Below, in pieces: positions 1 to 64,000 of a stretch of 64,000 bases of DNA (position 1 is the first letter of the stretch; each line of letters opens with the position of its first letter). Both the position numbers and the translations under genes were made by a program. The notes below the pieces were generated by a model. It worked only from the letters and a program-made list of their open reading frames with translations, did not search any database and was not told where the DNA came from. The stretch is from the NCBI GenBank assembly GCA_002167745.1, contig NHCB01000014.1:1-64000 (forward strand), in the 5' to 3' direction. This stretch comes from Betaproteobacteria bacterium TMED22. Its GTDB lineage: Bacteria > Pseudomonadota > Gammaproteobacteria > Burkholderiales > Eutrophovitaceae.

Positions 1-102
<102 letters not shown>

Positions 103-161
103 TTACCCCTAAATAAACTTATAACACTTAAATTTAACTAAAAATTGCGCCTAAAACTGCA

Positions 162-236
<75 letters not shown>

Positions 237-254
237 ACGCGGTTAAAGCTATTT

Positions 255-328
255 TGGAGCGGGTGAAGGGAATCGAACCCTCGTCATAAGCTTGGAAGGC
301 TTCAGCTCTACCATTGAGCTACACCCGC
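255..328 (-). tRNA. tRNA-Gly (anticodon TCC)
   Basis: Acceptor stem GCGGGTG/CACCCGC, D-arm GCTC/GAGC, anticodon loop CTTCCAA (anticodon TCC), T-loop GGTTCGATTCC, discriminator T and an encoded CCA at 255-257. It is co-oriented with the neighbouring tRNA-Thr and tRNA-Tyr genes and very probably processed from the same transcript. Confidence 0.96.
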
Positions 329-448
329 AGGCGCAACAGCTACTCGCCGACCAAAATACCGCTTCAATCGCCCAGCAACCTGAAATTCAAAGTACTAATC
401 TAAACGCCCCAAAAAAATTCACTACATAAACAACAGCATAACATTTGT

Positions 449-533
449 TGGTGGAGGGAGAAGGATTCGAACCTTCGAAGGCTGAGCCAACAGATTTACA
501 GTCTGCCCCCTTTGACCGCTCGGGAACCCCTCC
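449..533 (-). tRNA. tRNA-Tyr (anticodon GTA)
   Basis: An 85-nt class II tRNA with a long variable arm. The acceptor 5' strand is GGAGGGG, the anticodon loop CTGTAAA gives anticodon GTA, the T-loop is GGTTCGAATCC, and CCA is encoded at 449-451. It is the first gene of the leftward tRNA-tuf operon and starts a few bases downstream of the promoter at 548-576. Confidence 0.96.
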
Positions 534-547
534 GCACGAAGCCGAGC

Positions 548-576
548 ATTATCAGGTTTTCAGATTTTGTTGTCAA
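548..576 (-). promoter_or_regulatory. Sigma70 promoter of the tRNA-tuf operon
   Basis: On the minus strand a perfect -35 box TTGACA (571-576) is followed after exactly 17 bases by GATAAT (548-553), one mismatch from the consensus -10. The sequence just downstream is GCTCGGC, a GC-rich discriminator of the kind associated with stringent control of stable RNA promoters. The predicted start lies a few bases before mature tRNA-Tyr. Confidence 0.8.
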
Positions 577-778
577 TCATTGGCTTAGCACCCCTGGGAC
601 TAAATTTAGGCCAGACCTAAAATGAAAACGTAACGAACATAATCTTAAGCTCACATCAATTAAGCTGGTCCCCACCCCAAATATCTGAATCCTTTGTTAC
701 ACTGCCTATCAATCCATAGGGTAATTCGCTTATAACCAAAGGACTTCCAACTTATTCTTCCATTTAGGAGCAACCACC

Positions 779-1126
779 TTGGAGCAACAAACTGAAGAAC
801 CAGACACTAGAACTGCCTGGACTACGCAACACCCCAATTTATCGAGTGTCTTTCTCATTATTTTAGGAATAATTGGACTCTGGATTATCTCCAATCTTCG
901 GTCGCCAACATCATTTGACGACATCTTCACGTTTCTCGTCGTAATTCCAATACTCATTCTGCTACCCGGAGTATCGCTAGCAGCCTCTTTCTTATGCGTA
1001 AATTTATTAAAATTAAGTCTTATCAACCCTGGTAATTTACCAGTCACAATTATAAGCACTCTGGCACTTTTATTGCACGCGCTTGCCATCATTTTTTTCA
1101 TAAAAACAGTACCTATATTTTTTTAG
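779..1126 (+). CDS. Small membrane protein of unknown function
   Basis: A 115-residue protein read from a TTG codon preceded by AGGAG at a suitable distance. After a polar, acidic N-terminus (residues 1-20) there are three strongly hydrophobic stretches, at about 23-40, 48-74 and 86-111, so it is predicted to be a three-helix inner membrane protein. I do not recognise a family. It sits alone between the tRNA-tuf unit (opposite strand) and the LarA-like genes (same strand, 77 bp downstream). The TTG start and lack of homology evidence leave some doubt that it is expressed. Confidence 0.5.
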   Translation: MEQQTEEPDTRTAWTTQHPNLSSVFLIILGIIGLWIISNLRSPTSFDDIFTFLVVIPILILLPGVSLAASFLCVNLLKLSLINPGNLPVTIISTLALLLHALAIIFFIKTVPIFF

Positions 1127-1203
1127 TTTGAAACAACCGATATACTAAAGTAGATATATATTCAGTCAGAATTACTTGAACGTGCTTATTTTTAGGGATA
1201 CGA

Positions 1204-2493
1204 ATGCAAATTAAATTGAACTACGGTCGCGGCAGTATTCCATTAAACGTTGACGACGGCTGGAATCCTGAAATCATTCGAAAACCACTAATGCCGTATG
1301 CAAAAAAACCGAGATCAGCTATTAGTAAAGCACTGAGTAGTCCGGTTAACGCACTACCGCTAGCAGAAATAGTCAGACATAAGAAGAATGCATGCATTCT
1401 AATCTGTGATATCACTCGACCAGTTCCAAACCATTTACTACTGCCAGAGATTGTGGCTGTACTCATAAAAAATGGAATCTCAATAAAAGATATTGAAATA
1501 CTTATAGCCACTGGCCTGCATCGGCCAAATGAAGGAAAGGAACTCAAACAACTTATCGGTGATGAATGGATTTTGAACAACATAAAAATATCCAATCACT
1601 TTGCGAAAAATGATGCAGATCATGTTTTCGTAGGCACTACGAGCAAGGGAACAACGGTAAAACTCGATAAACGATTTGTTAATGCTGACCTAAAGATTGT
1701 GACAGGACTGGTAGAACCGCATTTCATGGCTGGATATTCGGGAGGAAGAAAGGTCATCTCGCCCGGGGTTGCTCATCAAGACACCATTATGACCTTCCAC
1801 AATCACAAGTTCATGTCTGATCCAAAAGCAGATAGCTGCATCTTAGACGGAAATCCCTTACATGAGGAACAAATTGAAATTGTCTCCATGCTTGGAGAAG
1901 TACTCAGCGTCAATACAGTTTTAGACGAACATAGAAACTTGTCCTTGGTTAACTATGGAGAAATTATTGCCAGCCATTTACAGGCAGTAGATTTTGCAAA
2001 AAATTACCTCTCGGTACCCATCCACCGTAAATTTAACACCATCGTTACGAGCGCTGCGGGTTATCCATTGGACGCTACCTATTATCAGACTATTAAAGGA
2101 ATGGTCGTGCCTTATCAAATTCTTGAGCCTGGAGGAGATTTAATAATCGCATCAGAATGCTCAGAGGGCCTTGGGTCGTATGAATTTAAAAAGGCGCAAC
2201 AAACGCTTGTCGAGAAGGGAGTAGAGTATTTTTGTTCAAAGATTTCTAAAAAGTCTTTCGCGGCAGTAGACGAATGGCAGACACAAATGCAGACTAAAAT
2301 AATGGAGGTTGGGAATGTATATTTATATGCGCCTAGTCTGCAGCCCTCAGATCAGCAATTCACCGGAGTAAATATCATCAGAGACCTCAACGAATTCGTG
2401 AGATCACGAATTATCAAAAATTTAGACGTGTACGGGGAATCAAGCTTGGCGATTATCCCGGAGGGGCCTTACGTAGTGCCAACACCTAATTAA
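1204..2493 (+). CDS. LarA-family (DUF2088) nickel-dependent racemase-like protein
   Basis: A 429-residue cytoplasmic protein with the signature residues of lactate racemase LarA: TRPVP with Arg72, ATGLHRP with His106, EPH with His173, YSGGRK with Lys183, and His199 in TFHNH. By recalled alignment these match Arg75, His108, His174, Lys184 (covalent pyridinium-thioamide nickel cofactor attachment) and His200 of Lactobacillus plantarum LarA. It probably racemises or epimerises a 2-hydroxy acid. The substrate cannot be read from sequence, because LarA homologues act on several hydroxy acids. The cofactor genes larB, larC and larE are not in the window. It is followed 46 bp downstream by a second, divergent homologue, so the two probably form one operon. 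Confidence 0.82.
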   Translation: MQIKLNYGRGSIPLNVDDGWNPEIIRKPLMPYAKKPRSAISKALSSPVNALPLAEIVRHKKNACILICDITRPVPNHLLLPEIVAVLIKNGISIKDIEILIATGLHRPNEGKELKQLIGDEWILNNIKISNHFAKNDADHVFVGTTSKGTTVKLDKRFVNADLKIVTGLVEPHFMAGYSGGRKVISPGVAHQDTIMTFHNHKFMSDPKADSCILDGNPLHEEQIEIVSMLGEVLSVNTVLDEHRNLSLVNYGEIIASHLQAVDFAKNYLSVPIHRKFNTIVTSAAGYPLDATYYQTIKGMVVPYQILEPGGDLIIASECSEGLGSYEFKKAQQTLVEKGVEYFCSKISKKSFAAVDEWQTQMQTKIMEVGNVYLYAPSLQPSDQQFTGVNIIRDLNEFVRSRIIKNLDVYGESSLAIIPEGPYVVPTPN

Positions 2494-2539
2494 TTATAAG
2501 TAATCAAGTCGATCCAGCCTTAAACATAGAGGTAATCAA

Positions 2540-3838
2540 ATGATTCACGAAAAAATAGATGTTCAGATTGCGGGAGGCCTAGATTTTCCATTGAGCAGTA
2601 TGGTTCGGGTCCAACAAAATTTCAGCGCACCTACGATCGAAGACATCGCGGCGACGATCAAAAAAGAATTTGCCAAAGAGGCCATTAAAAATAAAATTGT
2701 TCCCGGTCAAAAAATTGCTGTTGGTTGCGGCAGCCGCGGCATCGCTAACATAGCAACCATAACTAAGTCGGTTATTCATGAACTAATTCATCTTGGAGCC
2801 AAACCATTCATTTTCCCATGCATGGGAAGTCACGGTGCAGCGTCAGCTGAAGGGCAAAAAGAGGTACTGGCTGGCTATGGCATTTCCGAGGAAACGATGT
2901 CTGTGCCAGTTCACGCGACAATGGAAACTGAAATCGTTGGTCATTTAGAAGACGGGACTCCAGTACATGTAGATATGAACGCTGCGCGTGCTGACGGCAT
3001 AATCGTCATCAATAGAATAAAACCCCATACGGCATTTCGTGGTGCGACGGAAAGTGGACTAACAAAAATGCTCGCAATCGGTATTGGGAAAATCAATGGG
3101 GCGGCGACGTACCACAGACATGGCATGGACATGTTTCCGTCATTACTCCCTAAGGTTCGAGACGTGAACATTAAGCAACGAAATGTATTATTTGGTGTGG
3201 GTATCGTTGAAAACGCATTTGATCAAACAGCCGTCATTGAGATTATTCCTGCAGAGCAGATTGGCGACAAAGAGCCGGAACTTCAAAAACTGGCAAAGGA
3301 AAATATGCCCAGACTCAACTTCTCAAGCATAGACGTTCTTATCATTGACGAAATGGGTAAAAACATTAGTGGCGCAGGCTTCGATCCAAATATAACCGGC
3401 CGCAATAGACGCGGAGTTGAATGGAGTAACGGATTGAATGTTAAAAAAATAGTGGTCTTAGGACTCACCTCAGAAAGTCATGGAAATGCGACCGGCATTG
3501 GCGGAGCTGACGTAATTACTATGCAGCTTTACCGCGACATGGATGTGAGTGCGACATACGCTAATGTCGTCACCTCAATGAATCTTGATGGCGCAGCGAT
3601 TCCGATCATTATGAATTCAGACCGAGAGGCAATCGCGCTAGCAATTAAAACGGTTGTTCGAACTACGCCTGAAAACTGCCGCATCGTACGAATAAAAAAC
3701 ACGCTATCGCTTGGTGATATTTATGTTTCGGAAAATATGCTGGACGAATTAAAAGAGCAGCCCGATGAATTTACCATCATTTCAGATGCAAAAGATTGGC
3801 AGTTTGATTCTTACGATTCGATTCAGCCTTTCGACTAA
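2540..3838 (+). CDS. Divergent LarA/DUF2088-superfamily protein
   Basis: A 432-residue protein, preceded by AGAGGTAATC before its ATG. Overall it differs from its upstream neighbour, but the same landmarks can be placed: GSHG with His98 where LarA has G-x-HRP, RIKPH with His163 where LarA has EPH, and ESGLTK with Lys176 where LarA has SGGRK. I therefore read it as a second member of the lactate racemase superfamily that may keep the cofactor lysine. The function is unknown; some relatives are annotated only as DUF2088 or as Fe-S-binding, but I see no cysteine cluster here. The tandem arrangement suggests a joint pathway, perhaps hydroxy-acid or sugar-acid use, together with the enolase-superfamily gene downstream. 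Confidence 0.6.
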   Translation: MIHEKIDVQIAGGLDFPLSSMVRVQQNFSAPTIEDIAATIKKEFAKEAIKNKIVPGQKIAVGCGSRGIANIATITKSVIHELIHLGAKPFIFPCMGSHGAASAEGQKEVLAGYGISEETMSVPVHATMETEIVGHLEDGTPVHVDMNAARADGIIVINRIKPHTAFRGATESGLTKMLAIGIGKINGAATYHRHGMDMFPSLLPKVRDVNIKQRNVLFGVGIVENAFDQTAVIEIIPAEQIGDKEPELQKLAKENMPRLNFSSIDVLIIDEMGKNISGAGFDPNITGRNRRGVEWSNGLNVKKIVVLGLTSESHGNATGIGGADVITMQLYRDMDVSATYANVVTSMNLDGAAIPIIMNSDREAIALAIKTVVRTTPENCRIVRIKNTLSLGDIYVSENMLDELKEQPDEFTIISDAKDWQFDSYDSIQPFD

Positions 3839-4161
3839 TTAGTGCGTCGCCATAATGTATGACAACAATAAATCTGAAGACGATATAAGATTTTTAATTT
3901 ATATTTCTGACCATATTTTTTTATTCTTAGGTCATCAATTAGAAAACATAAAATGCGCATTTTTGGTGCGGTTTATTAATTTCATGTCAACTCGGTGCAT
4001 GGTCTATCCACAGAAACTGTGGATAACATTGCTCAGTCACTGAACTCAATAATTAAAACTTGTTTACGCTTAATAGTTTTGTTTGTTCTGCTTAAAAATT
4101 AATCAGGACGAAATAATTGCTTATAACCAATTTGATTGATTATTAACTATATATATTACTT
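3839..4161. other. AT-rich intergenic region, no convincing gene
   Basis: This 323-bp gap separates the second LarA homologue from the enolase-superfamily gene. The only open frame (62 codons from 3855) has low-complexity, AT-driven codons, no ribosome binding site and no recognisable product. The one distinct element is the inverted repeat at 4004-4026. The last 100 bp are very AT-rich (for example TATATATAT just before 4162) and may contain the promoter of the next gene, but I could not fix -35 and -10 boxes. Confidence 0.6.
4004..4026. promoter_or_regulatory. Inverted pair of DnaA-box-like 9-mers
   Basis: TATCCACAG (4005-4013) and CTGTGGATA (4017-4025) form a perfect 9-bp inverted repeat around AAA. 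Read outward, the right arm TGTGGATAA (4018-4026) is an exact reverse complement of the DnaA box TTATCCACA, and the left arm CTATCCACA has one mismatch. No run of T follows, so it is not a typical terminator. It may be a DnaA-controlled operator or titration site, or a site for another palindrome-binding regulator. Confidence 0.5.
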
Positions 4162-5349
4162 ATGAGAATAATAGACATACGAACGATAACCTTAGAAGTA
4201 GTGCTAAATGAAACCGTTTACGATGCGAACTACACTATGAAAAACAAACCCGCTCTTTTGGTTGAAGTAGTCACCGATGAGGGATTAGTGGGCGTAGGCG
4301 AAGCGGCACATTTTGGCGGACCAATGAGTTCGACCGCGCATGTCATTGAACAAGAACTCAAACCTTATTTGGTTGGCAAAGATCCGATCAACACAGAGCT
4401 TAATTGGGATCTAATGCACAGACGTGCTTACAAACATGGGCGCGGCGGAATCGTAGTCGCCGCGATCAGTGGAATTGATATTGCGCTTTGGGACCTCAAA
4501 GGAAAAGTTTCCGGGTTACCATGCTGGCGCTTAATGGGCGGATATCGTAAGCGAGTACCTGCTTACGCCACAGGAGGCTTTTACTCATGCAGCAAAGACA
4601 ATGACGCCTTAATCGATGAGATGCAAACATACATTAAGGCGGGATTTCGAGCAGTCAAAATGAAAGTTGGTCGCAATAGCAGTATGGAACTATCTCCTTT
4701 GCGAGCTTCGGAGGAATGTGGCATTGCAGAAGTTTCTCTTGAGGAGGATATCAAACGCGTCGAACTGGTAAGACAAACCATTGGGCCTGATATCAAACTT
4801 TGCGTAGATGCAAATGGCGCGTGGGATGTTGCAACGGCTGTCAAAATGGGACGAAAATTAGAACCCTACGATATTTACTGGCTTGAAGAGCCAGTTTGGC
4901 CTGACGATATCCTTGGTAGCAAAGAAGTAGCTCAAAAATTATCCATTCCAGTTGCCGGATATGAAACGTGCAGTTATGGCATGGTGGACTTTCAAAAATA
5001 CATTAGTCACCGAGCGGTTCACTTTGTACAACCTGACGTTGCGTGGTCAGGCGGGCTGACCGAGTGTTTAAAAATCGCCCACCTTGCTCAGGCAGCCAAC
5101 TTACCTTTGGCCCCACATATTCATGGCTCAGCGGTAGCGGTTGCCGCAGGGCTTCATTTACTTGGCGCAATAAAAAACGGGAGTATGGCGGAGACTGTTT
5201 TCCCAGCGCATCCATTAATGACGCAGTTAGTAAAAGCACCACTCGCCATTGATGAAGATACAGGCGACATCACACTATCCGAAGCCCCTGGATTAGGTAT
5301 CGAACTTAATTTAGATGTTGTTGACCGTTACAGGACAAATGCAAACTAA
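4162..5349 (+). CDS. Mandelate racemase/muconate lactonizing enzyme family protein (enolase superfamily)
   Basis: 395 residues: an N-terminal capping domain (1-130) and a TIM barrel. It has the full acid-base set of the mandelate racemase subgroup: KMK with Lys166 and Lys168, metal ligands Asp216 (VDANG), Glu242 (EEP) and Glu268 (GYE), and the His319/Asp292 dyad (APHIHG, QPDVAW). Such enzymes abstract the alpha proton of a carboxylate, giving racemisation or dehydration of sugar acids. The substrate is not readable. An insertion around residues 170-195 lengthens the loop after the KxK strand. Its position after two LarA homologues suggests a hydroxy-acid pathway, though no transporter or regulator is adjacent. 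Its 3' end converges with the Sel1 gene at a distance of 6 bp. Confidence 0.88.
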   Translation: MRIIDIRTITLEVVLNETVYDANYTMKNKPALLVEVVTDEGLVGVGEAAHFGGPMSSTAHVIEQELKPYLVGKDPINTELNWDLMHRRAYKHGRGGIVVAAISGIDIALWDLKGKVSGLPCWRLMGGYRKRVPAYATGGFYSCSKDNDALIDEMQTYIKAGFRAVKMKVGRNSSMELSPLRASEECGIAEVSLEEDIKRVELVRQTIGPDIKLCVDANGAWDVATAVKMGRKLEPYDIYWLEEPVWPDDILGSKEVAQKLSIPVAGYETCSYGMVDFQKYISHRAVHFVQPDVAWSGGLTECLKIAHLAQAANLPLAPHIHGSAVAVAAGLHLLGAIKNGSMAETVFPAHPLMTQLVKAPLAIDEDTGDITLSEAPGLGIELNLDVVDRYRTNAN

Positions 5350-5355
5350 TATCGA

Positions 5356-6804
5356 TCAATTAGCCCGCCAAGCTCGAGTTTTTTGTTGCGCACGTTTTAA
5401 CTCATCAGGGGAAAGCTGAGAACCAATATAGCTTCTCAACTCCTCCAATTCTTTTCTTTCTGAACCTGTTGAGGCAGTAGCCGACAAATTACTCCAGAAA
5501 TAGGCTTCGATTAAATCTTTATCGGCGCCAAGACCTTCAAAATACATCCAAGCTAGCCGGCCTTGCGCCTTGAGCTCACCCTGATTCGCGGCAAGTTTGA
5601 ACCATTTCATCGCCTCCCCAAGGTTCTTCATACTCGCTGAGTCCTCTGAATATAAATGTCCCATTAGATATTGAGCGTAGGCGTTACCCGATTGTGCTGG
5701 CTCTTCGTACCACTTCGCAGCGCGAGCGTAATCAACTGGAATCCCGTCCTCGCCAAAAAGATACAATTCCCCAAGGATTTCATGAGCAGCTGTATGTCCT
5801 GAATCGGCTGCAGATTCTAACCAACGCGCAGCCTCTCCGGCGTTCTTTGACGTACCAAGTCCATTAAGCAGGAAATACCCAACTAAAAACTTCGATTCCG
5901 TGTCATCATTTTCAGCAGCCTTAGAAAACCACTTAAAGGCCTCTTTGACATTCTTAGCAACCCCTTTACCCTCGTAATATGCCCAAGCTAAGGCCTTATA
6001 GGCTGAACTTTCACCAGCTACTGCAGCTTTTTGAAAATACTCGGCAGCAAGTACTGCATCTTTTTCACGACCGTTCCCATTCGCATAAATAAATCCTATT
6101 GCGGCGCTCGCTCCCGCGTGTCCTTGTTTTGCTGCAGCTTCATAAAAATCAGCTGATCTACTCAAATCCTTTGCAGCCCCTTTACCATTTTGATACATCC
6201 AACCCAAAGCATATTGGGGATATATGCGGTTACTAAGAGCAACCCTCTCGTACCAAACCAATGCTTGCGTAAAGTCTGGCTCGCCGAGAAGACCAGAAAA
6301 ATATATGTATCCCATAATTTCTTGCGCATCTACGTTACCGGTCTCAGCAGCGTAACGATAGGCATCCAATGCTTTGGGTATATTTTTCTTAACTTCCTTT
6401 CCCTCAAAATAGAGACCGCCAGCGATTAAGGCTGCCTCTACATTTCCTTGCTTTGCTGCTCGGCTGAACCAAATAGCTCCTAATTCAGCATCACGCGGAA
6501 GAAATTTACCGAACAAATAAAGATTACCCAGACGCTCTTGCGCCTGCACGAATTCTTGATCGGCACTCGCGGTGTACCATTTGACAGCTAACGAGAAATC
6601 TTGGGGCACACCTCGCCCGTTAAAATAACATTCGCCAAGAAGAAATTGGCCTTTCGAATCACCATTTTCTGCAGCCTGTGTAAATAAATTAAAAGCGGAC
6701 AGATAGTCCCCCGCCTCATAAGCACTCTGGCCTTCGTCAACGTTAGCTTGAGCCGAAACAGAAACGATAAAAATACAAACTGCTAGAACACGCAAAAAAA
6801 TCAT
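5356..6804 (-). CDS. Secreted Sel1-repeat (TPR-like) protein
   Basis: 482 residues with a cleavable signal peptide (hydrophobic core 3-18, likely cut after SAQA). Almost the whole mature part consists of Sel1-like repeats of about 36 residues. The recurring pattern is A-x-x-Gly-x-x-x-Ala-x-x-x-Leu-Gly-x-x-Tyr-x-x-Gly-x-Gly-V-x-x-Asp, with roughly eleven copies. These alpha-alpha superhelices act as periplasmic protein-interaction scaffolds; no catalytic domain is visible. It lies downstream of the VWA/MoxR operon on the same strand with a 119-bp gap, so it may be independent of that operon. A specific partner cannot be inferred. Confidence 0.85.
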   Translation of the reverse strand: MIFLRVLAVCIFIVSVSAQANVDEGQSAYEAGDYLSAFNLFTQAAENGDSKGQFLLGECYFNGRGVPQDFSLAVKWYTASADQEFVQAQERLGNLYLFGKFLPRDAELGAIWFSRAAKQGNVEAALIAGGLYFEGKEVKKNIPKALDAYRYAAETGNVDAQEIMGYIYFSGLLGEPDFTQALVWYERVALSNRIYPQYALGWMYQNGKGAAKDLSRSADFYEAAAKQGHAGASAAIGFIYANGNGREKDAVLAAEYFQKAAVAGESSAYKALAWAYYEGKGVAKNVKEAFKWFSKAAENDDTESKFLVGYFLLNGLGTSKNAGEAARWLESAADSGHTAAHEILGELYLFGEDGIPVDYARAAKWYEEPAQSGNAYAQYLMGHLYSEDSASMKNLGEAMKWFKLAANQGELKAQGRLAWMYFEGLGADKDLIEAYFWSNLSATASTGSERKELEELRSYIGSQLSPDELKRAQQKTRAWRAN

Positions 6805-6923
6805 TACGACTCCAGAAACTTATTTGGGTTGCCTAAATTAAACAGGACCACGACCATCGGTATAATCAAGCTTAAAAGTCGAGATAACATATCGTTATCG
6901 GCCCTGAAAGGCAAGCGCTCGGC

Positions 6924-9503
6924 CTAACTTGATAATCGTTTCCAAGCAAACGAAGAGCGTCGAACAAAAATATCCAGCAAGTACGCGATGAGAGCCAAAG
7001 TCATCAAGACAGGCCATAAAGCAAACCGTTTTTGAGCTGTATCTTCACCGGCAGTAAAGACCTCTTCAGCACGAGCACCGAGCTTACCACCGGTGGATGA
7101 TGCCACGACCGTTAACAGTTCCAGATTTGGCCCAGAAAAACGATACTCCGCAGGAAAACCAGGAAATATAGATCGAGACCCTGCCATATCCACCACCTCG
7201 CTTGAAATGCCTCCCTCTGCCTCTAGTGTTGCTGAAACTGCCTCTCTGCCAACAAATGGCACAATAAGCCGATACTGACCTGGTGCAATTTGCGACATAC
7301 TAACTGATCGAGTCTCTTGCCCAACGCTCACACGCAACTTTGGTAATAGGCTATTTCTATAGCTTCCGCTCTCAGTGAGCAAAGTGAGATTGAACACTGC
7401 CGTTTTATTTTCTCTGTCACCCGAGAAAAATACCGTAGTCGAGCCCAATTGTTTAACGACACTACGCGTTAATTGTGACCAAAATTTGCCATATCCCTCC
7501 CACTGAACCCAATCAGAAGACCATCGGTTTTTAACATCAGAGGTAAAAAAAACAGTCTTACCTAAGCCATACTGCCAACGCGTCAAAAGGGGGGCACCTT
7601 GTTGTGTAACTAATATCGTTTCCGCTGTGTCTTTAGCCTTTACAGCAATATGGCCTCTAAGAGGAGGAGCAGCTTGGAGATCAATACCGGACAAAGATCC
7701 AGTCGGTTGTTTCATGACAGTAAGAATTGGCTCCTCTACAAGACTGGTTCCAACAACCTTCTTAGTTTCCTCTGTAAAAATTTGCGGAATTGAATCTGCC
7801 GACAACGCCAAATAATTCCGACCATCCCCCCAGTCTGATAGTTGTCGCATCAAGCCGGGATTCCCGCCTTCCCCAATTGTGACGGTAGAAACCACGATAT
7901 TGCTGTCTCTCATTCGCTTCAGTAAACGTTCATACTCAGCAGGGGCCGTATCGCCATCCGAAAGAAGAATGACATGCTTTGTCGGAACCTCTAAATCCCT
8001 TAGGAGTCGATAAACAATCCCGAGCGCCGGATAGATATTAGTTTGACCGCTAGCCTGAATTCGACTAACCAAGGCCTCAGCCTTCCGCTTAGATTTAACC
8101 GGCTCAACGGGCACTGGTACGTAAGGCTGGGAATCAAAGGCCACCACACCGAAGTAGTGCTGCTCTTCAAGCAAATCGAGAGAAGCTCTCGCAGCCTCTT
8201 TAGCGTACTCAATCTTTCGTCCTTTCATGCTATAGGAGCGATCAATTGCGATAACGAGAGCAATATCTTTACGTTTTTCTTGAGCCTCGAACTCAGCTGG
8301 CAATAAGTCTTCAAGAATCGAGTTGGAGTAACCATCATCCCCAAAAGTATTTTCTCCACCAGCAAAAATGAGTCCTCCCCCAAAGTCTTGAACATATCGT
8401 TTAATGTCCTTCATTGAATTAGCAGAAATGGTCGCAGCTAAAACATCGGACAGAATTAAAGCATCGTAAGCCTTCAAATCGTCATACTTTGGAATGCGAT
8501 CTTTCACTATGACTTCAAAGCCGGCTTCAGATAACGCTTCATTCAAGTACGAAGAGGCACTCGAAATTCCTTCTAGATAGAGAATCCTCGCTTTATCTTC
8601 GACCCACGCACTTATTTGAGCACGATTATTTTCCAAATATGGATCGCCCTCAACGGTCATTACGACATCTAAAGGGACAGATCCCCCCTCAGGCAGCCTC
8701 ATCTTGATTTGAAGATCATTAAAACCCGGTTCCACAACATGTTCTTGCTTTGCAATTAAGTCGCCATCGGTTGAGATAATAATCTCTGCTGACGCTTTCG
8801 AAGGACTAAACACGCGAATAAGGGAAGTGACCGGCTCTAGAGCTCTCAACCTATTGGGAAGCTTAACACTACTGATCCAAGCATCTTCAACTTGAGCAGA
8901 GTCAGCTACCATCGGGTATATGCGCGTCCCTGAACGATCGGCAGACTGTAGCAAATCTAATAATGAACCATCAGTTTGATTACCGTCAGAGAACAATACA
9001 ATCCTCTTTACGTGGTCTGCTCCCAGAAACGCGAGCGATTCATCGATCGCGGCTTCTAGATTAGTACCCGACTGCTCGACATGTACTGAATCACGAGATA
9101 ACGCGCTCTGCCCAAGATCAGCAATCGTTACCGCTCTCGCTTCCTCGGTAGAGGGTACCACCTTACGATTATGTCCAAAGATCACAATTCTTGATTCCGT
9201 TGGCCTATACCTTTCCTCAACCTCATCTATCCACTGAAGTGACTTATCAATAAAATCCGCCGCTACACTCCTAGACACGTCGACCGCGTAAATAACTGAA
9301 ATATCTTGACTTGTATATCGGATGATAGGCTGCGCCAAGCCCAAGATGACAGCCATTAATGACACGCCACGAAAAACAGCTAATAACTGGAGATGTCTCA
9401 GGGCCAAGGTGGTTCTTGTCTTTAACGAGAGCCACCAGAGTAAAGGGAGCAAAAAAATCAGCCACAGGGCATATGGATTTTCAATACTAAGCATAGGAGT
9501 CAC
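6924..9503 (-). CDS. Membrane protein with two VWA domains and a GATase-like domain
   Basis: 859 residues. Two N-terminal transmembrane helices (about 11-27 and 41-60) precede a first von Willebrand factor A domain with MIDAS motif Asp75-x-Ser77-x-Ser79, Thr147 and Asp173. A beta-rich linker (about 205-300) and a class I glutamine amidotransferase-like domain (305-410, lacking an obvious catalytic Cys) follow. A second VWA domain has Asp421-x-Ser423-x-Ser425, Thr488 and Asp516. The C-terminus ends with another hydrophobic helix and a basic tail. Most of the chain should be periplasmic. It is the last gene of the MoxR operon, starting 4 bp after the preceding stop. Function is unknown; MoxR/VWA pairs often act in metal-dependent assembly or maturation of envelope complexes. 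Confidence 0.85.
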   Translation of the reverse strand: MTPMLSIENPYALWLIFLLPLLWWLSLKTRTTLALRHLQLLAVFRGVSLMAVILGLAQPIIRYTSQDISVIYAVDVSRSVAADFIDKSLQWIDEVEERYRPTESRIVIFGHNRKVVPSTEEARAVTIADLGQSALSRDSVHVEQSGTNLEAAIDESLAFLGADHVKRIVLFSDGNQTDGSLLDLLQSADRSGTRIYPMVADSAQVEDAWISSVKLPNRLRALEPVTSLIRVFSPSKASAEIIISTDGDLIAKQEHVVEPGFNDLQIKMRLPEGGSVPLDVVMTVEGDPYLENNRAQISAWVEDKARILYLEGISSASSYLNEALSEAGFEVIVKDRIPKYDDLKAYDALILSDVLAATISANSMKDIKRYVQDFGGGLIFAGGENTFGDDGYSNSILEDLLPAEFEAQEKRKDIALVIAIDRSYSMKGRKIEYAKEAARASLDLLEEQHYFGVVAFDSQPYVPVPVEPVKSKRKAEALVSRIQASGQTNIYPALGIVYRLLRDLEVPTKHVILLSDGDTAPAEYERLLKRMRDSNIVVSTVTIGEGGNPGLMRQLSDWGDGRNYLALSADSIPQIFTEETKKVVGTSLVEEPILTVMKQPTGSLSGIDLQAAPPLRGHIAVKAKDTAETILVTQQGAPLLTRWQYGLGKTVFFTSDVKNRWSSDWVQWEGYGKFWSQLTRSVVKQLGSTTVFFSGDRENKTAVFNLTLLTESGSYRNSLLPKLRVSVGQETRSVSMSQIAPGQYRLIVPFVGREAVSATLEAEGGISSEVVDMAGSRSIFPGFPAEYRFSGPNLELLTVVASSTGGKLGARAEEVFTAGEDTAQKRFALWPVLMTLALIAYLLDIFVRRSSFAWKRLSS

Positions 9504-9507
9504 ATCT

Positions 9508-11298
9508 TTACTGTGTAATGCGCCGATGGTATAAGCACCAATCAGCCATCAGTAAGATCAGTGTCAAAGCACCAACTAGAAAAGAAAGTGAGTATCCGTT
9601 TAACACGGGATCACCAAATTTGTTCGGAGACTCGATAACCGGCAGATTAGATTTATTAATATCACTAAACCGTCTGTTAAGTTGGCTAACCGAAACCCTG
9701 AGGGGACCATTTGAAGAAAATCCTGTAAATAAACCTGTCTCATGGGTATGAAAGTAAGCGTTACCATCAGCAAACCATAAAGGAACATCAGTACCGTCAA
9801 TTCGATACAGCTTTGTTATCTCGCGGGGAAGTTTAATAGTGCCAGGATTTGCGTTGAGAACAGGAGGCTCATCAACTAACCATTTAATTGAGTTCGACAA
9901 AAGGATTGGAAAGTCCGCTAAAAAAGCAAGATTCGACTTGTCAAGATCAAATCCAAGCAAGATACTCTTAACAGCACCTGGAATAGCAACGGCTAATACG
10001 CCTTCACCCTCAGATGTCAGCAAGGCATCAACACCATCAACCATCTCAAATGTAACGCCCGATTCAATCAAGAGATCCGTCATTGAAATATTCCCAAGAA
10101 CTGGATGAACACTATTTTTCTCAACTGAAAGCTGCGAGCTTCTAATTGGTGCATATGAAATGTCCGACCATTTAGCCGAATTAAGTCCAAACATCATAGA
10201 TGGAATAACCGGCTTTCGGTCTACGGCGACTTCATCAAAAACTAATGCATCGAATTGGAGTTCATCGGCTTCGAGGCCTTGATATTCGGCATAAGTCAAT
10301 GAAGTAACAGCAATACGTGGCATCAAACCCAAAAGGGTGAACATTTTTGAATCTAGATTATCAGAGATGAAACCCACTCGAACCTGCCTCTTGGCAGTAA
10401 TATAGCCAAAAGCCACATCATCCGCATTAAAACGATCTGTATTCGACAGGAGAGAGGCTTTTACAGGCCCACTCTCAAAATCGGTCACATCAAAGATCTG
10501 CGTTACCTTTTCATAGGGCACAAGTTCAACTTGCCTGGTGACCGATCGAGACTGAGTTTGAGTCAGTGCGACATCGACAACTTGAGATTCGCCTCCACCA
10601 TTAACGATTTCAATAAAAGCCTGTCGTTTTTGTGTATTGCCCGGCACAGCAGCAAAAGATAAGCGAGTGATCCCCACATTAGGAACAGGTTCAAATACAG
10701 AGATGGCGGTAAAGTCTTCGGGCACCCCGCCAATCATGACACCGTCCGTGTAGATAAACTTTCTTGATACATCGACGGTTGCTACTTGAGCAGGCACTAG
10801 GGGATCCAGACTGCTTCCCACACTTAAACTTTCGAGAATTTCTAAAGCTTGCGAAATTGAACCGAAAGAGGGCGTTGTGACTTGCCTTTGCGTATCGACC
10901 AACATGACTTGCATATCTTTTGATAAAGAATCCAAATGACGTGCCACAAAATCTTTCGCGACATTAAACCTACTCATTCCATCTTGAGTTAACGCGCCCA
11001 TTGATGGAGCGTTATCAAAAATGATAAGGGATCGGTCGTCTACCTGACCGCCAGTTGAGGGACGAAAAGCAGCCAACAAAAGACAAATCGCAATTAGCAT
11101 AGACAATAATAGGGATAACCACCATCGCCAACGCTCATTAATCACTCTTGACGACCTAAGAACCCGCCTCCATATCAAATTCGATGGCATTAAGCGATTC
11201 AGCACCGGAGGACGCAACAAGTACAGGAGAATCACACCCACAATCAGGCCAGCTATTAAAAAGAAAAATAGAGGACTTGAAACAGCGACTGAGGTCAT
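9508..11298 (-). CDS. BatA/VWA-domain membrane protein
   Basis: 596 residues with the BatA N-terminal arrangement: a helix at about 9-27, then the LLRPP-x-x-N-R-L-M-P-S-N-L-I-W-R-R segment, a second helix (60-77), and a VWA-like domain beginning at residue 90. The MIDAS is degenerate: Asp95-Asn-Ala97-Pro-Ser99 has Ala in place of the first Ser, so metal binding is doubtful. A C-terminal helix (about 572-588) anchors the other end. It overlaps the DUF58 gene by 4 bp and is therefore translationally coupled. It is probably the partner of the dual-VWA protein in an envelope complex. Confidence 0.82.
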   Translation of the reverse strand: MTSVAVSSPLFFFLIAGLIVGVILLYLLRPPVLNRLMPSNLIWRRVLRSSRVINERWRWWLSLLLSMLIAICLLLAAFRPSTGGQVDDRSLIIFDNAPSMGALTQDGMSRFNVAKDFVARHLDSLSKDMQVMLVDTQRQVTTPSFGSISQALEILESLSVGSSLDPLVPAQVATVDVSRKFIYTDGVMIGGVPEDFTAISVFEPVPNVGITRLSFAAVPGNTQKRQAFIEIVNGGGESQVVDVALTQTQSRSVTRQVELVPYEKVTQIFDVTDFESGPVKASLLSNTDRFNADDVAFGYITAKRQVRVGFISDNLDSKMFTLLGLMPRIAVTSLTYAEYQGLEADELQFDALVFDEVAVDRKPVIPSMMFGLNSAKWSDISYAPIRSSQLSVEKNSVHPVLGNISMTDLLIESGVTFEMVDGVDALLTSEGEGVLAVAIPGAVKSILLGFDLDKSNLAFLADFPILLSNSIKWLVDEPPVLNANPGTIKLPREITKLYRIDGTDVPLWFADGNAYFHTHETGLFTGFSSNGPLRVSVSQLNRRFSDINKSNLPVIESPNKFGDPVLNGYSLSFLVGALTLILLMADWCLYHRRITQ

Positions 11299-12173
11299 CG
11301 AAACATACCCTCTTTCTTTAGTGAGGTCAGCGCTGAGGTCTCAAAATCTTCATCCGTTCGTAATGAAATATATCCCCAACCTGAACGCTTAAAAAAGGCT
11401 TCTGTCTTCCCTCGGTGTTTATCAAATTCCAAGCGATAAGCCGCTAAGGTACCTTCAGTTACATGAGCACTAAGCGCCTCGCGCGTCTCCGAATCAACTA
11501 AAACTACCTGCCCGTCAATATGCGGGCTCTCTTCCTCCGGATCAATAACATGCGTTGCAAAAACCTGGTGACCGTACTGTAAAATCGGTTGGAAACTATC
11601 CTCAAGCGGTTGCTCAAGCAGAAAATCAGATATTACAAATACCAAACCACGGGTACGTCCGGCACCAAAATACTTTCGGAACGTGTTTCCCAAGTGAGTT
11701 TCACCTTCATTTTTCAACGACTCCAGAAAGTGCATGGCACGCCACATTTGATTTTTACCCCTACGACCAGGCATCTCTTTGACTACACCGTCCGAAAAGG
11801 ATATTAAACTTACGCGATCATGATTCAAAAGACCCACATAAGCTAAGACAGCCGCAAATTTTTTAGCCATTTCAAATTTGCCAGAATCACTTCTTCCCAT
11901 TGATGCGCTATTGTCGACAAGAATATAGATCGGCGTATCCGCCTCTTCTTCAAACATTCGCAAAACAAGACGGTCCAAACGCATATAAGTGGCCCAATCC
12001 AAGTTACGAATATCGTCGCCCGAGGAGTAAGGCCTGTAATCTGCAAAGATCATGCCGACCCCAGTTCTTCTTGACCTATGCTGACCGCGTAAGTGTCCCG
12101 CTACTGGTCTGCGCAGCAGCAACGATATGCCGTCTAAGCGACGCATAAATTCTTTACTTAAAAGAGTCGGCAT
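11295..12173 (-). CDS. DUF58 domain protein
   Basis: 292 residues, soluble. The N-terminal half carries the DUF58 signature (RPYSSGDDIRNLDWATYMR region, residues about 47-66). This is followed by a VWA-like fold with ILVDNSASMG, where Asp-x-Ser-x-Ser forms an intact MIDAS. DUF58 proteins almost always accompany a MoxR AAA+ ATPase, as here, with MoxR encoded 57 bp upstream. The role is presumably as adaptor or substrate-recognition partner of the ATPase at the inner membrane. It overlaps the BatA-like gene by 4 bp. Confidence 0.9.
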   Translation of the reverse strand: MPTLLSKEFMRRLDGISLLLRRPVAGHLRGQHRSRRTGVGMIFADYRPYSSGDDIRNLDWATYMRLDRLVLRMFEEEADTPIYILVDNSASMGRSDSGKFEMAKKFAAVLAYVGLLNHDRVSLISFSDGVVKEMPGRRGKNQMWRAMHFLESLKNEGETHLGNTFRKYFGAGRTRGLVFVISDFLLEQPLEDSFQPILQYGHQVFATHVIDPEEESPHIDGQVVLVDSETREALSAHVTEGTLAAYRLEFDKHRGKTEAFFKRSGWGYISLRTDEDFETSALTSLKKEGMFR

Positions 12174-12230
12174 ACGGTTTAAAAATATTATTCACTCGAA
12201 TTATCGTTTACGCATTTTTTAAACTTTCGC

Positions 12231-13226
12231 TTAACTTTTTGGTAGCTCAGCGCATCGTACTATTTCCTCGAGGATATGATCAGGGTCTACTCTTTCAGCC
12301 TCAGCCTCAAAGTTAATCAAAACTCGATGTCTCAAGGCTGGCAACGCAACTGCCTTAATATCATCAGCACTCACATAAAAACGATCATTAAGTAGCGCAT
12401 TAACTTTCGCACCGAGAATTAATGACTGCACACCTCGAGGACTCGCGCCAAATCGAACATATTTTTTCGCCAAGTCGTGGCCCTCAGTGCTCTCGGGATG
12501 AGTAGCAAGCGTAATCGCGATTGCATACCGCATAACTGGTTGAGCAACAGGTATGGCACGTGCGATTTCCCTCATTTCCAAAATTTCAGCTCGCCCTAGC
12601 ACGTGTGATGCGGTTAAATCATCCTGCTGGGTCGTGCGTTCAACGATTGTTAATAGGTCGGTAGCCTCCGGAAAGTCTAGTCGTAATTTATATAAGAAAC
12701 GATCCATTTGCGCCTCTGGCAGTGGATAAGTTCCCTCCATTTCAATTGGATTCTGAGTGGCCAGAACAAAAAATGGTTGGTCTAGCTTGTGTGTTGATCC
12801 GCCCGCAGACACACTGTTCTCTTGCATCGCCTCGAGAAGTGCGGACTGAGTCTTAGGTGTTGCTCGGTTGATTTCATCTGCAAGTAATATGTTCGTAAAT
12901 ATTGGACCCCGTTGAAATTCAAATGACTTTTTACCGTCGTCAGCTTCCCTCACTATGTTAGAGCCGATAATATCCCCGGGCATTAAATCCGGAGTAAATT
13001 GAATTCTTGAAAAGCCTAAATCCGTAGCATCCGATAACGTTTGCACCAACTTCGTCTTCCCTACGCCAGGAATCCCTTCGAGCAAAACATGTCCACGAAC
13101 TAGCAAACACGTTAAAACGTTTGAAATCACTTCTCTATTACCAACAATAACTTTCGAAACCTCATCAATAACCTGAGAGAAACGATCTTGAAAAACTCGT
13201 GCCTGTTGTTCTACATTTAACGTCAT
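12231..13226 (-). CDS. MoxR-family AAA+ ATPase
   Basis: 331 residues, the usual length for the family. Walker A is GIPGVGKT (51-58), Walker B is LLADE (114-118), sensor 1 is ATQNP (156-160), followed by the MoxR motif YPLPEAQMDRF. MoxR ATPases act as chaperone-like remodelling factors that work with VWA/DUF58 proteins, for example in metal insertion or maturation of enzymes. The start codon overlaps the upstream DUF4175-like gene by 4 bp, so the whole set 14818-6924 reads as one operon. Confidence 0.95.
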   Translation of the reverse strand: MTLNVEQQARVFQDRFSQVIDEVSKVIVGNREVISNVLTCLLVRGHVLLEGIPGVGKTKLVQTLSDATDLGFSRIQFTPDLMPGDIIGSNIVREADDGKKSFEFQRGPIFTNILLADEINRATPKTQSALLEAMQENSVSAGGSTHKLDQPFFVLATQNPIEMEGTYPLPEAQMDRFLYKLRLDFPEATDLLTIVERTTQQDDLTASHVLGRAEILEMREIARAIPVAQPVMRYAIAITLATHPESTEGHDLAKKYVRFGASPRGVQSLILGAKVNALLNDRFYVSADDIKAVALPALRHRVLINFEAEAERVDPDHILEEIVRCAELPKS

Positions 13227-14818
13227 CTTTCATTTCCCTCATGAATTTCTAAAAAATATTCTTGCACTGACCTCCTCTGTTCCACAGATATAAACTCACC
13301 CGTAATCACATCAGAGTCCTTATAAGTAATCGTATCGAGTCCTTGAACTATTTCCGCCCGAGCCTTTCCTTGTTTACTCGCTTGAAATTCCCAAGCAGAA
13401 TCCTCACTATCAACACTCTCATCACCTTCGACCTCGGTTTTTTCTAAGCGCAGAACAGCATCCAAACGCTTGGTCATACGGCCCTCAAGTGCTAGTGCTG
13501 CCGCGTGACCTTCCGGCGCTCCAGTAGAGCTCCCATCATCACCTTGATCTTCCTCATTCGCGGTTACTGAACCACGTCTAAAGAGTGACCCACCAGTCAT
13601 GTCATTATTGCCAGCATCAGGCGAAGGCGTTCCATTTCCGGCCTCTGCTTGGTCCGAAGTGGCCGATCGACCACCATAATCGGCTGCGCCGGTCTGTGCC
13701 ATACCAATACGCTCTCCGGCACTTTCCATTCTAGAGGCAGCGGTATTGGCTCGTTCTTGCGATTCCATATCTTGTTGCGCTTGCTCAAGATTTTCAATTA
13801 ACCGCGTAATATTTCGCGGATCTGGCCGCCCCACTTCATTCAATAGATCTCGAGCAGCATCACCAATTTCGGCGGAGGATATATTTTCACTTCGAGCAGT
13901 TGCTCCAGCTTGTTGGTCCTCATCGCCTACATTTTGATCAGTTTCTGTGAGCGATGCCAGTTGCTCCTGCTTCTCTTTCAATAAGACGATAGCTTCTTTT
14001 ATGTTGCCTTGCTCTAATGCCCTGCCAACCCCCTCAAAATCATCCTGCTCTATGAGAAGCTTCGAGAGTTTAGATAATCCTTCACGAGTCATAACCGCGT
14101 CCATATTAATCTGGTCAAGAACCTCACGCGCCCTCTTCAATGCTTCTTGCTTCGCCTCGAAACTAATATCATCTCTGGTCAACACTGCAAGTGCATCATT
14201 AATTTCTTCCACATTCGAAGATACTTGTGGTTCAGTTAAAATTTTTGTAACGCCATCAACCCGAGCACCAGAAACATTCTGTAACGCAAAATCATCCTTA
14301 TTTGCGATAACCACATTGGATACCCCTAGCCATGTCACAACCAATGTGATAACCGCTAAACCTGCAACTTTACCGCTTTGAGGAAAGGAAAAAGGTGCTA
14401 TGGCCTTCGCGTCAATCGTCCTCACTTTTTCAACTGCTCGCTTCAGATGCTCTGATACAAAGGCTTGGTCACTCTCTCCTAATTCTTTATCTGAGTTCCC
14501 GAACCACATTGCGCTGAGCAACTCATCCTTCAAGCCTGCGCGCTCATCTACAAATCGTGCCGCATCATCATCACCGATACTGGACCACGTTCGATACCAG
14601 ACCGTTACTAACAGGATAATCCCTAATATTCCGACACAGGCAAAGATCCCACCGGACACATTCAAATCGAGGGACATAAGCAGGACCAATAAACCAGAAC
14701 AAGCGAATAGAAGCGTCGACAAGGCAAAGCCGAGTTCACTCAAGGAAGTGTTTAACTTGAGATTGAGTTCAACTCGACTAACTAGCTGCTTCAGTTCTGA
14801 TAGGTTCTTCGAGGCCAT
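13223..14818 (-). CDS. Membrane-anchored coiled-coil protein of the MoxR operon (DUF4175-like)
   Basis: 531 residues. Two adjacent transmembrane helices (about 28-48 and 55-72) and a third at about 150-168 frame a short loop. The remaining 360 residues are acidic and rich in Glu, Gln, Ala and Ser, with helical stretches likely to form coiled coils, and a low-complexity Gly/Ser/Asp-rich part around 365-430. I do not recognise a precise family; the layout resembles the DUF4175-type proteins often found with MoxR/BatA genes. It is the first gene of the operon and overlaps moxR by 4 bp. The product is probably a periplasmic scaffold. Confidence 0.7.
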   Translation of the reverse strand: MASKNLSELKQLVSRVELNLKLNTSLSELGFALSTLLFACSGLLVLLMSLDLNVSGGIFACVGILGIILLVTVWYRTWSSIGDDDAARFVDERAGLKDELLSAMWFGNSDKELGESDQAFVSEHLKRAVEKVRTIDAKAIAPFSFPQSGKVAGLAVITLVVTWLGVSNVVIANKDDFALQNVSGARVDGVTKILTEPQVSSNVEEINDALAVLTRDDISFEAKQEALKRAREVLDQINMDAVMTREGLSKLSKLLIEQDDFEGVGRALEQGNIKEAIVLLKEKQEQLASLTETDQNVGDEDQQAGATARSENISSAEIGDAARDLLNEVGRPDPRNITRLIENLEQAQQDMESQERANTAASRMESAGERIGMAQTGAADYGGRSATSDQAEAGNGTPSPDAGNNDMTGGSLFRRGSVTANEEDQGDDGSSTGAPEGHAAALALEGRMTKRLDAVLRLEKTEVEGDESVDSEDSAWEFQASKQGKARAEIVQGLDTITYKDSDVITGEFISVEQRRSVQEYFLEIHEGNER

Positions 14819-14922
14819 AATCGATCAATTGTATACCATGTTTTATCTTATAATGAGTAGACATTCACCCAAGAAGATCATGAATTCACCCAGAACCTTA
14901 AAAAAAGCTCCATTGAATAAAC

Positions 14923-16371
14923 GTGATTAGAACCACAATATTTTTGGAACAGTATTTACGACGAGTTGTCCTCACTGTGACATGCATCGGATTTATAAGT
15001 TGCATCGCCCACACTGGATGGGCAACCGCAAGTGAAAGACCTCATATTATTTATATCTTAGCCAACGATCTGGGATGGAGGGATGTCGGATTCCATGGCG
15101 GAAGAGTCCCGACGCCGCACATTGACGCACTTTCAAATTCGGGAGCGCGTTTAGAGAGCTTTTATACGCTACCTTACTCATCATCAGCGCGAGCGGCACT
15201 TCTTACGGGCCGTTATCCATATCGCTTTGGGCTTCAAACTAAATCAATTCTAGCTTGGAGCACCTACGGTCTCCCCAAGGATGAACGCCTCCTACCACAG
15301 GCGCTGAATATAGCTGGCTATCGAACAGCAATGTTGGGCTCGTGGCTACTCGGACATGCAGAAAGAAACCAACTACCAACTCAGCGCGGCTTTGATTATT
15401 TCTATGGCAACCTAAGTCCGGTTGGAGACCAATTGAAAAAAATTAATACCATTGGACTTACTGACTGGTTTGAAGGTGAGAGACAAATGACAGAATTTGG
15501 ATATACAACTGATTTAATCGGAGATAAGTCCGAAGCACTCATAGATACTCATGATTCATCAACGCCACTATTCATGATGATCAGTTTCCCTTCACCGGGG
15601 ATGCCACTCCAAGCGCCAGATAGATTCAGCTCAAGACATAGTCATATCACGGATAAAGCGACACAAACTTACTTAGCGATGATCTCCCAGCTTGATGAAG
15701 CCATTGGTAAGATTATTAATGCACTAGATAAAAAACAAATGAGAAAAGACACAATTGTTGTTTTTCATAGCGACAATGGTGGTGCAGTAAAACGTAAATA
15801 CCTGTCTGGTGATGGTGATACAGACCAAACTGTAAGTGACAACGGCCCTTTTCGCTCTGGCAGTGGGTCCCTATACGAAGGAGGCGTGCGAGTACCAGCA
15901 ATCATATCTTGGCCTGGACGAATTCAACCGAGCATATCTACTGAACGCGCGCACATCACTGACATGTACGCAACATTACTTCACATTGCTGGTGTATCTC
16001 TTGGTAAAAATGACCAAGTAAAGCCAATTGACGGCATCAATATATCACCCGCTCTTATGAAAAATCGGTTGCTCCCCAAAAGAGCTTTAGTACTCAATGT
16101 AAATGAATTTGGCGGTGCGGTTTTAAAAAATAACTGGAAACTAATTAATGTAAGTACGCTCCCTTCACAAACGGAGCTCTACGATATCGGAAACGACCCT
16201 TCCGAGGAGTTGAATGTCGCGCATCAGCATCCAGAAATCGTGAAAGAGCTATCAGCAACACTATTAGAAGCTTCCTGGGAAATGGCGCCTTCACTTTATC
16301 TAGACGACTTATCTAATCCTCGTAATTATCGGACACCTATGTTCTGGGGCGATAACCCGCAAAGACCATAA
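14923..16371 (+). CDS. Sulfatase-fold protein, probably catalytically inactive
   Basis: 482 residues starting at GTG, with an N-terminal hydrophobic segment (about 13-29) that acts as signal peptide or anchor. The sequence follows arylsulfatase B from NDLGWRDVGFHG onward. By recalled alignment the active site is rewritten. The formylglycine motif C-x-P-S-R is Ser86-Ser-Ser-Ala-Arg90. The lysine and histidine of GKWHLG are Ser140 and Leu142. The later histidine is Gly226 and the later lysine is Ser314. Of the four metal ligands Asp49, Asp284 and Asn285 remain, while the first is Asn48. The fold looks intact and no frameshift is apparent, so this reads as a maintained pseudoenzyme or an enzyme with another chemistry. 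It is transcribed divergently from the MoxR operon, with 104 bp between them. Confidence 0.85.
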   Translation: MIRTTIFLEQYLRRVVLTVTCIGFISCIAHTGWATASERPHIIYILANDLGWRDVGFHGGRVPTPHIDALSNSGARLESFYTLPYSSSARAALLTGRYPYRFGLQTKSILAWSTYGLPKDERLLPQALNIAGYRTAMLGSWLLGHAERNQLPTQRGFDYFYGNLSPVGDQLKKINTIGLTDWFEGERQMTEFGYTTDLIGDKSEALIDTHDSSTPLFMMISFPSPGMPLQAPDRFSSRHSHITDKATQTYLAMISQLDEAIGKIINALDKKQMRKDTIVVFHSDNGGAVKRKYLSGDGDTDQTVSDNGPFRSGSGSLYEGGVRVPAIISWPGRIQPSISTERAHITDMYATLLHIAGVSLGKNDQVKPIDGINISPALMKNRLLPKRALVLNVNEFGGAVLKNNWKLINVSTLPSQTELYDIGNDPSEELNVAHQHPEIVKELSATLLEASWEMAPSLYLDDLSNPRNYRTPMFWGDNPQRP

Positions 16372-16612
16372 ACAACGTAATGAGGGCCACGAACCATGCA
16401 GCACCACACCCTGACGGATGAACTCGTTGGAAATCACACTTTATAAAGTTATGACCCTTCACGTTAAAGCGTGTATGTCTAGTTTTCATACCTTTGTAGG
16501 CTAGTGACAAATGGTCAGGCTGGTATCGATACACCCACCCAAATTGTAAAATCGGATATTGACCTCAGATTCTACTAATCGGCTTTAATCAACTAAACGA
16601 TCCCAACCAAGT

Positions 16613-17962
16613 TCACTGATCACGTATCTCAGATTTCGACTCTTTGGATGGTATTTCATTTATGAACTGATCAGCTAACGCTCGATAAAGTGGCCGACGA
16701 CAAACCACCTTAGAACAACCTGCTGCCAATAAAGATGCGGCCATCAATGGCACAATCATATCGTGGTTGTCCGTCATCTCCATCACAATCACAAACGCGG
16801 TAACGGGGGCTTGGACCACCCCTGCGAAGTAAGCAACCATACCTAATACAACAACAGCGCCCAGAGGAACATAAGGAATAATTTGAGCGATGTTTTGGCC
16901 AAGTCCAGCACCAACAGCCAAAGAAGGTGCGAAAACACCACCTGGTATGCCGCTGACATAAGAAACTAGGGTTGCCAATAATTTGAGAATACCAAATGAC
17001 TCAGGAATCTCTCCTGTGCCTTCGAGGATCATTCGCGCCTCATGGTAGCCGGTACCGTATGTTGAGCTACCTGACAGCGCACCAATCACGGCAAGCAGGA
17101 ACCCACAAAATGCAGCGAAAATAATAGGATTTGTTTTAGCGAAGGCACCCATCTTGCCGGGGATCCCACGTGATATAAAAATCAACAACTGACTGAATAT
17201 ACCTCCCAATACTCCGCCAACCACACCGCACACGATCACTGGGATCCAAGCGCTCGAGCCATTAAGAATCGCCGAAGTTGTTCCAAAGTAGGTATAGTCG
17301 CCCAACCACCAAATCGATACAATTCCTGCGACGATCACGGAAGTAAGCACCGTGCCACTGGTACGACTCTCATAATTCCGGCTCATTTCTTCAATAGCAA
17401 ACACTATCCCTGCGAGAGGAGTATTAAATGCTGCTGCGACGCCAGCCGCTCCGCCGGCAAGTATCAGTCCACGTTTTGTCTCGACCCTTGAAAAGCGAGT
17501 GAGCCGACCAAGAGACTGCATAATCGAAGCACCGATTTGAACCGTAGGCCCCTCACGACCCACCGACGCTCCGGAAAAAAGGCTTAAAACCGTCAACAAG
17601 AACTTACCCAACGCTAACCTTATGGATAAGTAATACCCCCTGCGCTCCTCGTTCTCCGTATTGATAGCCGCAATCGTTTGCGGAATCCCGCTTCCCTGCG
17701 ATCCAGAAAAAAATTTCCGGGTTAACCATACGACAAGCGCTAATCCTGCTGGCCCAACCACAAAAGGTAATAAAGGAGAGAACTCCGTAACGCCTTGGTG
17801 CAATGAGTTGGCATACTCAGCGCTCATGGCAAACACAATGGCCACGACACCAACTAGAACAGCACCCATCCAGAGCACGACCCTTCGCAGCCAGAGACGT
17901 GGGCTCAACCAGGCATGCCGACCTCGCCTCAGTAGACTTGGTGGTACAACCCTGTTACTCAT
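16613..17962 (-). CDS. clcA: ClC-family chloride channel/antiporter
   Basis: 449 residues with about a dozen hydrophobic helices. The three ion-binding signatures are present: GSGIPQ (90-95), GREGP (135-139) and GGVFAP (near 330). Glu137 in GREGP corresponds to the external gating glutamate (Glu148 in E. coli ClcA). The pair Glu191-Glu192 in AIEEM matches the internal proton-transfer glutamate, so a 2Cl-/H+ exchanger is more likely than a passive channel. No C-terminal CBS domains are present. It converges with the sulfatase-fold gene and looks monocistronic. The role is probably acid tolerance or charge compensation. Confidence 0.93.
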   Translation of the reverse strand: MSNRVVPPSLLRRGRHAWLSPRLWLRRVVLWMGAVLVGVVAIVFAMSAEYANSLHQGVTEFSPLLPFVVGPAGLALVVWLTRKFFSGSQGSGIPQTIAAINTENEERRGYYLSIRLALGKFLLTVLSLFSGASVGREGPTVQIGASIMQSLGRLTRFSRVETKRGLILAGGAAGVAAAFNTPLAGIVFAIEEMSRNYESRTSGTVLTSVIVAGIVSIWWLGDYTYFGTTSAILNGSSAWIPVIVCGVVGGVLGGIFSQLLIFISRGIPGKMGAFAKTNPIIFAAFCGFLLAVIGALSGSSTYGTGYHEARMILEGTGEIPESFGILKLLATLVSYVSGIPGGVFAPSLAVGAGLGQNIAQIIPYVPLGAVVVLGMVAYFAGVVQAPVTAFVIVMEMTDNHDMIVPLMAASLLAAGCSKVVCRRPLYRALADQFINEIPSKESKSEIRDQ

Positions 17963-18236
17963 GTCGAACCCTTAGATAATTTACTCTTACTGGCCCTACT
18001 TCTTCGCTGATGCGCAAAAAGTTAAAGATGGTCAAAACGGTTTTTTCATGCGGACTCTGTGTAAATACTAAAACTTATTCGAATAAAAACCCGCACGTTT
18101 CGTGCTTGGTATCACTCTACAGCATCCGAGTTTTTTTTTGAACACTAGATCAAGATAAATTTACGGATTAAGCTCACGGTGTGTTGAAAAATAACTAATC
18201 TAAACAAATATCTTAAATTCAAACAGAAATATCACA
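17963..18236. other. Intergenic region, nothing assignable
   Basis: Between the ClC gene start and the SUMF1-fold gene end there are 274 AT-rich bases with no open frame of note. A short hairpin (GCACG-TTT-CGTGC near 18093) is too small to call a terminator. The region may contain the ClC promoter, but no clear boxes could be fixed. Confidence 0.5.
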
Positions 18237-19094
18237 TCACTGAATTTCTCTAACAAGACGAAACCCTAGATCATCTGCTCTAGATCCTGAGAATCTGAAA
18301 CGATCTGATTCAAATAGATAGTAAGGTTCATTGTTTAGCCATGAACCCCCTCTAAAACCTCTTAATGAACAGTCCCCAGAGACCCAGGATCTTCCATCTT
18401 GTGGCGCGCCACGCCAATCAGGACTCGCACAGTCGTCAGTCCACTCGGATACATTACCGATCATGTCATAAACACCAAACATGTTGGATTCAAATTGACC
18501 CACCGGAGCGAACTCGTGGAAACCATCTGAGCAAGGAATAAAGTCCTCTCCTGAATGATATTCTTGGTCTGCGTCTTGATCGTAAGTATTAGCGACATTA
18601 CACAGCTCTTTTTCAGGGATACCGAAGAAACGATTCATGCCTAACCCAGCACGAGCCGCATACTCCCACTCCGAATTCGACGGCAATCGATATCTGAAAC
18701 CAGTTTTCCTCGATAACCATTTCGCAAATTGGTTGGCTTCTGACCAAGTCACATTAAAAATCGGTAATTCGGCCTTGAACGCTTTATCCATTTCCAACTG
18801 AGGACAGCCACCATCAATTACACATGCCTGCCATTGTCGAACGGTAATCTCATATTTGCCGATCGCAAAAGCGTATGAAAAAGTAACCGAGTAAAAGTAA
18901 CCCTCATCATGCGGGTGTCCCGGACCCCAGGGGGCAACCCTCATTTCAAAAACTCCCCTGGGTATTGTCACCATGACTGGGCATGTCTCGCAATCCCCGA
19001 ACTCTATCTCCTCACCCCAGACCGACGAGCAGAATATCATCGCCGACATGAGGAGGCCACCAACAATTTTTAGGATAAGTGCTACGGAACACAT
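18237..19094 (-). CDS. Secreted SUMF1/FGE-fold protein without catalytic cysteines
   Basis: 285 residues with a signal peptide (hydrophobic 5-22). The rest matches the formylglycine-generating enzyme-sulfatase (SUMF1) fold: IGKYEITVRQWQAC (78-91), NVTWSEANQFAKWLS (114-128), YRLPSNSEWEYAARAG (135-150), GNVSEWTDDC (213-222), RGFRGGSW (245-252) and DLGFRLVRE (275-283). In true FGE the two active-site cysteines follow the GGSY/W motif; here the equivalent positions are Asn254 and Tyr259. Formylglycine formation is therefore unlikely, and a binding or structural role in the periplasm is more plausible. It may be cotranscribed with the secreted protein encoded upstream at 19313-19864. Confidence 0.85.
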   Translation of the reverse strand: MCSVALILKIVGGLLMSAMIFCSSVWGEEIEFGDCETCPVMVTIPRGVFEMRVAPWGPGHPHDEGYFYSVTFSYAFAIGKYEITVRQWQACVIDGGCPQLEMDKAFKAELPIFNVTWSEANQFAKWLSRKTGFRYRLPSNSEWEYAARAGLGMNRFFGIPEKELCNVANTYDQDADQEYHSGEDFIPCSDGFHEFAPVGQFESNMFGVYDMIGNVSEWTDDCASPDWRGAPQDGRSWVSGDCSLRGFRGGSWLNNEPYYLFESDRFRFSGSRADDLGFRLVREIQ

Positions 19095-19312
19095 TATTTT
19101 CTAGCCGCCTATAGAGGAGTCTCCATGCTGGGACAGGATACGAACAATATGGCCTTCGATAATAGCAGTATTAGCCGAAATTAACGCACATCACCCGGGT
19201 GGTGGAAAACGATGGACAATCAAGATGATAATTATAGGCGGGTTCTCAAAGGAGGAGACTAGCGAAATGGGATGACGGTTGCCCTAGAATAAATCCAGGA
19301 CAACCACTAAAC

Positions 19313-19864
19313 TTAAAAGTTATATTCGACTTGGTATAAATCATACTGAACCATAGGATCATCGCTTTTACCCGGAGGTACTAAAATGTTCCCCCGCATC
19401 ATAAATACAGCCTCATTCACCCAGGCATATTTCTCTGACTTTGTCTTTAAAAGAGGTACGCCGATCCAATAAGCCATGCCTTCGCCTGCTTTTAAGGGAT
19501 CACCATTACCCCACAGATCTCCGCCAGTTTCATCAAGACGGAGTCGTCCACGATACTCATAAAGAATTATTGATCCATCATCCATTAAAACGCTGCAATG
19601 AACATTCATCGCAATCGTTCCACTGTCTCTTTGCTCTCCCCATTCACCGCATGGATTAATAGGTTTACCGCTACCTATTCCAAAAAACTCGAGCTTGGAG
19701 TTCCCCACAGCCAAATTCCATACATTTAGACGATCCTCCACAAAAGCATTTTGCCCTAAACCCACCTTCCAGGTGCCAACTAGCTTAAGAGTAGGCGCTT
19801 CCTCCGCCGAAATTGCTGAATATGAAAACACCACCAGGACTAACATTAAAATCGTACGAATCAT
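19313..19864 (-). CDS. Secreted protein of unknown function
   Basis: 183 residues from an ATG preceded by GGGAGG at good spacing. A longer frame from a TTG 15 bp upstream would swallow the ribosome binding site, so I prefer the ATG. It has a clear signal peptide (MIRTILMLVLVVFSYSAISA, cut near Ala20). The mature part is about 160 residues, predicted mostly beta, with two cysteines (CGEWGE and NVHCSV) that could form a disulfide, and a WGNGDPL segment. I do not recognise a family. It is located in the periplasm or outside the cell. Confidence 0.7.
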   Translation of the reverse strand: MIRTILMLVLVVFSYSAISAEEAPTLKLVGTWKVGLGQNAFVEDRLNVWNLAVGNSKLEFFGIGSGKPINPCGEWGEQRDSGTIAMNVHCSVLMDDGSIILYEYRGRLRLDETGGDLWGNGDPLKAGEGMAYWIGVPLLKTKSEKYAWVNEAVFMMRGNILVPPGKSDDPMVQYDLYQVEYNF

Positions 19865-20203
19865 ATGTCTACCTCCCAATCAAAATTTAAAAAAACGCAT
19901 AATAATGCATATTTGAGCTTAGCAGAAAAATAAAACAAAACGTAGTGTTTTTTATTTAAGCATCATACCTTTGTACAGTCTTGACACAAAGGCTTTGAGC
20001 TAGGAGGCTGAGAGTGTGCGGACTCACTAGAAGTTATCAACTGGGACCAAGCAAATTGATAATTTCTGCACTCTCACCGAAAGAGCCGCGAATCCGCACC
20101 TAGTAATACTACATGATCCAATTTAAAAAACAATGTGGTATATACATTAACAAATACTCCGATTCTTTTAGCGCAAAACACTGCGAGTCATAAATAGTTT
20201 TAC
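19865..20203. other. Intergenic region with a folded element, no gene seen
   Basis: About 340 bases without a plausible coding frame. It contains a two-stem inverted repeat at 20009-20076, and a TTGACA at 19981-19986 on the plus strand without a convincing -10 at 16-18 bp. The right end abuts the terminator of the tRNA/rpoD transcript. Confidence 0.5.
20009..20076. other. Two-stem inverted repeat, possible structured RNA
   Basis: The outer arms TGAGAGTG (20009-20016) and CACTCTCA (20069-20076) pair over 8 bp. Inside, GAAGTTATCAA (20030-20040) pairs with TTGATAATTTC (20056-20066) over 11 bp with one G-U, leaving a 15-nt loop. The two stems are separated by an asymmetric internal loop of 13 and 2 nt. 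No T-run follows on either strand. It could be a small RNA, a protein-binding site or a remnant of a mobile repeat; a database search would be needed to choose. Confidence 0.35.
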
Positions 20204-20242
20204 AAATAGAAAATGCCTACTTTTAGTAGGCATTTTCTATTT
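20204..20242 (-). terminator. Strong hairpin terminator after the CAT tRNA
   Basis: A perfect 17-bp inverted repeat, AAATAGAAAATGCCTAC (20204-20220) and its complement (20226-20242), with a 5-nt loop. On the minus strand it lies 3 nt past the end of the tRNA gene, and its distal arm ends in TTTTCTATTTG, giving a U-rich tail. It fits the end of the leftward transcript that contains the tRNA. Confidence 0.75.
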
Positions 20243-20245
20243 GGA

Positions 20246-20322
20246 TGGTGGGCCTGCTAGGACTTGAACCTAGGACCAAAGGATTATGAGTCCTCTGCTC
20301 TAACCAGCTGAGCTACAGGCCC
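20246..20322 (-). tRNA. tRNA with CAT anticodon (tRNA-Ile2 more likely than elongator tRNA-Met)
   Basis: A 77-nt cloverleaf with acceptor stem GGGCCTG/CAGGCCC, D-arm GCTC/GAGC, anticodon stem GAGGA/TCCTT (one G-U) around loop CTCATAA (anticodon CAT), T-loop GGTTCAAGTCC, and encoded CCA at 20246-20248. CAT can belong to initiator or elongator Met or to lysidine-modified Ile2. The variable loop TTGGTC and the TTCAAGTCC T-loop resemble E. coli Ile2, and the initiator CCC/GGG anticodon-stem pairs are absent. It follows rpoD by 28 bp in the same orientation. Confidence 0.9.
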
Positions 20323-20350
20323 ATTTAAGTTTTACAAAAAATTGAACCTT

Positions 20351-22276
20351 CTATGAGCTACCAGCATCGGTATCAATAAAACTCTTGAGCCGCTCGGAAC
20401 GAGACGGATGGCGAAGTTTTCTTAACGCCTTCGCTTCAATTTGTCTGATCCGCTCTCGAGTCACATCAAATTGTTTTCCAACGTCTTCAAGCGTATGGTC
20501 AGTCGACATTTCGATACCAAATCGCATCCGTAAAACCTTAGCTTCGCGCGAGGTCAAGGTATCAAGGACTTCTGAAGTTGCATCTTGAAGACTTGTGTAG
20601 ACCGCTGCGTCGACCGGCGCCGTTGTACCCGTATCTTCAATAAAGTCCCCTAAGTGTGAGTCCTCATCGTCCCCGATTGGAGTCTCCATAGAGATTGGCT
20701 CCTTAGATATCTTTAGAATTTTTCGAATTTTATCTTCCGGCATTTCCATTTTTTCAGCAAGGGTCGCAGGATCCGGCTCCAAGCCTGTCTCTTGAAGAAT
20801 TTGCCTTGAAATTCGATTCATTTTATTAATGGTTTCTATCATATGGACAGGAATACGGATGGTACGCGCTTGATCCGCAATAGAGCGCGTAATTGCCTGT
20901 CGAATCCACCATGTTGCATACGTAGAAAACTTATAGCCCCGTCGGTACTCGAACTTATCCACAGCCTTCATTAGTCCAATATTCCCTTCTTGGATCAGAT
21001 CGAGAAACTGAAGTCCGCGGTTAGTATATTTTTTAGCGATTGAAATGACCAACCTTAAATTAGCCTCAGTCATCTCACGTTTAGCTCGCCGCGCCCTAGC
21101 CTCTCCCATCGACATCTTCTTATTTATTTCTTTGAGCTCAGCGAGCGAGATCCCAATATAAACTTGAATATTAGCTAGATTTCTTTGGCACTCTAAAATA
21201 TCAGGAGCAAACCGAAGTAAAGTTTCAACGTAAGGCTTACGCACTTCAACCTCTCGCTCTACCCATTCAGGATCAACCTCATACCCTTTGAACGTTTTGA
21301 TGAAACGGGTTTTTGGCATTCTCGCTTTTTCTACCGCCAAATCCATGATATTCCGTTCATGTCGGCGCACTTCCCCAACTAAGCCTCGAACGGAATCACA
21401 CATACTTTCGATATGTTTAGCGGCGAACCTAATATATAGAAGCTCCTCCGATATAGCCGTTTGATGTTTGATGTATGTCGGAGAGGCAGTCCCACCGCGC
21501 GCAAGCGCACGCATCATCTTCGTATACAAGCTTTTAATACGGGCTAATCGCTCTAACGAGTCAACACGCAACGTCTCTAAATTTGCCGCCTGCAGAGCAG
21601 CTTGCGCCTCTTCATCGTCTTCATCGAGCTCATCAAAATTTGGTGAAGGCGGATTGCTCGCTTCCTGGCCTTCTTCGTCTGCAGCATCAGGATCAATCAA
21701 CCCATCAATTACATCATCAACCTTAACCTCCTTATTTTCTATTTTTTCTGCAAGCTCTATTAAATCTGCAATCGTCATCGGGCAAACTGAAATCGCCTGG
21801 ACCATGCGCTTGAGGCCGTCCTCGATCCGCTTCGCAATCTCTATTTCACCTTCTCGCGTCAAAAGCTCAACGGTCCCCATTTCACGCATGTACATACGCA
21901 CAGGATCCGTCGTTCGTCCGAATTCGGAATCAACGGTAGACAGTGCCTGTTCCGCCTCCTCTACTGCAGCCTCGTCTGCGACTGGTGGCGCATTTTCATT
22001 CAATAAAAGAGCTTCGCTGTCAGGTGCCTCATCATAGACTCGAATACCCATATCGTTGATCATGCTCACGATCGTCTCGAGTTGATCCGATTGCAGCATA
22101 TCGTCAGGGAGATGGTCATTAATTTGGGCGTAAGTCAAAAACCCTCGTTCCTTACCTTGAACGATTAAGCCCTTTAACCGAGTCCGCCGAATTTCAGGAT
22201 CTATTGGTTGCTGACCTACAGCTTGTTTATCTTTTTTCTTTCTGCCTCTTTTTTTTGACAGCGAACTACTCACCAT
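20351..22276 (-). CDS. rpoD: RNA polymerase primary sigma factor (sigma70)
   Basis: 641 residues. The basic N-terminus ([11 protein letters not shown]) leads into region 1.1 and an acidic spacer, then region 1.2 ([11 protein letters not shown]), region 2 with the core-binding and -10 recognition helices ([21 protein letters not shown] and [12 protein letters not shown]), region 3, and region 4.2 with its helix-turn-helix ([25 protein letters not shown]). It directs core polymerase to housekeeping promoters such as those at 548-576 and 60508-60536. It is the terminal protein gene of the rpsU-yqeY-dnaG-rpoD macromolecular synthesis unit, with 101 bp separating it from dnaG. Confidence 0.98.
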
Positions 22277-22377
22277 AAAGTCTAGCCTCTAAATTAACAT
22301 TCGTGTAAAACTCTAACGAGTGCGTGCCTGAAGAATTTGTTGTAATTAACCGTGGATTATATCGTGTTTTAACATAT

Positions 22378-24174
22378 TCAGTCTGCCTTAGGACCCGTTT
22401 TTGGTCGCATGAGGCTTCGATATCGCGCTTTATCTTCCTCAGACAAGCTTGAAAGCGATTTTTTTGATAATAACTCTCTTTGTAAGTTCAATCGGGAAAG
22501 ATGATGCAATTGCTCCCAAGCTTGTTCATACTCAGATTTCACGCTCTCTATTTCCACCTTATCCTGTTGATATCGTATGTTCGATAATTTCATAGCACGA
22601 AGAATCGAGGTCTCGAAGTTACTGCCCCGAACACGATCTATAATCTCGGTCTGATTTAGACCCATTCCAGCAAGTCCGAGTATTTCCGCTAGTACATCGA
22701 ATTGAGCAGTGGCGAAATGTTCTTGCAAGTTAGGACGCAAATCGTCTAACTGCTTACTATCGTCATCTCGCATCACATCAGGAAAAGAAATAAGCATTTC
22801 AATCAAGTGCTGCAACACAGAGGGCGACGAGGACGCTCGCGACGAAGAAGCCGATACTGCTCTACCACTATAGTTCACGCCTAATGGTCTACGCGTTTTT
22901 GGCTCCTCTTGATCACCCAAATCATCGCTCGATAATCCTGTCAAACTTGAAACACGTTCCGTCAGCAACTTTCTCATCATGGGAGCTTTAATCTTCACCG
23001 CCATTGGCTTGAAAAGCGACGCCAGCCTTGACCTACCCTCCACAGACTCCAGGTTTCCCGCCTGACGAGTTAATTCATTAATCAAAACATCCGACATAGG
23101 CGTCGCAGCTTCAATGCTTTCTTCGAAAACTTCACGACCCTGCGTCCTAACAAAACTATCTGGATCCTCACCATCAGGCAAAAATAGAAACGATATTTTG
23201 CTCCCATCTTCGATTTGACTTAGACCACTTTCTAAAGCTCTAAATGCAGCCTTGCGTCCGGCCGAATCACCGTCAAAACAAAATATTAAATCAGAGCACT
23301 GCTTAAGCAAGCGACTCACCTGGAATTCGGTAACAGCGGTCCCTAAAGTCGCAACAGCATAAGTTATCCCGCTTTGGTGAAGAGCGACCACATCCATATA
23401 TCCCTCAACAACTAAAATCTGCCGCTTTTGTCGGATCGTATGTCGAGATTCCCAAAAGCCGTAAACTTCTTTACCTTTATGAAATAAAGATGTTTCTGGA
23501 GAATTTAGATATTTCGGTTCACCCTGATCGATCACGCGTCCGCCAAAAGCAATAACACGACCTCGAAAGTCTCTAATTGGAAAAATAATTCTGCGTCGGA
23601 ACCGATCATATCGTCGGCCATCTTTTTCATTAATCAAACCGACATCCAGCAAAAGTTGTGATCCATCATAGTCATTAAACTCCTGGTTCAACCCTTGCCA
23701 ATCATCCGATGCATAACCAACTAAAAACTTAGCTGCTACACTTCCATCAATGCCTCTACCTTTAAGATAACCAATAGCAGCAGCAGCATCTTTAAGTTGA
23801 CGCTTGTAGTAACTGGCTGCTCGACTGTTCGTTAAAAAGTAATCCTTAGAGTCCCTTTGCTCTTCAACGCTGTCATTACGCTGATCTCGGGGCACCTCAA
23901 CACCAACCCGTGCGGCCAGATTTTCAATCGCATCAATGAATCCCAAGCCTTGATACTCCATCAAAAAAGATATCGCTGAACCATGCGCGCCACACCCAAA
24001 GCAATGATAAAACTGTTTTTGCTGGCTTACTGTAAATGATGGTGTTTTTTCTTCATGAAAAGGACAGCAGGCAGACAAGTTGGCTCCGCTTCGCTTTAGC
24101 GGAACGAATTTCTCTATCACGTCAACAATATCGACGCGGTTCAGAAGTTCATCAATAAACGTTTTAGGGATCAT
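22378..24174 (-). CDS. dnaG: DNA primase
   Basis: 598 residues from the ATG of MIPKTFIDELLNRVDIVDVI; a TTG three codons earlier is possible but unlikely. The N-terminal zinc-binding domain has CCPFHEEKTPSF and HCFGCG ligands. The TOPRIM catalytic core follows, with EGYMD and FDGDSAGR acidic motifs, and then the C-terminal helicase-interaction domain. DnaG lays RNA primers at the replication fork in contact with DnaB. It lies between yqeY and rpoD in the standard macromolecular synthesis operon order. Confidence 0.97.
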   Translation of the reverse strand: MIPKTFIDELLNRVDIVDVIEKFVPLKRSGANLSACCPFHEEKTPSFTVSQQKQFYHCFGCGAHGSAISFLMEYQGLGFIDAIENLAARVGVEVPRDQRNDSVEEQRDSKDYFLTNSRAASYYKRQLKDAAAAIGYLKGRGIDGSVAAKFLVGYASDDWQGLNQEFNDYDGSQLLLDVGLINEKDGRRYDRFRRRIIFPIRDFRGRVIAFGGRVIDQGEPKYLNSPETSLFHKGKEVYGFWESRHTIRQKRQILVVEGYMDVVALHQSGITYAVATLGTAVTEFQVSRLLKQCSDLIFCFDGDSAGRKAAFRALESGLSQIEDGSKISFLFLPDGEDPDSFVRTQGREVFEESIEAATPMSDVLINELTRQAGNLESVEGRSRLASLFKPMAVKIKAPMMRKLLTERVSSLTGLSSDDLGDQEEPKTRRPLGVNYSGRAVSASSSRASSSPSVLQHLIEMLISFPDVMRDDDSKQLDDLRPNLQEHFATAQFDVLAEILGLAGMGLNQTEIIDRVRGSNFETSILRAMKLSNIRYQQDKVEIESVKSEYEQAWEQLHHLSRLNLQRELLSKKSLSSLSEEDKARYRSLMRPKTGPKAD

Positions 24175-24213
24175 TGGCCCCAAGGTATCAAATATTTATC
24201 GGTTTCGATTAAG

Positions 24214-24657
24214 TTACGAAAGTGATTCCTTAACAATTCCCGAAATTGAAGAGAAGTCTGCTTTGCCCGATAACTCACTTTTCAATAGCCCCATGACTTT
24301 ACCCATGTCCCGGGGCCCTTCTGCGTTCGTTTTAGCAATAGCATCTTGGACGGCCTTTCTGACCTCGGCATCAGTCAGTTGCTCGGGCATATAGGTAACC
24401 AAAACATCAAGCTCTGTTTGCTCCTTATCGGCGAGCTCCTTCCTCTCCGCCTCCAGAAATATGCGTATAGACTCTCTGCGCTGTTTAATCATTTTTTCTA
24501 TTATTGACAGCACATCTGCTTCGGCCAAATCAAGCCGCCTATCGATTTCGTGTTGTTTCATAGCAGCCATAAGCAATCGTAAAGTGGACAGCTGGGTTGC
24601 ATTTCGAGCTTTCAGCGCACTACGCATATCCTGTTCAATTTGCGATTTTAAACTCAT
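24214..24657 (-). CDS. yqeY: GatB/YqeY-domain protein
   Basis: 147 residues, entirely helical YqeY domain: MSLKSQIEQDMRSALKARNA at the start, LRLLMAAMKQHEID, a central EAERKELADKEQTELDVLVTYMP segment, and GKVMGLLKSEL near the end. It resembles the tail domain of amidotransferase subunit GatB that contacts tRNA, but is free-standing and of uncertain function. It lies between rpsU (separated by the terminator at 24740-24769) and dnaG, the order seen in many beta- and gammaproteobacteria. Confidence 0.95.
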   Translation of the reverse strand: MSLKSQIEQDMRSALKARNATQLSTLRLLMAAMKQHEIDRRLDLAEADVLSIIEKMIKQRRESIRIFLEAERKELADKEQTELDVLVTYMPEQLTDAEVRKAVQDAIAKTNAEGPRDMGKVMGLLKSELSGKADFSSISGIVKESLS

Positions 24658-24739
24658 AGGACTCTCTCCATAAATTCGACTATTTGACCTTAAGCTTATT
24701 CAAATGGAACCAGATAATCAAACGGTAACTACAAACAAA

Positions 24740-24769
24740 AAACGGTGTTCGCTTAGCGATACACCGTTT
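24740..24769 (-). terminator. Hairpin terminator downstream of rpsU
   Basis: AAACGGTGT (24740-24748) and ACACCGTTT (24761-24769) form the outer stem, with TCGCT/AGCGA as an inner stem. On the minus strand the hairpin ends in a TTTTTTG tract. Placed 27 bp after the rpsU stop codon, it probably attenuates rather than fully blocks transcription into yqeY-dnaG-rpoD, as described for the E. coli operon. Confidence 0.7.
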
Positions 24770-24795
24770 ATCCAAAAACCAATGATTAAAAAAAG

Positions 24796-25008
24796 TTAAT
24801 ACATTTTTTGAGGCAACATTTGACTGCGTATCCGTTTATGATGTCGCTTGACAGCTGCTGCATGCTTGCGCTTTCGCTCGGAAGTTGGTTTCTCGTAAAA
24901 TTCCCGCGCACGTAGCTCTGTTAATAACCCGGTCTTCTCGATAGTTCTTTTAAACCGTCTCATGGCCACTTCAAATGGCTCGTTCTCTTTCAGTCGTACA
25001 ATTGGCAT
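24796..25008 (-). CDS. rpsU: 30S ribosomal protein S21
   Basis: 70 residues, the standard length. It starts [20 protein letters not shown] and continues with the basic helical region ([20 protein letters not shown]) typical of bacterial S21. The protein joins the 30S platform late and helps base-pairing between 16S rRNA and the mRNA leader. It is the first gene of the macromolecular synthesis unit and is divergent from tsaD. Confidence 0.98.
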
Positions 25009-25114
25009 AAATATTTTATAAGGCTGTATAGTTTAGCGGAGTTTCTCGCGAAAGGGCGAGATTTTAACAAAGTTTCCACCTAATATGCAAATAACCGAGA
25101 GTTAGGACACACCA

Positions 25115-26146
25115 TTGACAGTTAAAGCAAAACTTGTCTTGGGAATTGAAACCTCCTGCGATGAGACCGGTGTCGCGCTCTATGACACGATAGAAGGGTT
25201 GAAAGGCCACAAGTTATATTCACAAGTTAAACTACATGCTCGGTATGGGGGTGTTGTCCCAGAACTTGCCTCTAGAGACCACATTAAAAAGCTACTCCCA
25301 TTAGTTAGGGGTCTACTTAAAGATACTAAAATAGATATAAATTTAATAGATTCAATAGCATACACGAAAGGCCCTGGGCTCTCTGGAGCCTTACTAGTGG
25401 GCACTACTGTCGCAAACGCTTTGGGTTATTCACTTAAAAAACCAGTTATCGGCGTTCACCATCTTGAGGCTCACTTACTGTCTCCACTACTCAGCAATCC
25501 AAATCTCAAATTTCCATTTGTAGCGCTACTGGTTTCCGGAGGACATACCCAACTCATCCAGGTCGGAGGTATAGGACAATATAAACTTATGGGAGAGACC
25601 CGCGACGATGCGGCCGGCGAAGCATTTGACAAAACTGCTAAGCTTTTGGGCTTACCCTATCCAGGTGGAGCCCTTCTATCAGAACTTGCTCGGGATGGTG
25701 ACGCCTCAAAATATCCCTTACCAAAACCCATGATAAACAGCGACGACTTAGACTTCAGTTTCAGCGGCCTGAAAACCGCAGTAGCACATTTAGTGCAAAA
25801 GTTAAATGGTCCAAAAGTTAGAGATCCAAAAACGCTGAAGGCTGACATCGCGGCGAGCTTTCAGGATTCGGTTACTGAGGTACTTACAGAAAAATGTTAT
25901 CGCGCTCTTCGTTTAGACGGGGCCAAGTCACTAGTGATCGCGGGGGGCGTAGGGGCCAACACGGAACTACGTCGAAAAATAAACGAAAAAGCAAACACGA
26001 TCGGTTGCAAGGCTTATTACCCGCCGTTTGAGTTTTGTACCGATAACGGAGCAATGGTTGCGTTGATTGGCGCACTCAAAATAAACGAAGGCATTTACGG
26101 CGCAAACCCTTTTGATATCAAGCCCAGGTGGCCACTTGGTGCTTAA
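25115..26146 (+). CDS. tsaD: tRNA N6-adenosine threonylcarbamoyltransferase
   Basis: 343 residues, read from a TTG start with GTTAGGA upstream. The ASKHA-fold protein has GIETSCDETG (10-19), the iron-binding HHLEAH (His116 and His120), SGGHTQL, and the late metal ligand region FCTDNGAM. TsaD transfers the threonylcarbamoyl group from TC-AMP to A37 of ANN-decoding tRNAs, together with TsaB and TsaE, which are not in this window. It is divergent from rpsU, an arrangement common in proteobacteria. Confidence 0.97.
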   Translation: MTVKAKLVLGIETSCDETGVALYDTIEGLKGHKLYSQVKLHARYGGVVPELASRDHIKKLLPLVRGLLKDTKIDINLIDSIAYTKGPGLSGALLVGTTVANALGYSLKKPVIGVHHLEAHLLSPLLSNPNLKFPFVALLVSGGHTQLIQVGGIGQYKLMGETRDDAAGEAFDKTAKLLGLPYPGGALLSELARDGDASKYPLPKPMINSDDLDFSFSGLKTAVAHLVQKLNGPKVRDPKTLKADIAASFQDSVTEVLTEKCYRALRLDGAKSLVIAGGVGANTELRRKINEKANTIGCKAYYPPFEFCTDNGAMVALIGALKINEGIYGANPFDIKPRWPLGA

Positions 26147-26176
26147 GTAAAAATTATCAAAATGTCTTTAGCTATC

Positions 26177-26788
26177 TTATATGCCTTTCTTTCCAATTTT
26201 TGACTCAGTTCCCTTAAGTAAATTAGCAATGTTTCCTTTGTGCCTAAACAACAAAATAGCGCTCACAACCGAAACCGGATAAGTTAACGCCAATTGTTGA
26301 GTGAACCAAAAAACAATAAACGGCGAAGCTAGCGCTGCGCAAATCGCAGCCAAAGACGAATACCGGAATACAATCGAGATGGCTAGCCAGATCGAGACAG
26401 CGGCACAGCCCACCAGTACATTTAAGGCCAGTAATCCTCCAGCTGCAGTGGCCACACCTTTTCCTCCTTTAAACCTATGAAAAATAGGAAACACGTGCCC
26501 CAACAAGACACCCATTAGCGCTAACCCGGTCGCCATCGGCTCATTCGTTGGCAACAACGTACTTGGAAAAATGCATAAGGGTAAAAACTTAACCGCTAAG
26601 AAGCCCTTCGCCATATCCCCTAGCAAAGTAAAAAAAGCTGCTAATTTGTTTCCCGTTCTGAGAACATTTGTTGCACCTGGATTCTCTGAGCCATAGCTAT
26701 ATGGACTAGGTAACGACATCACCTTGCTGACTATCACTGCAAAAGACACCGAGCCAGCTATATAACTGCCGACAACCAAACCAAACAT
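26177..26788 (-). CDS. plsY: Glycerol-3-phosphate acyltransferase PlsY
   Basis: 203 residues from the ATG giving MFGLVVGSYIAGSVSFAVIV. An upstream in-frame ATG would extend the frame into xerD and add a non-homologous N-terminus. It is polytopic, with about five hydrophobic helices, and carries the PlsY motifs GSENPGATNVLR, the GGKGVAT acyl-phosphate-binding loop (FKGGKGVATAAGG) and RHKGNI. It uses acyl-phosphate to acylate glycerol-3-phosphate, the first step of phospholipid synthesis. The start lies 22 bp after the xerD stop, on the same strand. Confidence 0.94.
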   Translation of the reverse strand: MFGLVVGSYIAGSVSFAVIVSKVMSLPSPYSYGSENPGATNVLRTGNKLAAFFTLLGDMAKGFLAVKFLPLCIFPSTLLPTNEPMATGLALMGVLLGHVFPIFHRFKGGKGVATAAGGLLALNVLVGCAAVSIWLAISIVFRYSSLAAICAALASPFIVFWFTQQLALTYPVSVVSAILLFRHKGNIANLLKGTESKIGKKGI

Positions 26789-26810
26789 ATAAATTTCTGA
26801 TACCACGGCT

Positions 26811-27716
26811 TTAGCCTCGAGGATGGTGTTGTTGATGTAAATTTTTGAGTCTCTCGCGAGCGACATGAGTATATATTTGTGTCGTAGACACATCCGCATG
26901 GCCCAATAATAGTTGGACGGAACGTAGGTCAGCTCCGTGATTTAACAAATGCGTCGCAAAGGCATGCCTCAAGGTATGGGGTGAGACTTTCTTTTTGATA
27001 CCAGACACAAGAACGTATTTTTGGATTAAATTCCAGAAAGCTTGACGCGACATGAAAGATCCTCGGTTCGTAACAAACACAGCATCGGACAATCGTCCAG
27101 ATAATAGCGCCGGACGCCCTTCTTCTAGGTAACGAACTATCCAATCAACTGCCTCCTCACCTAACGGCAGGACACGTTCCTTCGCTCCCTTCCCTAGAAC
27201 TCTTACCACGCCATCCGAAAGGTTAAGTTGATTGAGCTTTAAAGGCACCAATTCAGATACTCGAAGACCGCTACTGTAAAGGGTTTCAAGCATCGATCGA
27301 TCCCTCAAACCAATAGGAATGCGAATATCTGGCGATTCAATTAAACGAGCAACTTCATCTTCAATCAATACCGAGGGTAAACCTCGTGTTATTTTAGGTG
27401 CCTCAGCATTTAAACTGGGGTCAACCCTTAGCTTTCCCTCTCTCACCATAAATTGATAGAAACGCTTCAACACGGACAAACATCGTGCAGCAGTCCTTGG
27501 TTTTTTACCACAGTCAAAACAATATGCGAGATAGGCCAATATATGCTCGTTTGAAACCTTTAGTAAACTCGCGACGCCTTGTTTATCTTTCAGCCATACA
27601 GAGAATAAATTCAAATCTCTTCGGTAACTATCTAACGTATTTTTCGATAACCCATCCTCCAACCACAAAGAGTCGGAGAAGTAGTCAACCGCTTTAATAC
27701 TATCGTCAGAATCCAT
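26811..27716 (-). CDS. xerD: Tyrosine recombinase XerD
   Basis: 301 residues. The N-terminal SAM-like core-binding domain (1-100) and the C-terminal catalytic domain carry all active residues: Arg152 (SGLRVSE), Lys176 (GKGAKER), His247-x-x-Arg250, His273 and nucleophile Tyr282. The C-terminus LHQQHHPRG matches XerD rather than XerC. With XerC it resolves chromosome dimers at dif under control of FtsK. There is no adjacent phage or integron material, so this is the housekeeping recombinase. Confidence 0.95.
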   Translation of the reverse strand: MDSDDSIKAVDYFSDSLWLEDGLSKNTLDSYRRDLNLFSVWLKDKQGVASLLKVSNEHILAYLAYCFDCGKKPRTAARCLSVLKRFYQFMVREGKLRVDPSLNAEAPKITRGLPSVLIEDEVARLIESPDIRIPIGLRDRSMLETLYSSGLRVSELVPLKLNQLNLSDGVVRVLGKGAKERVLPLGEEAVDWIVRYLEEGRPALLSGRLSDAVFVTNRGSFMSRQAFWNLIQKYVLVSGIKKKVSPHTLRHAFATHLLNHGADLRSVQLLLGHADVSTTQIYTHVARERLKNLHQQHHPRG

Positions 27717-27720
27717 AAAA

Positions 27721-28194
27721 TTAATAGGTTAAGCTACCTTCATGATTGAGCAACCACCATTTTAACTTTAACGCGAAACCACCGGAAGCATGCATAAATC
27801 CTCCGAGGCCTGATTTAGCTACGACACGATGGCACGGAATAAGAAGTGGTAGGCGATTGTCGCCGCAAGCAATGCCCACCGCCCTGGCAGAGGATCCGAT
27901 CAACGCAGCGATTTCTCCATACGTTCTGGTTTCTTTTGCTGGAATTCTCACTATCTCACCCCAAACCAGCCTACGATAGGCACTACCCTTTACGTCGATG
28001 GGCAGATCAAACTTAAAAGTTGGAGTTTTTAAATATTCCTTGATTTGTTTTTGGGCTTCAAAAGCAAATTCATTCAATTTGGGGCTGGAGGATACCGCAT
28101 GAGCAAGTAACTCTACCTTCGTGACGCAGTCAATCGCAGATAAAACGTTGACATACCCGAAAGGCGCAGAAATACAAACCTGATAGATGGACAC
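27721..28194 (-). CDS. ogt: Methylated-DNA-protein cysteine methyltransferase
   Basis: 157 residues. The C-terminal domain carries the acceptor motif IPCHRV with Cys121 and the helix-turn-helix preceding it (RTYGEIAALIGSSARAVGIA). It removes O6-alkyl groups from guanine in a suicide reaction. The N-terminal half is short, without the Ada regulatory domain, so this is the Ogt-type protein. The stop is 4 bp before the xerD start. The rplS terminator lies just upstream. Confidence 0.93.
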   Translation of the reverse strand: MSIYQVCISAPFGYVNVLSAIDCVTKVELLAHAVSSSPKLNEFAFEAQKQIKEYLKTPTFKFDLPIDVKGSAYRRLVWGEIVRIPAKETRTYGEIAALIGSSARAVGIACGDNRLPLLIPCHRVVAKSGLGGFMHASGGFALKLKWWLLNHEGSLTY

Positions 28195-28232
28195 AAACTT
28201 TACTATCCTCCTAATTAAACCTATTTGGTAGC

Positions 28233-28263
28233 AATAAAAATGGCGACTGATTAAGTCGCCATT
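28233..28263 (-). terminator. Rho-independent terminator of the rpsP-rplS operon
   Basis: AATGGCGACT (28239-28248) and AGTCGCCATT (28254-28263) form a perfect 10-bp stem with a 5-nt loop. On the minus strand it is followed by TTTATTG (28233-28239), a U-rich tail. It lies about 25 bp after the rplS stop codon. Confidence 0.85.
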
Positions 28264-28288
28264 GCATGCTTTAGCCTAATACCTAACG

Positions 28289-28669
28289 TTAAGCTTCTAC
28301 AGTAGATTTCCGTTTTTGAGGTAGCTTCTCTTTAATCCTTGCCGACTTACCTGAACGGTCCCTGAGATAATATAACTTCGCTCGCCGCACATCACCTCGC
28401 CTTTTAACCTCAATACTTGAAATGAGTGGTGAATGCGACTGAAACGTCCTCTCAACACCTACTCCCGAAGATATCTTTCGTACAGTAAAAGATGAGTTTA
28501 AACCGCGATTTTTCTTTGCGATAACGACGCCTTCGTATGCTTGAACGCGCTTTCGCTCTCCCTCGACTACATTCACGTTAACGACTACGGTATCGCCCGC
28601 AGCGAAGTCAGGTATTGACGCGCCTAACCGTTCAATTTCTTCTTTTTCTATTTGAGCTATCAAATTCAT
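28289..28669 (-). CDS. rplS: 50S ribosomal protein L19
   Basis: 126 residues. The N-terminus [22 protein letters not shown] is followed by the SH3-like barrel with [20 protein letters not shown] and [18 protein letters not shown], then the basic end [17 protein letters not shown], as in bacterial L19. L19 sits at the 30S-50S interface. It is the last gene of the rpsP-rimM-trmD-rplS operon. Confidence 0.98.
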
Positions 28670-28721
28670 GTCTATTACTCCTTAGCCCGCAATTATATCT
28701 TCTTATTAGTGGAGAAGGCAA

Positions 28722-29477
28722 TTATCGTCCGCGTTTTGTTAATTCATCCCAGAATAAACAATCTGTCTGCGTATCAGAGTTTTCATTTTTCAGGAGATCA
28801 GGCCTTCTCAAACGTGTCCGTTGTAGAGCTTGCTTATTTTTCCATTCTTGAATTTTTGCATGATGCCCGCTTAATAAAACTTCGGGTACTCGGTGTCCCT
28901 CAAAAATTTCCGGCCTTGTGTATTGAGGATATTCGAGTGTACCCGCAGAGTGGCTTTCGTCAACCACCGATTCTTCGCGATTTACCACGTCTGGAAGTAA
29001 CCGGATGATGGCATCCAAAAGAACCATTGCCGGTAGCTCACCTCCCGACAATACGTAATCCCCTATTGATACTTCATGGTCCACTCTAGTCTCAATAACT
29101 CGCTCATCAATTCCCTCATAACGACCCGACATTAAAACTAAGCCATCGAACCTTGATATTTCTTCGACTAATTTTTGTGTTAAAACCTGGCCCTGGGGGG
29201 ATAAGTAGATAGTTGTACTGGTTCGAACTCCAGCACTCATCTGGCGCTTTTTCGCTGCATCAATTGCTTTAACTAATGGATCAGCCATTAAAATCATGCC
29301 TGCCCCTCCACCATAAGGTCGATCATCTACCGTACGCCTTGTATCATCAGCAAACTCTCTCGGGTTCCAACACACAAGATCATAAATACCTCGGTTTTCT
29401 GCTCTTGCAGTAATTCCGCTCCCAGTCAATGCGGAAAACATTTCAGGAAATAATGTGACGATATCGAAGCGTTTCAT
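28722..29477 (-). CDS. trmD: tRNA (guanine-N1-)-methyltransferase
   Basis: 251 residues. SPOUT-class features are visible: DIVTLFPEMFSALTGSGI at the start, DDRPYGGGAGMILMADPL, SGRYEGIDERVIE, and the knot loop DYVLSGGELPAM. TrmD methylates G37 of tRNAs with G36 and prevents +1 frameshifting. It is third in the rpsP operon, between rimM and rplS. Confidence 0.98.
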   Translation of the reverse strand: MKRFDIVTLFPEMFSALTGSGITARAENRGIYDLVCWNPREFADDTRRTVDDRPYGGGAGMILMADPLVKAIDAAKKRQMSAGVRTSTTIYLSPQGQVLTQKLVEEISRFDGLVLMSGRYEGIDERVIETRVDHEVSIGDYVLSGGELPAMVLLDAIIRLLPDVVNREESVVDESHSAGTLEYPQYTRPEIFEGHRVPEVLLSGHHAKIQEWKNKQALQRTRLRRPDLLKNENSDTQTDCLFWDELTKRGR

Positions 29478-29498
29478 GGCAAGCTGTCATTTGAGAGT

Positions 29499-30017
29499 TT
29501 AATAATCGAGAGCCCAATCAACAGTAAGTATCCGGTTTTCCGAATCAACCCGCGTGATAATGTGATCGACCCAAGGTATCAATCGCTGTTGGTCTTCGTC
29601 CCTCGTAACAACCACCGGCTGCGCGCCTGATTCAAACAAGTAATCTATCACCCCAAAAGACTCGCCAGCGGTATTAATTACCGCAAACCCCACGAGCTCA
29701 TGCCAGTAGTATTCGTCTTGCTCTAAGGATGGAAGCAGATGACGATCAATGCCGAACTCAAATCCCCTGAGTTTAGCAATCTGTTCTCTATCATCAAAAC
29801 CAGTAAATTTGACGATCAAACCCTCCTGGTGCTCACGGACGCCTTTAAGATCGATAGAAGTCCAGCGGGAGTTTACTTTTACCCACCATACTTTGTGGTC
29901 GGCTATAGAGGCAGGAGATGAAGCATAGGACTGAACTCGGATCCAGCCCTTGACGCCATATGGAGACGATAGACGTCCCATTAAAATTATATCTTCAGGC
30001 TGACTGTTTTCCGCCAA
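29499..30017 (-). CDS. rimM: 16S rRNA processing protein RimM
   Basis: 172 residues if translated from the TTG at 30017, which overlaps the end of rpsP by 23 bp. The first ATG (29981) would cut off the strand that normally precedes the GxxxxPYGxxGWIRV motif (here [16 protein letters not shown]), so the longer form is favoured. The two-domain layout (RimM N-terminal barrel, then PRC barrel with [12 protein letters not shown] and LIPWVDHII) is complete. The protein binds S19 and assists 30S head maturation. Confidence 0.93.
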
Positions 30018-30249
30018 GCTGCTTTACTAGCCGCGCTGCTGTGTCTGACAACTGAGCACCTTTGCCTTGCCAAAAATTGACTCGATCCACATCAATTCGA
30101 AGGCCTTCCACACCCTCTGGAGCTTGTGGGTCATAGAAACCAACTCGCTCAAGGTAGCGCCCATCTCTCGGCTTTCTTGAGTCTGCTACTACCATGTTGT
30201 AGAAGGGGCGTCGCTTACTACCGCTTCGTGATAATCTGATTACAACCAT
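29995..30249 (-). CDS. rpsP: 30S ribosomal protein S16
   Basis: 84 residues starting [20 protein letters not shown], with the conserved [14 protein letters not shown] motif and the Asp-Val-Asp-Arg-Val-x-Phe-Trp segment near the end. S16 is an early-binding 16S rRNA protein. It is the first gene of the rpsP-rimM-trmD-rplS operon, with a candidate promoter at 30308-30337. Confidence 0.98.
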
Positions 30250-30307
30250 TTTATTCGGTACCCGTAAAGTCTGAGTTAAATTAAGGTCGAAATTTATTTA
30301 GCCGACA

Positions 30308-30337
30308 ATTCTACGCTTTTTTTAGTGCAGAGGGCAA
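30308..30337 (-). promoter_or_regulatory. Candidate sigma70 promoter of the rpsP operon
   Basis: On the minus strand TTGCCC (30332-30337) and TAGAAT (30308-30313) are separated by 18 bp and lie about 60 bp before the rpsP start codon. The boxes deviate from consensus at two positions (-35) and one position (-10). Confidence 0.45.
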
Positions 30338-30375
30338 CCATGCGGCTTGATTTTAAATTTCGATAGCTCTGGATG

Positions 30376-31140
30376 TCATCGATCGTAAATCGAGTCTAGG
30401 AACTGAGCAATCTCTGATACTAGAGTTTCCTCACGACGTTCAAAAAAATGAAGTGCATTCTGAATTACAACCTGTTTGGAACCATCAACCTTCAGAATTT
30501 GTTGTTTTCGCTCATACCCGCCAACAACGGTAATTTCCCAATCATCAGAAGCATAAACGTCCATAACGGGAATTTTAATTCTAAACATCTCCTGTAAACC
30601 ATTAAGGATACTGATAAACACCCAAGAATTTACTAAGGTCTCATCTACCGTTATAAAGTAGTGATTGGCCATCGTCGCACCGAGACTATGCGAAACGATC
30701 GATATATTTTTGAAACCCTTTGCGCTCAAAAATTCAGCCGCTAAATCAAAACGATGAAAGGCCTCTGGGTAAGTTGGAATGTAGTCACCCACCTTTGCTC
30801 CTCCGCCAAGAATCGGCATTTGTATCGATAACGTGCTGTAGCCTGCATCTGCCAGCAAAATACGCAACATACCGTAAAGCTCAAAGTCAGGATTCCATCC
30901 ACGGCCATGAGCGACTATCACGGCTCCCTTAGCACTTTGCGCCTCGGTGTATATGCTCAAAAACTTATGTCCGTTTGTCTGTTCTAGCCAAACCGGGTCT
31001 CCAACGATAATTGACGGAATTATTTGATCCGCCCAATTTTTCTCTCTTTCATAATCAGAGTAGGCCTTATACTCATTTGCACCAAGAGCGTATATTGGGA
31101 AAAAAAATAATACCGCTATTGCTTTAATAATACGAAACAT
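30376..31140 (-). CDS. Secreted DUF3530-like alpha/beta hydrolase
   Basis: 254 residues with a signal peptide (hydrophobic 4-20, ending YALG-A). The alpha/beta-hydrolase elements are VIVAHGRGWNPDF (oxyanion-hole region), the nucleophile elbow SHSLG with Ser152, a late Asp in YASDDWE and a C-terminal His in NALHFFE. The HG-x-G-x-x-P-D pattern followed by LLADAGYSTLSIQMP is like DUF3530 proteins. The substrate is unknown. It lies between ffh and the rpsP operon, 48 bp downstream of ffh, where most related genomes have no gene or a different one. Confidence 0.75.
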   Translation of the reverse strand: MFRIIKAIAVLFFFPIYALGANEYKAYSDYEREKNWADQIIPSIIVGDPVWLEQTNGHKFLSIYTEAQSAKGAVIVAHGRGWNPDFELYGMLRILLADAGYSTLSIQMPILGGGAKVGDYIPTYPEAFHRFDLAAEFLSAKGFKNISIVSHSLGATMANHYFITVDETLVNSWVFISILNGLQEMFRIKIPVMDVYASDDWEITVVGGYERKQQILKVDGSKQVVIQNALHFFERREETLVSEIAQFLDSIYDR

Positions 31141-31188
31141 TACGACTTTCCTTTTTGAATCAGATATTTAATTTGCACCACTTATCTC

Positions 31189-32535
31189 TTACCGCCCACC
31201 CATGACACCACCCATTCCGGAGAGCATACGCTTGAGACCTCCTGCCTTACCTGCTAATTTCATCATTTTTTGCATTTGCTCAAACTGTTTCAGCAGTCTA
31301 TTAACCTCCTGAACGGTAACGCCAGCGCCTTTTGCTATCCGACGCTTTCTAGACGCCTTAATGACCTCTGGACGACGTCGTTCGCCAACAGTCATGGAAT
31401 CAATAATGCTTATTGTTCGCGATGCTGCTTTATCATCTAGAGACGGACTTTGCGCTGCTTGAGATAAATTGGCAGGAAGCTTTTCCATAATCGCACCCAT
31501 ACCACCCATGTTTTGCATTTGCTCCATCTGCGACTTAAAATCTTCAAGGTTAAACCGTTTGCCAGATTTTAATTTTTTTGCAAGTTTTGCCGCCTCTTTA
31601 TCATCTACCGATTTTTTTGCATCATCTACTAGCGAAAGAATATCACCCATCCCCAAAATGCGGGTAGCGAGTCGCTCTGGGAAAAAAGGTTCAAGACCAT
31701 CCATTTTTTCGCCAACACCAATGAACTTGATGGGCTGTCCCGTAACCTTTCGGACAGATAAGGCCGCCCCCCCGCGAGAATCTCCATCCATTTTGGTAAG
31801 AATGACACCTGTAAGCGCAAGAGTTTCCGAAAATGTTCGTGCGACGTTAACTGCGTCCTGGCCCTGCATCGCATCCACTGTAAATAAGGTCTCAACAGGC
31901 TTCAAAACCTCACTGAGCGCCTCAATTTCATTCATCATTTCACGATCAATCGACAAACGGCCAGCGGTATCAACAATTAGAACATCATAAAAATTCTTCT
32001 TCGCGAACCCAAGCGCTGACTCAGCAATCTGAATAACAGACAGGTCTTCCTCCGTTGCATACGAATCGACACCCACTTGTTTCGCAATGGTGGCCAGTTG
32101 GGCTACAGCGGCTGGACGACGAATGTCACAGCTGACTAGGAGCACACGCTTTTTATCATTCAAAAGTTTTAATGCGAGCTTACCGCAAGTCGTTGTTTTA
32201 CCCGCACCCTGAAGGCCAGCCATTAAAATTATCGCCGGCGGCCGGGCCGCCAATGAAAGCGCAGAATTACGAGTTCCCATCAAAGCAGTTAGCTCATCTT
32301 TGACCACACCTATTAGCGCCTGGCCTGGCGTCAAGCTGCCAAGTACCTCTTGGCCATTAGCTTTGACCTTCACCTCTTCAATAAAATCTCGAACAATAGG
32401 GAGCGCTACGTCCGCCTCTAATAGAGCGATGCGCACTTCTCTTAACGCATCTTTAATGTTCGATTCAGTAAGTCGTGCTTGGCCTGTCACCGTCTTGATG
32501 ACAGCGGATAGGCGATCGGATAATGTCTCTAGCAT
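31189..32535 (-). CDS. ffh: Signal recognition particle protein Ffh
   Basis: 448 residues. The NG GTPase domain carries GLQGAGKTT (107-115), DTAGR and TKMDGD. The C-terminal M domain is methionine-rich (QMEQMQNMGGMGAI, QMQKMMKLAG) and binds 4.5S RNA and signal sequences. It targets inner-membrane proteins cotranslationally through FtsY. The divergent neighbour is the CcsA/YpjD-like gene, an arrangement common in proteobacteria. Confidence 0.98.
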   Translation of the reverse strand: MLETLSDRLSAVIKTVTGQARLTESNIKDALREVRIALLEADVALPIVRDFIEEVKVKANGQEVLGSLTPGQALIGVVKDELTALMGTRNSALSLAARPPAIILMAGLQGAGKTTTCGKLALKLLNDKKRVLLVSCDIRRPAAVAQLATIAKQVGVDSYATEEDLSVIQIAESALGFAKKNFYDVLIVDTAGRLSIDREMMNEIEALSEVLKPVETLFTVDAMQGQDAVNVARTFSETLALTGVILTKMDGDSRGGAALSVRKVTGQPIKFIGVGEKMDGLEPFFPERLATRILGMGDILSLVDDAKKSVDDKEAAKLAKKLKSGKRFNLEDFKSQMEQMQNMGGMGAIMEKLPANLSQAAQSPSLDDKAASRTISIIDSMTVGERRRPEVIKASRKRRIAKGAGVTVQEVNRLLKQFEQMQKMMKLAGKAGGLKRMLSGMGGVMGGR

Positions 32536-32608
32536 AAAATTTAGCGAATTTAGAAGGAAAGTCCAATTAAGTTCAGACTCATATTCTGGTACGATCTAAT
32601 TTGAAATT

Positions 32609-33442
32609 ATGAAACTAATTCTACTTCATCTAGCTACAACCCTCTCCTACTCTGTATTGTCGCTGGTCATATGGCGACAATTACAAACCGTAAGCATGGA
32701 GAATCAGAATTCAGTTCGGCTCAAGTTCTGGGCGAACCTTTTCACATTGGTGCCTATTGGATTTCATTTCGCTCTTACCTATCAGTACGCCCTTGTACCT
32801 GAAGGCCTTCAATTGGGGCTGGGTAATTTTACTTCCCTTATAGTCGCTACAGCCTGCCTCCTATATACTTGCCAGAGTCTGTGGGCTGGGAAATACTCAT
32901 TACCTGCATTGTCTCTTCCCTTTGGAGCGATAGTCTCATTGCTACCGATTTTAGATGGATCATCGGTCATGATCCCTAACTCAGAATTACCAATGTTTAA
33001 ACTCCATCTGATTCTATCAACGATCGCCTACGGAGTCCTATCAGTATCAGTGATTCACGCTATCTTCATAAGTTACTTAGAAAAGAATCTGTATCGACAT
33101 AAGTCCTCGCCAATAACCAGCAATTTACCTCCATTACTCAAACTCGAGGATCTATTGTTCACAATCGTCCTAATTGGCTTCGTAACGCTTACAGCTGCAT
33201 TAATAAGCGGTGGTCTCATTTCACGCGAACTTCAAAACGCCATACTTCCTATTAACCATAAAATAATTTTTAGTTTCGCTTCTTGGCTACTTTTAGCCTC
33301 ACTATTAATTGGCCAATATTTATTTGGATGGCGAGGCAAAGCGGCACGTAAGATACTAATTATGGGGTTCTTATTATTGATTCTCGCTTACCTTGGATCG
33401 CGCTTCGTATCTGAAATCATATTGCGCAATCCATCGTACTAA
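32609..33442 (+). CDS. CcsA/YpjD-like cytochrome c assembly-family membrane protein
   Basis: 277 residues with eight hydrophobic helices (first about 2-17, last about 250-267). The central part follows the CcsA/CcmC-type fold, with KLHLILSTIAYGVLSVSVIHA containing conserved His residues and a late INHKIIFSFASWLLL segment with another His. Relatives next to ffh are usually named YpjD. The function is uncertain; the tryptophan-rich WWD haem-handling motif of true haem lyases is not seen. It is followed by the CNNM-family gene on the same strand. Confidence 0.8.
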   Translation: MKLILLHLATTLSYSVLSLVIWRQLQTVSMENQNSVRLKFWANLFTLVPIGFHFALTYQYALVPEGLQLGLGNFTSLIVATACLLYTCQSLWAGKYSLPALSLPFGAIVSLLPILDGSSVMIPNSELPMFKLHLILSTIAYGVLSVSVIHAIFISYLEKNLYRHKSSPITSNLPPLLKLEDLLFTIVLIGFVTLTAALISGGLISRELQNAILPINHKIIFSFASWLLLASLLIGQYLFGWRGKAARKILIMGFLLLILAYLGSRFVSEIILRNPSY

Positions 33443-33511
33443 TCCTTCGGATACGCGTTGGTTACCCATCACAATTCATATTCAATGAAATTATCAACAT
33501 AGGTACAGATT

Positions 33512-34786
33512 ATGGATGACATTTCCATTCAAACACTGGTTATTCTGTTCTTGGTTCTCATCGTTGTATCCGGCTTCTTCTCCATATCTGAAACAAGCAT
33601 GATGGCGTTGAATAAATATCAATTACGACACTTGGCTAAAAAGAAACATCTTGGCGCAAAAAAAACTTTAAATTTACTAACGCAAACTGACCGGCTACTC
33701 GGATCCATTCTCTTAGGCAACAATCTATCAAATACTGCAGCTGCCGCATTAGTCACAGCCATCACATTCAAAATGCTCGGAGAGAGCGAGTTATCTCTAA
33801 CTATTGCGACGCTCATAGTTACTGTGGCTCTTCTCATATTTAGTGAGATCACCCCGAAAATCATAGGAGCGAGTTTCCCCGAGAAAATTGCATTGCCAGC
33901 AAGCTATATTCTCGAACCTTTAATGCGATTAATGCATCCTTTTGTGCTGGTCGCCAATAGCATCGTAAAGGTCATATTGTGGGGTTTACGTATTAAACCT
34001 ATACCAGGCAATCAAGCATCACAATTGAGTCAGGAGGAACTGCGTACACTCGTGCTCGAGGGTGGCAACTATTTACCCCGAAAGCATCAAAGCATGCTCA
34101 TCAACTTATTTGACCTACAAGCAATAACGGTTGAAGATCTGATGGTTCCAAGAAACAAGATTGAGGCTATTGAATTAAATTCACCGATCGAGAAAATAAG
34201 GTCTGAAATAATAACCTCAAACCATACACGCTTACCGGTCTTCAAAGGCAATCCGGACGAAATCGTGGGAGTCATGCATTTACGTAAATTACTAAACGTT
34301 TCCGAGGATAATCGGATCACAATCGAATCTATCGAGCAAATACTTCGGGAACCGTACTACATTCCAAAAGATACAAACTTACTGACCCAACTCCAAAATT
34401 TTCAAGAGCGTAATGAACGGATAGCTTACATAGTTGATGAATACGGAGACCTAATGGGATTGATCACGATTGAGGATATTATCGAAGAAATCGTTGGCGA
34501 ATTCACGACTCAATCGCCATTGTTTACCTCATCAGCAAAGCAAATGAAGGACGGCAGCTTAGTGCTTGACGGTGCCTTGACACTCCGGGATTTAAACCGA
34601 GATTTTCAACTTGAATTTCCCGTCGACGGGGCTAAAACATTAAATGGCCTCATACTCGACCATCTCCAACAAATTCCTGAAGCAGGAATTTCAATACAAA
34701 TTTCACATTACTATCTAGAAATTTTGCAAACAAAAGACAAATCGGTGAAATCGGTCAAACTAATATCACGTAAAGCGGATAAATAA
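33512..34786 (+). CDS. CNNM/CorB-type transporter with CBS pair (HlyC/CorC family)
   Basis: 424 residues. The N-terminal DUF21 (CNNM) membrane domain has about four helices and FSISETSMMALNK and GNNLSNTAAAA. It is followed by paired CBS domains (about 205-330; VEDLMVPRNKIEAIE and IAYIVDEYGDLMGLITIEDI) and a C-terminal CorC_HlyC domain. These proteins are linked to magnesium or cobalt efflux and resistance. The stop overlaps the coaE start in TAATG, so translation is probably coupled. Confidence 0.92.
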   Translation: MDDISIQTLVILFLVLIVVSGFFSISETSMMALNKYQLRHLAKKKHLGAKKTLNLLTQTDRLLGSILLGNNLSNTAAAALVTAITFKMLGESELSLTIATLIVTVALLIFSEITPKIIGASFPEKIALPASYILEPLMRLMHPFVLVANSIVKVILWGLRIKPIPGNQASQLSQEELRTLVLEGGNYLPRKHQSMLINLFDLQAITVEDLMVPRNKIEAIELNSPIEKIRSEIITSNHTRLPVFKGNPDEIVGVMHLRKLLNVSEDNRITIESIEQILREPYYIPKDTNLLTQLQNFQERNERIAYIVDEYGDLMGLITIEDIIEEIVGEFTTQSPLFTSSAKQMKDGSLVLDGALTLRDLNRDFQLEFPVDGAKTLNGLILDHLQQIPEAGISIQISHYYLEILQTKDKSVKSVKLISRKADK

Positions 34787-35406
34787 TGACTGAACAGTTT
34801 ACGATCGGGCTAACAGGTGGCATCGGATCGGGGAAAAGCGCCGCCTCAAATGCCTTTGAAAACTTGGGCGTTCGAGTCATAGATACCGATAAAATTTCCC
34901 ATTTCCTTACTAGCGCTAATTCAGATTGTTTGAAAACAATTACAGACGCCTTTGGATCGAATATTCTAGAAAAGGGTCAACTGAACAGAGCAAAACTTCG
35001 GAAGATAATATTTGGTGATGACGAAGCTCGCAAAAAATTGGAGAATATTCTTCACCCAAGAATTCGTCAACACGTAGAAGACGCTCGATCGGAAGCAAAT
35101 GGGCCTTACGTCATTGTAGTTGTGCCACTTCTCATCGAAACAGAAGCATACCAATTTATCAATCGAGTATTGGTCGTAGATTGCGATGAGCAAACACAAA
35201 TCAATCGAGTAAAAAAACGTAACAATCTCGATGAAAATGAAGTAAGAGATATCATGCGCACGCAGGCCACCCGGCAAAAACGTTTAGCTGCGGCGGATGA
35301 CATAATTTACAATAATGGCAATCTATGTTTATTACTCGAACAAGTTCAATCTTTTCATGAAAAATATCTAGATATTTCGTCAGAATTGAACGGTATTCAA
35401 AAATAG
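34786..35406 (+). CDS. coaE: Dephospho-CoA kinase
   Basis: 206 residues with the P-loop GLTGGIGSGKS (8-18), DTDKISH, and a lid segment RVKKRNNLDENEVRDIM. It phosphorylates the 3'-hydroxyl of dephospho-CoA, the last step of CoA synthesis. It is followed by yacG. The zapD gene normally found between coaE and yacG in related bacteria is absent. Confidence 0.96.
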   Translation: MTEQFTIGLTGGIGSGKSAASNAFENLGVRVIDTDKISHFLTSANSDCLKTITDAFGSNILEKGQLNRAKLRKIIFGDDEARKKLENILHPRIRQHVEDARSEANGPYVIVVVPLLIETEAYQFINRVLVVDCDEQTQINRVKKRNNLDENEVRDIMRTQATRQKRLAAADDIIYNNGNLCLLLEQVQSFHEKYLDISSELNGIQK

Positions 35407-35416
35407 AGATAGCTAT

Positions 35417-35599
35417 ATGAACATGAAAAAATCTACTGTCGCTTGCCCCCACTGCGGTAACTCAGTTGTGTGGCAAAAAGAATCAAAATTTCGCCCTTTT
35501 TGTTCAGAAAGATGCAAGCTCATTGACACAGGAAACTGGGTTTTAGGTAAGTACAGCGTTATCGCCGAAGATAATTTAAACGATGAAGAGTCAAAGTGA
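35417..35599 (+). CDS. yacG: DNA gyrase inhibitor YacG (zinc-binding)
   Basis: 60 residues. Zinc ligands are in the two pairs CPHC and CSERC, with the spacer WQKESKFRPF and the following KLIDTGNWVLGKY, which match the YacG family. In E. coli YacG binds GyrB and inhibits gyrase. It starts 10 bp after coaE and converges with the Nudix/ThiE gene 8 bp downstream. Confidence 0.93.
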   Translation: MNMKKSTVACPHCGNSVVWQKESKFRPFCSERCKLIDTGNWVLGKYSVIAEDNLNDEESK

Positions 35600-35607
35600 A
35601 AGGGCGC

Positions 35608-36540
35608 TCACCATGCCCCGCGCATCATTGCGGTTCCAACGGCTCCATAAGCCCAAGCATCTCGCAGGTCATTTTCAAATAGCCCTCCCAGGCCGTACAC
35701 AGGCGTATTAATCCCCTCAATGAATGCATTAAAAGTATGCCAACCTAGAGGCGTCGCCTCTGGGTGAGAGTCTGTTGCCTTAACTGGACCGAGTACTGCA
35801 AAATCAAGCCCCAATGCGTCAACAGTCTCCAGATCATCCCTGTTGTGACAAGACCCAGCACAGAGTTCGAAATCGGGACGGTGGGCTATAGATTTAAGCT
35901 GGTAAGAGGTAAGGTGAATACCGTCTACACCAAGCTTATCTCCGATATCAATGTGACTATTGAGTAAAACTTTACTGCCGCTCTTACGACAAATACTTAA
36001 TACTTCTTTAGTAAAGGCTTCGAGATCGCTCTTTGATAAATGTTTTTCTCGAATTTGAATAAATTGAGGAGCCTTACTAACAATGTTTGGCAGGAGTTGT
36101 AAAAACGTATCCTCTCCCACGTCTACCGAGTTCGTGATTAAGTAATGGTCGGGCAAATGGAGAGATTTTAGAATTGGTATATTCGGCTCTAAGACTGGTG
36201 CCACGTCAAGGTATCCTAATTTTTGCCAGTACAGCTCCTGACTCTCTAAGGCCGTTATCTCTCCCGACCAATGATGGACCTTGAAAAACTTAATATTAAC
36301 CTCCCCGTGTGGATAGCGAAATTTCTTTTGGACCCAAGATTGAATTTTTCGCGCCGTAATCCCAAGCTCCTCCTCCAACTCTCGTGCCAACGCCTGGGCC
36401 GCGCACTCGTTTTTTTCAACCTTACCCCCGGGAAATTCCCAGAAGCCTTCGTACACCTTCCCACGCGGTCGACGCGCTAACAAAAATCGTCCATCAGAAT
36501 CGAAAATTATCCCCGCTACTACTTGAATCATTGCTGTCAC
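35608..36540 (-). CDS. Nudix hydrolase fused to a thiamine-phosphate synthase-like domain
   Basis: 310 residues. The N-terminal MutT-like domain carries a complete Nudix box from Gly39 to Ile61 (Gly39-x5-Glu45, then Arg53-Glu54-Leu55-x-Glu57-Glu58-x-Gly60-Ile61) and probably hydrolyses oxidised nucleotides such as 8-oxo-dGTP. The C-terminal part (about 130-310) is a ThiE/TenI-like barrel with FIQIREKHLS, DGIHLTS, AGSCHN and FAVLGPV, close to the TMP synthase pattern. The two-domain form is known in beta- and gammaproteobacteria. It overlaps the ATPase gene by 4 bp. Confidence 0.92.
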   Translation of the reverse strand: MTAMIQVVAGIIFDSDGRFLLARRPRGKVYEGFWEFPGGKVEKNECAAQALARELEEELGITARKIQSWVQKKFRYPHGEVNIKFFKVHHWSGEITALESQELYWQKLGYLDVAPVLEPNIPILKSLHLPDHYLITNSVDVGEDTFLQLLPNIVSKAPQFIQIREKHLSKSDLEAFTKEVLSICRKSGSKVLLNSHIDIGDKLGVDGIHLTSYQLKSIAHRPDFELCAGSCHNRDDLETVDALGLDFAVLGPVKATDSHPEATPLGWHTFNAFIEGINTPVYGLGGLFENDLRDAWAYGAVGTAMMRGAW

Positions 36541-37433
36541 CGAGCGCGGTTTTTTTTCATCTCTTTTAATTTCCTAGATCCAACTTCATTTTTAGCGAAT
36601 TGGTAGGCCACACGTCCGCTCCTCGAACCACGTTCCAGCGCCCACTGCAACGACCGCCTGATCACCCCCTCATCGGCATGATAAATATCTCGGGACAAAG
36701 TTTTCACCCAATAACTGGCAATTTTTATGTACTCCTCTTGGGTGAATCCGTCAAAATGTACCCAAACTCCAAAACGTTCTGATAACGATATTTTCTCCTC
36801 AACGTTTTCTCCTGCGTGAATTTCTTCTCCTTTATAAGTCGACTCTAAATTTTCTGACATATATTCAGGCAAAAGATGTCTTCGATTAGAGGTTGCGTAG
36901 ATTAAGATATTCTCTGACGTAGTAGCAACCGATCCATCAAGTGCGACTTTAAGGGTTTTATATCCATCATCATCGGAACCAAATGAAAGATCATCACAAA
37001 AAATAATAAATCGATATGGATCCTCTGATACTAAATCAATAATTTGGGGTAATTGATGTAAATGAGCCTTATCTACTTCAATAAGTCGTAGATCTTTTTT
37101 AGCATATTTGTTTAGTAGCGCTTTGACTAAAGATGACTTGCCGGTACCTTTCGATCCAGTCAGTAAAACATTATTAGATGGCAGTCCAGCAATAAATTGC
37201 CTCGTATTCATTTCTACCAACTTGATTTGATCGTCGATCGCAGACAAATCTCGAACATGAATAGGATCAAACATTTCGACCGGTTGTATAAAACCTCTAT
37301 CGTTGTAAAAACGCCAACGGGATACAACGATTTTTTTCCAATCAATAACTTGTTGGGCTCGTTCAGGTAAGTAGGACTCTAACCGCTGGAGCAATGACTC
37401 TGCCCGCTCTAATACACTTCCCCAATCAGACAT
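36537..37433 (-). CDS. DUF815-family P-loop ATPase
   Basis: 298 residues. Walker A is GSKGTGKS (93-100) and the Walker B-like strand is FIIFCDDLSFG. The remainder matches the DUF815 AAA-like family (PVEMFDPIHVRDL, VHFDGFTQEEY, ERGSRSGRVAYQF). The function is not established. The gene is regularly found between argJ and the Nudix gene in Betaproteobacteria, which is one of the taxonomic hints here. The stop is 2 bp before argJ ends on the other side. Confidence 0.9.
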   Translation of the reverse strand: MSDWGSVLERAESLLQRLESYLPERAQQVIDWKKIVVSRWRFYNDRGFIQPVEMFDPIHVRDLSAIDDQIKLVEMNTRQFIAGLPSNNVLLTGSKGTGKSSLVKALLNKYAKKDLRLIEVDKAHLHQLPQIIDLVSEDPYRFIIFCDDLSFGSDDDGYKTLKVALDGSVATTSENILIYATSNRRHLLPEYMSENLESTYKGEEIHAGENVEEKISLSERFGVWVHFDGFTQEEYIKIASYWVKTLSRDIYHADEGVIRRSLQWALERGSRSGRVAYQFAKNEVGSRKLKEMKKNRAR

Positions 37434-37435
37434 GT

Positions 37436-38662
37436 CTAACTCCTATATTCAGTATTAATCTTGATGTAGTCGTGCGACAAATCACAAGTCCAAATGGTCA
37501 CTGAATCTTTTCCTCGATTCAATTGTATCGTTATAACAATATCGCTTGCCTCCATAATTGGCTTAACGTCACCCTCTTTATACCTAGGTGCGACCCCACC
37601 ATTCTCTGCAACTAAAATATCTCCTATTTTTATTACGATCTTCGTGACGTCTAGATCTTTAACTCCCGCTGCACCAATGGCTGACATGATTCGACCTAAA
37701 TTAGGGTCCGATGCATAAAAGGCAGTCTTGACTAATGGGGAGTTAGCAACCGAGAACCCAATATCTCGCGCCTCCTCGACGGAAAGTCCGTCTTCCACCC
37801 TAATCTCTATAAATTTTGTTGCCCCCTCTCCATCGAGAACAATTTTTTTTGCGAGATCCTCACAGACTGAGGTTACTTCATCTCGGATTTTAGTAAACCC
37901 CTCGTCAGCGTTTGATGTGATGGTTGGGCCACCACAAGCACCAGTTGCGATTAACATAAAACTATCATTGGTTGACGTGTCTCCATCAACGCTAATCCGA
38001 TTGAATGTCTGCTCAGTCGCAAAGGCAACAATCTCATTGAGACAATCCACGGAGATGCGCGCGTCAGTTGCTACAAAAGCAAGCATAGTCGCCATATTTG
38101 GTTTGATCATGCCTGACCCCTTAGCCATACCGGTCACTCGAATCGGATAATCCCCGACATCAAAATTTCTGGAAGACAGTTTAGGGACTAGATCAGTGGT
38201 AAGAATTGCTCTGGAAGAATCTTCCCAACCTGATTGACTCTGAAGTTCTAGACAACGCGGTAGACCTGCGAGGATCTTTTCAATAGGTAAACGCTCCATA
38301 ATGACGCCTGTAGAGAATGGAAGTATTGACTCATGATCAACCCCCATTAAACGAGCCAATTCATGACAAATTTTTTTCGCATCATCAATACCATTCTTAC
38401 CAGTCCCTGCATTTGCCACGCCAGTATTAATAACCATAGCGGCTATTGGTCCACCTCGAGCCAACTGTTGCTGGCATACTTGGACAGGTGCGGCACTAAA
38501 ACTATTTTGAGTAAAAACACCCGCAACAGTCGCATTTTCCTGCAGCAATAGAACAACTAAATCAGGCTGATCATCTTTACGAATCGCAGCACTTGTTGCG
38601 CCTAAGGTTACGCCCTCGATGGTAAATATCTGATTACCTGAATCCATATTAGAATTGGCCAC
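37436..38662 (-). CDS. argJ: Bifunctional glutamate N-acetyltransferase/amino-acid acetyltransferase
   Basis: 408 residues. The self-cleavage site KGSGMIKPNMATML is present; the Thr in NMATML becomes the N-terminal nucleophile of the beta chain. Other family motifs are INTGVANAGTG and SVDGDTSTND. ArgJ transfers acetyl from N-acetylornithine to glutamate in the cyclic arginine pathway. The final residues (INTEYRS) match the family end. It lies 6 bp from secA, same strand. Confidence 0.97.
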   Translation of the reverse strand: MANSNMDSGNQIFTIEGVTLGATSAAIRKDDQPDLVVLLLQENATVAGVFTQNSFSAAPVQVCQQQLARGGPIAAMVINTGVANAGTGKNGIDDAKKICHELARLMGVDHESILPFSTGVIMERLPIEKILAGLPRCLELQSQSGWEDSSRAILTTDLVPKLSSRNFDVGDYPIRVTGMAKGSGMIKPNMATMLAFVATDARISVDCLNEIVAFATEQTFNRISVDGDTSTNDSFMLIATGACGGPTITSNADEGFTKIRDEVTSVCEDLAKKIVLDGEGATKFIEIRVEDGLSVEEARDIGFSVANSPLVKTAFYASDPNLGRIMSAIGAAGVKDLDVTKIVIKIGDILVAENGGVAPRYKEGDVKPIMEASDIVITIQLNRGKDSVTIWTCDLSHDYIKINTEYRS

Positions 38663-38668
38663 GCAGCC

Positions 38669-41332
38669 CTACCCAAGTCGTCCATGGCAATGTTTATATT
38701 TTTTACCCGACCCACACCAGCAAGGCTCGTTTCGCCCTAATTTTTTTTGCCCCCTGACAAAAGTATCAGGTTTTACTTTGAGCCTACTGCCCTCAGGCGG
38801 ACCCGCGTCCTGGTCATTACCGTGATTGTATGCAACACTAGAAACGGTCGTCTGCTCTCGAGATATATTCTCCACTTCTTCTGCGCTTCGAATGCGAACG
38901 CTCATCAACAACTTTGTCACCTCATTTCTAACGGTCTGCAATAACAAGGAAAACAACTCAAACGCTTCACGTTTGTACTCTTGTTTAGGATTTTTTTGAG
39001 CATAACCACGAAGATGAATACCCTGACGCAAATGATCTAATGCAGCAAGATGCTCACGCCAATGCGAATCGATACTCTGTAACATCACGGAACGCTCATA
39101 TTGCTGAACTGCGTCACCAGGAGCATCAACCATCTTCTCATCATAAAATTTTTGCGCTTTATCCTTGACCTCGTCAACAATATTCTGCGGCTCTAGTTCG
39201 TCGGCCTCTGTCATCAACTTACTGAGGTCAACCTCCAATGTATAATCTGCGCGTAATGCCTTTTCTAGAGCTGGCACGTCCCATTGCTCTTCCAAAGTAC
39301 CTTGCGGCACAAACCTTTCGACCAAATCTTCAATCGCCCCCTCTCGCATGCCTGATACCATATCGGCGGAATCTATTGAATCTAATAAATCATTCCTCTG
39401 CTCATAGATCACTTTTCTTTGTTCATTAGCGACGTCGTCGAACTCAAGTAGTTGTTTTCGAATATCAAAATTTCTGGCCTCAACTTTTCGTTGCGCATTT
39501 TCGATCGCTTTGGTAACCCATGGATGTTCAATCGCCTCACCTTCCGGCAACTTCAATCGCTCCATTATCGAAGCCACTCTATCAGATGCAAATATTCTCA
39601 AAAGTGAATCTTCAAGCGACAAGTAAAATCGCGTAGTGCCAGGGTCCCCTTGCCTACCTGAACGACCTCTTAATTGGTTATCAATCCTTCGGGATTCATG
39701 TCGTTCAGTGCCAATGATGTGCAGACCACCCAGAGATAATACTTGATCATGCCGTTGTTGCCACTCATCATCTTGGTCAGTATCAGCAGGCATTCCGCCA
39801 AGCACAATATCTGTTCCACGACCCGCCATATTTGTAGCAATGGTAATAACTTTTGAAAGACCAGCTTGCGCTACAACCTCTGCCTCCCGACCATGCTGCT
39901 TAGCATTCAAGACCTGGTGAGGTAACTTAGCCTTATCTAATAAACCAGAAATAAGCTCCGAATTCTCTATCGAAGTTGTACCAACAAGAACCGGTTGTCC
40001 TCGCGAGTAACAATCCTTTATGTCGTTAAGTACGGCTGCGTATCGCTCCTTACTTGTTTTATATATCTGATCCATCTTATCTTCACGAATCATGTTTCGG
40101 TGTGTCGGAATAATCACCGTTTCAAGACCATAAATTTGTTGGAACTCAAACGCCTCGGTGTCGGCGGTACCAGTCATTCCAGATAATTTGTCGTACATTC
40201 GAAAGTAGTTTTGGAACGTAATAGACGCAAGAGTCTGATTTTCCTTTTGGATATTTAGCCCCTCTTTCGCTTCTACTGCTTGGTGCAACCCATCTGACCA
40301 CCGCCTTCCAGACATTAGACGACCGGTGAACTCGTCAACAATCACTATTTCTTGATTTTGAACCACGTAATGCTGGTCTTTATTAAAAAGATTATGTGCC
40401 CGAAGTGTTGCGTATACATGATGAATTAAAGAAATATTAGACGGATCATATAAACTTCCGTCATCAGTCAGCAAACCAGCAGACAATAAAAATTGTTCAG
40501 CATTTTCATAACCATTTTCCGTCAAGACAACCTGTTGAGATTTCTCATCCACAGTAAAATCGCCGTCATCCTCCTCGCCTTCGGACCTTTTTAACTTAGA
40601 TGCAATTAAGTTTATTTTTTTGTAAAGATCGGTATTATCATCCGCCTGCCCTGAAATAATAAGCGGCGTCCGTGCCTCATCAATCAGTATTGAATCAACC
40701 TCATCGACAATCGCGTAGGTAAGATCCCGCTGGACTTTATCTGATTTTTGAAAAACCATATTGTCCCTAAGGTAATCGAACCCAAACTCATTATTAGTTC
40801 CGTAAGTTATGTCTGCAGCGTAAGCAGATTTTTTTTGCTCATGCTCCTGCCCGGAGAGGTTAACCCCAACAGTCATTCCTAGAAACTCAAATACTTGCCC
40901 CATCCATTTGGCATCTCGGTCCGCCAAATAATCATTAACCGTAATTACATGAACTGAAGAACCTCCCAAGGCGTTTAAGTAAGCGGGTAATGTTGCCACC
41001 AACGTTTTACCTTCGCCAGTGCGCATTTCGGAAATTTTTCCTTCGTGAAGAGCCATACCACCTAATAGTTGTGCGTCAAAGTGTCTCATCTGCAAAACGC
41101 GCTTACTGGCTTCCCTTACAACGGCGAATGCTTCAGGCAAAATATCGTCAAGCGCCGCCCCCTCCCCTAACCGCAGCTTCAATTCAGAGGTTTTAGACTT
41201 AAGCGAATCATCAGAGAGGGCAACCATGTCTCCCTCAAGTTGGTTAATGAGCCGAACATTCTTTTGGTAGGCCTTCAATAGCCGATCATTACGACTGCCG
41301 AATAGTTTTTTTAGCACTTTAGAGATCATCAA
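38669..41332 (-). CDS. secA: Preprotein translocase ATPase SecA
   Basis: 887 residues. NBD1 carries MRTGEGKT (Walker A, 103-110) and [18 protein letters not shown]2 has the [10 protein letters not shown] and [11 protein letters not shown] motifs. The C-terminal SEC-C zinc domain is [19 protein letters not shown]. It drives post-translational export through SecYEG. The start may be either of the first two Met codons; both are followed by the family start [13 protein letters not shown]. Confidence 0.98.
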
Positions 41333-41483
41333 AGGAGCCTTGGCGGTTTAGTTGACGTAAACCTGTTAGTCTAACACGTGAAGACGTAAAACAAACGCAA
41401 CGAAAACATTTTGGGTAACTGCAAAATACCTTTATCCAAACCTATGAATATAATCTTAAAAAGAATAACTATTAGCTCAGGTT

Positions 41484-41879
41484 ATGCGCAAAAACGCTAG
41501 CATTCACGAGATCCTTAAGGCTCATCCAGACTTAAATGCGTTTCGGACAAATATCGACACCGCAGGAGCGCTTCAAACAGAAATCAAAAAGATATTGCCG
41601 GAGACTTTTAAAAATAAAATAGTGACCGTTTTAACTACGCGGCAAGATTTAACTATCTATGCAGAAAACCAGATTATCGGGGCTAAAATAAGACAGAAAT
41701 GTCCAACAATCTTACGCCATATTCAACGAACGGAAGATTTCAAACAGATCGGGGCGATAGACATAAAAATCACGCCAACCGATAAATCATCACCCTTTTC
41801 GAAACAAGGTCTGGTGCGACACACTCATGTCTCTTTAAAATCGATAGAGGAAATGAGGGTAAAACTCAATAAAACCTAG
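41484..41879 (+). CDS. DUF721/DciA-like protein
   Basis: 131 residues, basic. The N-terminal half shows the DUF721 fold characteristic of DciA, the DnaB helicase loader-associated protein (LKAHPDLNAF... ILPETFKNKIVTVLTTRQDLTIYAENQIIGAKIRQ). Compared with full-length DciA it has a short, polar C-terminal tail. It is transcribed divergently from secA and convergent with lpxC; many betaproteobacteria have a DUF721 gene at exactly this place. Assignment to helicase loading is inferred from family, not shown here. Confidence 0.78.
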   Translation: MRKNASIHEILKAHPDLNAFRTNIDTAGALQTEIKKILPETFKNKIVTVLTTRQDLTIYAENQIIGAKIRQKCPTILRHIQRTEDFKQIGAIDIKITPTDKSSPFSKQGLVRHTHVSLKSIEEMRVKLNKT

Positions 41880-41886
41880 CTTCGGC

Positions 41887-42798
41887 TCAGACTATCTGCA
41901 AAGTCGAGTGCAAAAATCCTGGCAAATCGTCTTTTTTAACAAATTCGACCTGCTCCCAAGCAAACTTATTTTGAACTAACTTACGCAGTAATTTGTTATT
42001 AAGTTCATGTCCGGATTTGTGAGCAGAGAACGCTCCAACCAATGGCTTACCGAGTAGATAGAGATCACCAATTGCATCCAAGGCTTTATGCTTTACGAAC
42101 TCGTCGTCGTACCTCAATCCATCCGCGTTTAATATCCGATATTCATCCATTACGATAGCATTTTCGAAACTACCACCTAATGCAAGCCCCTGCGATCTTA
42201 GCATTTCCACATCCTGCGTGAAGCCGAACGTCCGAGCCCGACTCACCTCTTTTACATATGACGTAGTATTGAAATCTAGAGAGACTGATCTATTTTTATC
42301 AGTGAAAGCTGGATGTTTAAAATCGATACTAAAATCAATTTTAAAACCATTATGCGGCGCAAATGAAACCCACTTATCACCATCGTCGACTCGAATATCA
42401 CTTTTTATTCGGATAAATTTTTTCGGAACAGACTGCTCTTCGATTCCCGCTGATTGAATTAGAAAAACGAACGGTGATGCCGAGCCATCCATAATTGGCA
42501 CTTCTGCCGCAGTCAAGTCAACATAAACGTTATCAATACCAAGCCCACATAACGCAGACATTAAATGCTCTACAGTTTGCACTTTGGCTCCTTGATACTC
42601 TAGACACGATGAAAGCCGAGTATCAACAACCATAAATGGATCAGCCTTGATCTCCCCAACAGGATGAAGGTCTAAACGCCTAAAGATAATACCGGTGTCT
42701 GGAGCTGCCGGACGTAACGTAAGGACTACTGTTTTGCCCGTATGAAGACCAATACCTCTAGCTTTAACTAAATTTTTTAAGGTACGTTGTCGAATCAT
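41887..42798 (-). CDS. lpxC: UDP-3-O-acyl-N-acetylglucosamine deacetylase
   Basis: 303 residues. Zinc ligands are in the EHLMSALCG region (first His) and HKALDAIGD (His-x3-Asp), with [12 protein letters not shown] and the late [11 protein letters not shown]. LpxC commits UDP-acyl-GlcNAc to lipid A, so the cell has a Gram-negative outer membrane with lipopolysaccharide. It is located 109 bp after ftsZ in the dcw cluster, as in E. coli. Confidence 0.98.
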
Positions 42799-42907
42799 TA
42801 TTTACAACTTTTTAACTAAAAACATTTAAAGACTCTTAAAAGACGAATTCCACACTATCTTGATACCAAAACAAAACAAGGAATATGATAACAAAAATAA
42901 AGACTTC

Positions 42908-44059
42908 CTAATCGGCCTGCCGTCTCAAGAAAGCAGGGATATCCAGGTCCTCAACACCGGTTTGCTTAAGCGCGTCTATCGCTTTTTCCCGACCCCTGCG
43001 TCGGACAACAGCGGGAGTTTGAGAGTCCGCCGCTACAACTTCTGCTACTGCATCGTCCGTACCCGTCCTTACCACTGACACCGGCACCGCTTTAACTGCA
43101 CTCTCGCCGCCACCAATCCCCGTAGCGACGATCGTAACTCGAAAATCATTTTCCAAATCTTCATCAATTACAGTCCCAACTATTATCGTCGCGTCCTCGG
43201 CAGTGAACTTTCGAATGGTGGCCATAACTTCGTGAACCTCTTTCATCTTCAAACTAAGACTGGCCGTTATGTTTACCAGCACACCTCTCGCTCCATGTAA
43301 ATCGACGCCCTCGAGGAGTGGGCTGGCGACTGCACCCTCAGCTGCTCTTTGCGCTCGATCATCACCGGCGGCTAAATGCGATCCCATCATAGCCATACCC
43401 ATTTCGGACATGACGGTTCTAACATCAGCAAAATCCACATTAACAAGACCTGGACATTTAATTACCTCAGCGATACCCGACACTGCTCCATAAAGAACGT
43501 CATTAGCTGCTTCGAAAGCATCTAACATCGAAACATCATCCCCCAATACCGCCATCAATCGCTCGTTAGGAATAACAATGAGTGAGTCCACATGCTTGGT
43601 TAATTCAGCCAAACCCTCAGTAGCAACATTTTGACGTTTCCCCTCAAAAGCAAATGGCTTAGTAACAACGGCTACCGTTAATATCCCCAACTCTTTGGCA
43701 ACCTCAGCAAAAATAGGCGCAGCTCCAGTACCTGTTCCTCCACCCATCCCAGCAGTCAGAAACACCATATCAGCTCCATCAATTAACTCTGCGATAGCCT
43801 CTCTATCCTCTAAGGCAGCATCTCGACCAACACCTGGATTCGCTCCCGCTCCTAGGCCCTTGGTGATCTGGACGCCCAACTGAACTGTTCGCTCAGACTT
43901 GTTTCTGGTAAGCGCTTGAGCATCCGTATTTGCACAGACAAACTCAACGCCCTCGACTCCCTTTTTTATCATGTGATCGACCGCGTTACCACCGCAGCCA
44001 CCTACACCGATGACCTTTATAATCGCTTCTTGTGATTGACTATCTAGAATCTCGAACAT
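42908..44059 (-). CDS. ftsZ: Cell division GTPase FtsZ
   Basis: 383 residues. GTP-binding tubulin signature GGGTGTG (106-112), synergy loop NVDFADVRTVM, and C-terminal conserved peptide LDIPAFLRRQ, which docks FtsA and ZipA. It polymerises into the Z ring. The last division gene of the cluster before lpxC; 69 bp separate it from ftsA. Confidence 0.99.
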   Translation of the reverse strand: MFEILDSQSQEAIIKVIGVGGCGGNAVDHMIKKGVEGVEFVCANTDAQALTRNKSERTVQLGVQITKGLGAGANPGVGRDAALEDREAIAELIDGADMVFLTAGMGGGTGTGAAPIFAEVAKELGILTVAVVTKPFAFEGKRQNVATEGLAELTKHVDSLIVIPNERLMAVLGDDVSMLDAFEAANDVLYGAVSGIAEVIKCPGLVNVDFADVRTVMSEMGMAMMGSHLAAGDDRAQRAAEGAVASPLLEGVDLHGARGVLVNITASLSLKMKEVHEVMATIRKFTAEDATIIVGTVIDEDLENDFRVTIVATGIGGGESAVKAVPVSVVRTGTDDAVAEVVAADSQTPAVVRRRGREKAIDALKQTGVEDLDIPAFLRRQAD

Positions 44060-44128
44060 TTGGGTTAGTCCTCCATCATTTCATGTTGAAAGTGTATCAA
44101 TTCCTTCGTTCACAAACTAGCTTAATCA

Positions 44129-45397
44129 TTAAAAATTTGTCTCAAACCACCGTTTCATTTTTGAAACTACGGTTTTCACAGATCCATTTTTCATTTGATC
44201 GACTTTTTGTTTTTCTCGATGCATAACCCCAGCGCTCAACAAGCCAGCAGAAGTTGAATATCGAGGGTTACGAATAACCTCGGACAAAGATCCAACATAC
44301 GTTGGTGTTCCCAGACGAACAGGCATATGCAGTACCTCTTCTCCAAGCTCAACCATGCCGTCCATAGCACTGCTTCCTCCAGTGATTACTACTCCCGACG
44401 ATAACAGTTCCTCAAGGCCGCTTCTTTTAATCTCGGCCAGAACTAAAGCATAGAGCTCTTCAATACGAGGTTCTATGACCTCAGACAACATTTGGCGGGA
44501 CAACTTCTTAGAGGGACGATCGCCAACACCAGGCACCTCTATCGTCTCATTCGAATCGGCAAGCCCTCGAAGAGCGCAACCATAGCGACGCTTAATATCT
44601 TCAGCCTCCTTGGTAGGCGTTCTAAAAGCCATCGCAATATCACTCGTTATTTGATCCCCAGCAATCGGAATGACCGCGGTGTGCCTGATCGCACCCTGAG
44701 TATAAATCGCAATATCACTAGTCCCACCGCCGATGTCTACCAAACAAACACCTAAATCCTTCTCATCTTCAGACAACACCGCCACAGCAGATGCTAACGG
44801 CTGTAAAATCAATTCACCTACGTCTAAACCACATCGTCTTACACATTTGAGTATGTTCTGAGCAGCAGACGCCGCTCCCGTTACGATATGCACTTTAACC
44901 TCCAGCCGCATTCCAGACATTGCTAGCGGCTCTCTTACATCCTCTTGACCGTCAATCGCGAACTCTTGATTCAACACATGAAGGATTTGTTGATCTGTGG
45001 GGATAGGTATAGCGCGCGCAGTCTCGACCACCCGGTCGATATCTACTTGAGTGACTTCTTGGCCTTGCACGGCTACCATTCCATGCGAGTTAAAACTTTT
45101 AATATGGCCACCTGCGATTCCAGTCCAGACCTCTTTGATCTTACGGTCAGCCATCAATTCAGCCTCTTCTAACGCTCTCTGTATAGCATTAACTGTTGAC
45201 TCTATATTAACTACCACACCCTTTTTCATACCCTGAGATGTTGAACTACCAAGCCCAATGATCTCGAATTTACCGTCTTCTTTTAGTTCTGCAACAACCG
45301 TAGCGATCTTAGATGTACCAATATCCAATGCAACAATAATATCTGCATATTGCGATTTAACTTTGGTGGAATTTTGCGACCAATCAATATTTTTCAT
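44129..45397 (-). CDS. ftsA: Cell division protein FtsA
   Basis: 422 residues, actin-like fold. DIIVALDIGTSKIATVVAE (phosphate 1), the 1C domain (TVNAIQRALEEAE), DIGGGTSDIAIY (phosphate 2), TGGSSAMDG (adenosine loop) and a C-terminal amphipathic helix (VVSKMKRWFETNF) that attaches the protein and thereby FtsZ to the membrane. It is 2 bp from ftsQ. Confidence 0.98.
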   Translation of the reverse strand: MKNIDWSQNSTKVKSQYADIIVALDIGTSKIATVVAELKEDGKFEIIGLGSSTSQGMKKGVVVNIESTVNAIQRALEEAELMADRKIKEVWTGIAGGHIKSFNSHGMVAVQGQEVTQVDIDRVVETARAIPIPTDQQILHVLNQEFAIDGQEDVREPLAMSGMRLEVKVHIVTGAASAAQNILKCVRRCGLDVGELILQPLASAVAVLSEDEKDLGVCLVDIGGGTSDIAIYTQGAIRHTAVIPIAGDQITSDIAMAFRTPTKEAEDIKRRYGCALRGLADSNETIEVPGVGDRPSKKLSRQMLSEVIEPRIEELYALVLAEIKRSGLEELLSSGVVITGGSSAMDGMVELGEEVLHMPVRLGTPTYVGSLSEVIRNPRYSTSAGLLSAGVMHREKQKVDQMKNGSVKTVVSKMKRWFETNF

Positions 45398-45399
45398 TT

Positions 45400-46113
45400 C
45401 TAAGACCCGCCCTTCCCATTGACCGATGAACTTACCGAAAATCCATTCGCATACCTTAAATCAGCGAATTTCACGAGTGACTTATACCGCTTCTGAGTCT
45501 CAGGTAAAAACCTCATAAACCTCTCAATTCTAAAAGCGGCGTTCTTCTCTCCGATAGCAAGAACCGTTCCGATAGACAATCGTCCATACCACGAACCTTG
45601 TTTCGTTAATTGCAATTGATCAATGGAGACCTCATAGGGCTCAAGCCTGTCCATCAAACTTAAATACTGCGCCATAACGACTCCGTGCTCGCCTATTGGC
45701 CCATCTAAAATAGGTAATTTTTTGTCTACAGCACCGTCAAAAAGCTCGCCAGCAGCATCCAGAAGTCCGCCACGCTTCCAGCGGGCCATTGAATCTCTCT
45801 CAGAAACTATTACGTCAATCGTATTGGGCCAATTTCTTTTAATTTCTACGTTTTTAATCCAGGACAATTGCTCTAGTGAATCTTTTGCTTCACGCAAATT
45901 TAGATTAAAAAAGCCACCTTTGAAGTTTTTTGTCACAACCGAACTGAATTGATCACGAGAAACATGGTTAATATCGCCAACAAAGTTAATACGTTCAACC
46001 ATGAATAATTTAGAATTAAAGGTCACCTTAAAAAAGGCATATGCGAGAAAGATTAAGGAGACAAGTATTAGTCCCAGACTAAGCTTATTCAGGGCTCTGT
46101 AGTTATGCCACAT
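45400..46113 (-). CDS. ftsQ: Cell division protein FtsQ
   Basis: 237 residues from the ATG giving MWHNYRALNKL, preceded by CGAGGC; a TTG seven codons upstream is less likely. One transmembrane helix (about 13-31) is followed by the periplasmic POTRA domain (MVERINFVGDINHVSRDQF) and the beta domain ending in FSVSSS. FtsQ forms the FtsQLB complex. The start overlaps the ddl end by 11 bp, which implies coupled translation. Confidence 0.95.
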   Translation of the reverse strand: MWHNYRALNKLSLGLILVSLIFLAYAFFKVTFNSKLFMVERINFVGDINHVSRDQFSSVVTKNFKGGFFNLNLREAKDSLEQLSWIKNVEIKRNWPNTIDVIVSERDSMARWKRGGLLDAAGELFDGAVDKKLPILDGPIGEHGVVMAQYLSLMDRLEPYEVSIDQLQLTKQGSWYGRLSIGTVLAIGEKNAAFRIERFMRFLPETQKRYKSLVKFADLRYANGFSVSSSVNGKGGS

Positions 46114-47029
46114 CGCAGCCTCGCAAGATCTCAAAAACTAACTGCTCAAAACCAATGCCAGATGTCTTAGCAGCCATCGGCACCAAACTATGGCTAGTCA
46201 TGCCTGGGACCGTATTAACTTCTAACACCCAGGCACCCCCAACTTCGTCCATCATGATATCCACTCTACCCCAGCCGGAACACCCGAGAACGTTAAACGC
46301 CCTTAACGCCACATTCTGAAGTTCGACATCCACTGTCTCCTGCAGCCCGGATGGACAAAAATACTTCGTCTCGTCTGAATGATACTTAGCTTGATAATCA
46401 TAATTATTATTTGGCGCCAATATTCGGACAACCGGTAATGTCCTTCCATTTAAAATAGCAACAGTTACTTCATTTCCTTGAATAAATTCTTCAGCAATAA
46501 TAATGGGGTCGTATTCTCTAGCCAATTCAAATGCAGCCTCAACGTCCCCAACCCGCGTAACCTTAGAAAGACCGATCGTCGAGCCCTCCCTTGAAGGCTT
46601 CACTATCATGGGAAAGCCAAGCTCCTCACAAGCCATTAATAAGTCTTCAACTGAACGTACCACAGAAAATTTTGGGGTTGGTACGCCAGACCCCTCAAAG
46701 ACCAATTTGGATCTCCATTTGTCCATAGCAAGCGCACACGCCGGCACACGGCTGCCAGAATAGGGGATCTTTAATGTCTCGAGTAATCCTTGAATTGTGC
46801 CGTCTTCTCCACCTCGCCCATGCAACATAATGACTGCTCTATCTATCCGAGATATGAGTATATCGACCGTACTATTTTTCTCAGTATCAATTAACTCGGC
46901 ACTGAAGCCTTGCCTTATTAGCGCTCGATAAACCGCCTCCCCGGATTCAAGAGAAACCTCCCGCTCTGAGGAACTTCCACCGTAGAGCACTCCGATCACG
47001 CCAAAGTTAAAGTTGTTGTCTTTGGTCAA
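46103..47029 (-). CDS. ddl: D-alanine-D-alanine ligase
   Basis: 308 residues, ATP-grasp fold. VLYGGSSSEREVSLESG at the N-terminus, MLHGRGGEDGTIQG, PSREGSTIGLSKV, and the metal-binding end VLEVNTVPGMTSHS are all family motifs. It makes the D-Ala-D-Ala dipeptide used by MurF. It lies between murB and ftsQ; overlaps murB by 4 bp. Confidence 0.98.
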   Translation of the reverse strand: MTKDNNFNFGVIGVLYGGSSSEREVSLESGEAVYRALIRQGFSAELIDTEKNSTVDILISRIDRAVIMLHGRGGEDGTIQGLLETLKIPYSGSRVPACALAMDKWRSKLVFEGSGVPTPKFSVVRSVEDLLMACEELGFPMIVKPSREGSTIGLSKVTRVGDVEAAFELAREYDPIIIAEEFIQGNEVTVAILNGRTLPVVRILAPNNNYDYQAKYHSDETKYFCPSGLQETVDVELQNVALRAFNVLGCSGWGRVDIMMDEVGGAWVLEVNTVPGMTSHSLVPMAAKTSGIGFEQLVFEILRGCDVA

Positions 47030-47922
47030 CAGTGATCCCCCATGATATGAACTTCTCTTTTCAACTTCACGCCCGAATTTAGCTTAACTACAGATTGAAC
47101 TTCAAGGATCAAATCTTCAATATTTTTAGCCGTTGCTCCGCCGCTATTGATGATAAAATTCGCATGCTTGTTTGATACGATTGCGGCGCCTCGTTGAAGG
47201 CCTTTCAATCCACTTTTTTCAATGAGTCTTGCCGCAAAATCACCGTCCGGATTTCTAAAAACAGAACCTGAGTTCGGTTTACTGAGCGGCTGCTCCTGAA
47301 CTCGTCGTTTCAAAAGCTCTTTGATCTTAGCTCTAGATTTTTCTTTTTCGCCGACATTAAATCTAAACCATCCACCAATAAAAAATTCCTTTCGTTGCCC
47401 TTTTCCGCTGACTTTGCGATATTCGACAATATAATCAGATGGAACTCTTTCCATTATCTCTCCATCCGATGTAATTGTTCTTACCCGCTCAACATAATCC
47501 CAGACTTCAGAACCGTAACATCCGGCATTCATTGCCAATCCTCCGCCAACAGAACCCGGAATACCCGCCATAAACTCCGCTCCCTCGAAGCCCATATTCG
47601 CGGAAAAACGTGCCAATTTCGGTAGCGCAACTCCTGCGCTGGCATAAAAAAGCGTATCTCTGTCTCGTTCTGTAACGTCAATATCAGATAGACCCCGGTG
47701 CGTGAAGATCACGAGTGCCTCGAGGCCACCATCTCGAATTAACAAATTACTTCCTAGACCGACAAAGAACAGAGGTAGATCTGGACGAGAATTGCTTTTA
47801 AGAAAAGATGCCAGCTCTATTTCGGAAGAGGGGGCATATCCAAATCTTGCAACCCCTCCAGCCCTCCAGGCTGTCTGACGCTCCATTGCTACATGTTCTA
47901 ACAACATTTCTTGAGGATTCAT
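47026..47922 (-). CDS. murB: UDP-N-acetylenolpyruvoylglucosamine reductase
   Basis: 298 residues. The FAD-binding PCMH domain has [14 protein letters not shown] and [24 protein letters not shown]. The catalytic Ser lies in [11 protein letters not shown] and a conserved Glu near the C-terminus ([11 protein letters not shown]). It is the short type II-like form. It reduces the enolpyruvyl group to lactyl to make UDP-MurNAc. Overlaps murC by 4 bp. Confidence 0.97.
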
Positions 47923-49358
47923 GTGTTCCTACTTGATCCAATTAGTTGCTCAGCATTTATGGCGCTGCTTCTAGATACCAAGCTTCCCGGCAAAGCTCCG
48001 ATGGTCCCAGCACCCATCGTAATAACAAGATCACCCTCCGCAACAAGCTCATCCAGCATCCGACCTGCCTCCTCAATTCCTCGAACACAGATAGGATTTA
48101 ATTCAGAAATCAATCTAATTGATCGGGCAATTCCAGAGCTATCGGCACCAGCAATTGGCGACTCACCCGCCGCGTAAACATCCGTAATAATCAGCACATC
48201 CACCTCGCTTAAAACTCTCACAAACTCGTCAAAAGAATCTCTTGTTCGAGTATATCGATGAGGCTGAAAAACCAACACTATCCGCTCGTCTGGATGCCCC
48301 TCTCGAATTGCTGCCAATGTCGGCTCAATCTCACTAGGATGGTGTCCGTAATCATCATAAAGCGTCACTTCTTTGTCGCCAATTGTAACAGCCCCAAAGC
48401 ATTCTAATCTCCGACCAACGCCTTGAAAGGACTCGAGTGAACTGCATATGATGTCATCGTCAATCTCCAATTCCGTCGCGAGAGCAATGGCTGCAAGACT
48501 ATTCAAAACATTATGTTTTCCTAAACAATTCAAACGAACTTTTAAAGGAGGAAAAACTCGCGTGCCAAAATTACGCTCTACCGTAAAGTGCATTTTTCCA
48601 TCTATCAGTCTAGCCGTACTGGCTCTAACTTGAGCCTCACGATTAAAACCATAAGTAATAATATACTTCGAGAGAGCCGGTAAAATATCGCGTATACCTG
48701 GATCATCAACACATAAAACTGCGCGTCCGTAAAAAGGGATTCGAGATATAAAGTCGACAAAAGCCTGTTTTAAACGCTCGAAATCATTTTCATACGTCTC
48801 CAGGTGGTCACGGTCGATGTTCGTCACAACACACATTATGGGCTGTAGAAGCAAGAAAGACGCATCAGACTCATCGGCTTCGACGACAATAAACTCACCC
48901 TCTCCCAATCGAGCGTTCGCTCCCGCTGATTGCAGTCTTCCGCCGATGACATAAGTCGGATCCATTCCTGCCTCCGCTAAGACACTTGCTACAAGACTCG
49001 TTGTAGTGGTCTTCCCATGAGTTCCTGCAATAGCGACACCTTGTTTCAAACGCATCAATTCAGCTAACATTGTCGCTCTAGGCACTACTGGAATGCCCCT
49101 TCGCTTAGCCTCAAGCACCTCTGGATTTAATGGATCAATTGCAGAGGACGTAACGAGTACATCCGCAGAAATAATGTTACCTATACTGTGTCCAATTAAG
49201 ACGTTAATTCCTAATTGACGTAATCGTGATAGTGTGGGGGACTCTTTTAAGTCGGAGCCGGACACTACGTAGCCAAGATTAAATAAAATCTCAGCAATGC
49301 CACTCATGCCAACACCTCCGACACCAACAAAATGTATGGATCTAACCTTATATTTCAT
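47919..49358 (-). CDS. murC: UDP-N-acetylmuramate-L-alanine ligase
   Basis: 479 residues. The nucleotide-binding [19 protein letters not shown] start, the ATP P-loop [11 protein letters not shown], and [14 protein letters not shown] are diagnostic of MurC. It adds the first L-Ala to UDP-MurNAc. It overlaps murG and murB by 4 bp each, part of an unbroken translationally coupled series. Confidence 0.98.
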
Positions 49359-50416
49359 AAGACTAACTCCTCAATATGTTGCCCAGCCAGCCCTGTAGCT
49401 CCTCCCAGACTACCCGATTTAGCTCTGACCCCCATCGTCATAAGACGAGGACGGCTCATTTTAAGCAGGTACTTGACTATTAGCTCTGGAGACATCTCAG
49501 TTTCAGGCACGATAATCGCCGCACCTAATTTTTCCAAAAACTCACCATTTCTTGTTTGATGATCATCTACTGCATAAGGATAAGGTATGAGCATACTTGC
49601 CACCCCGATCGCAGAAATTTCCGATACCGTTAGCGCTCCTGCCCGTGAAATCACCAAATCTGCTCGCGAGTAGACCTCTTGCATATCCTCTATAAATTCG
49701 AACAAAGTCGCCGCAACACCAACTCGATCATAGAGATTTTGCAGTTCATTCAAATTATTTTGTCCGGCTTGATGGATAACATAAGGTCTGCGGTCAATCG
49801 GCATTTTCGAAATCGCCACCGGTAATACTTTGTTCAAAATGTTTGAGCCTAAACTTCCGCCAACAATAAAAACAGTCAACCGTCCATCTCGCGCCTTATA
49901 TCGCGCTTCTGGGTCTTCGGTAGACTCAAATTCAGACCTCAGTGGATTACCGACATAGATACCCTTTTTGAGCGCACCCGGAAAACCCAGTAACACTTTT
50001 TTGCTTATCTTAGCCAGCAATCGATTAGCTAGCCCAGGAAAAGCATTCTGCTCGTGAATCACAATAGGGCAACGATATAAAGCTGCAGCGATTCCACCGG
50101 GAACAGTGATATAACCACCAAAACCGACCACCACATCAGGCTTAATTCTCATCAAGAATCGAAATGTGCTGAAACATGCCCCCATTAACGCGACGGGAAG
50201 AAATAACCAACGCCGCACACCATTTCTTCTAACGCCTGAAAACCGTAGAAATAACATTCGAACTGGATCGAGTTTAACTAGACGTCGCTCCAAACCGTTA
50301 ACACCTCCAAGCCAATATACATCCCAATTCTTTTTTTCAAAATAATCGGCTACGGCCAGAGCTGGAAATACGTGACCACCCGTCCCACCAGCCATGATCA
50401 AGATTCGCTTACTCAA
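49355..50416 (-). CDS. murG: Undecaprenyldiphospho-muramoylpentapeptide beta-N-acetylglucosaminyltransferase
   Basis: 353 residues, GT28 fold. [17 protein letters not shown] at the N-terminus, [14 protein letters not shown] and [12 protein letters not shown] in the acceptor domain, and [20 protein letters not shown] in the donor-binding domain. MurG makes lipid II from lipid I on the inner face of the membrane. Overlaps ftsW and murC by 4 bp. Confidence 0.98.
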
Positions 50417-51588
50417 AGATTAATCCCCTTCATAAGAGCCCGATTTTCGTAGTCAATCCGAAAAATAAGGCCTAGGGCAAGGCAATTCATCATTAACCCG
50501 CTCCCACCAAAGGATAGGAGCGGTAGCGTCAACCCTTTCGTTGGAAGAGCCCCTACATTCACCCCCATATTGATCAGGGCTTGGAAACCAATCCAAATAG
50601 CGACGCCCTGAGCAACTAGGGCTGAAAAATAACGTTCTAGCCGGGCAGCTTGGTTACCAATCATAATCATTCGCAAGGTCAGCCATCCAAAAGCTGAAAC
50701 CGTTAACGCTACTCCCAAAAAGCCCATTTCTTCCCCGATAACAGCAAAGATAAAATCTGTATGCGGTTCGGGTAAATAATGTAGCTTCTCTATGCTCCCT
50801 CCAAGACCAACACCGAACAGTTCACCCCGTCCAAATGCCATAAGTGAGTGCGTTAACTGATAGCCTGTCTTCAAAGGGTCCTCAAAAGGATTTAAAAAAC
50901 CAAAAACCCGCGCCGCGCGATAATCAGAACTGTATATCAATCCGATGAACGCCACGCACAGGAGTAACGTCAACACAATAAGCAGCCTTAAATTCATTCC
51001 GCCCAAAAAAAGCACACCCATAGCAATGACTGTAATAACAGCAAAAGCACCAAAATCCGGCTCGCGTAACAATAAGGATCCCGTTAAAACCATGACCCCG
51101 AATAAGGGAAGGAAACCACGCTTGAAGCTAGATATGTGTACCCCCTTCCTTATCGTGTAATCAGCTGCATATAAAACTGTCGCAAACTTCATAAATTCTG
51201 AAGGCTGGAAACTAAAGCCCGCAAACCGAAACCAACGACGACTCCCGTTTGCTTCGTAACCGATCCACGGCACAAGCACTGCAACCAGCATGATGAGTCC
51301 AAAGACGAAAAATACGGGGGCAATTGCCTCCCAATACCGAACCGGAATCTGGATCGCTAACAGGGCTAACATTAGTCCGATTGACAAGGCAAACAGATGC
51401 CGGACAAGAAATCTATATGGACTACCACCGAGTACAACTGAATTATCGGCAATCGCTACAGAGGAGGAGTACACCATAACAACACCTAATCCAAGCAACC
51501 CTATTGCCAGCCAAAATAGGACAATATCAAAATCATAGGAACCATCGTTGTCAGTCAATTTTGACCAGCTCATTGAATCGAAAAACAT
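50413..51588 (-). CDS. ftsW: SEDS glycosyltransferase FtsW
   Basis: 391 residues with about ten transmembrane helices. Family motifs are GSRRWFRFAGFSFQPSEFMK, the large periplasmic loop with PEPHTDFIFAVIGEEMGF, and LPLLSFGGSGLM near the end. With PBP3 (ftsI, same cluster) it polymerises septal peptidoglycan. It shares one base with the murD stop and overlaps murG by 4 bp. Confidence 0.97.
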   Translation of the reverse strand: MFFDSMSWSKLTDNDGSYDFDIVLFWLAIGLLGLGVVMVYSSSVAIADNSVVLGGSPYRFLVRHLFALSIGLMLALLAIQIPVRYWEAIAPVFFVFGLIMLVAVLVPWIGYEANGSRRWFRFAGFSFQPSEFMKFATVLYAADYTIRKGVHISSFKRGFLPLFGVMVLTGSLLLREPDFGAFAVITVIAMGVLFLGGMNLRLLIVLTLLLCVAFIGLIYSSDYRAARVFGFLNPFEDPLKTGYQLTHSLMAFGRGELFGVGLGGSIEKLHYLPEPHTDFIFAVIGEEMGFLGVALTVSAFGWLTLRMIMIGNQAARLERYFSALVAQGVAIWIGFQALINMGVNVGALPTKGLTLPLLSFGGSGLMMNCLALGLIFRIDYENRALMKGINL

Positions 51589-52994
51589 TAAGCTAAACTC
51601 CTGACCGCATCAGTAAACATATCACCGCGATGTTCGTAATTGTCAAACATGTCAAAACTAGCACATGCGGGTGAAAATAAGACAACTTCTCCAGGTTCAG
51701 CTATTTTTGAAGCGATTCGAACGGCGTTCATCAGGTCGGCAGCATCGAATATCTCAACACCCGCCCTCTCGATCCGCTGCTTGATTACTTGAGCATCTTG
51801 ACCCATCAGAACAACTGCTCGTACTTTTTGACGAATGGTCTCCACGAGGACGTCAAAGTTTTGTTGCTTGGACTGGCCACCGAGGAGCAACACGCATGAT
51901 GTTGGTATCCCAGATATTGCCGCTGCTGTGGCACCTACGTTTGTAGCTTTTGAGTCGTTATAAAATTGCACCCCGCTTATATCTGCTACCCACTGCATGC
52001 GATGATCTAATCCTTCGTAAGAAAGCAGTCCTCTTACCCCCGCCTCATTAACGGGAACAATAGCGCTTGATAAAGCGAGCGCAGCCAGCGCATTTGAAAC
52101 GTTGTGCTGCCCAGTAACTCTTAAGTCGTTACATTTACAAATCTGTTGCGTACCACAAACTAACCACTGATCTCCCGCAATCTCGCTTACCCCCCAAGAT
52201 CGATCGGTATCTGGAGGACTCAACCCAAATGTAATAGCTCCATCTAGTCCAGAGGTCGCTCTCAATAACGGTTCGTCCCTATTCACCACCTTGATACCTC
52301 GACCAGAATAGATCCGACATTTTGATTGAAGATAGGCATCAAAATCAGGATACCTATCTAGATGGTCCTCGGAGACATTCAGTACAACCGATACATCGGA
52401 TTCAAATGAGTGCGTTGTATCAATTTGAAAACTAGACATCTCCAACACAAAAACATCTGGTATTTCACGCGCACCTAGCTCAATTTGAGATAACACATCC
52501 AAAACCGGAATGCCGATGTTACCAACCGCAACTGCATCGAGGCTACATGCATTAAGAACACTCTCAACCATCCGCGTGACGGTACTTTTACCGTTCGTGC
52601 CAGTAATCGCAACTACTTTGCTATTTCGATACTTAAGTGTCTCTTGATAAAAAACTTCGATGTCACCGACTACCGGTATCCCGAGTTTTTTTAACTTTTG
52701 TAATGGTATATCCCTCAATGATATCCCTGGACTTGAAACTACTACATCGATGTCCGTAAAAATGTAATCCTTAAAAGGGCCAGTATAAATCTTTATTTCT
52801 GGATATTCGTGTCGTATCTGTGCGAAGCCCGGAGCTTCAACACGTGAATCAGCGAGTACGACTATCGCTCCCTTTTGGACAAACCAGCGAATAATCGACA
52901 GACCAGTTATGCCGCACCCTAAAACCAGAATGACTTTCCCTTCGACAGTAACGGATAAGGGACCAAACCGATCATCAGCACGAAAAATCATCAT
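51588..52994 (-). CDS. murD: UDP-N-acetylmuramoylalanine-D-glutamate ligase
   Basis: 468 residues from the ATG giving MMIFRADDRF; the open frame extends 36 codons further upstream into mraY with non-homologous sequence, so the internal start is preferred, although its ribosome binding site is weak. VLVLGCGITGLSIIRWF-type N-terminus, P-loop TGTNGKSTV, LNVSEDHLDRY and NDSKATNVGAT are MurD motifs. It adds D-Glu to UDP-MurNAc-Ala. The gap to mraY is 20 bp. Confidence 0.95.
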   Translation of the reverse strand: MMIFRADDRFGPLSVTVEGKVILVLGCGITGLSIIRWFVQKGAIVVLADSRVEAPGFAQIRHEYPEIKIYTGPFKDYIFTDIDVVVSSPGISLRDIPLQKLKKLGIPVVGDIEVFYQETLKYRNSKVVAITGTNGKSTVTRMVESVLNACSLDAVAVGNIGIPVLDVLSQIELGAREIPDVFVLEMSSFQIDTTHSFESDVSVVLNVSEDHLDRYPDFDAYLQSKCRIYSGRGIKVVNRDEPLLRATSGLDGAITFGLSPPDTDRSWGVSEIAGDQWLVCGTQQICKCNDLRVTGQHNVSNALAALALSSAIVPVNEAGVRGLLSYEGLDHRMQWVADISGVQFYNDSKATNVGATAAAISGIPTSCVLLLGGQSKQQNFDVLVETIRQKVRAVVLMGQDAQVIKQRIERAGVEIFDAADLMNAVRIASKIAEPGEVVLFSPACASFDMFDNYEHRGDMFTDAVRSLA

Positions 52995-53014
52995 AGTTAA
53001 ACAGTAAAAAGCAT

Positions 53015-54100
53015 CTATCTCAGCTTTAACGTGGACAATCCGATTAGCACCAACATCATCGTAATAATCCAAAAACGCACGACAACTTGATTCTCTTTCC
53101 AACCTTTGAGCTCGAAGTGATGATGTAGCGGCGCCATACGAAACACCCTCCGTCCAGTTAACTTAAATGAAATCACCTGGACCATTACCGAGAGCGTCTC
53201 AACGACAAATACACCACCCATGATAAACAGAACGATTTCTTGCCGAATAACGACCGCTACAACACCCAGGGCGGCACCAAGTGCTAACGCCCCCACATCC
53301 CCCATAAACACCTCTGCTGGATAAGCGTTAAACCATAAGAATGCTAGACCTGCTCCTGCTAGCGAGGCACAAAAAATTGCCAACTCCCCTGCCCCTGAAA
53401 TATATGGAAATCCTAAATAGCGAGAAAACTCAGCATGACCTGCTACGTAAGCAAAAATCGCCAAAGCGCTTGCAATCATGACCGCAGGCATAATGGCAAG
53501 ACCATCAAGGCCATCCGTCAAATTGACAGCGTTACTACTGCCGACAATCGCTAAGAAACTTAACAAAATAAAACCATATACCCCCAGGGGAATTGCGACA
53601 TCTTTAAAAAACGGAAGTATTAAATCTGTCTGCATTCCAAATTCGGTAGCGTTAGCCAAATATAACGATGCAAGAACAGCAACTAAAGATTGATAAGAAA
53701 ATTTCTCCACGGCAGTGAGACCATAGGGACTTTTTAAAACCACCTTTCTATAGTCATCAATCCAACCAATAGCGCCAAATGCCACCGTAACTGTTAGGAC
53801 CACCCAAATCCACTTATTGGTCAAATCGGCCCAGAGAAGAGTCGTAACGGCTATCGCAACGAGGATTAACGCGCCACCCATAGTGGGTGTGCCGGTTTTC
53901 ACTTCATGCGTACTAGGTCCGTCGCTCCTCACCGTTTGGCCGATCTTATAATCCGTCAATTTTTTAATCATTCTGGGACCTAAAGCAAATGAAATCAGGA
54001 GCGCGGTTAGTGCGGCCAATACTGCCCTCAAAGTAATGTATGAAAAGACATTGAAACCACTAAAGTGAGTTTCAAGGTATTGCGATAGTAATAAAAACAC
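53015..54100 (-). CDS. mraY: Phospho-N-acetylmuramoyl-pentapeptide-transferase
   Basis: 361 residues, ten transmembrane helices. GTPTMGG, the Asp-Asp of [29 protein letters not shown] and the HHHFELKGW histidine motif are all present. MraY transfers phospho-MurNAc-pentapeptide to undecaprenyl phosphate to make lipid I. Located between murF and murD as in the standard dcw order. Confidence 0.98.
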
Positions 54101-54125
54101 CTGATGTCCCTTTTAAAAATTGCAG

Positions 54126-55490
54126 TTAAGCGATTAGTGAGTTACAAAAATATTCCATTTTCATGAATCGAGATCCTTTTACCAAAATATACGTTTGACC
54201 ATCTAGGTTAGCTTGCAACTTAGCGAGCAATTCACTGCGAGACTTAAAATGGATACCGTTATTACCGAAACTAGCAACAGCTTTTTTCGTAAGATCACCA
54301 AAACCTAAAAACAAATCAATATCTTTATTCTTTGCAAACTCGCCTACTTTCTCGTGCAAAGATGGTCCAAATTTACCGAGCTCTCCCATGTCTCCAAAGA
54401 CAAAAATTTTTTTTCCAGGTTCTGCAGCGAGACACTCCAAAGCCCAGCAAACGGAATCAAAATTGGCGTTATATGTATCATTGATAAGCACATCTCCAGA
54501 CTTAAGTTTTATAGTCTCCAGCCTACCTTTCACACTATCGAAAGATTCAAGGCCCTGCCTTATTGAACTTGCTGAAATTTTTAGCGAAAAGCAAACAGCT
54601 GCGGCGGCAAGGGCATTCAAAATATTGTGGCCACCTCTAACTTTCATATCAACTTCTATCACCGATGACTGATAAATAATTTTCAAGGTAGTTAATCTTG
54701 CTGATTGCGAATATTCGGCTAAAACATCTGCATCGGGAGATTTACCAAAGCTTAGGACCTCTCTTCCTGAACATTTATTTATTAGATAATCAGTATATTC
54801 TCCTCCGGCCTCAACAATAAGTACCCCATCTTTTGGCAACCCACAGATGATTTCTGATTTTGCTTCAGCGATCGCTGCTTGAGAACCTAATTCACCAATA
54901 TGAGCAGTTCCAATATTTGTAATAACAGCTATATCAGGACGAACAACACGAGTCAGTTGCTCTAATTCTCCCGAATTGCTCATACCCATTTCGACTACCG
55001 CGTAATCATGGTTACTAGTCAGCTCCAACAGGGTTTTAGGTACCCCAATGTGGTTATTAAAATTATCTTTAGTCGCGAGAACTTTATCTACCCCTGCCTC
55101 ATACCGCAGAATACTAGCGATCATTTCTTTTACTGTTGTCTTACCGTTACTCCCAGTTATTCCAACTATCTTAATTTGCGCACTGAATTTATTTCTCCAC
55201 CAACAAGATAGGTCTGCTAATCCTTGATGGGTATCATGGGTTATAAGGTAAGTTCTATCGCCCCCTAATATGCATTTGCTGTAATCCACTGAAACCATAC
55301 ATGCGGTCGCGCCCCTTTCAAAAGCCTCAAAAATGAAATCATGGCCGTCAAAATTAAGACCTTTTAAAGCCACATACAAATCGCCTTTGTTAATATCACG
55401 ACTATCTGTGGATATTCTTGAAACCAGTATCGACGAATCACCAATGAACTGTGTCTGGGTATCCGACGCGTAGTCCTCAATTCTAAACAT
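54126..55490 (-). CDS. murF: UDP-N-acetylmuramoyl-tripeptide-D-alanyl-D-alanine ligase
   Basis: 454 residues. The N-terminal domain has ISTDSRDINKGDLYVALKG. The central ATPase domain carries the P-loop GSNGKTTVKEM and NIGTAHIGELGS, with NDTYNANFDS at the domain junction. It adds D-Ala-D-Ala (product of Ddl, same cluster) to the tripeptide. Overlaps murE by 8 bp. Confidence 0.97.
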   Translation of the reverse strand: MFRIEDYASDTQTQFIGDSSILVSRISTDSRDINKGDLYVALKGLNFDGHDFIFEAFERGATACMVSVDYSKCILGGDRTYLITHDTHQGLADLSCWWRNKFSAQIKIVGITGSNGKTTVKEMIASILRYEAGVDKVLATKDNFNNHIGVPKTLLELTSNHDYAVVEMGMSNSGELEQLTRVVRPDIAVITNIGTAHIGELGSQAAIAEAKSEIICGLPKDGVLIVEAGGEYTDYLINKCSGREVLSFGKSPDADVLAEYSQSARLTTLKIIYQSSVIEVDMKVRGGHNILNALAAAAVCFSLKISASSIRQGLESFDSVKGRLETIKLKSGDVLINDTYNANFDSVCWALECLAAEPGKKIFVFGDMGELGKFGPSLHEKVGEFAKNKDIDLFLGFGDLTKKAVASFGNNGIHFKSRSELLAKLQANLDGQTYILVKGSRFMKMEYFCNSLIA

Positions 55491-57042
55491 GCGTGCAGTC
55501 CTGGTGTCCGTTAGAATCAGGATGTAACTTTTTTAAATACTCTTCAGCGACTGCGTAATCGTCAAACGGTATCCGTTCACCGCAAACATCTTGATACTTC
55601 TCGTGTCCTTTCCCAGCGATACATATAATGTCGTTTTTATTAGCTAACTCTATAGCCCGAAAAATCGCGGACCGTCGGTCCAGTTCGACAAGAAACTGGC
55701 TCTCATTACCCCCTGTTACTTGCTCGATGATTTTCTCAGGCGTTTCATACCTAGGATTATCTGTGGTAACAATCGCAATATGGGAGAACTCGAGAACAGC
55801 CCGGCCCATTAACACCCTTTTGTCCTTGTCTCTATCACCGCCAGCTCCAAAGACTGTAATTACGCGCCCATTTGATGAAAGAAGGGATTTTAGAGTCGAG
55901 AGAACTAGGCTGAGTGCGGCAGGAGTATGTGCATAATCAATATATACACGCCGATTATATTTTTCTCCAACTCGCTGTAAACGTCCTTCTGAATGCCTCA
56001 AATCACCAATAGCATCACAAGCCTTTAGAAAATCGACTCCTGAACAAAGTAACCCCCCCAAAACAGCAAGCATATTGCTCACATTAAACTCACCAAAAAT
56101 ATGGGATTTTATTTCTTTGGAGCCCCATGGCGTGACGACGCTAAATTTTGAACCATCAATCGATAAGGCTAATTGACTGACATGAATATCAGCATTTTTT
56201 TTTGCCGTGCTATAAGTGATTACGCGCTTATCTTTCCGCTTGAGACTCGCGGCAAGATCGGTACCAAAATTGTCGTCAATATTGATAACAGCATAAGATA
56301 ATGTATCAAACAAAAACAGTTGCGCTTTTGCAAGTCCGTAAAGCTCGAACGTTCCATGATAATCTAGATGATCATGGGATAGATTAGTAAAAATTGCGAC
56401 GTTTACTCTCGTTCCATTTAGCCTATTTTGCGTCAACGCGTGGGATGAAACTTCTATAGACACACATGAAACACCCGATTCCGTAAGATCTTTAAAGGTG
56501 CGCTGAAGAGCAAGTGCATCTGGAGTTGTTCTAGTATCACAATGGCTTACATCAATCTTTTTACCGGGGATATTTAAACCAAGAGTTCCAATGCATGCGC
56601 TATCTCGACCTAGCAAAAAAAAAGCTTCAGCGAGCCAGTTAACACAAGTAGTTTTACCATTAGTGCCCGTTACACCCAAAACATGCATACCGTTCGTTGG
56701 GTCACCATAAAAGAGGGCTGCAAATTCACCCATCAAAGCCCTTACGTTATTAAACCCCATGTTGGGTAATTGGTGATTGGCATTCCAGACCCATCCATCA
56801 CGCTCCCAAATAACAACCGAACAACCTTTCTCGATTGCTTCACTGATATGAGTGCGGCCATCTTGATTGCTGCCAGGATATGCAAAGAAAATATCACCCT
56901 TTTTGGTAAATCGGCTATCATTTGATAAACCCGTAGGAGCAACTTTTAGTTCACTCAGTTTTTGTTTTAAGTTGTTGCCATTATTAATATTCGCTCCGGA
57001 TAACCCAGATTGAAAAAAACGTTCGATAGCGGATGCAGTCAT
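55483..57042 (-). CDS. murE: UDP-N-acetylmuramoyl-L-alanyl-D-glutamate-2,6-diaminopimelate ligase
   Basis: 519 residues. P-loop TGTNGKTTCVN, NLSHDHLDYHGT, and the amino acid-selecting motif DNPR (in TTDNPRYETP), which indicates meso-diaminopimelate rather than lysine. The KGHEKYQ end segment is also typical. The 20 or so residues at the N-terminus are variable. Overlaps ftsI and murF by 4 and 8 bp. Confidence 0.97.
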   Translation of the reverse strand: MTASAIERFFQSGLSGANINNGNNLKQKLSELKVAPTGLSNDSRFTKKGDIFFAYPGSNQDGRTHISEAIEKGCSVVIWERDGWVWNANHQLPNMGFNNVRALMGEFAALFYGDPTNGMHVLGVTGTNGKTTCVNWLAEAFFLLGRDSACIGTLGLNIPGKKIDVSHCDTRTTPDALALQRTFKDLTESGVSCVSIEVSSHALTQNRLNGTRVNVAIFTNLSHDHLDYHGTFELYGLAKAQLFLFDTLSYAVINIDDNFGTDLAASLKRKDKRVITYSTAKKNADIHVSQLALSIDGSKFSVVTPWGSKEIKSHIFGEFNVSNMLAVLGGLLCSGVDFLKACDAIGDLRHSEGRLQRVGEKYNRRVYIDYAHTPAALSLVLSTLKSLLSSNGRVITVFGAGGDRDKDKRVLMGRAVLEFSHIAIVTTDNPRYETPEKIIEQVTGGNESQFLVELDRRSAIFRAIELANKNDIICIAGKGHEKYQDVCGERIPFDDYAVAEEYLKKLHPDSNGHQDCTHV

Positions 57043-58775
57043 ACGGGTCCAGGCAAAGTTTCCTGTTTTGCCTCCTGCTCAATGACAAAGTCATCGGGAT
57101 CAATGCCTAATATCGTTAAAGCTTCTTCCATGATCTTTCGAAACACTGGGGCCGCTACGATACTCGCGTAATATGAACCCAGGCTTGGCTCGTCAACCAT
57201 AACCGCCACGATAAGCCGAGGATTAGAAACTGGAGCAATGCCCACGAATGAAGAACGATACTTACCACGAGCGTAAGAGCCTCCAAAGGCAACTTTCGCA
57301 GTACCAGTCTTACCAGCCACTCGATAACCCGGAACAGCGGCATTGAACCCCGTACCTTTCTCATTAGTCACCGTCTCAAGCATTTTAAGTACCGCTCGCG
57401 CGGTATCCTTTGAAATAACGCGCTCGCCCTCTACCGCCTGTGTGCGTCTCTCAAAAGTAACTGGTATCAACACGCCATCTCGAGCAAAAATACTGTACGC
57501 ACGGGCCAATTGGAGAAGGCTCGCAGACACACCCATTCCATAAGAGATAGTCGCCTGATCAATTTCTCTCCATTTTTCCGGAGGTCTCAAACTACCTGAA
57601 GCCCCTCCGGGGAACCGCAGTTTCGGGGTCTTGCCAAAGCCGGACTTTGATAAAACCCTCCATAAGTCGCGGGGTGCCATCTTTTGTGCGATTTTCACGG
57701 TTCCGACATTTGAAGACCTCTGGATAACCTGAGCCACAGTTAACAAACTATCATCCTCGGGATGATCATCCTTTATCGTTCGACCACCGATACGCAACCG
57801 ACCATCCTCAATATCAATTGGTGTTTTTGGTGTTACAAATTTACCCTCTAGAGCAGCTGCGATAGTAAAAGGCTTCAACGTAGACCCAGGTTCAAACTGA
57901 TCGATAATCGCACGATTGCGAAGTAAATCTGGAGTGAAAGATGAGCGATTATTCGGGTTATAACTTGGCCAGTTTGCGAGCGCTAAAATTTCTCCGGTTA
58001 TGGTATCCAAAACAACAACACTCGCGGACTTTGCTTCGTACTCTAGTGCTACGTTTTTTGCCTCGGAAAACGCTAAATATTGGAGGTTACGGTCGATTGA
58101 TAGTGACAATTGAGTTCCATTCGCAGCCTCCCTAATAGTAGCCACTTCCTCGATCACTTGATTCTTATTATTTTTATTGATTCTACGACTACCGGACCTA
58201 CCAGCAAGAGTCTCCTGATATGAATACTCCAAGCCTTCTTGCCCTTTCTGATCACGATTTGTAAAGCCGACCAAATGGGCCGTAGCCTCTCCATTCGGAT
58301 AGTATCTTTTATATTCCGTCTCTAAGGATATTCCCGGCACCTTTAGGGATATTACTTGTTGGGCTAAATTTGGTGCAATTTGCCTTTTCAAATAAACAAA
58401 TGTTTTCTTTTTACTTAAACGTCGTTTTATAAAATCAACGTCAAGATCCAATAATTCAGAGAGTCTGACTAACTTTTCTGGCGCGACACTTCCAAATTCA
58501 ATTTGCTCAGGATTAGCAGTGACTGTCTCAACGGCTGTGCTAATAGCTAAGGTCTCGCCATTTCGGTCAGTTATTAAGCCGCGAGTCGCAATCAGTTCTT
58601 TTGTTCTTGAATATCTTTTCTCCGCCTCAGCTTGCAAGAAATCTTTGTTGACGCTCTGACAATAAAGAGCCCGCGCGGCCAAAGCCATAAAACCTATGAA
58701 CATCAGCGTTACCAGAAGTCGTGCTCTCCAAACTGGCAGTCGAATGGTCAATACTGAATGGGGTTTAGACGTCAT
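57039..58775 (-). CDS. ftsI: Septal peptidoglycan transpeptidase (PBP3)
   Basis: 578 residues. A single N-terminal membrane anchor (about 17-37), a pedestal domain with TDRNGETLAIS, and a transpeptidase domain with the nucleophile motif GSTLKPF, SSN (QRSSNVGTVKIA) and KTGTAK. It crosslinks septal murein in partnership with FtsW. It is preceded by ftsL, with a 4-bp overlap. Confidence 0.97.
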   Translation of the reverse strand: MTSKPHSVLTIRLPVWRARLLVTLMFIGFMALAARALYCQSVNKDFLQAEAEKRYSRTKELIATRGLITDRNGETLAISTAVETVTANPEQIEFGSVAPEKLVRLSELLDLDVDFIKRRLSKKKTFVYLKRQIAPNLAQQVISLKVPGISLETEYKRYYPNGEATAHLVGFTNRDQKGQEGLEYSYQETLAGRSGSRRINKNNKNQVIEEVATIREAANGTQLSLSIDRNLQYLAFSEAKNVALEYEAKSASVVVLDTITGEILALANWPSYNPNNRSSFTPDLLRNRAIIDQFEPGSTLKPFTIAAALEGKFVTPKTPIDIEDGRLRIGGRTIKDDHPEDDSLLTVAQVIQRSSNVGTVKIAQKMAPRDLWRVLSKSGFGKTPKLRFPGGASGSLRPPEKWREIDQATISYGMGVSASLLQLARAYSIFARDGVLIPVTFERRTQAVEGERVISKDTARAVLKMLETVTNEKGTGFNAAVPGYRVAGKTGTAKVAFGGSYARGKYRSSFVGIAPVSNPRLIVAVMVDEPSLGSYYASIVAAPVFRKIMEEALTILGIDPDDFVIEQEAKQETLPGPV

Positions 58776-59059
58776 TGCTTAGTAAGCGCGGGAGGGGAAG
58801 GAAGCAAAATTATGTCCTCTGATGTGGGGTACTTCATATTGAGTTTCTGTGCTGCTAATCGCTCTATTCTCGACGGGCTTGTGAGTGTGGCTTTTTCAGT
58901 TACTAAGTTTGTATGGTGCCTGTCGATTTTTAATGCCTTATTTCTCTCCAATTCGATCTCATTAACCAGCTTTCTGGTGTCATGTCTAACGGTAACTAAT
59001 GATATAGCCGATGTGATTAACAATATAAAAAGCACTAGACTTATTTTCACGAGACACAC
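58772..59059 (-). CDS. ftsL: Cell division protein FtsL
   Basis: 95 residues. A short cytoplasmic start, one transmembrane helix (about 4-22), and a periplasmic heptad-containing coiled coil (RKLVNEIELERNKALKIDRHH) ending in a region with KLNMKYPTSEDIILLP, typical of FtsL. Part of the FtsQLB regulatory complex. Overlaps rsmH by 13 bp. Confidence 0.92.
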   Translation of the reverse strand: MCLVKISLVLFILLITSAISLVTVRHDTRKLVNEIELERNKALKIDRHHTNLVTEKATLTSPSRIERLAAQKLNMKYPTSEDIILLPSPPALTKQ

Positions 59060-59958
59060 CTCTCGGCTACTCTTAGAATCGCACTTCGTGAGCGCGGATT
59101 TTTCTCGATTTCAGCTGGGCTCGGCCGTACCGCCTTTCCAATCGATTTAAATAATGTTTTAGGCAGATCAATTTGTCGGATAGGCAACCGATCCGGCACA
59201 TTCGAACGTGACTCCCTGACAATAAAGTGCTTCACCATTCGATCTTCCAAGGAGTGAAAACTGATGATTACCAAGCGCGCACCGCCTAATAAAATGGAAG
59301 CCACCTGGCCCAAGAAGGCTTCTAAATCTTCCAATTCTCGATTAAGGTAAATACGAATAGCTTGAAACGTTTTGGTTGCTGGATTTTTTGTAGAGTGGAA
59401 TCTTTTAGGTATCGCCTTTTCTACCAACTGACTAAGTTGACTTGTCGTGCTTATCCTCTCCATCGTCCGGGCGGTTACAATGGATCTCGCAATTCGCGGC
59501 GCGAATCTTTCCTCTCCGTAGACCTTAAGAACTCTTGCCAATTCTGATTGAGGTACGGAGTTAAGCCATGCCTCTGCAGTTGAGCCGGAATTAGTGTCCA
59601 TCCTCATATCTAATGGTCCGTCATGCGAAAAACTAAATCCGCGAACAGCGGAGTCAAGCTGAGGCGATGAGACTCCCAAGTCTAGTAAGACCCCATCCAC
59701 ATGAGATACCCCGATCTTATTTAAGATCGTTTTAACGTCACTAAAGGTACCGTGAAAAATTTTAAAATTATCCGACTCAAGTTTTTTACCCTCAATAATA
59801 GCCTGTGGATCTTTGTCGATAGCGACTAACAAACCCCGACTATTCAAACGCTTGAGCACCTCTTTAGCATGACCGCCTCTGCCAAAGGTACCGTCCAGGT
59901 ATATGCCATCGGGTTTTATACTTAGAGCATCTACGGCTTCATGCAACAAAACCGGCAT
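59047..59958 (-). CDS. rsmH: 16S rRNA (cytosine-1402-N4)-methyltransferase
   Basis: 303 residues from the ATG giving MPVLLHEAVDAL. The longer frame to 60144 would overlap mraZ by 146 bp and adds sequence not seen in the family, so the internal start (or a TTG four codons earlier) is preferred. SAM-binding DGTFGRGGHA, LLDLGVSSPQLD and RGFSFSHDGPLDMRM, and the late VISFHSLEDRMVK are RsmH motifs. It methylates C1402 in the ribosomal P site. Confidence 0.95.
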   Translation of the reverse strand: MPVLLHEAVDALSIKPDGIYLDGTFGRGGHAKEVLKRLNSRGLLVAIDKDPQAIIEGKKLESDNFKIFHGTFSDVKTILNKIGVSHVDGVLLDLGVSSPQLDSAVRGFSFSHDGPLDMRMDTNSGSTAEAWLNSVPQSELARVLKVYGEERFAPRIARSIVTARTMERISTTSQLSQLVEKAIPKRFHSTKNPATKTFQAIRIYLNRELEDLEAFLGQVASILLGGARLVIISFHSLEDRMVKHFIVRESRSNVPDRLPIRQIDLPKTLFKSIGKAVRPSPAEIEKNPRSRSAILRVAERCVS

Positions 59959-59998
59959 ATGAGACCGCAAGCAAGCATCAACTATTTTGTGTTGATCG

Positions 59999-60442
59999 TC
60001 AGAGCGCAAAATCTTCCATCCCAGGCGGAGGACTAGTTGGTCCCTCATCGAACTGAGAAATTTGCTGTTCCCAGGAGGACTCACTCCATAACTCGAAATG
60101 GCTACCTTGCCCAACGAGCATGATTCTCTTCTCCAAACCCGCAAAGTGCCGTTGCGAAGTCGATATCAGCACCCTTCCAGAGTTATCAAGCTCCATTTCC
60201 TCGGCAAATCCGACCAACAAGCGTTTCCATAAACTTAACTTGGGATCGAAACTTGGAAAAGTCATGATTTGCGCTCTTATAGGAGCCCAGGCTTCAGAAG
60301 GATATATTAGTAAACAGCGATGCGGATGAGAAGTAAGTACTAACTTTTTTTCGGGGCCAGAAGTTATCGCCTCCCGATGTTTAGTCGGAATAGCCAAGCG
60401 CCCTTTGGCATCCAGGTTAATCCCTACAACCCCTTGAAACAT
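59999..60442 (-). CDS. mraZ: Transcriptional regulator MraZ
   Basis: 147 residues containing two SpoVT/AbrB-like halves: GINLDAKGRLAIPTKHRE and ELDNSGRVLISTSQRH, each with the D-x-x-G-R DNA-contact motif. In E. coli MraZ represses its own promoter through repeated TGGG sites, and such sites are present upstream (60474-60508). It is the first gene of the dcw cluster. Confidence 0.97.
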   Translation of the reverse strand: MFQGVVGINLDAKGRLAIPTKHREAITSGPEKKLVLTSHPHRCLLIYPSEAWAPIRAQIMTFPSFDPKLSLWKRLLVGFAEEMELDNSGRVLISTSQRHFAGLEKRIMLVGQGSHFELWSESSWEQQISQFDEGPTSPPPGMEDFAL

Positions 60443-60473
60443 AAACTCACCCCAGCTTGATAGAGCAGTAGCT

Positions 60474-60508
60474 CCCCTATTTCCCCCACTTTTTGCTACA
60501 TTTACCCA
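60474..60508 (-). promoter_or_regulatory. MraZ-box repeats upstream of mraZ
   Basis: On the minus strand TGGGT (60504-60508), TGGGG (60484-60488) and AGGGG (60474-60478) are spaced at exact multiples of 10 bp (20 and 10). This is the periodicity of the MraZ operator, in which TGGG-type half-sites face the same side of the helix. The first repeat abuts the -10 box, so bound MraZ would block the promoter. Confidence 0.65.
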
Positions 60509-60536
60509 CTGTAGGCGAAAAATCGAAACGGGTCAA
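60508..60536 (-). promoter_or_regulatory. Sigma70 promoter of the dcw cluster
   Basis: Minus-strand TTGACC (60531-60536) and TACAGT (60508-60513) are separated by 17 bp. The -35 has one mismatch and the -10 two. The position, 66 bp before the mraZ start and overlapping the MraZ boxes, supports it as the main promoter of the division and cell-wall cluster. Confidence 0.65.
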
Positions 60537-60618
60537 GTAACTAAACTAATAAAAACCAATACTTAGGACATACGTTTACAACGCAGCAATCTGCTTTAAG
60601 ACAAAAACTATAAAGTTT

Positions 60619-60984
60619 GGAAGTCGGTCTATAAGCCGGGTTCTGTCTTTCGACTGAAAGTCGAGAGGCAATCATTCATCTGGATCAAAAGTTACCCTTT
60701 GATTCTAGCGACCTACCCGAGGGCAACGCGAGCAACGTCTAAGCCCTCCTATTTGGTCTTGCTCCGGGTGGGGTTTACACTGCCAACCCTGTTGCCAAGG
60801 CCGCGGTGAGCTCTTACCTCACCTTTTCACCCTTACCTCGAATCTTTCGATCAAGGCGGTACGCTTTCTGTTGCACTATCCATCGTCTCACAACGTCCGG
60901 TCGTTAACCGGCACCCCGCTCTTTGGAGCCCGGACTTTCCTCTACAAATCCAAAGATCATGCAGCGATTACCCGACCGACTTCC
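60619..60984 (-). ncRNA. rnpB: RNase P RNA (class A)
   Basis: About 366 nt. The ends pair perfectly over 11 bp (GGAAGTCGGTC with GACCGACTTCC), forming helix P1. Conserved blocks are visible: GTCGGGTAATCGC, GAGGAAAGTCCGGGCTCC, the GGTGAGGTAAGAGCTCACCGC region, and AGACAGAACCCGGCTTATAG near the 3' end. This is the catalytic RNA that trims tRNA 5' leaders, including the tRNAs in this window. A TATAGT-TATAGT-like repeat just upstream (60990-61005) may hold its -10 box. Confidence 0.96.
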
Positions 60985-61030
60985 GTCAATACTATACTAT
61001 AAAAATCAATATCTTAATTGAAACGAATGA

Positions 61031-62065
61031 TTAGGTCTCAATACTCCAACCTAGCGTCTGACCAGACCTAAATGGAACAATAGCACCGCCAGAGTATGGA
61101 TACGTAAGCGGAATCGCTTGTTCTTTACGCACAAGTTTGATGGAATCTGTATTTAAATCTAATTCATAAAACCTTGCCCCAAACGTAGACGCAAAATTTT
61201 CTAATTTATCCATTGCTCCTACAGAATCAAAAGCTTCCGCATAACACTCGATGGCGGCATGAGCTGTATACACTCCAGCGCACCCACAAGAGGCCTCTTT
61301 CGTATGCCTTTCATGGGGAGCGCTATCGGTCCCCAAGAAATACTTAGGGCTACCGGAAACTGCGGCCCTTAAGAGCCCCAATCGGTGTTCCTCTCTTTTG
61401 AGGATAGGTAGGCAATAGTGGTGGGGTCGAATACCACCATCAAATAAATCCCCACGGTTTAGTAATAGATGATGCGCAGTAATTGTGGCTGCAACTTTAT
61501 CAGAGCACGAATTCACAAAATCAACGGAATCGCGGGTAGTTATATGCTCAAGAACAATCTTAAGATCTGGAAATTCTTTAACCACGTGCGAAAGCACCGA
61601 ATCTAAAAATACTTTCTCGCGGTCAAAAATATCGACATCCTTACCGGTAACCTCCCCATGAAGCAAGAGCGGGACACCGTAATTCATCATGGCCTCAAGA
61701 ACGTTAAACCGACCCCGTAAGTCAGTTACTCCTGAGTCAGAATTAGTCGTAGCACCTGCCGGGTAATACTTCACTCCATGGACAATACCTGACTCTTTAG
61801 CCAATAAAATTTCCGCAGGCGTCGTCCGATCGGTCAAATATAACGTCATCAACGGGTTAAACAGCTTACCATTGGGTATCGCTGCCATGATTCTTTTTCG
61901 GTAATCATTCGCCATCGCCGTCGACACAACAGGAGAACGAAGGTTTGGCATAACAATCGCCCTACGAAACTGCGTTGATACATGTCCGACCGAAAGAGGC
62001 AACATCTCATCATCCCTGAGGTGGATATGGAAGTCATCTGGCTGACGAATTACTAGCTCATTCAT
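61031..62065 (-). CDS. pyrC: Dihydroorotase (E. coli PyrC type)
   Basis: 344 residues. Metal ligands are His13-x-His15 (DDFHIHLRDDE), Lys99 (VKYYPAGATTNS, the carboxylated lysine), His in LLLHGEVT and Asp in LGTDSAPHE. It closes carbamoyl-aspartate to dihydroorotate in pyrimidine synthesis. This is the class II enzyme typical of gamma- and betaproteobacteria. It starts 26 bp after the rsmI stop and may share its transcript. Confidence 0.97.
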   Translation of the reverse strand: MNELVIRQPDDFHIHLRDDEMLPLSVGHVSTQFRRAIVMPNLRSPVVSTAMANDYRKRIMAAIPNGKLFNPLMTLYLTDRTTPAEILLAKESGIVHGVKYYPAGATTNSDSGVTDLRGRFNVLEAMMNYGVPLLLHGEVTGKDVDIFDREKVFLDSVLSHVVKEFPDLKIVLEHITTRDSVDFVNSCSDKVAATITAHHLLLNRGDLFDGGIRPHHYCLPILKREEHRLGLLRAAVSGSPKYFLGTDSAPHERHTKEASCGCAGVYTAHAAIECYAEAFDSVGAMDKLENFASTFGARFYELDLNTDSIKLVRKEQAIPLTYPYSGGAIVPFRSGQTLGWSIET

Positions 62066-62091
62066 GATTTTTTCGAAACGCCTTCAACATT

Positions 62092-62961
62092 TCATTCATT
62101 TTTAATATCCAACGCAATACGATAAATTGTTTTGCGAGAAGTATCAGTATATTTTGTAACGATATCAACCGCCTGCCTCAAAGGTAACGACACCAACAGT
62201 TCACGCAACAATTGGTTTACATTAGCTGGAATCTGCTCTGGAGTGTCCAATTCGACTGGTAAAAATAAAACAAGGACAAACTCACCTCTTGATTGGTATA
62301 CCCCCGATGCAACCCATTCTAAAGCCTCTCGAATAGAAAATGAAACTGTCTCTTCATTAGCTTTCGTAAGTTCACGACCGATGAATATCTGTAAATCCTC
62401 ACCCAAACTTAGTGCTATATCGCTCAAGCTATCTTTAATTCGATGCGGACTCTCGAATAAAATTACCGGGATATCATAGGTTTTAAGACTCAGCAAGAAT
62501 TGCTTTCTCTCTCCAGCTTTAGGAGGCAAAAAACCCCTAAATACGAAGCCTTTTTGATTCAAGCCGCTAACAGATACGGTAGCCGCAAGTGCGCTTGCCC
62601 CTGGGATTGGCTCTACGCGATATCCAGCATCACGAGACTTCGAAACTAAAATCGCACCGGGATCAGAGATCCCAGGCGTTCCTGCATCCGAAACAAGCGC
62701 GACTGAATTACCCTCAGACAATAATTGTATGATGCCGTCAGAGGATGCGACTTCATTATGTTCTCGATGAGAAATCAACCGACTTTGAATATTCAGTTGA
62801 GATAACAAGCCTTTGGTAACGCGAGTATCTTCCGCAGCAATAACGTCTACCGAGCTAAGAATCTTAATCGCCCGGAGCGTTATGTCACCCATATTTCCAA
62901 TAGGGGTAGCAACAACATAAAGTGTAGCTGGTCTCACCCCATTGCCGGTTTCATCGCTCAT
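62092..62961 (-). CDS. rsmI: 16S rRNA (cytidine-1402-2'-O)-methyltransferase
   Basis: 289 residues of the tetrapyrrole methylase fold: LYVVATPIGNMGDITLRAI, AEDTRVTKGLL, SDAGTPGISDPG, PGASALAATVSVSG and FESPHRI. It 2'-O-methylates C1402, the same residue methylated by RsmH encoded in this window. In most relatives yraN lies between rsmI and the SIS-domain gene, but no such frame exists here. Confidence 0.97.
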   Translation of the reverse strand: MSDETGNGVRPATLYVVATPIGNMGDITLRAIKILSSVDVIAAEDTRVTKGLLSQLNIQSRLISHREHNEVASSDGIIQLLSEGNSVALVSDAGTPGISDPGAILVSKSRDAGYRVEPIPGASALAATVSVSGLNQKGFVFRGFLPPKAGERKQFLLSLKTYDIPVILFESPHRIKDSLSDIALSLGEDLQIFIGRELTKANEETVSFSIREALEWVASGVYQSRGEFVLVLFLPVELDTPEQIPANVNQLLRELLVSLPLRQAVDIVTKYTDTSRKTIYRIALDIKNE

Positions 62962-63145
62962 CGCTCATCGCTTTGGACGAGTGTAGTGCAACAATATGGC
63001 GAGACGAATTGAGTCATACTTACAATATATTTTATTACCAATACCGACATTATCCCAATAAAAAATACATTGTCAGTTAAAATGACGTGATAAACAAACA
63101 ACACTCACAATTCAACATCGAATTATGAAGGGTATCGTTAATTAA

Positions 63146-63745
63146 ATGAGTCTTGAAGCAAGAATTACATCCCACTTTATGAATAGCATTCGGACCAAGC
63201 AGGAATCCCAAGCGGCGTTGCTTGATCCCCTCACCAAGGCTATTAAACTGATGTCTAAATCTTTAGTGGCAAAGCATAAGATAATGACATGCGGAAATGG
63301 TGGCTCCGCAGCAGATGCACAACATTTTTCTGCTGAATTATTAAATCGATTCGAACGCGAACGTAGCCCACTCGCCGCCCTTGCATTGACAACAGACACC
63401 TCGACATTAACGTCCATCGGAAATGACTATCATTTTAATGACGTTTTCTCGAAACAAGTCATGGGCTTAGGCAAACCCGGCGATGTCCTCTTAGCGATAT
63501 CAACAAGCGGAAACTCCGAAAATGTTCTCGCGGCCATAAATGCGGCGCATGAACTAAAAATGCACGTAGTTGCTTTGACTGGCAAAAGGGGGGGACGAGT
63601 GACACAAACATTGGCAGAAAAGGACGTTCACGTATGCGTCCCGAGCGAGCAGACAGCGAGAATTCAAGAAATACACTTATTGTGTTTGCACTGTTTATGT
63701 GATGGAATTGATTCACTTATCTTAGGAGACGAACAGAATGTATAA
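63146..63745 (+). CDS. SIS-domain protein (DiaA/GmhA-like phosphoheptose isomerase family)
   Basis: 199 residues. GNGGSAADAQHFSAELLNRF, AISTSGNSENVLAAI and QEIHLLCLHCLCDGID correspond to the SIS core of the GmhA/DiaA family. In E. coli DiaA promotes DnaA assembly at oriC, while GmhA makes heptose phosphate for LPS. The position next to rsmI and before a BON lipoprotein gene is the genomic slot of diaA, but sequence alone does not separate the two roles. It overlaps the downstream gene by 8 bp. Confidence 0.9.
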   Translation: MSLEARITSHFMNSIRTKQESQAALLDPLTKAIKLMSKSLVAKHKIMTCGNGGSAADAQHFSAELLNRFERERSPLAALALTTDTSTLTSIGNDYHFNDVFSKQVMGLGKPGDVLLAISTSGNSENVLAAINAAHELKMHVVALTGKRGGRVTQTLAEKDVHVCVPSEQTARIQEIHLLCLHCLCDGIDSLILGDEQNV

Positions 63746-64000
63746 ATCAGCGATTTCAATGGTTCTTATAGTTTCACTCTCAGGTTTACTTCAAGGCTGT
63801 TTGGGTCCGGCAGTTGTGTCTGCAGGTATTGGAGCGACAATGATGGCTGAGGATCCAAGGACTGCTGGGACGATTGTTGATGATCGAATTATTGTTAGCA
63901 AATTGTCATCAAGAATTAAGGATAAATACCCAGACCAGGCAAAGATTCATGTCACGTCATACAATAATGTTGTTCTTCTTACAGGACAGGTGACAGCAGA
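63738..64000 (+). CDS. BON-domain outer membrane lipoprotein, N-terminal fragment
   Basis: Partial gene, continuing past the right edge; 87 residues are visible. A lipoprotein signal peptide ends in the lipobox LLQGC (Cys at residue 21). It is followed by the DPRTAGTIVDDRIIVSKL segment and the start of a BON domain (KIHVTSYNNVVLLTGQV), matching the YraP/DolP/OsmY family, which acts in outer-membrane integrity. Located directly downstream of the SIS-domain gene, as in E. coli diaA-yraP. Confidence 0.9.
   Translation, partial: MYKSAISMVLIVSLSGLLQGCLGPAVVSAGIGATMMAEDPRTAGTIVDDRIIVSKLSSRIKDKYPDQAKIHVTSYNNVVLLTGQVTA

Follow-up and report, generated by a model that had tools for sequence, protein, structure and literature searches.

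The gene at 14923-16371 of the window, by which we mean the whole 64,000-nucleotide stretch of DNA analysed here, encodes a sulfatase-fold protein that lacks most of the usual catalytic residues of its family and is a component of a six-gene module. The module also encodes a MoxR-type ATPase and VWA proteins, and its linkage to the sulfatase-like gene is an addition to the preliminary description of this locus. The gene and two codons of interest are as follows.

14923..16371, + strand: pseudo-sulfatase, 482 aa, with the S1 sulfatase fold at about residues 38-476
15178..15180, + strand: Ser86 codon (position from the ORF), replacing the formylglycine Cys; Ser in 44/44 clade members, Cys in 20/20 complete-site relatives
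15190..15192, + strand: Arg90 codon (position from the ORF), the retained Arg of C-x-P-x-R; Arg in 44/44 clade members

Sulfatase fold and altered active site

The frame starts with GTG and, as had been stated in the preliminary description, is open over its full length of 482 aa with no internal stop. A Kyte-Doolittle scan finds a single hydrophobic stretch at residues 15-33, which is probably a signal peptide, and the protein is apparently secreted. The full Pfam Sulfatase profile (PF00884, 1-301) matches with an E-value of 9.3e-54, and further matches are found to SGSH_C and, weakly, to Phosphodiest. The closest solved relative by sequence is human arylsulfatase B (ARSB, 1fsu, E 7.1e-65). 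The AlphaFold model, for which the 44 clade proteins served as the alignment input, has a pLDDT of 91.5 and superposes on ARSB with a Z score of 51.2 and an rmsd of 2.1 over 417 residues, and on the carrageenan sulfatases with Z scores of 46.7-50.0. Homology and fold therefore both place the protein in the S1 family.

The active site is heavily altered. In the alignment to ARSB, the formylglycine Cys pairs with Ser86, and K145, H147, H242 and K318 pair with S140, L142, G226 and S314, respectively; we take the ARSB residue numbers and the catalytic roles of this Cys, Lys, His, His and Lys set as generally given. The preliminary description had read the motif C-x-P-S-R as SSSAR at residues 86-90, with the formylglycine Cys gone, and had named the same four substitutions; the alignment agrees at every one of these positions, so that neither the [CS]-x-P-x-R maturation motif nor the catalytic Lys/His/His/Lys set is present. 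Nor do the alignments and the superposition on ARSB place a substitute for the motif, the Lys or the His elsewhere. Asp49, Asp284 and Asn285 remain as metal ligands, also as described before, and the fourth, the first Asp of the site, is Asn48. The earlier phrase that every catalytic residue is replaced holds for the Cys, Lys, His, His and Lys but is too strong, since the Arg of C-x-P-x-R is kept as Arg90. In the AlphaFold model a helix begins at residue 86, and the roles of Ser86 and Arg90 may be purely structural.

The pseudo-sulfatase is the only PF00884 match in the window's genome (1.9 Mb, 95% complete). No anSME scores over the cut-off in this 95%-complete genome, the best match reaching 23 bits against 349. 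The genome holds six genes with the FGE fold (PF03781), four of which form two tandem pairs on contigs C8 and C1, while the sixth, on contig C2, looks EgtB/SenA-like by eye. FGE has a pair of Cys residues with a role in its active site, and this pair is found at the aligned place in none of these six genes (0/6). One of them lies in the window:

18237-19094, - strand: FGE-fold, PvdO-like protein; nearest solved chain PvdO 5hha

This protein reads LNNEPYY where the aligned FGE has LC..SYC. It was considered as an FGE partner of the pseudo-sulfatase and rejected, being PvdO-like and without the Cys pair. In two other genera of the family, g3 and g4, a relative of it is likewise encoded close to the pseudo-sulfatase gene. 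The genome thus yielded neither another sulfatase nor a recognisable formylglycine maturase, which is what one would expect if Ser86 remains unmodified.

A conserved clade within one order

Across 399 genomes of the order, 54 had a match at E 1e-40. The bit scores fall apart with a wide gap, at least 385 on one side and at most 194 on the other, and one clade fragment at a contig edge scores 189. At most four candidates were scored per genome, and the gene counts are thus lower bounds. Together, the order and family searches yielded 44 clade genes from 34 genomes, all of environmental bacteria of one order, plus the contig-edge fragment (170 aa, L051 of G013), which is counted outside the 44. 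Rows judged partial or distant (two from L151 and a single one from L154, L157, L161 and L163 each) are left out of the tree, the residue counts and the column and gain comparisons. The residues found in the 44 clade members are listed below.

Residue 48: Asp 31, Asn 12, Gly 1
Residue 86: Ser 44/44
Residue 88: Gln 25, Ser 13, Pro 6 (Pro absent in 38/44)
Residue 140: Lys 18, Ser 10, Glu 6, Gln 4, others 6
Residue 142: Gln 22, Leu 16, Arg 5, His 1 (H142 lost in 43/44)
Residue 226: Ala 24, Gly 10, Gln 6, Ser 3, Glu 1 (H226 lost in 44/44)
Residue 314: Lys 18, Arg 12, Ser 9, Met 3, others 2
Retained: Asp49 44/44, Arg90 44/44, Asp284 42/44, Asn285 39/44

Orthologues with the same substitutions, for which a search had been proposed in the preliminary description, do exist in that the whole clade shares the absolute losses of C86 and H226. 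Residue 86 is the sole column in which at least 90% of the clade has one residue and at least 80% of 20 complete sulfatases have another. Among the 33 columns that are invariant in these 20 complete-site relatives, 23 are retained by 95% or more of the clade members; the clade falls below 95% at 7 of 10 catalytic or metal columns vs 3 of 23 others (Fisher p 0.0024, a guide only, as the sequences are related). Judged by these alignments, the loss pattern at catalytic columns exceeds chance. At several other columns, the clade is nearly fixed for a residue that few of the complete sulfatases share:

Ser108: 41/44 clade, 0/20 complete sulfatases
Arg122: 42/44 clade, 2/20 complete sulfatases
His282: 40/44 clade, 2/20 complete sulfatases
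Asp297: 42/44 clade, 3/20 complete sulfatases
Asp299: 43/44 clade, 2/20 complete sulfatases
C-terminal W-x-x-N-P: Trp475 41/44 and 1/20, Asn478 44/44 and 2/20, Pro479 41/44 and 1/20

W475, N478 and P479 are also absent from all six sister sulfatases (0/6). That residues were gained as well as lost points to a new role rather than mere relaxation. His282, Asp297 and Asp299 could form a new active or metal site instead of a contact. His145, a further candidate gain, was dropped because it is present in 6/6 sister sulfatases.

Profile searches beyond the order matched 15 of 369 class genomes and 48 of 398 phylum genomes, motifs being read for the higher-scoring loci, which were fetched. The six closest outsiders have a complete site (C-T-P-[TSA]-R, GKWHLGH, APH, SDNGG and GK). 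In a tree built without the catalytic columns (quick search, unrooted, SH-aLRT support only), the 44 clade rows lie on one side of a branch with a support of 99, beside complete-site sulfatases, and the simplest reading is a single origin from active enzymes. As a separate observation, the Prevotellaceae sulfatases L025-L027 carry SSASR and are thus Ser-type, with motifs otherwise complete.

The gene is maintained. Open orthologues are present in 9/9 genomes of the genus and 17/17 of the family, the window's included in both, and the other genus members are 69-85% identical. Among genus pairs, dN/dS is 0.07-0.18 by NG86 and about 0.09-0.23 by YN00, computed with Biopython's experimental module for the 12 of 36 pairs with an NG86 dS below 1.5, the remaining pairs being saturated. 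The dN/dS comparison suggested earlier thus gives values well under 1. A recent, decaying pseudogene, which the preliminary description had named as a possible refutation, would be consistent with the long stem leading to the genus (0.52 changes per column) and with the further losses there (N48, S140 and S314 in 9/9). However, the frames are open in all nine genus genomes, dN/dS is low and the losses are aimed at catalytic columns; we reject this explanation as extremely improbable. The earlier suggestion that selection maintains a role different from the usual hydrolysis of sulfate esters is supported by the open orthologues, the low dN/dS, the single clade, the gained residues and the constant neighbourhood described below.

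Linkage to a MoxR-VWA module

Upstream of the pseudo-sulfatase, the window carries a divergent gene, c2, followed by genes for MoxR, DUF58, BatA-like and c0 proteins.

14819..14922, no strand: gap of 104 bp between the divergent pseudo-sulfatase and c2
13223..14818, - strand: c2, 531 aa, membrane coiled-coil protein; TM-like stretches 29-47, 56-74 and 148-166
12231..13226, - strand: MoxR-type AAA+ ATPase (AAA_3), 331 aa
11295..12173, - strand: DUF58 protein, 292 aa; VWA_2 match, D-x-S-x-S intact
9508..11298, - strand: BatA-like membrane protein, 596 aa; D-x-S-x-S altered to D-N-A-P-S
6924..9503, - strand: c0, 859 aa; VWA and GATase1_like matches, TM-like stretches near both ends

The adjacent genes for a MoxR ATPase, a DUF58 protein and a BatA-like protein match the arrangement of a Bat-type operon. 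A scan of 14700-16700 for sigma-70-like promoters found 0, against 3.9 expected by chance. The c2 protein has no Pfam match up to E 0.1, and its predicted structure is helical with a long low-confidence region (mean pLDDT 61), too weak for a fold search. Elsewhere in the window, at 1204-5349 (+), two genes with LarA (lactate racemase) N-terminal matches are followed by an enolase-superfamily gene.

The arrangement is constant across the clade. In all 42 loci with enough sequence, c2 lies upstream of the pseudo-sulfatase (40 divergent, 2 on the same strand), at a distance of at most 0.6 kb in 41 and of 2.4 kb in L104; the remaining two of the 44 loci end 77 and 3 bp upstream of the pseudo-sulfatase. 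In the long loci, c2, BatA-like and c0 genes are found in 35/35, with MoxR and DUF58 in 27 and neither of them in 8, the matches being partly by construction because the HMMs derive from ORFs in these clade loci themselves. For these neighbourhood counts, the named-record copies L011, L012, L015 and L016 replaced L003, L004, L008 and L010. An independent tblastn search of the 34 other long loci with the window proteins recovered BatA and c0 in 34/34, MoxR and DUF58 in 26 and c2 in 28, missing c2 in L083, L087, L089, L100, L103 and L104; c2 diverges fast. Walker A is present in 28/28 MoxR proteins. The D-x-S-x-S motif is present in 35/35 c0 and 27/27 DUF58 proteins and in 15/35 BatA-like proteins, being altered in the window and in 20/35 loci overall.

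Among the 399 genomes of the order, c2 was found in 32, c0 in 36 and the pseudo-sulfatase in 30, all 30 of which have both c2 and c0. Conversely, c2 occurs without the pseudo-sulfatase in two genomes (64% and 68% complete) and c0 in six. The HMMs from the clade loci also served the search for such modules. G176 (68% complete) holds a full module with 8 kb of upstream sequence free of a pseudo-sulfatase, and the order search gave no match in this genome. A contig of G139 and a second module of G009 carry c2-BatA-c0 without the pseudo-sulfatase in 1.9 kb and 1.2 kb of upstream sequence, respectively, and G114 and G153 have more distant MoxR-DUF58-BatA-c0 clusters, again without it. The bond is thus not obligate, as a few modules lack the protein. 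Around the six complete-site sister sulfatases, the same HMMs detected no module gene within the 19.5-kb stretches, and c0 was not found in their genomes in a search that included no known-positive genome, the same query having matched 36/399 order genomes.

The eight modules that have c2, BatA-like and c0 genes and lack both MoxR and DUF58 (L082, L083, L085, L087, L089, L099, L103 and L104) each carry their own pseudo-sulfatase. They form one group in the FastTree trees of the sulfatase, c0 and BatA, with supports of 88, 100 and 97, and the same grouping in all three trees indicates that the module set was inherited together. Each of the seven genomes that hold these eight modules also has a MoxR-bearing module.

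Possible function and known systems

We consider it fairly probable, from the sequence patterns and gene context, that the pseudo-sulfatase is a non-hydrolytic, ligand-binding periplasmic subunit or partner of a membrane MoxR-VWA complex. An active sulfatase would first have become coupled to the module. Constraint on its acid/base and substrate-activating residues would then have been lifted, whereas its fold and one side of the pocket (Asp49, Ser86, Arg90 and Asp284) would have been retained. Of the newly conserved features, His282, Asp297, Asp299 and W-x-x-N-P, some may form a contact surface. The pocket would most likely hold, but not cleave, an anionic ligand of the envelope or the extracellular space, such as a glycan or lipid bearing sulfate or phosphate groups, and its binding would be signalled to the VWA proteins in the membrane and to the MoxR ATPase. 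The preliminary description had suggested ligand sensing, scaffolding or an unrecognised chemistry; a non-standard function is supported in this general form, and the three are not told apart.

The same pocket residues bear on an alternative in which the protein is an active hydrolase or transferase, with unmodified Ser86 as a metal-bound nucleophile and the metal coordinated by the ligands that remain; it would act on phosphate or phosphonate esters, as other members of the alkaline phosphatase superfamily do. Ser86, Arg90 and Asp49 are each found in 44/44 and Asp284 in 42/44, residue 86 is the only switched column, His282, Asp297 or Asp299 (rare in the 20 complete sulfatases, with 2, 3 and 2) would perhaps assist; many members outside the window's genus keep Lys140 (18/44) and Lys/Arg314 (30/44), so some activity is possible in those. 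Since the former acid/base and activating positions 140, 142, 226 and 314 vary freely, and the metal ligands fail in places (48 is not Asp in 13/44, 285 not Asn in 5 and 284 not Asp in 2), such chemistry is rather unlikely as a general account, even with a Mg-dependent phosphatase activity reported for the sulfatase-like YejM (PMC7576196). It is unlikely, too, that the protein serves the MoxR-VWA complex merely as a client or a structural support, with a pocket that stays empty. The constant gene linkage, the freely varying catalytic columns and the new C-terminal residues, which may be contacts, would all suit this role, and MoxR/VWA pairs are described as remodelling client proteins, as NorQ/NorD does with cNOR (PMC9976466). 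However, Asp49, Ser86 and Arg90 would then be invariant over a diverse clade for no reason other than structure, and eight modules keep the protein without a nearby MoxR, although the MoxR-bearing module in the same genomes could act instead.

It is tempting to speculate that the clade is a novel type of sensor in which Ser86, fixed in 44/44 while the turnover residues decayed, would act as a one-shot trap, or covalent acceptor, of sulfate or phosphate esters, and that its loading would be read by the membrane VWA proteins and reset by the MoxR ATPase. Cys-to-Ser sulfatase mutants are known to be trapped covalently, and we regard this variant as quite improbable. A Ser-type formylglycine sulfatase with an unusual active site, matured by anSME or another enzyme, is very improbable: Ser-type sulfatases exist, and the S-T-P-T-R of part of the clade (Pro88 in 6/44) fits the [CS]-x-P-x-R signature given in PMC5066984, but the motif Pro is Gln or Ser in 38/44, H226 is absent in 44/44 and H142 in 43/44, and the window's 95%-complete genome has no anSME over the cut-off, and all six of its FGE-fold genes lack the FGE Cys pair.

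A pseudo-sulfatase of this kind has two practical consequences. Pfam scores such genes as sulfatases, which would give false evidence of sulfated-polysaccharide use, and the sole PF00884 match of the window's 1.9-Mb genome is such a misleading case. In addition, the clade offers a concrete handle on what the poorly understood MoxR-VWA modules sense or build.

Compared with known sulfatases, the whole fold is alike in ARSB and the carrageenan S1 sulfatases (1fsu; 6psm, 6b0j/6bia and 9hh2-9hh4; Z 46.7-51.2 over 408-417 residues), and Asp49, Arg90, Asp284 and usually Asn285 are common to them and the clade. In contrast to these solved enzymes, whose setting is polysaccharide degradation, the pseudo-sulfatase lacks the formylglycine precursor and the Lys/His/His/Lys set and is linked to a MoxR-VWA module. 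The SulfAtlas authors describe PF00884 as including proteins without a catalytic signature (PMC5066984), and pseudo-members of the family are not new as such. Among the matches listed, we recognised no sulfatase tied to a MoxR/DUF58/BatA module and no bacterial pseudo-sulfatase in open-licence PMC titles and abstract beginnings, and in that literature we recognised no precedent for a pseudo-clade that is conserved and regularly accompanied by a set of MoxR-VWA partners.

The module itself resembles the Leptospira bat genes, where a MoxR gene lies beside BatA-like genes and the Bat proteins are suggested to form a periplasmic signalling complex of elusive function (PMC3557215); here, DUF58 and VWA genes are present too. 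It differs in that c2 and the pseudo-sulfatase are regular members, no sulfatase being named for bat in the available portion of that report. NorQ/NorD is likewise a MoxR AAA+ ring with a VWA partner and remodels a known metalloenzyme target (PMC9976466), whereas here a second, MoxR-less module type exists. The MoxR-vWA ternary conflict systems share MoxR with VWA partners, and the window MoxR scores 42.4 bits against bpMoxR (cut-off 27), but it fits AAA_3 far better, with 211 bits. No beta-propeller family is among the Pfam matches of the module proteins, and the sole mention of "sulfatase" in the available portion of the conflict-system paper concerns an FGE-type domain (PMC7159879).

A further parallel in principle is YejM/PbgA/LapC, described as a sulfatase-like periplasmic fold that acts as an envelope sensor and switches partners to signal to a cytoplasmic machine (PMC12444477). 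It belongs to another subfamily, the NCBIfam model LapC_YejM_PbgA scoring 18.4 bits here against a cut-off of 825, and it has its own transmembrane domain, whereas the protein described here shows a single hydrophobic stretch, at its N-terminus, and is encoded beside a MoxR-VWA module. The likeness, an analogy, is one of principle only, and by it the pseudo-sulfatase would add to YejM/PbgA another sulfatase fold turned to envelope control.
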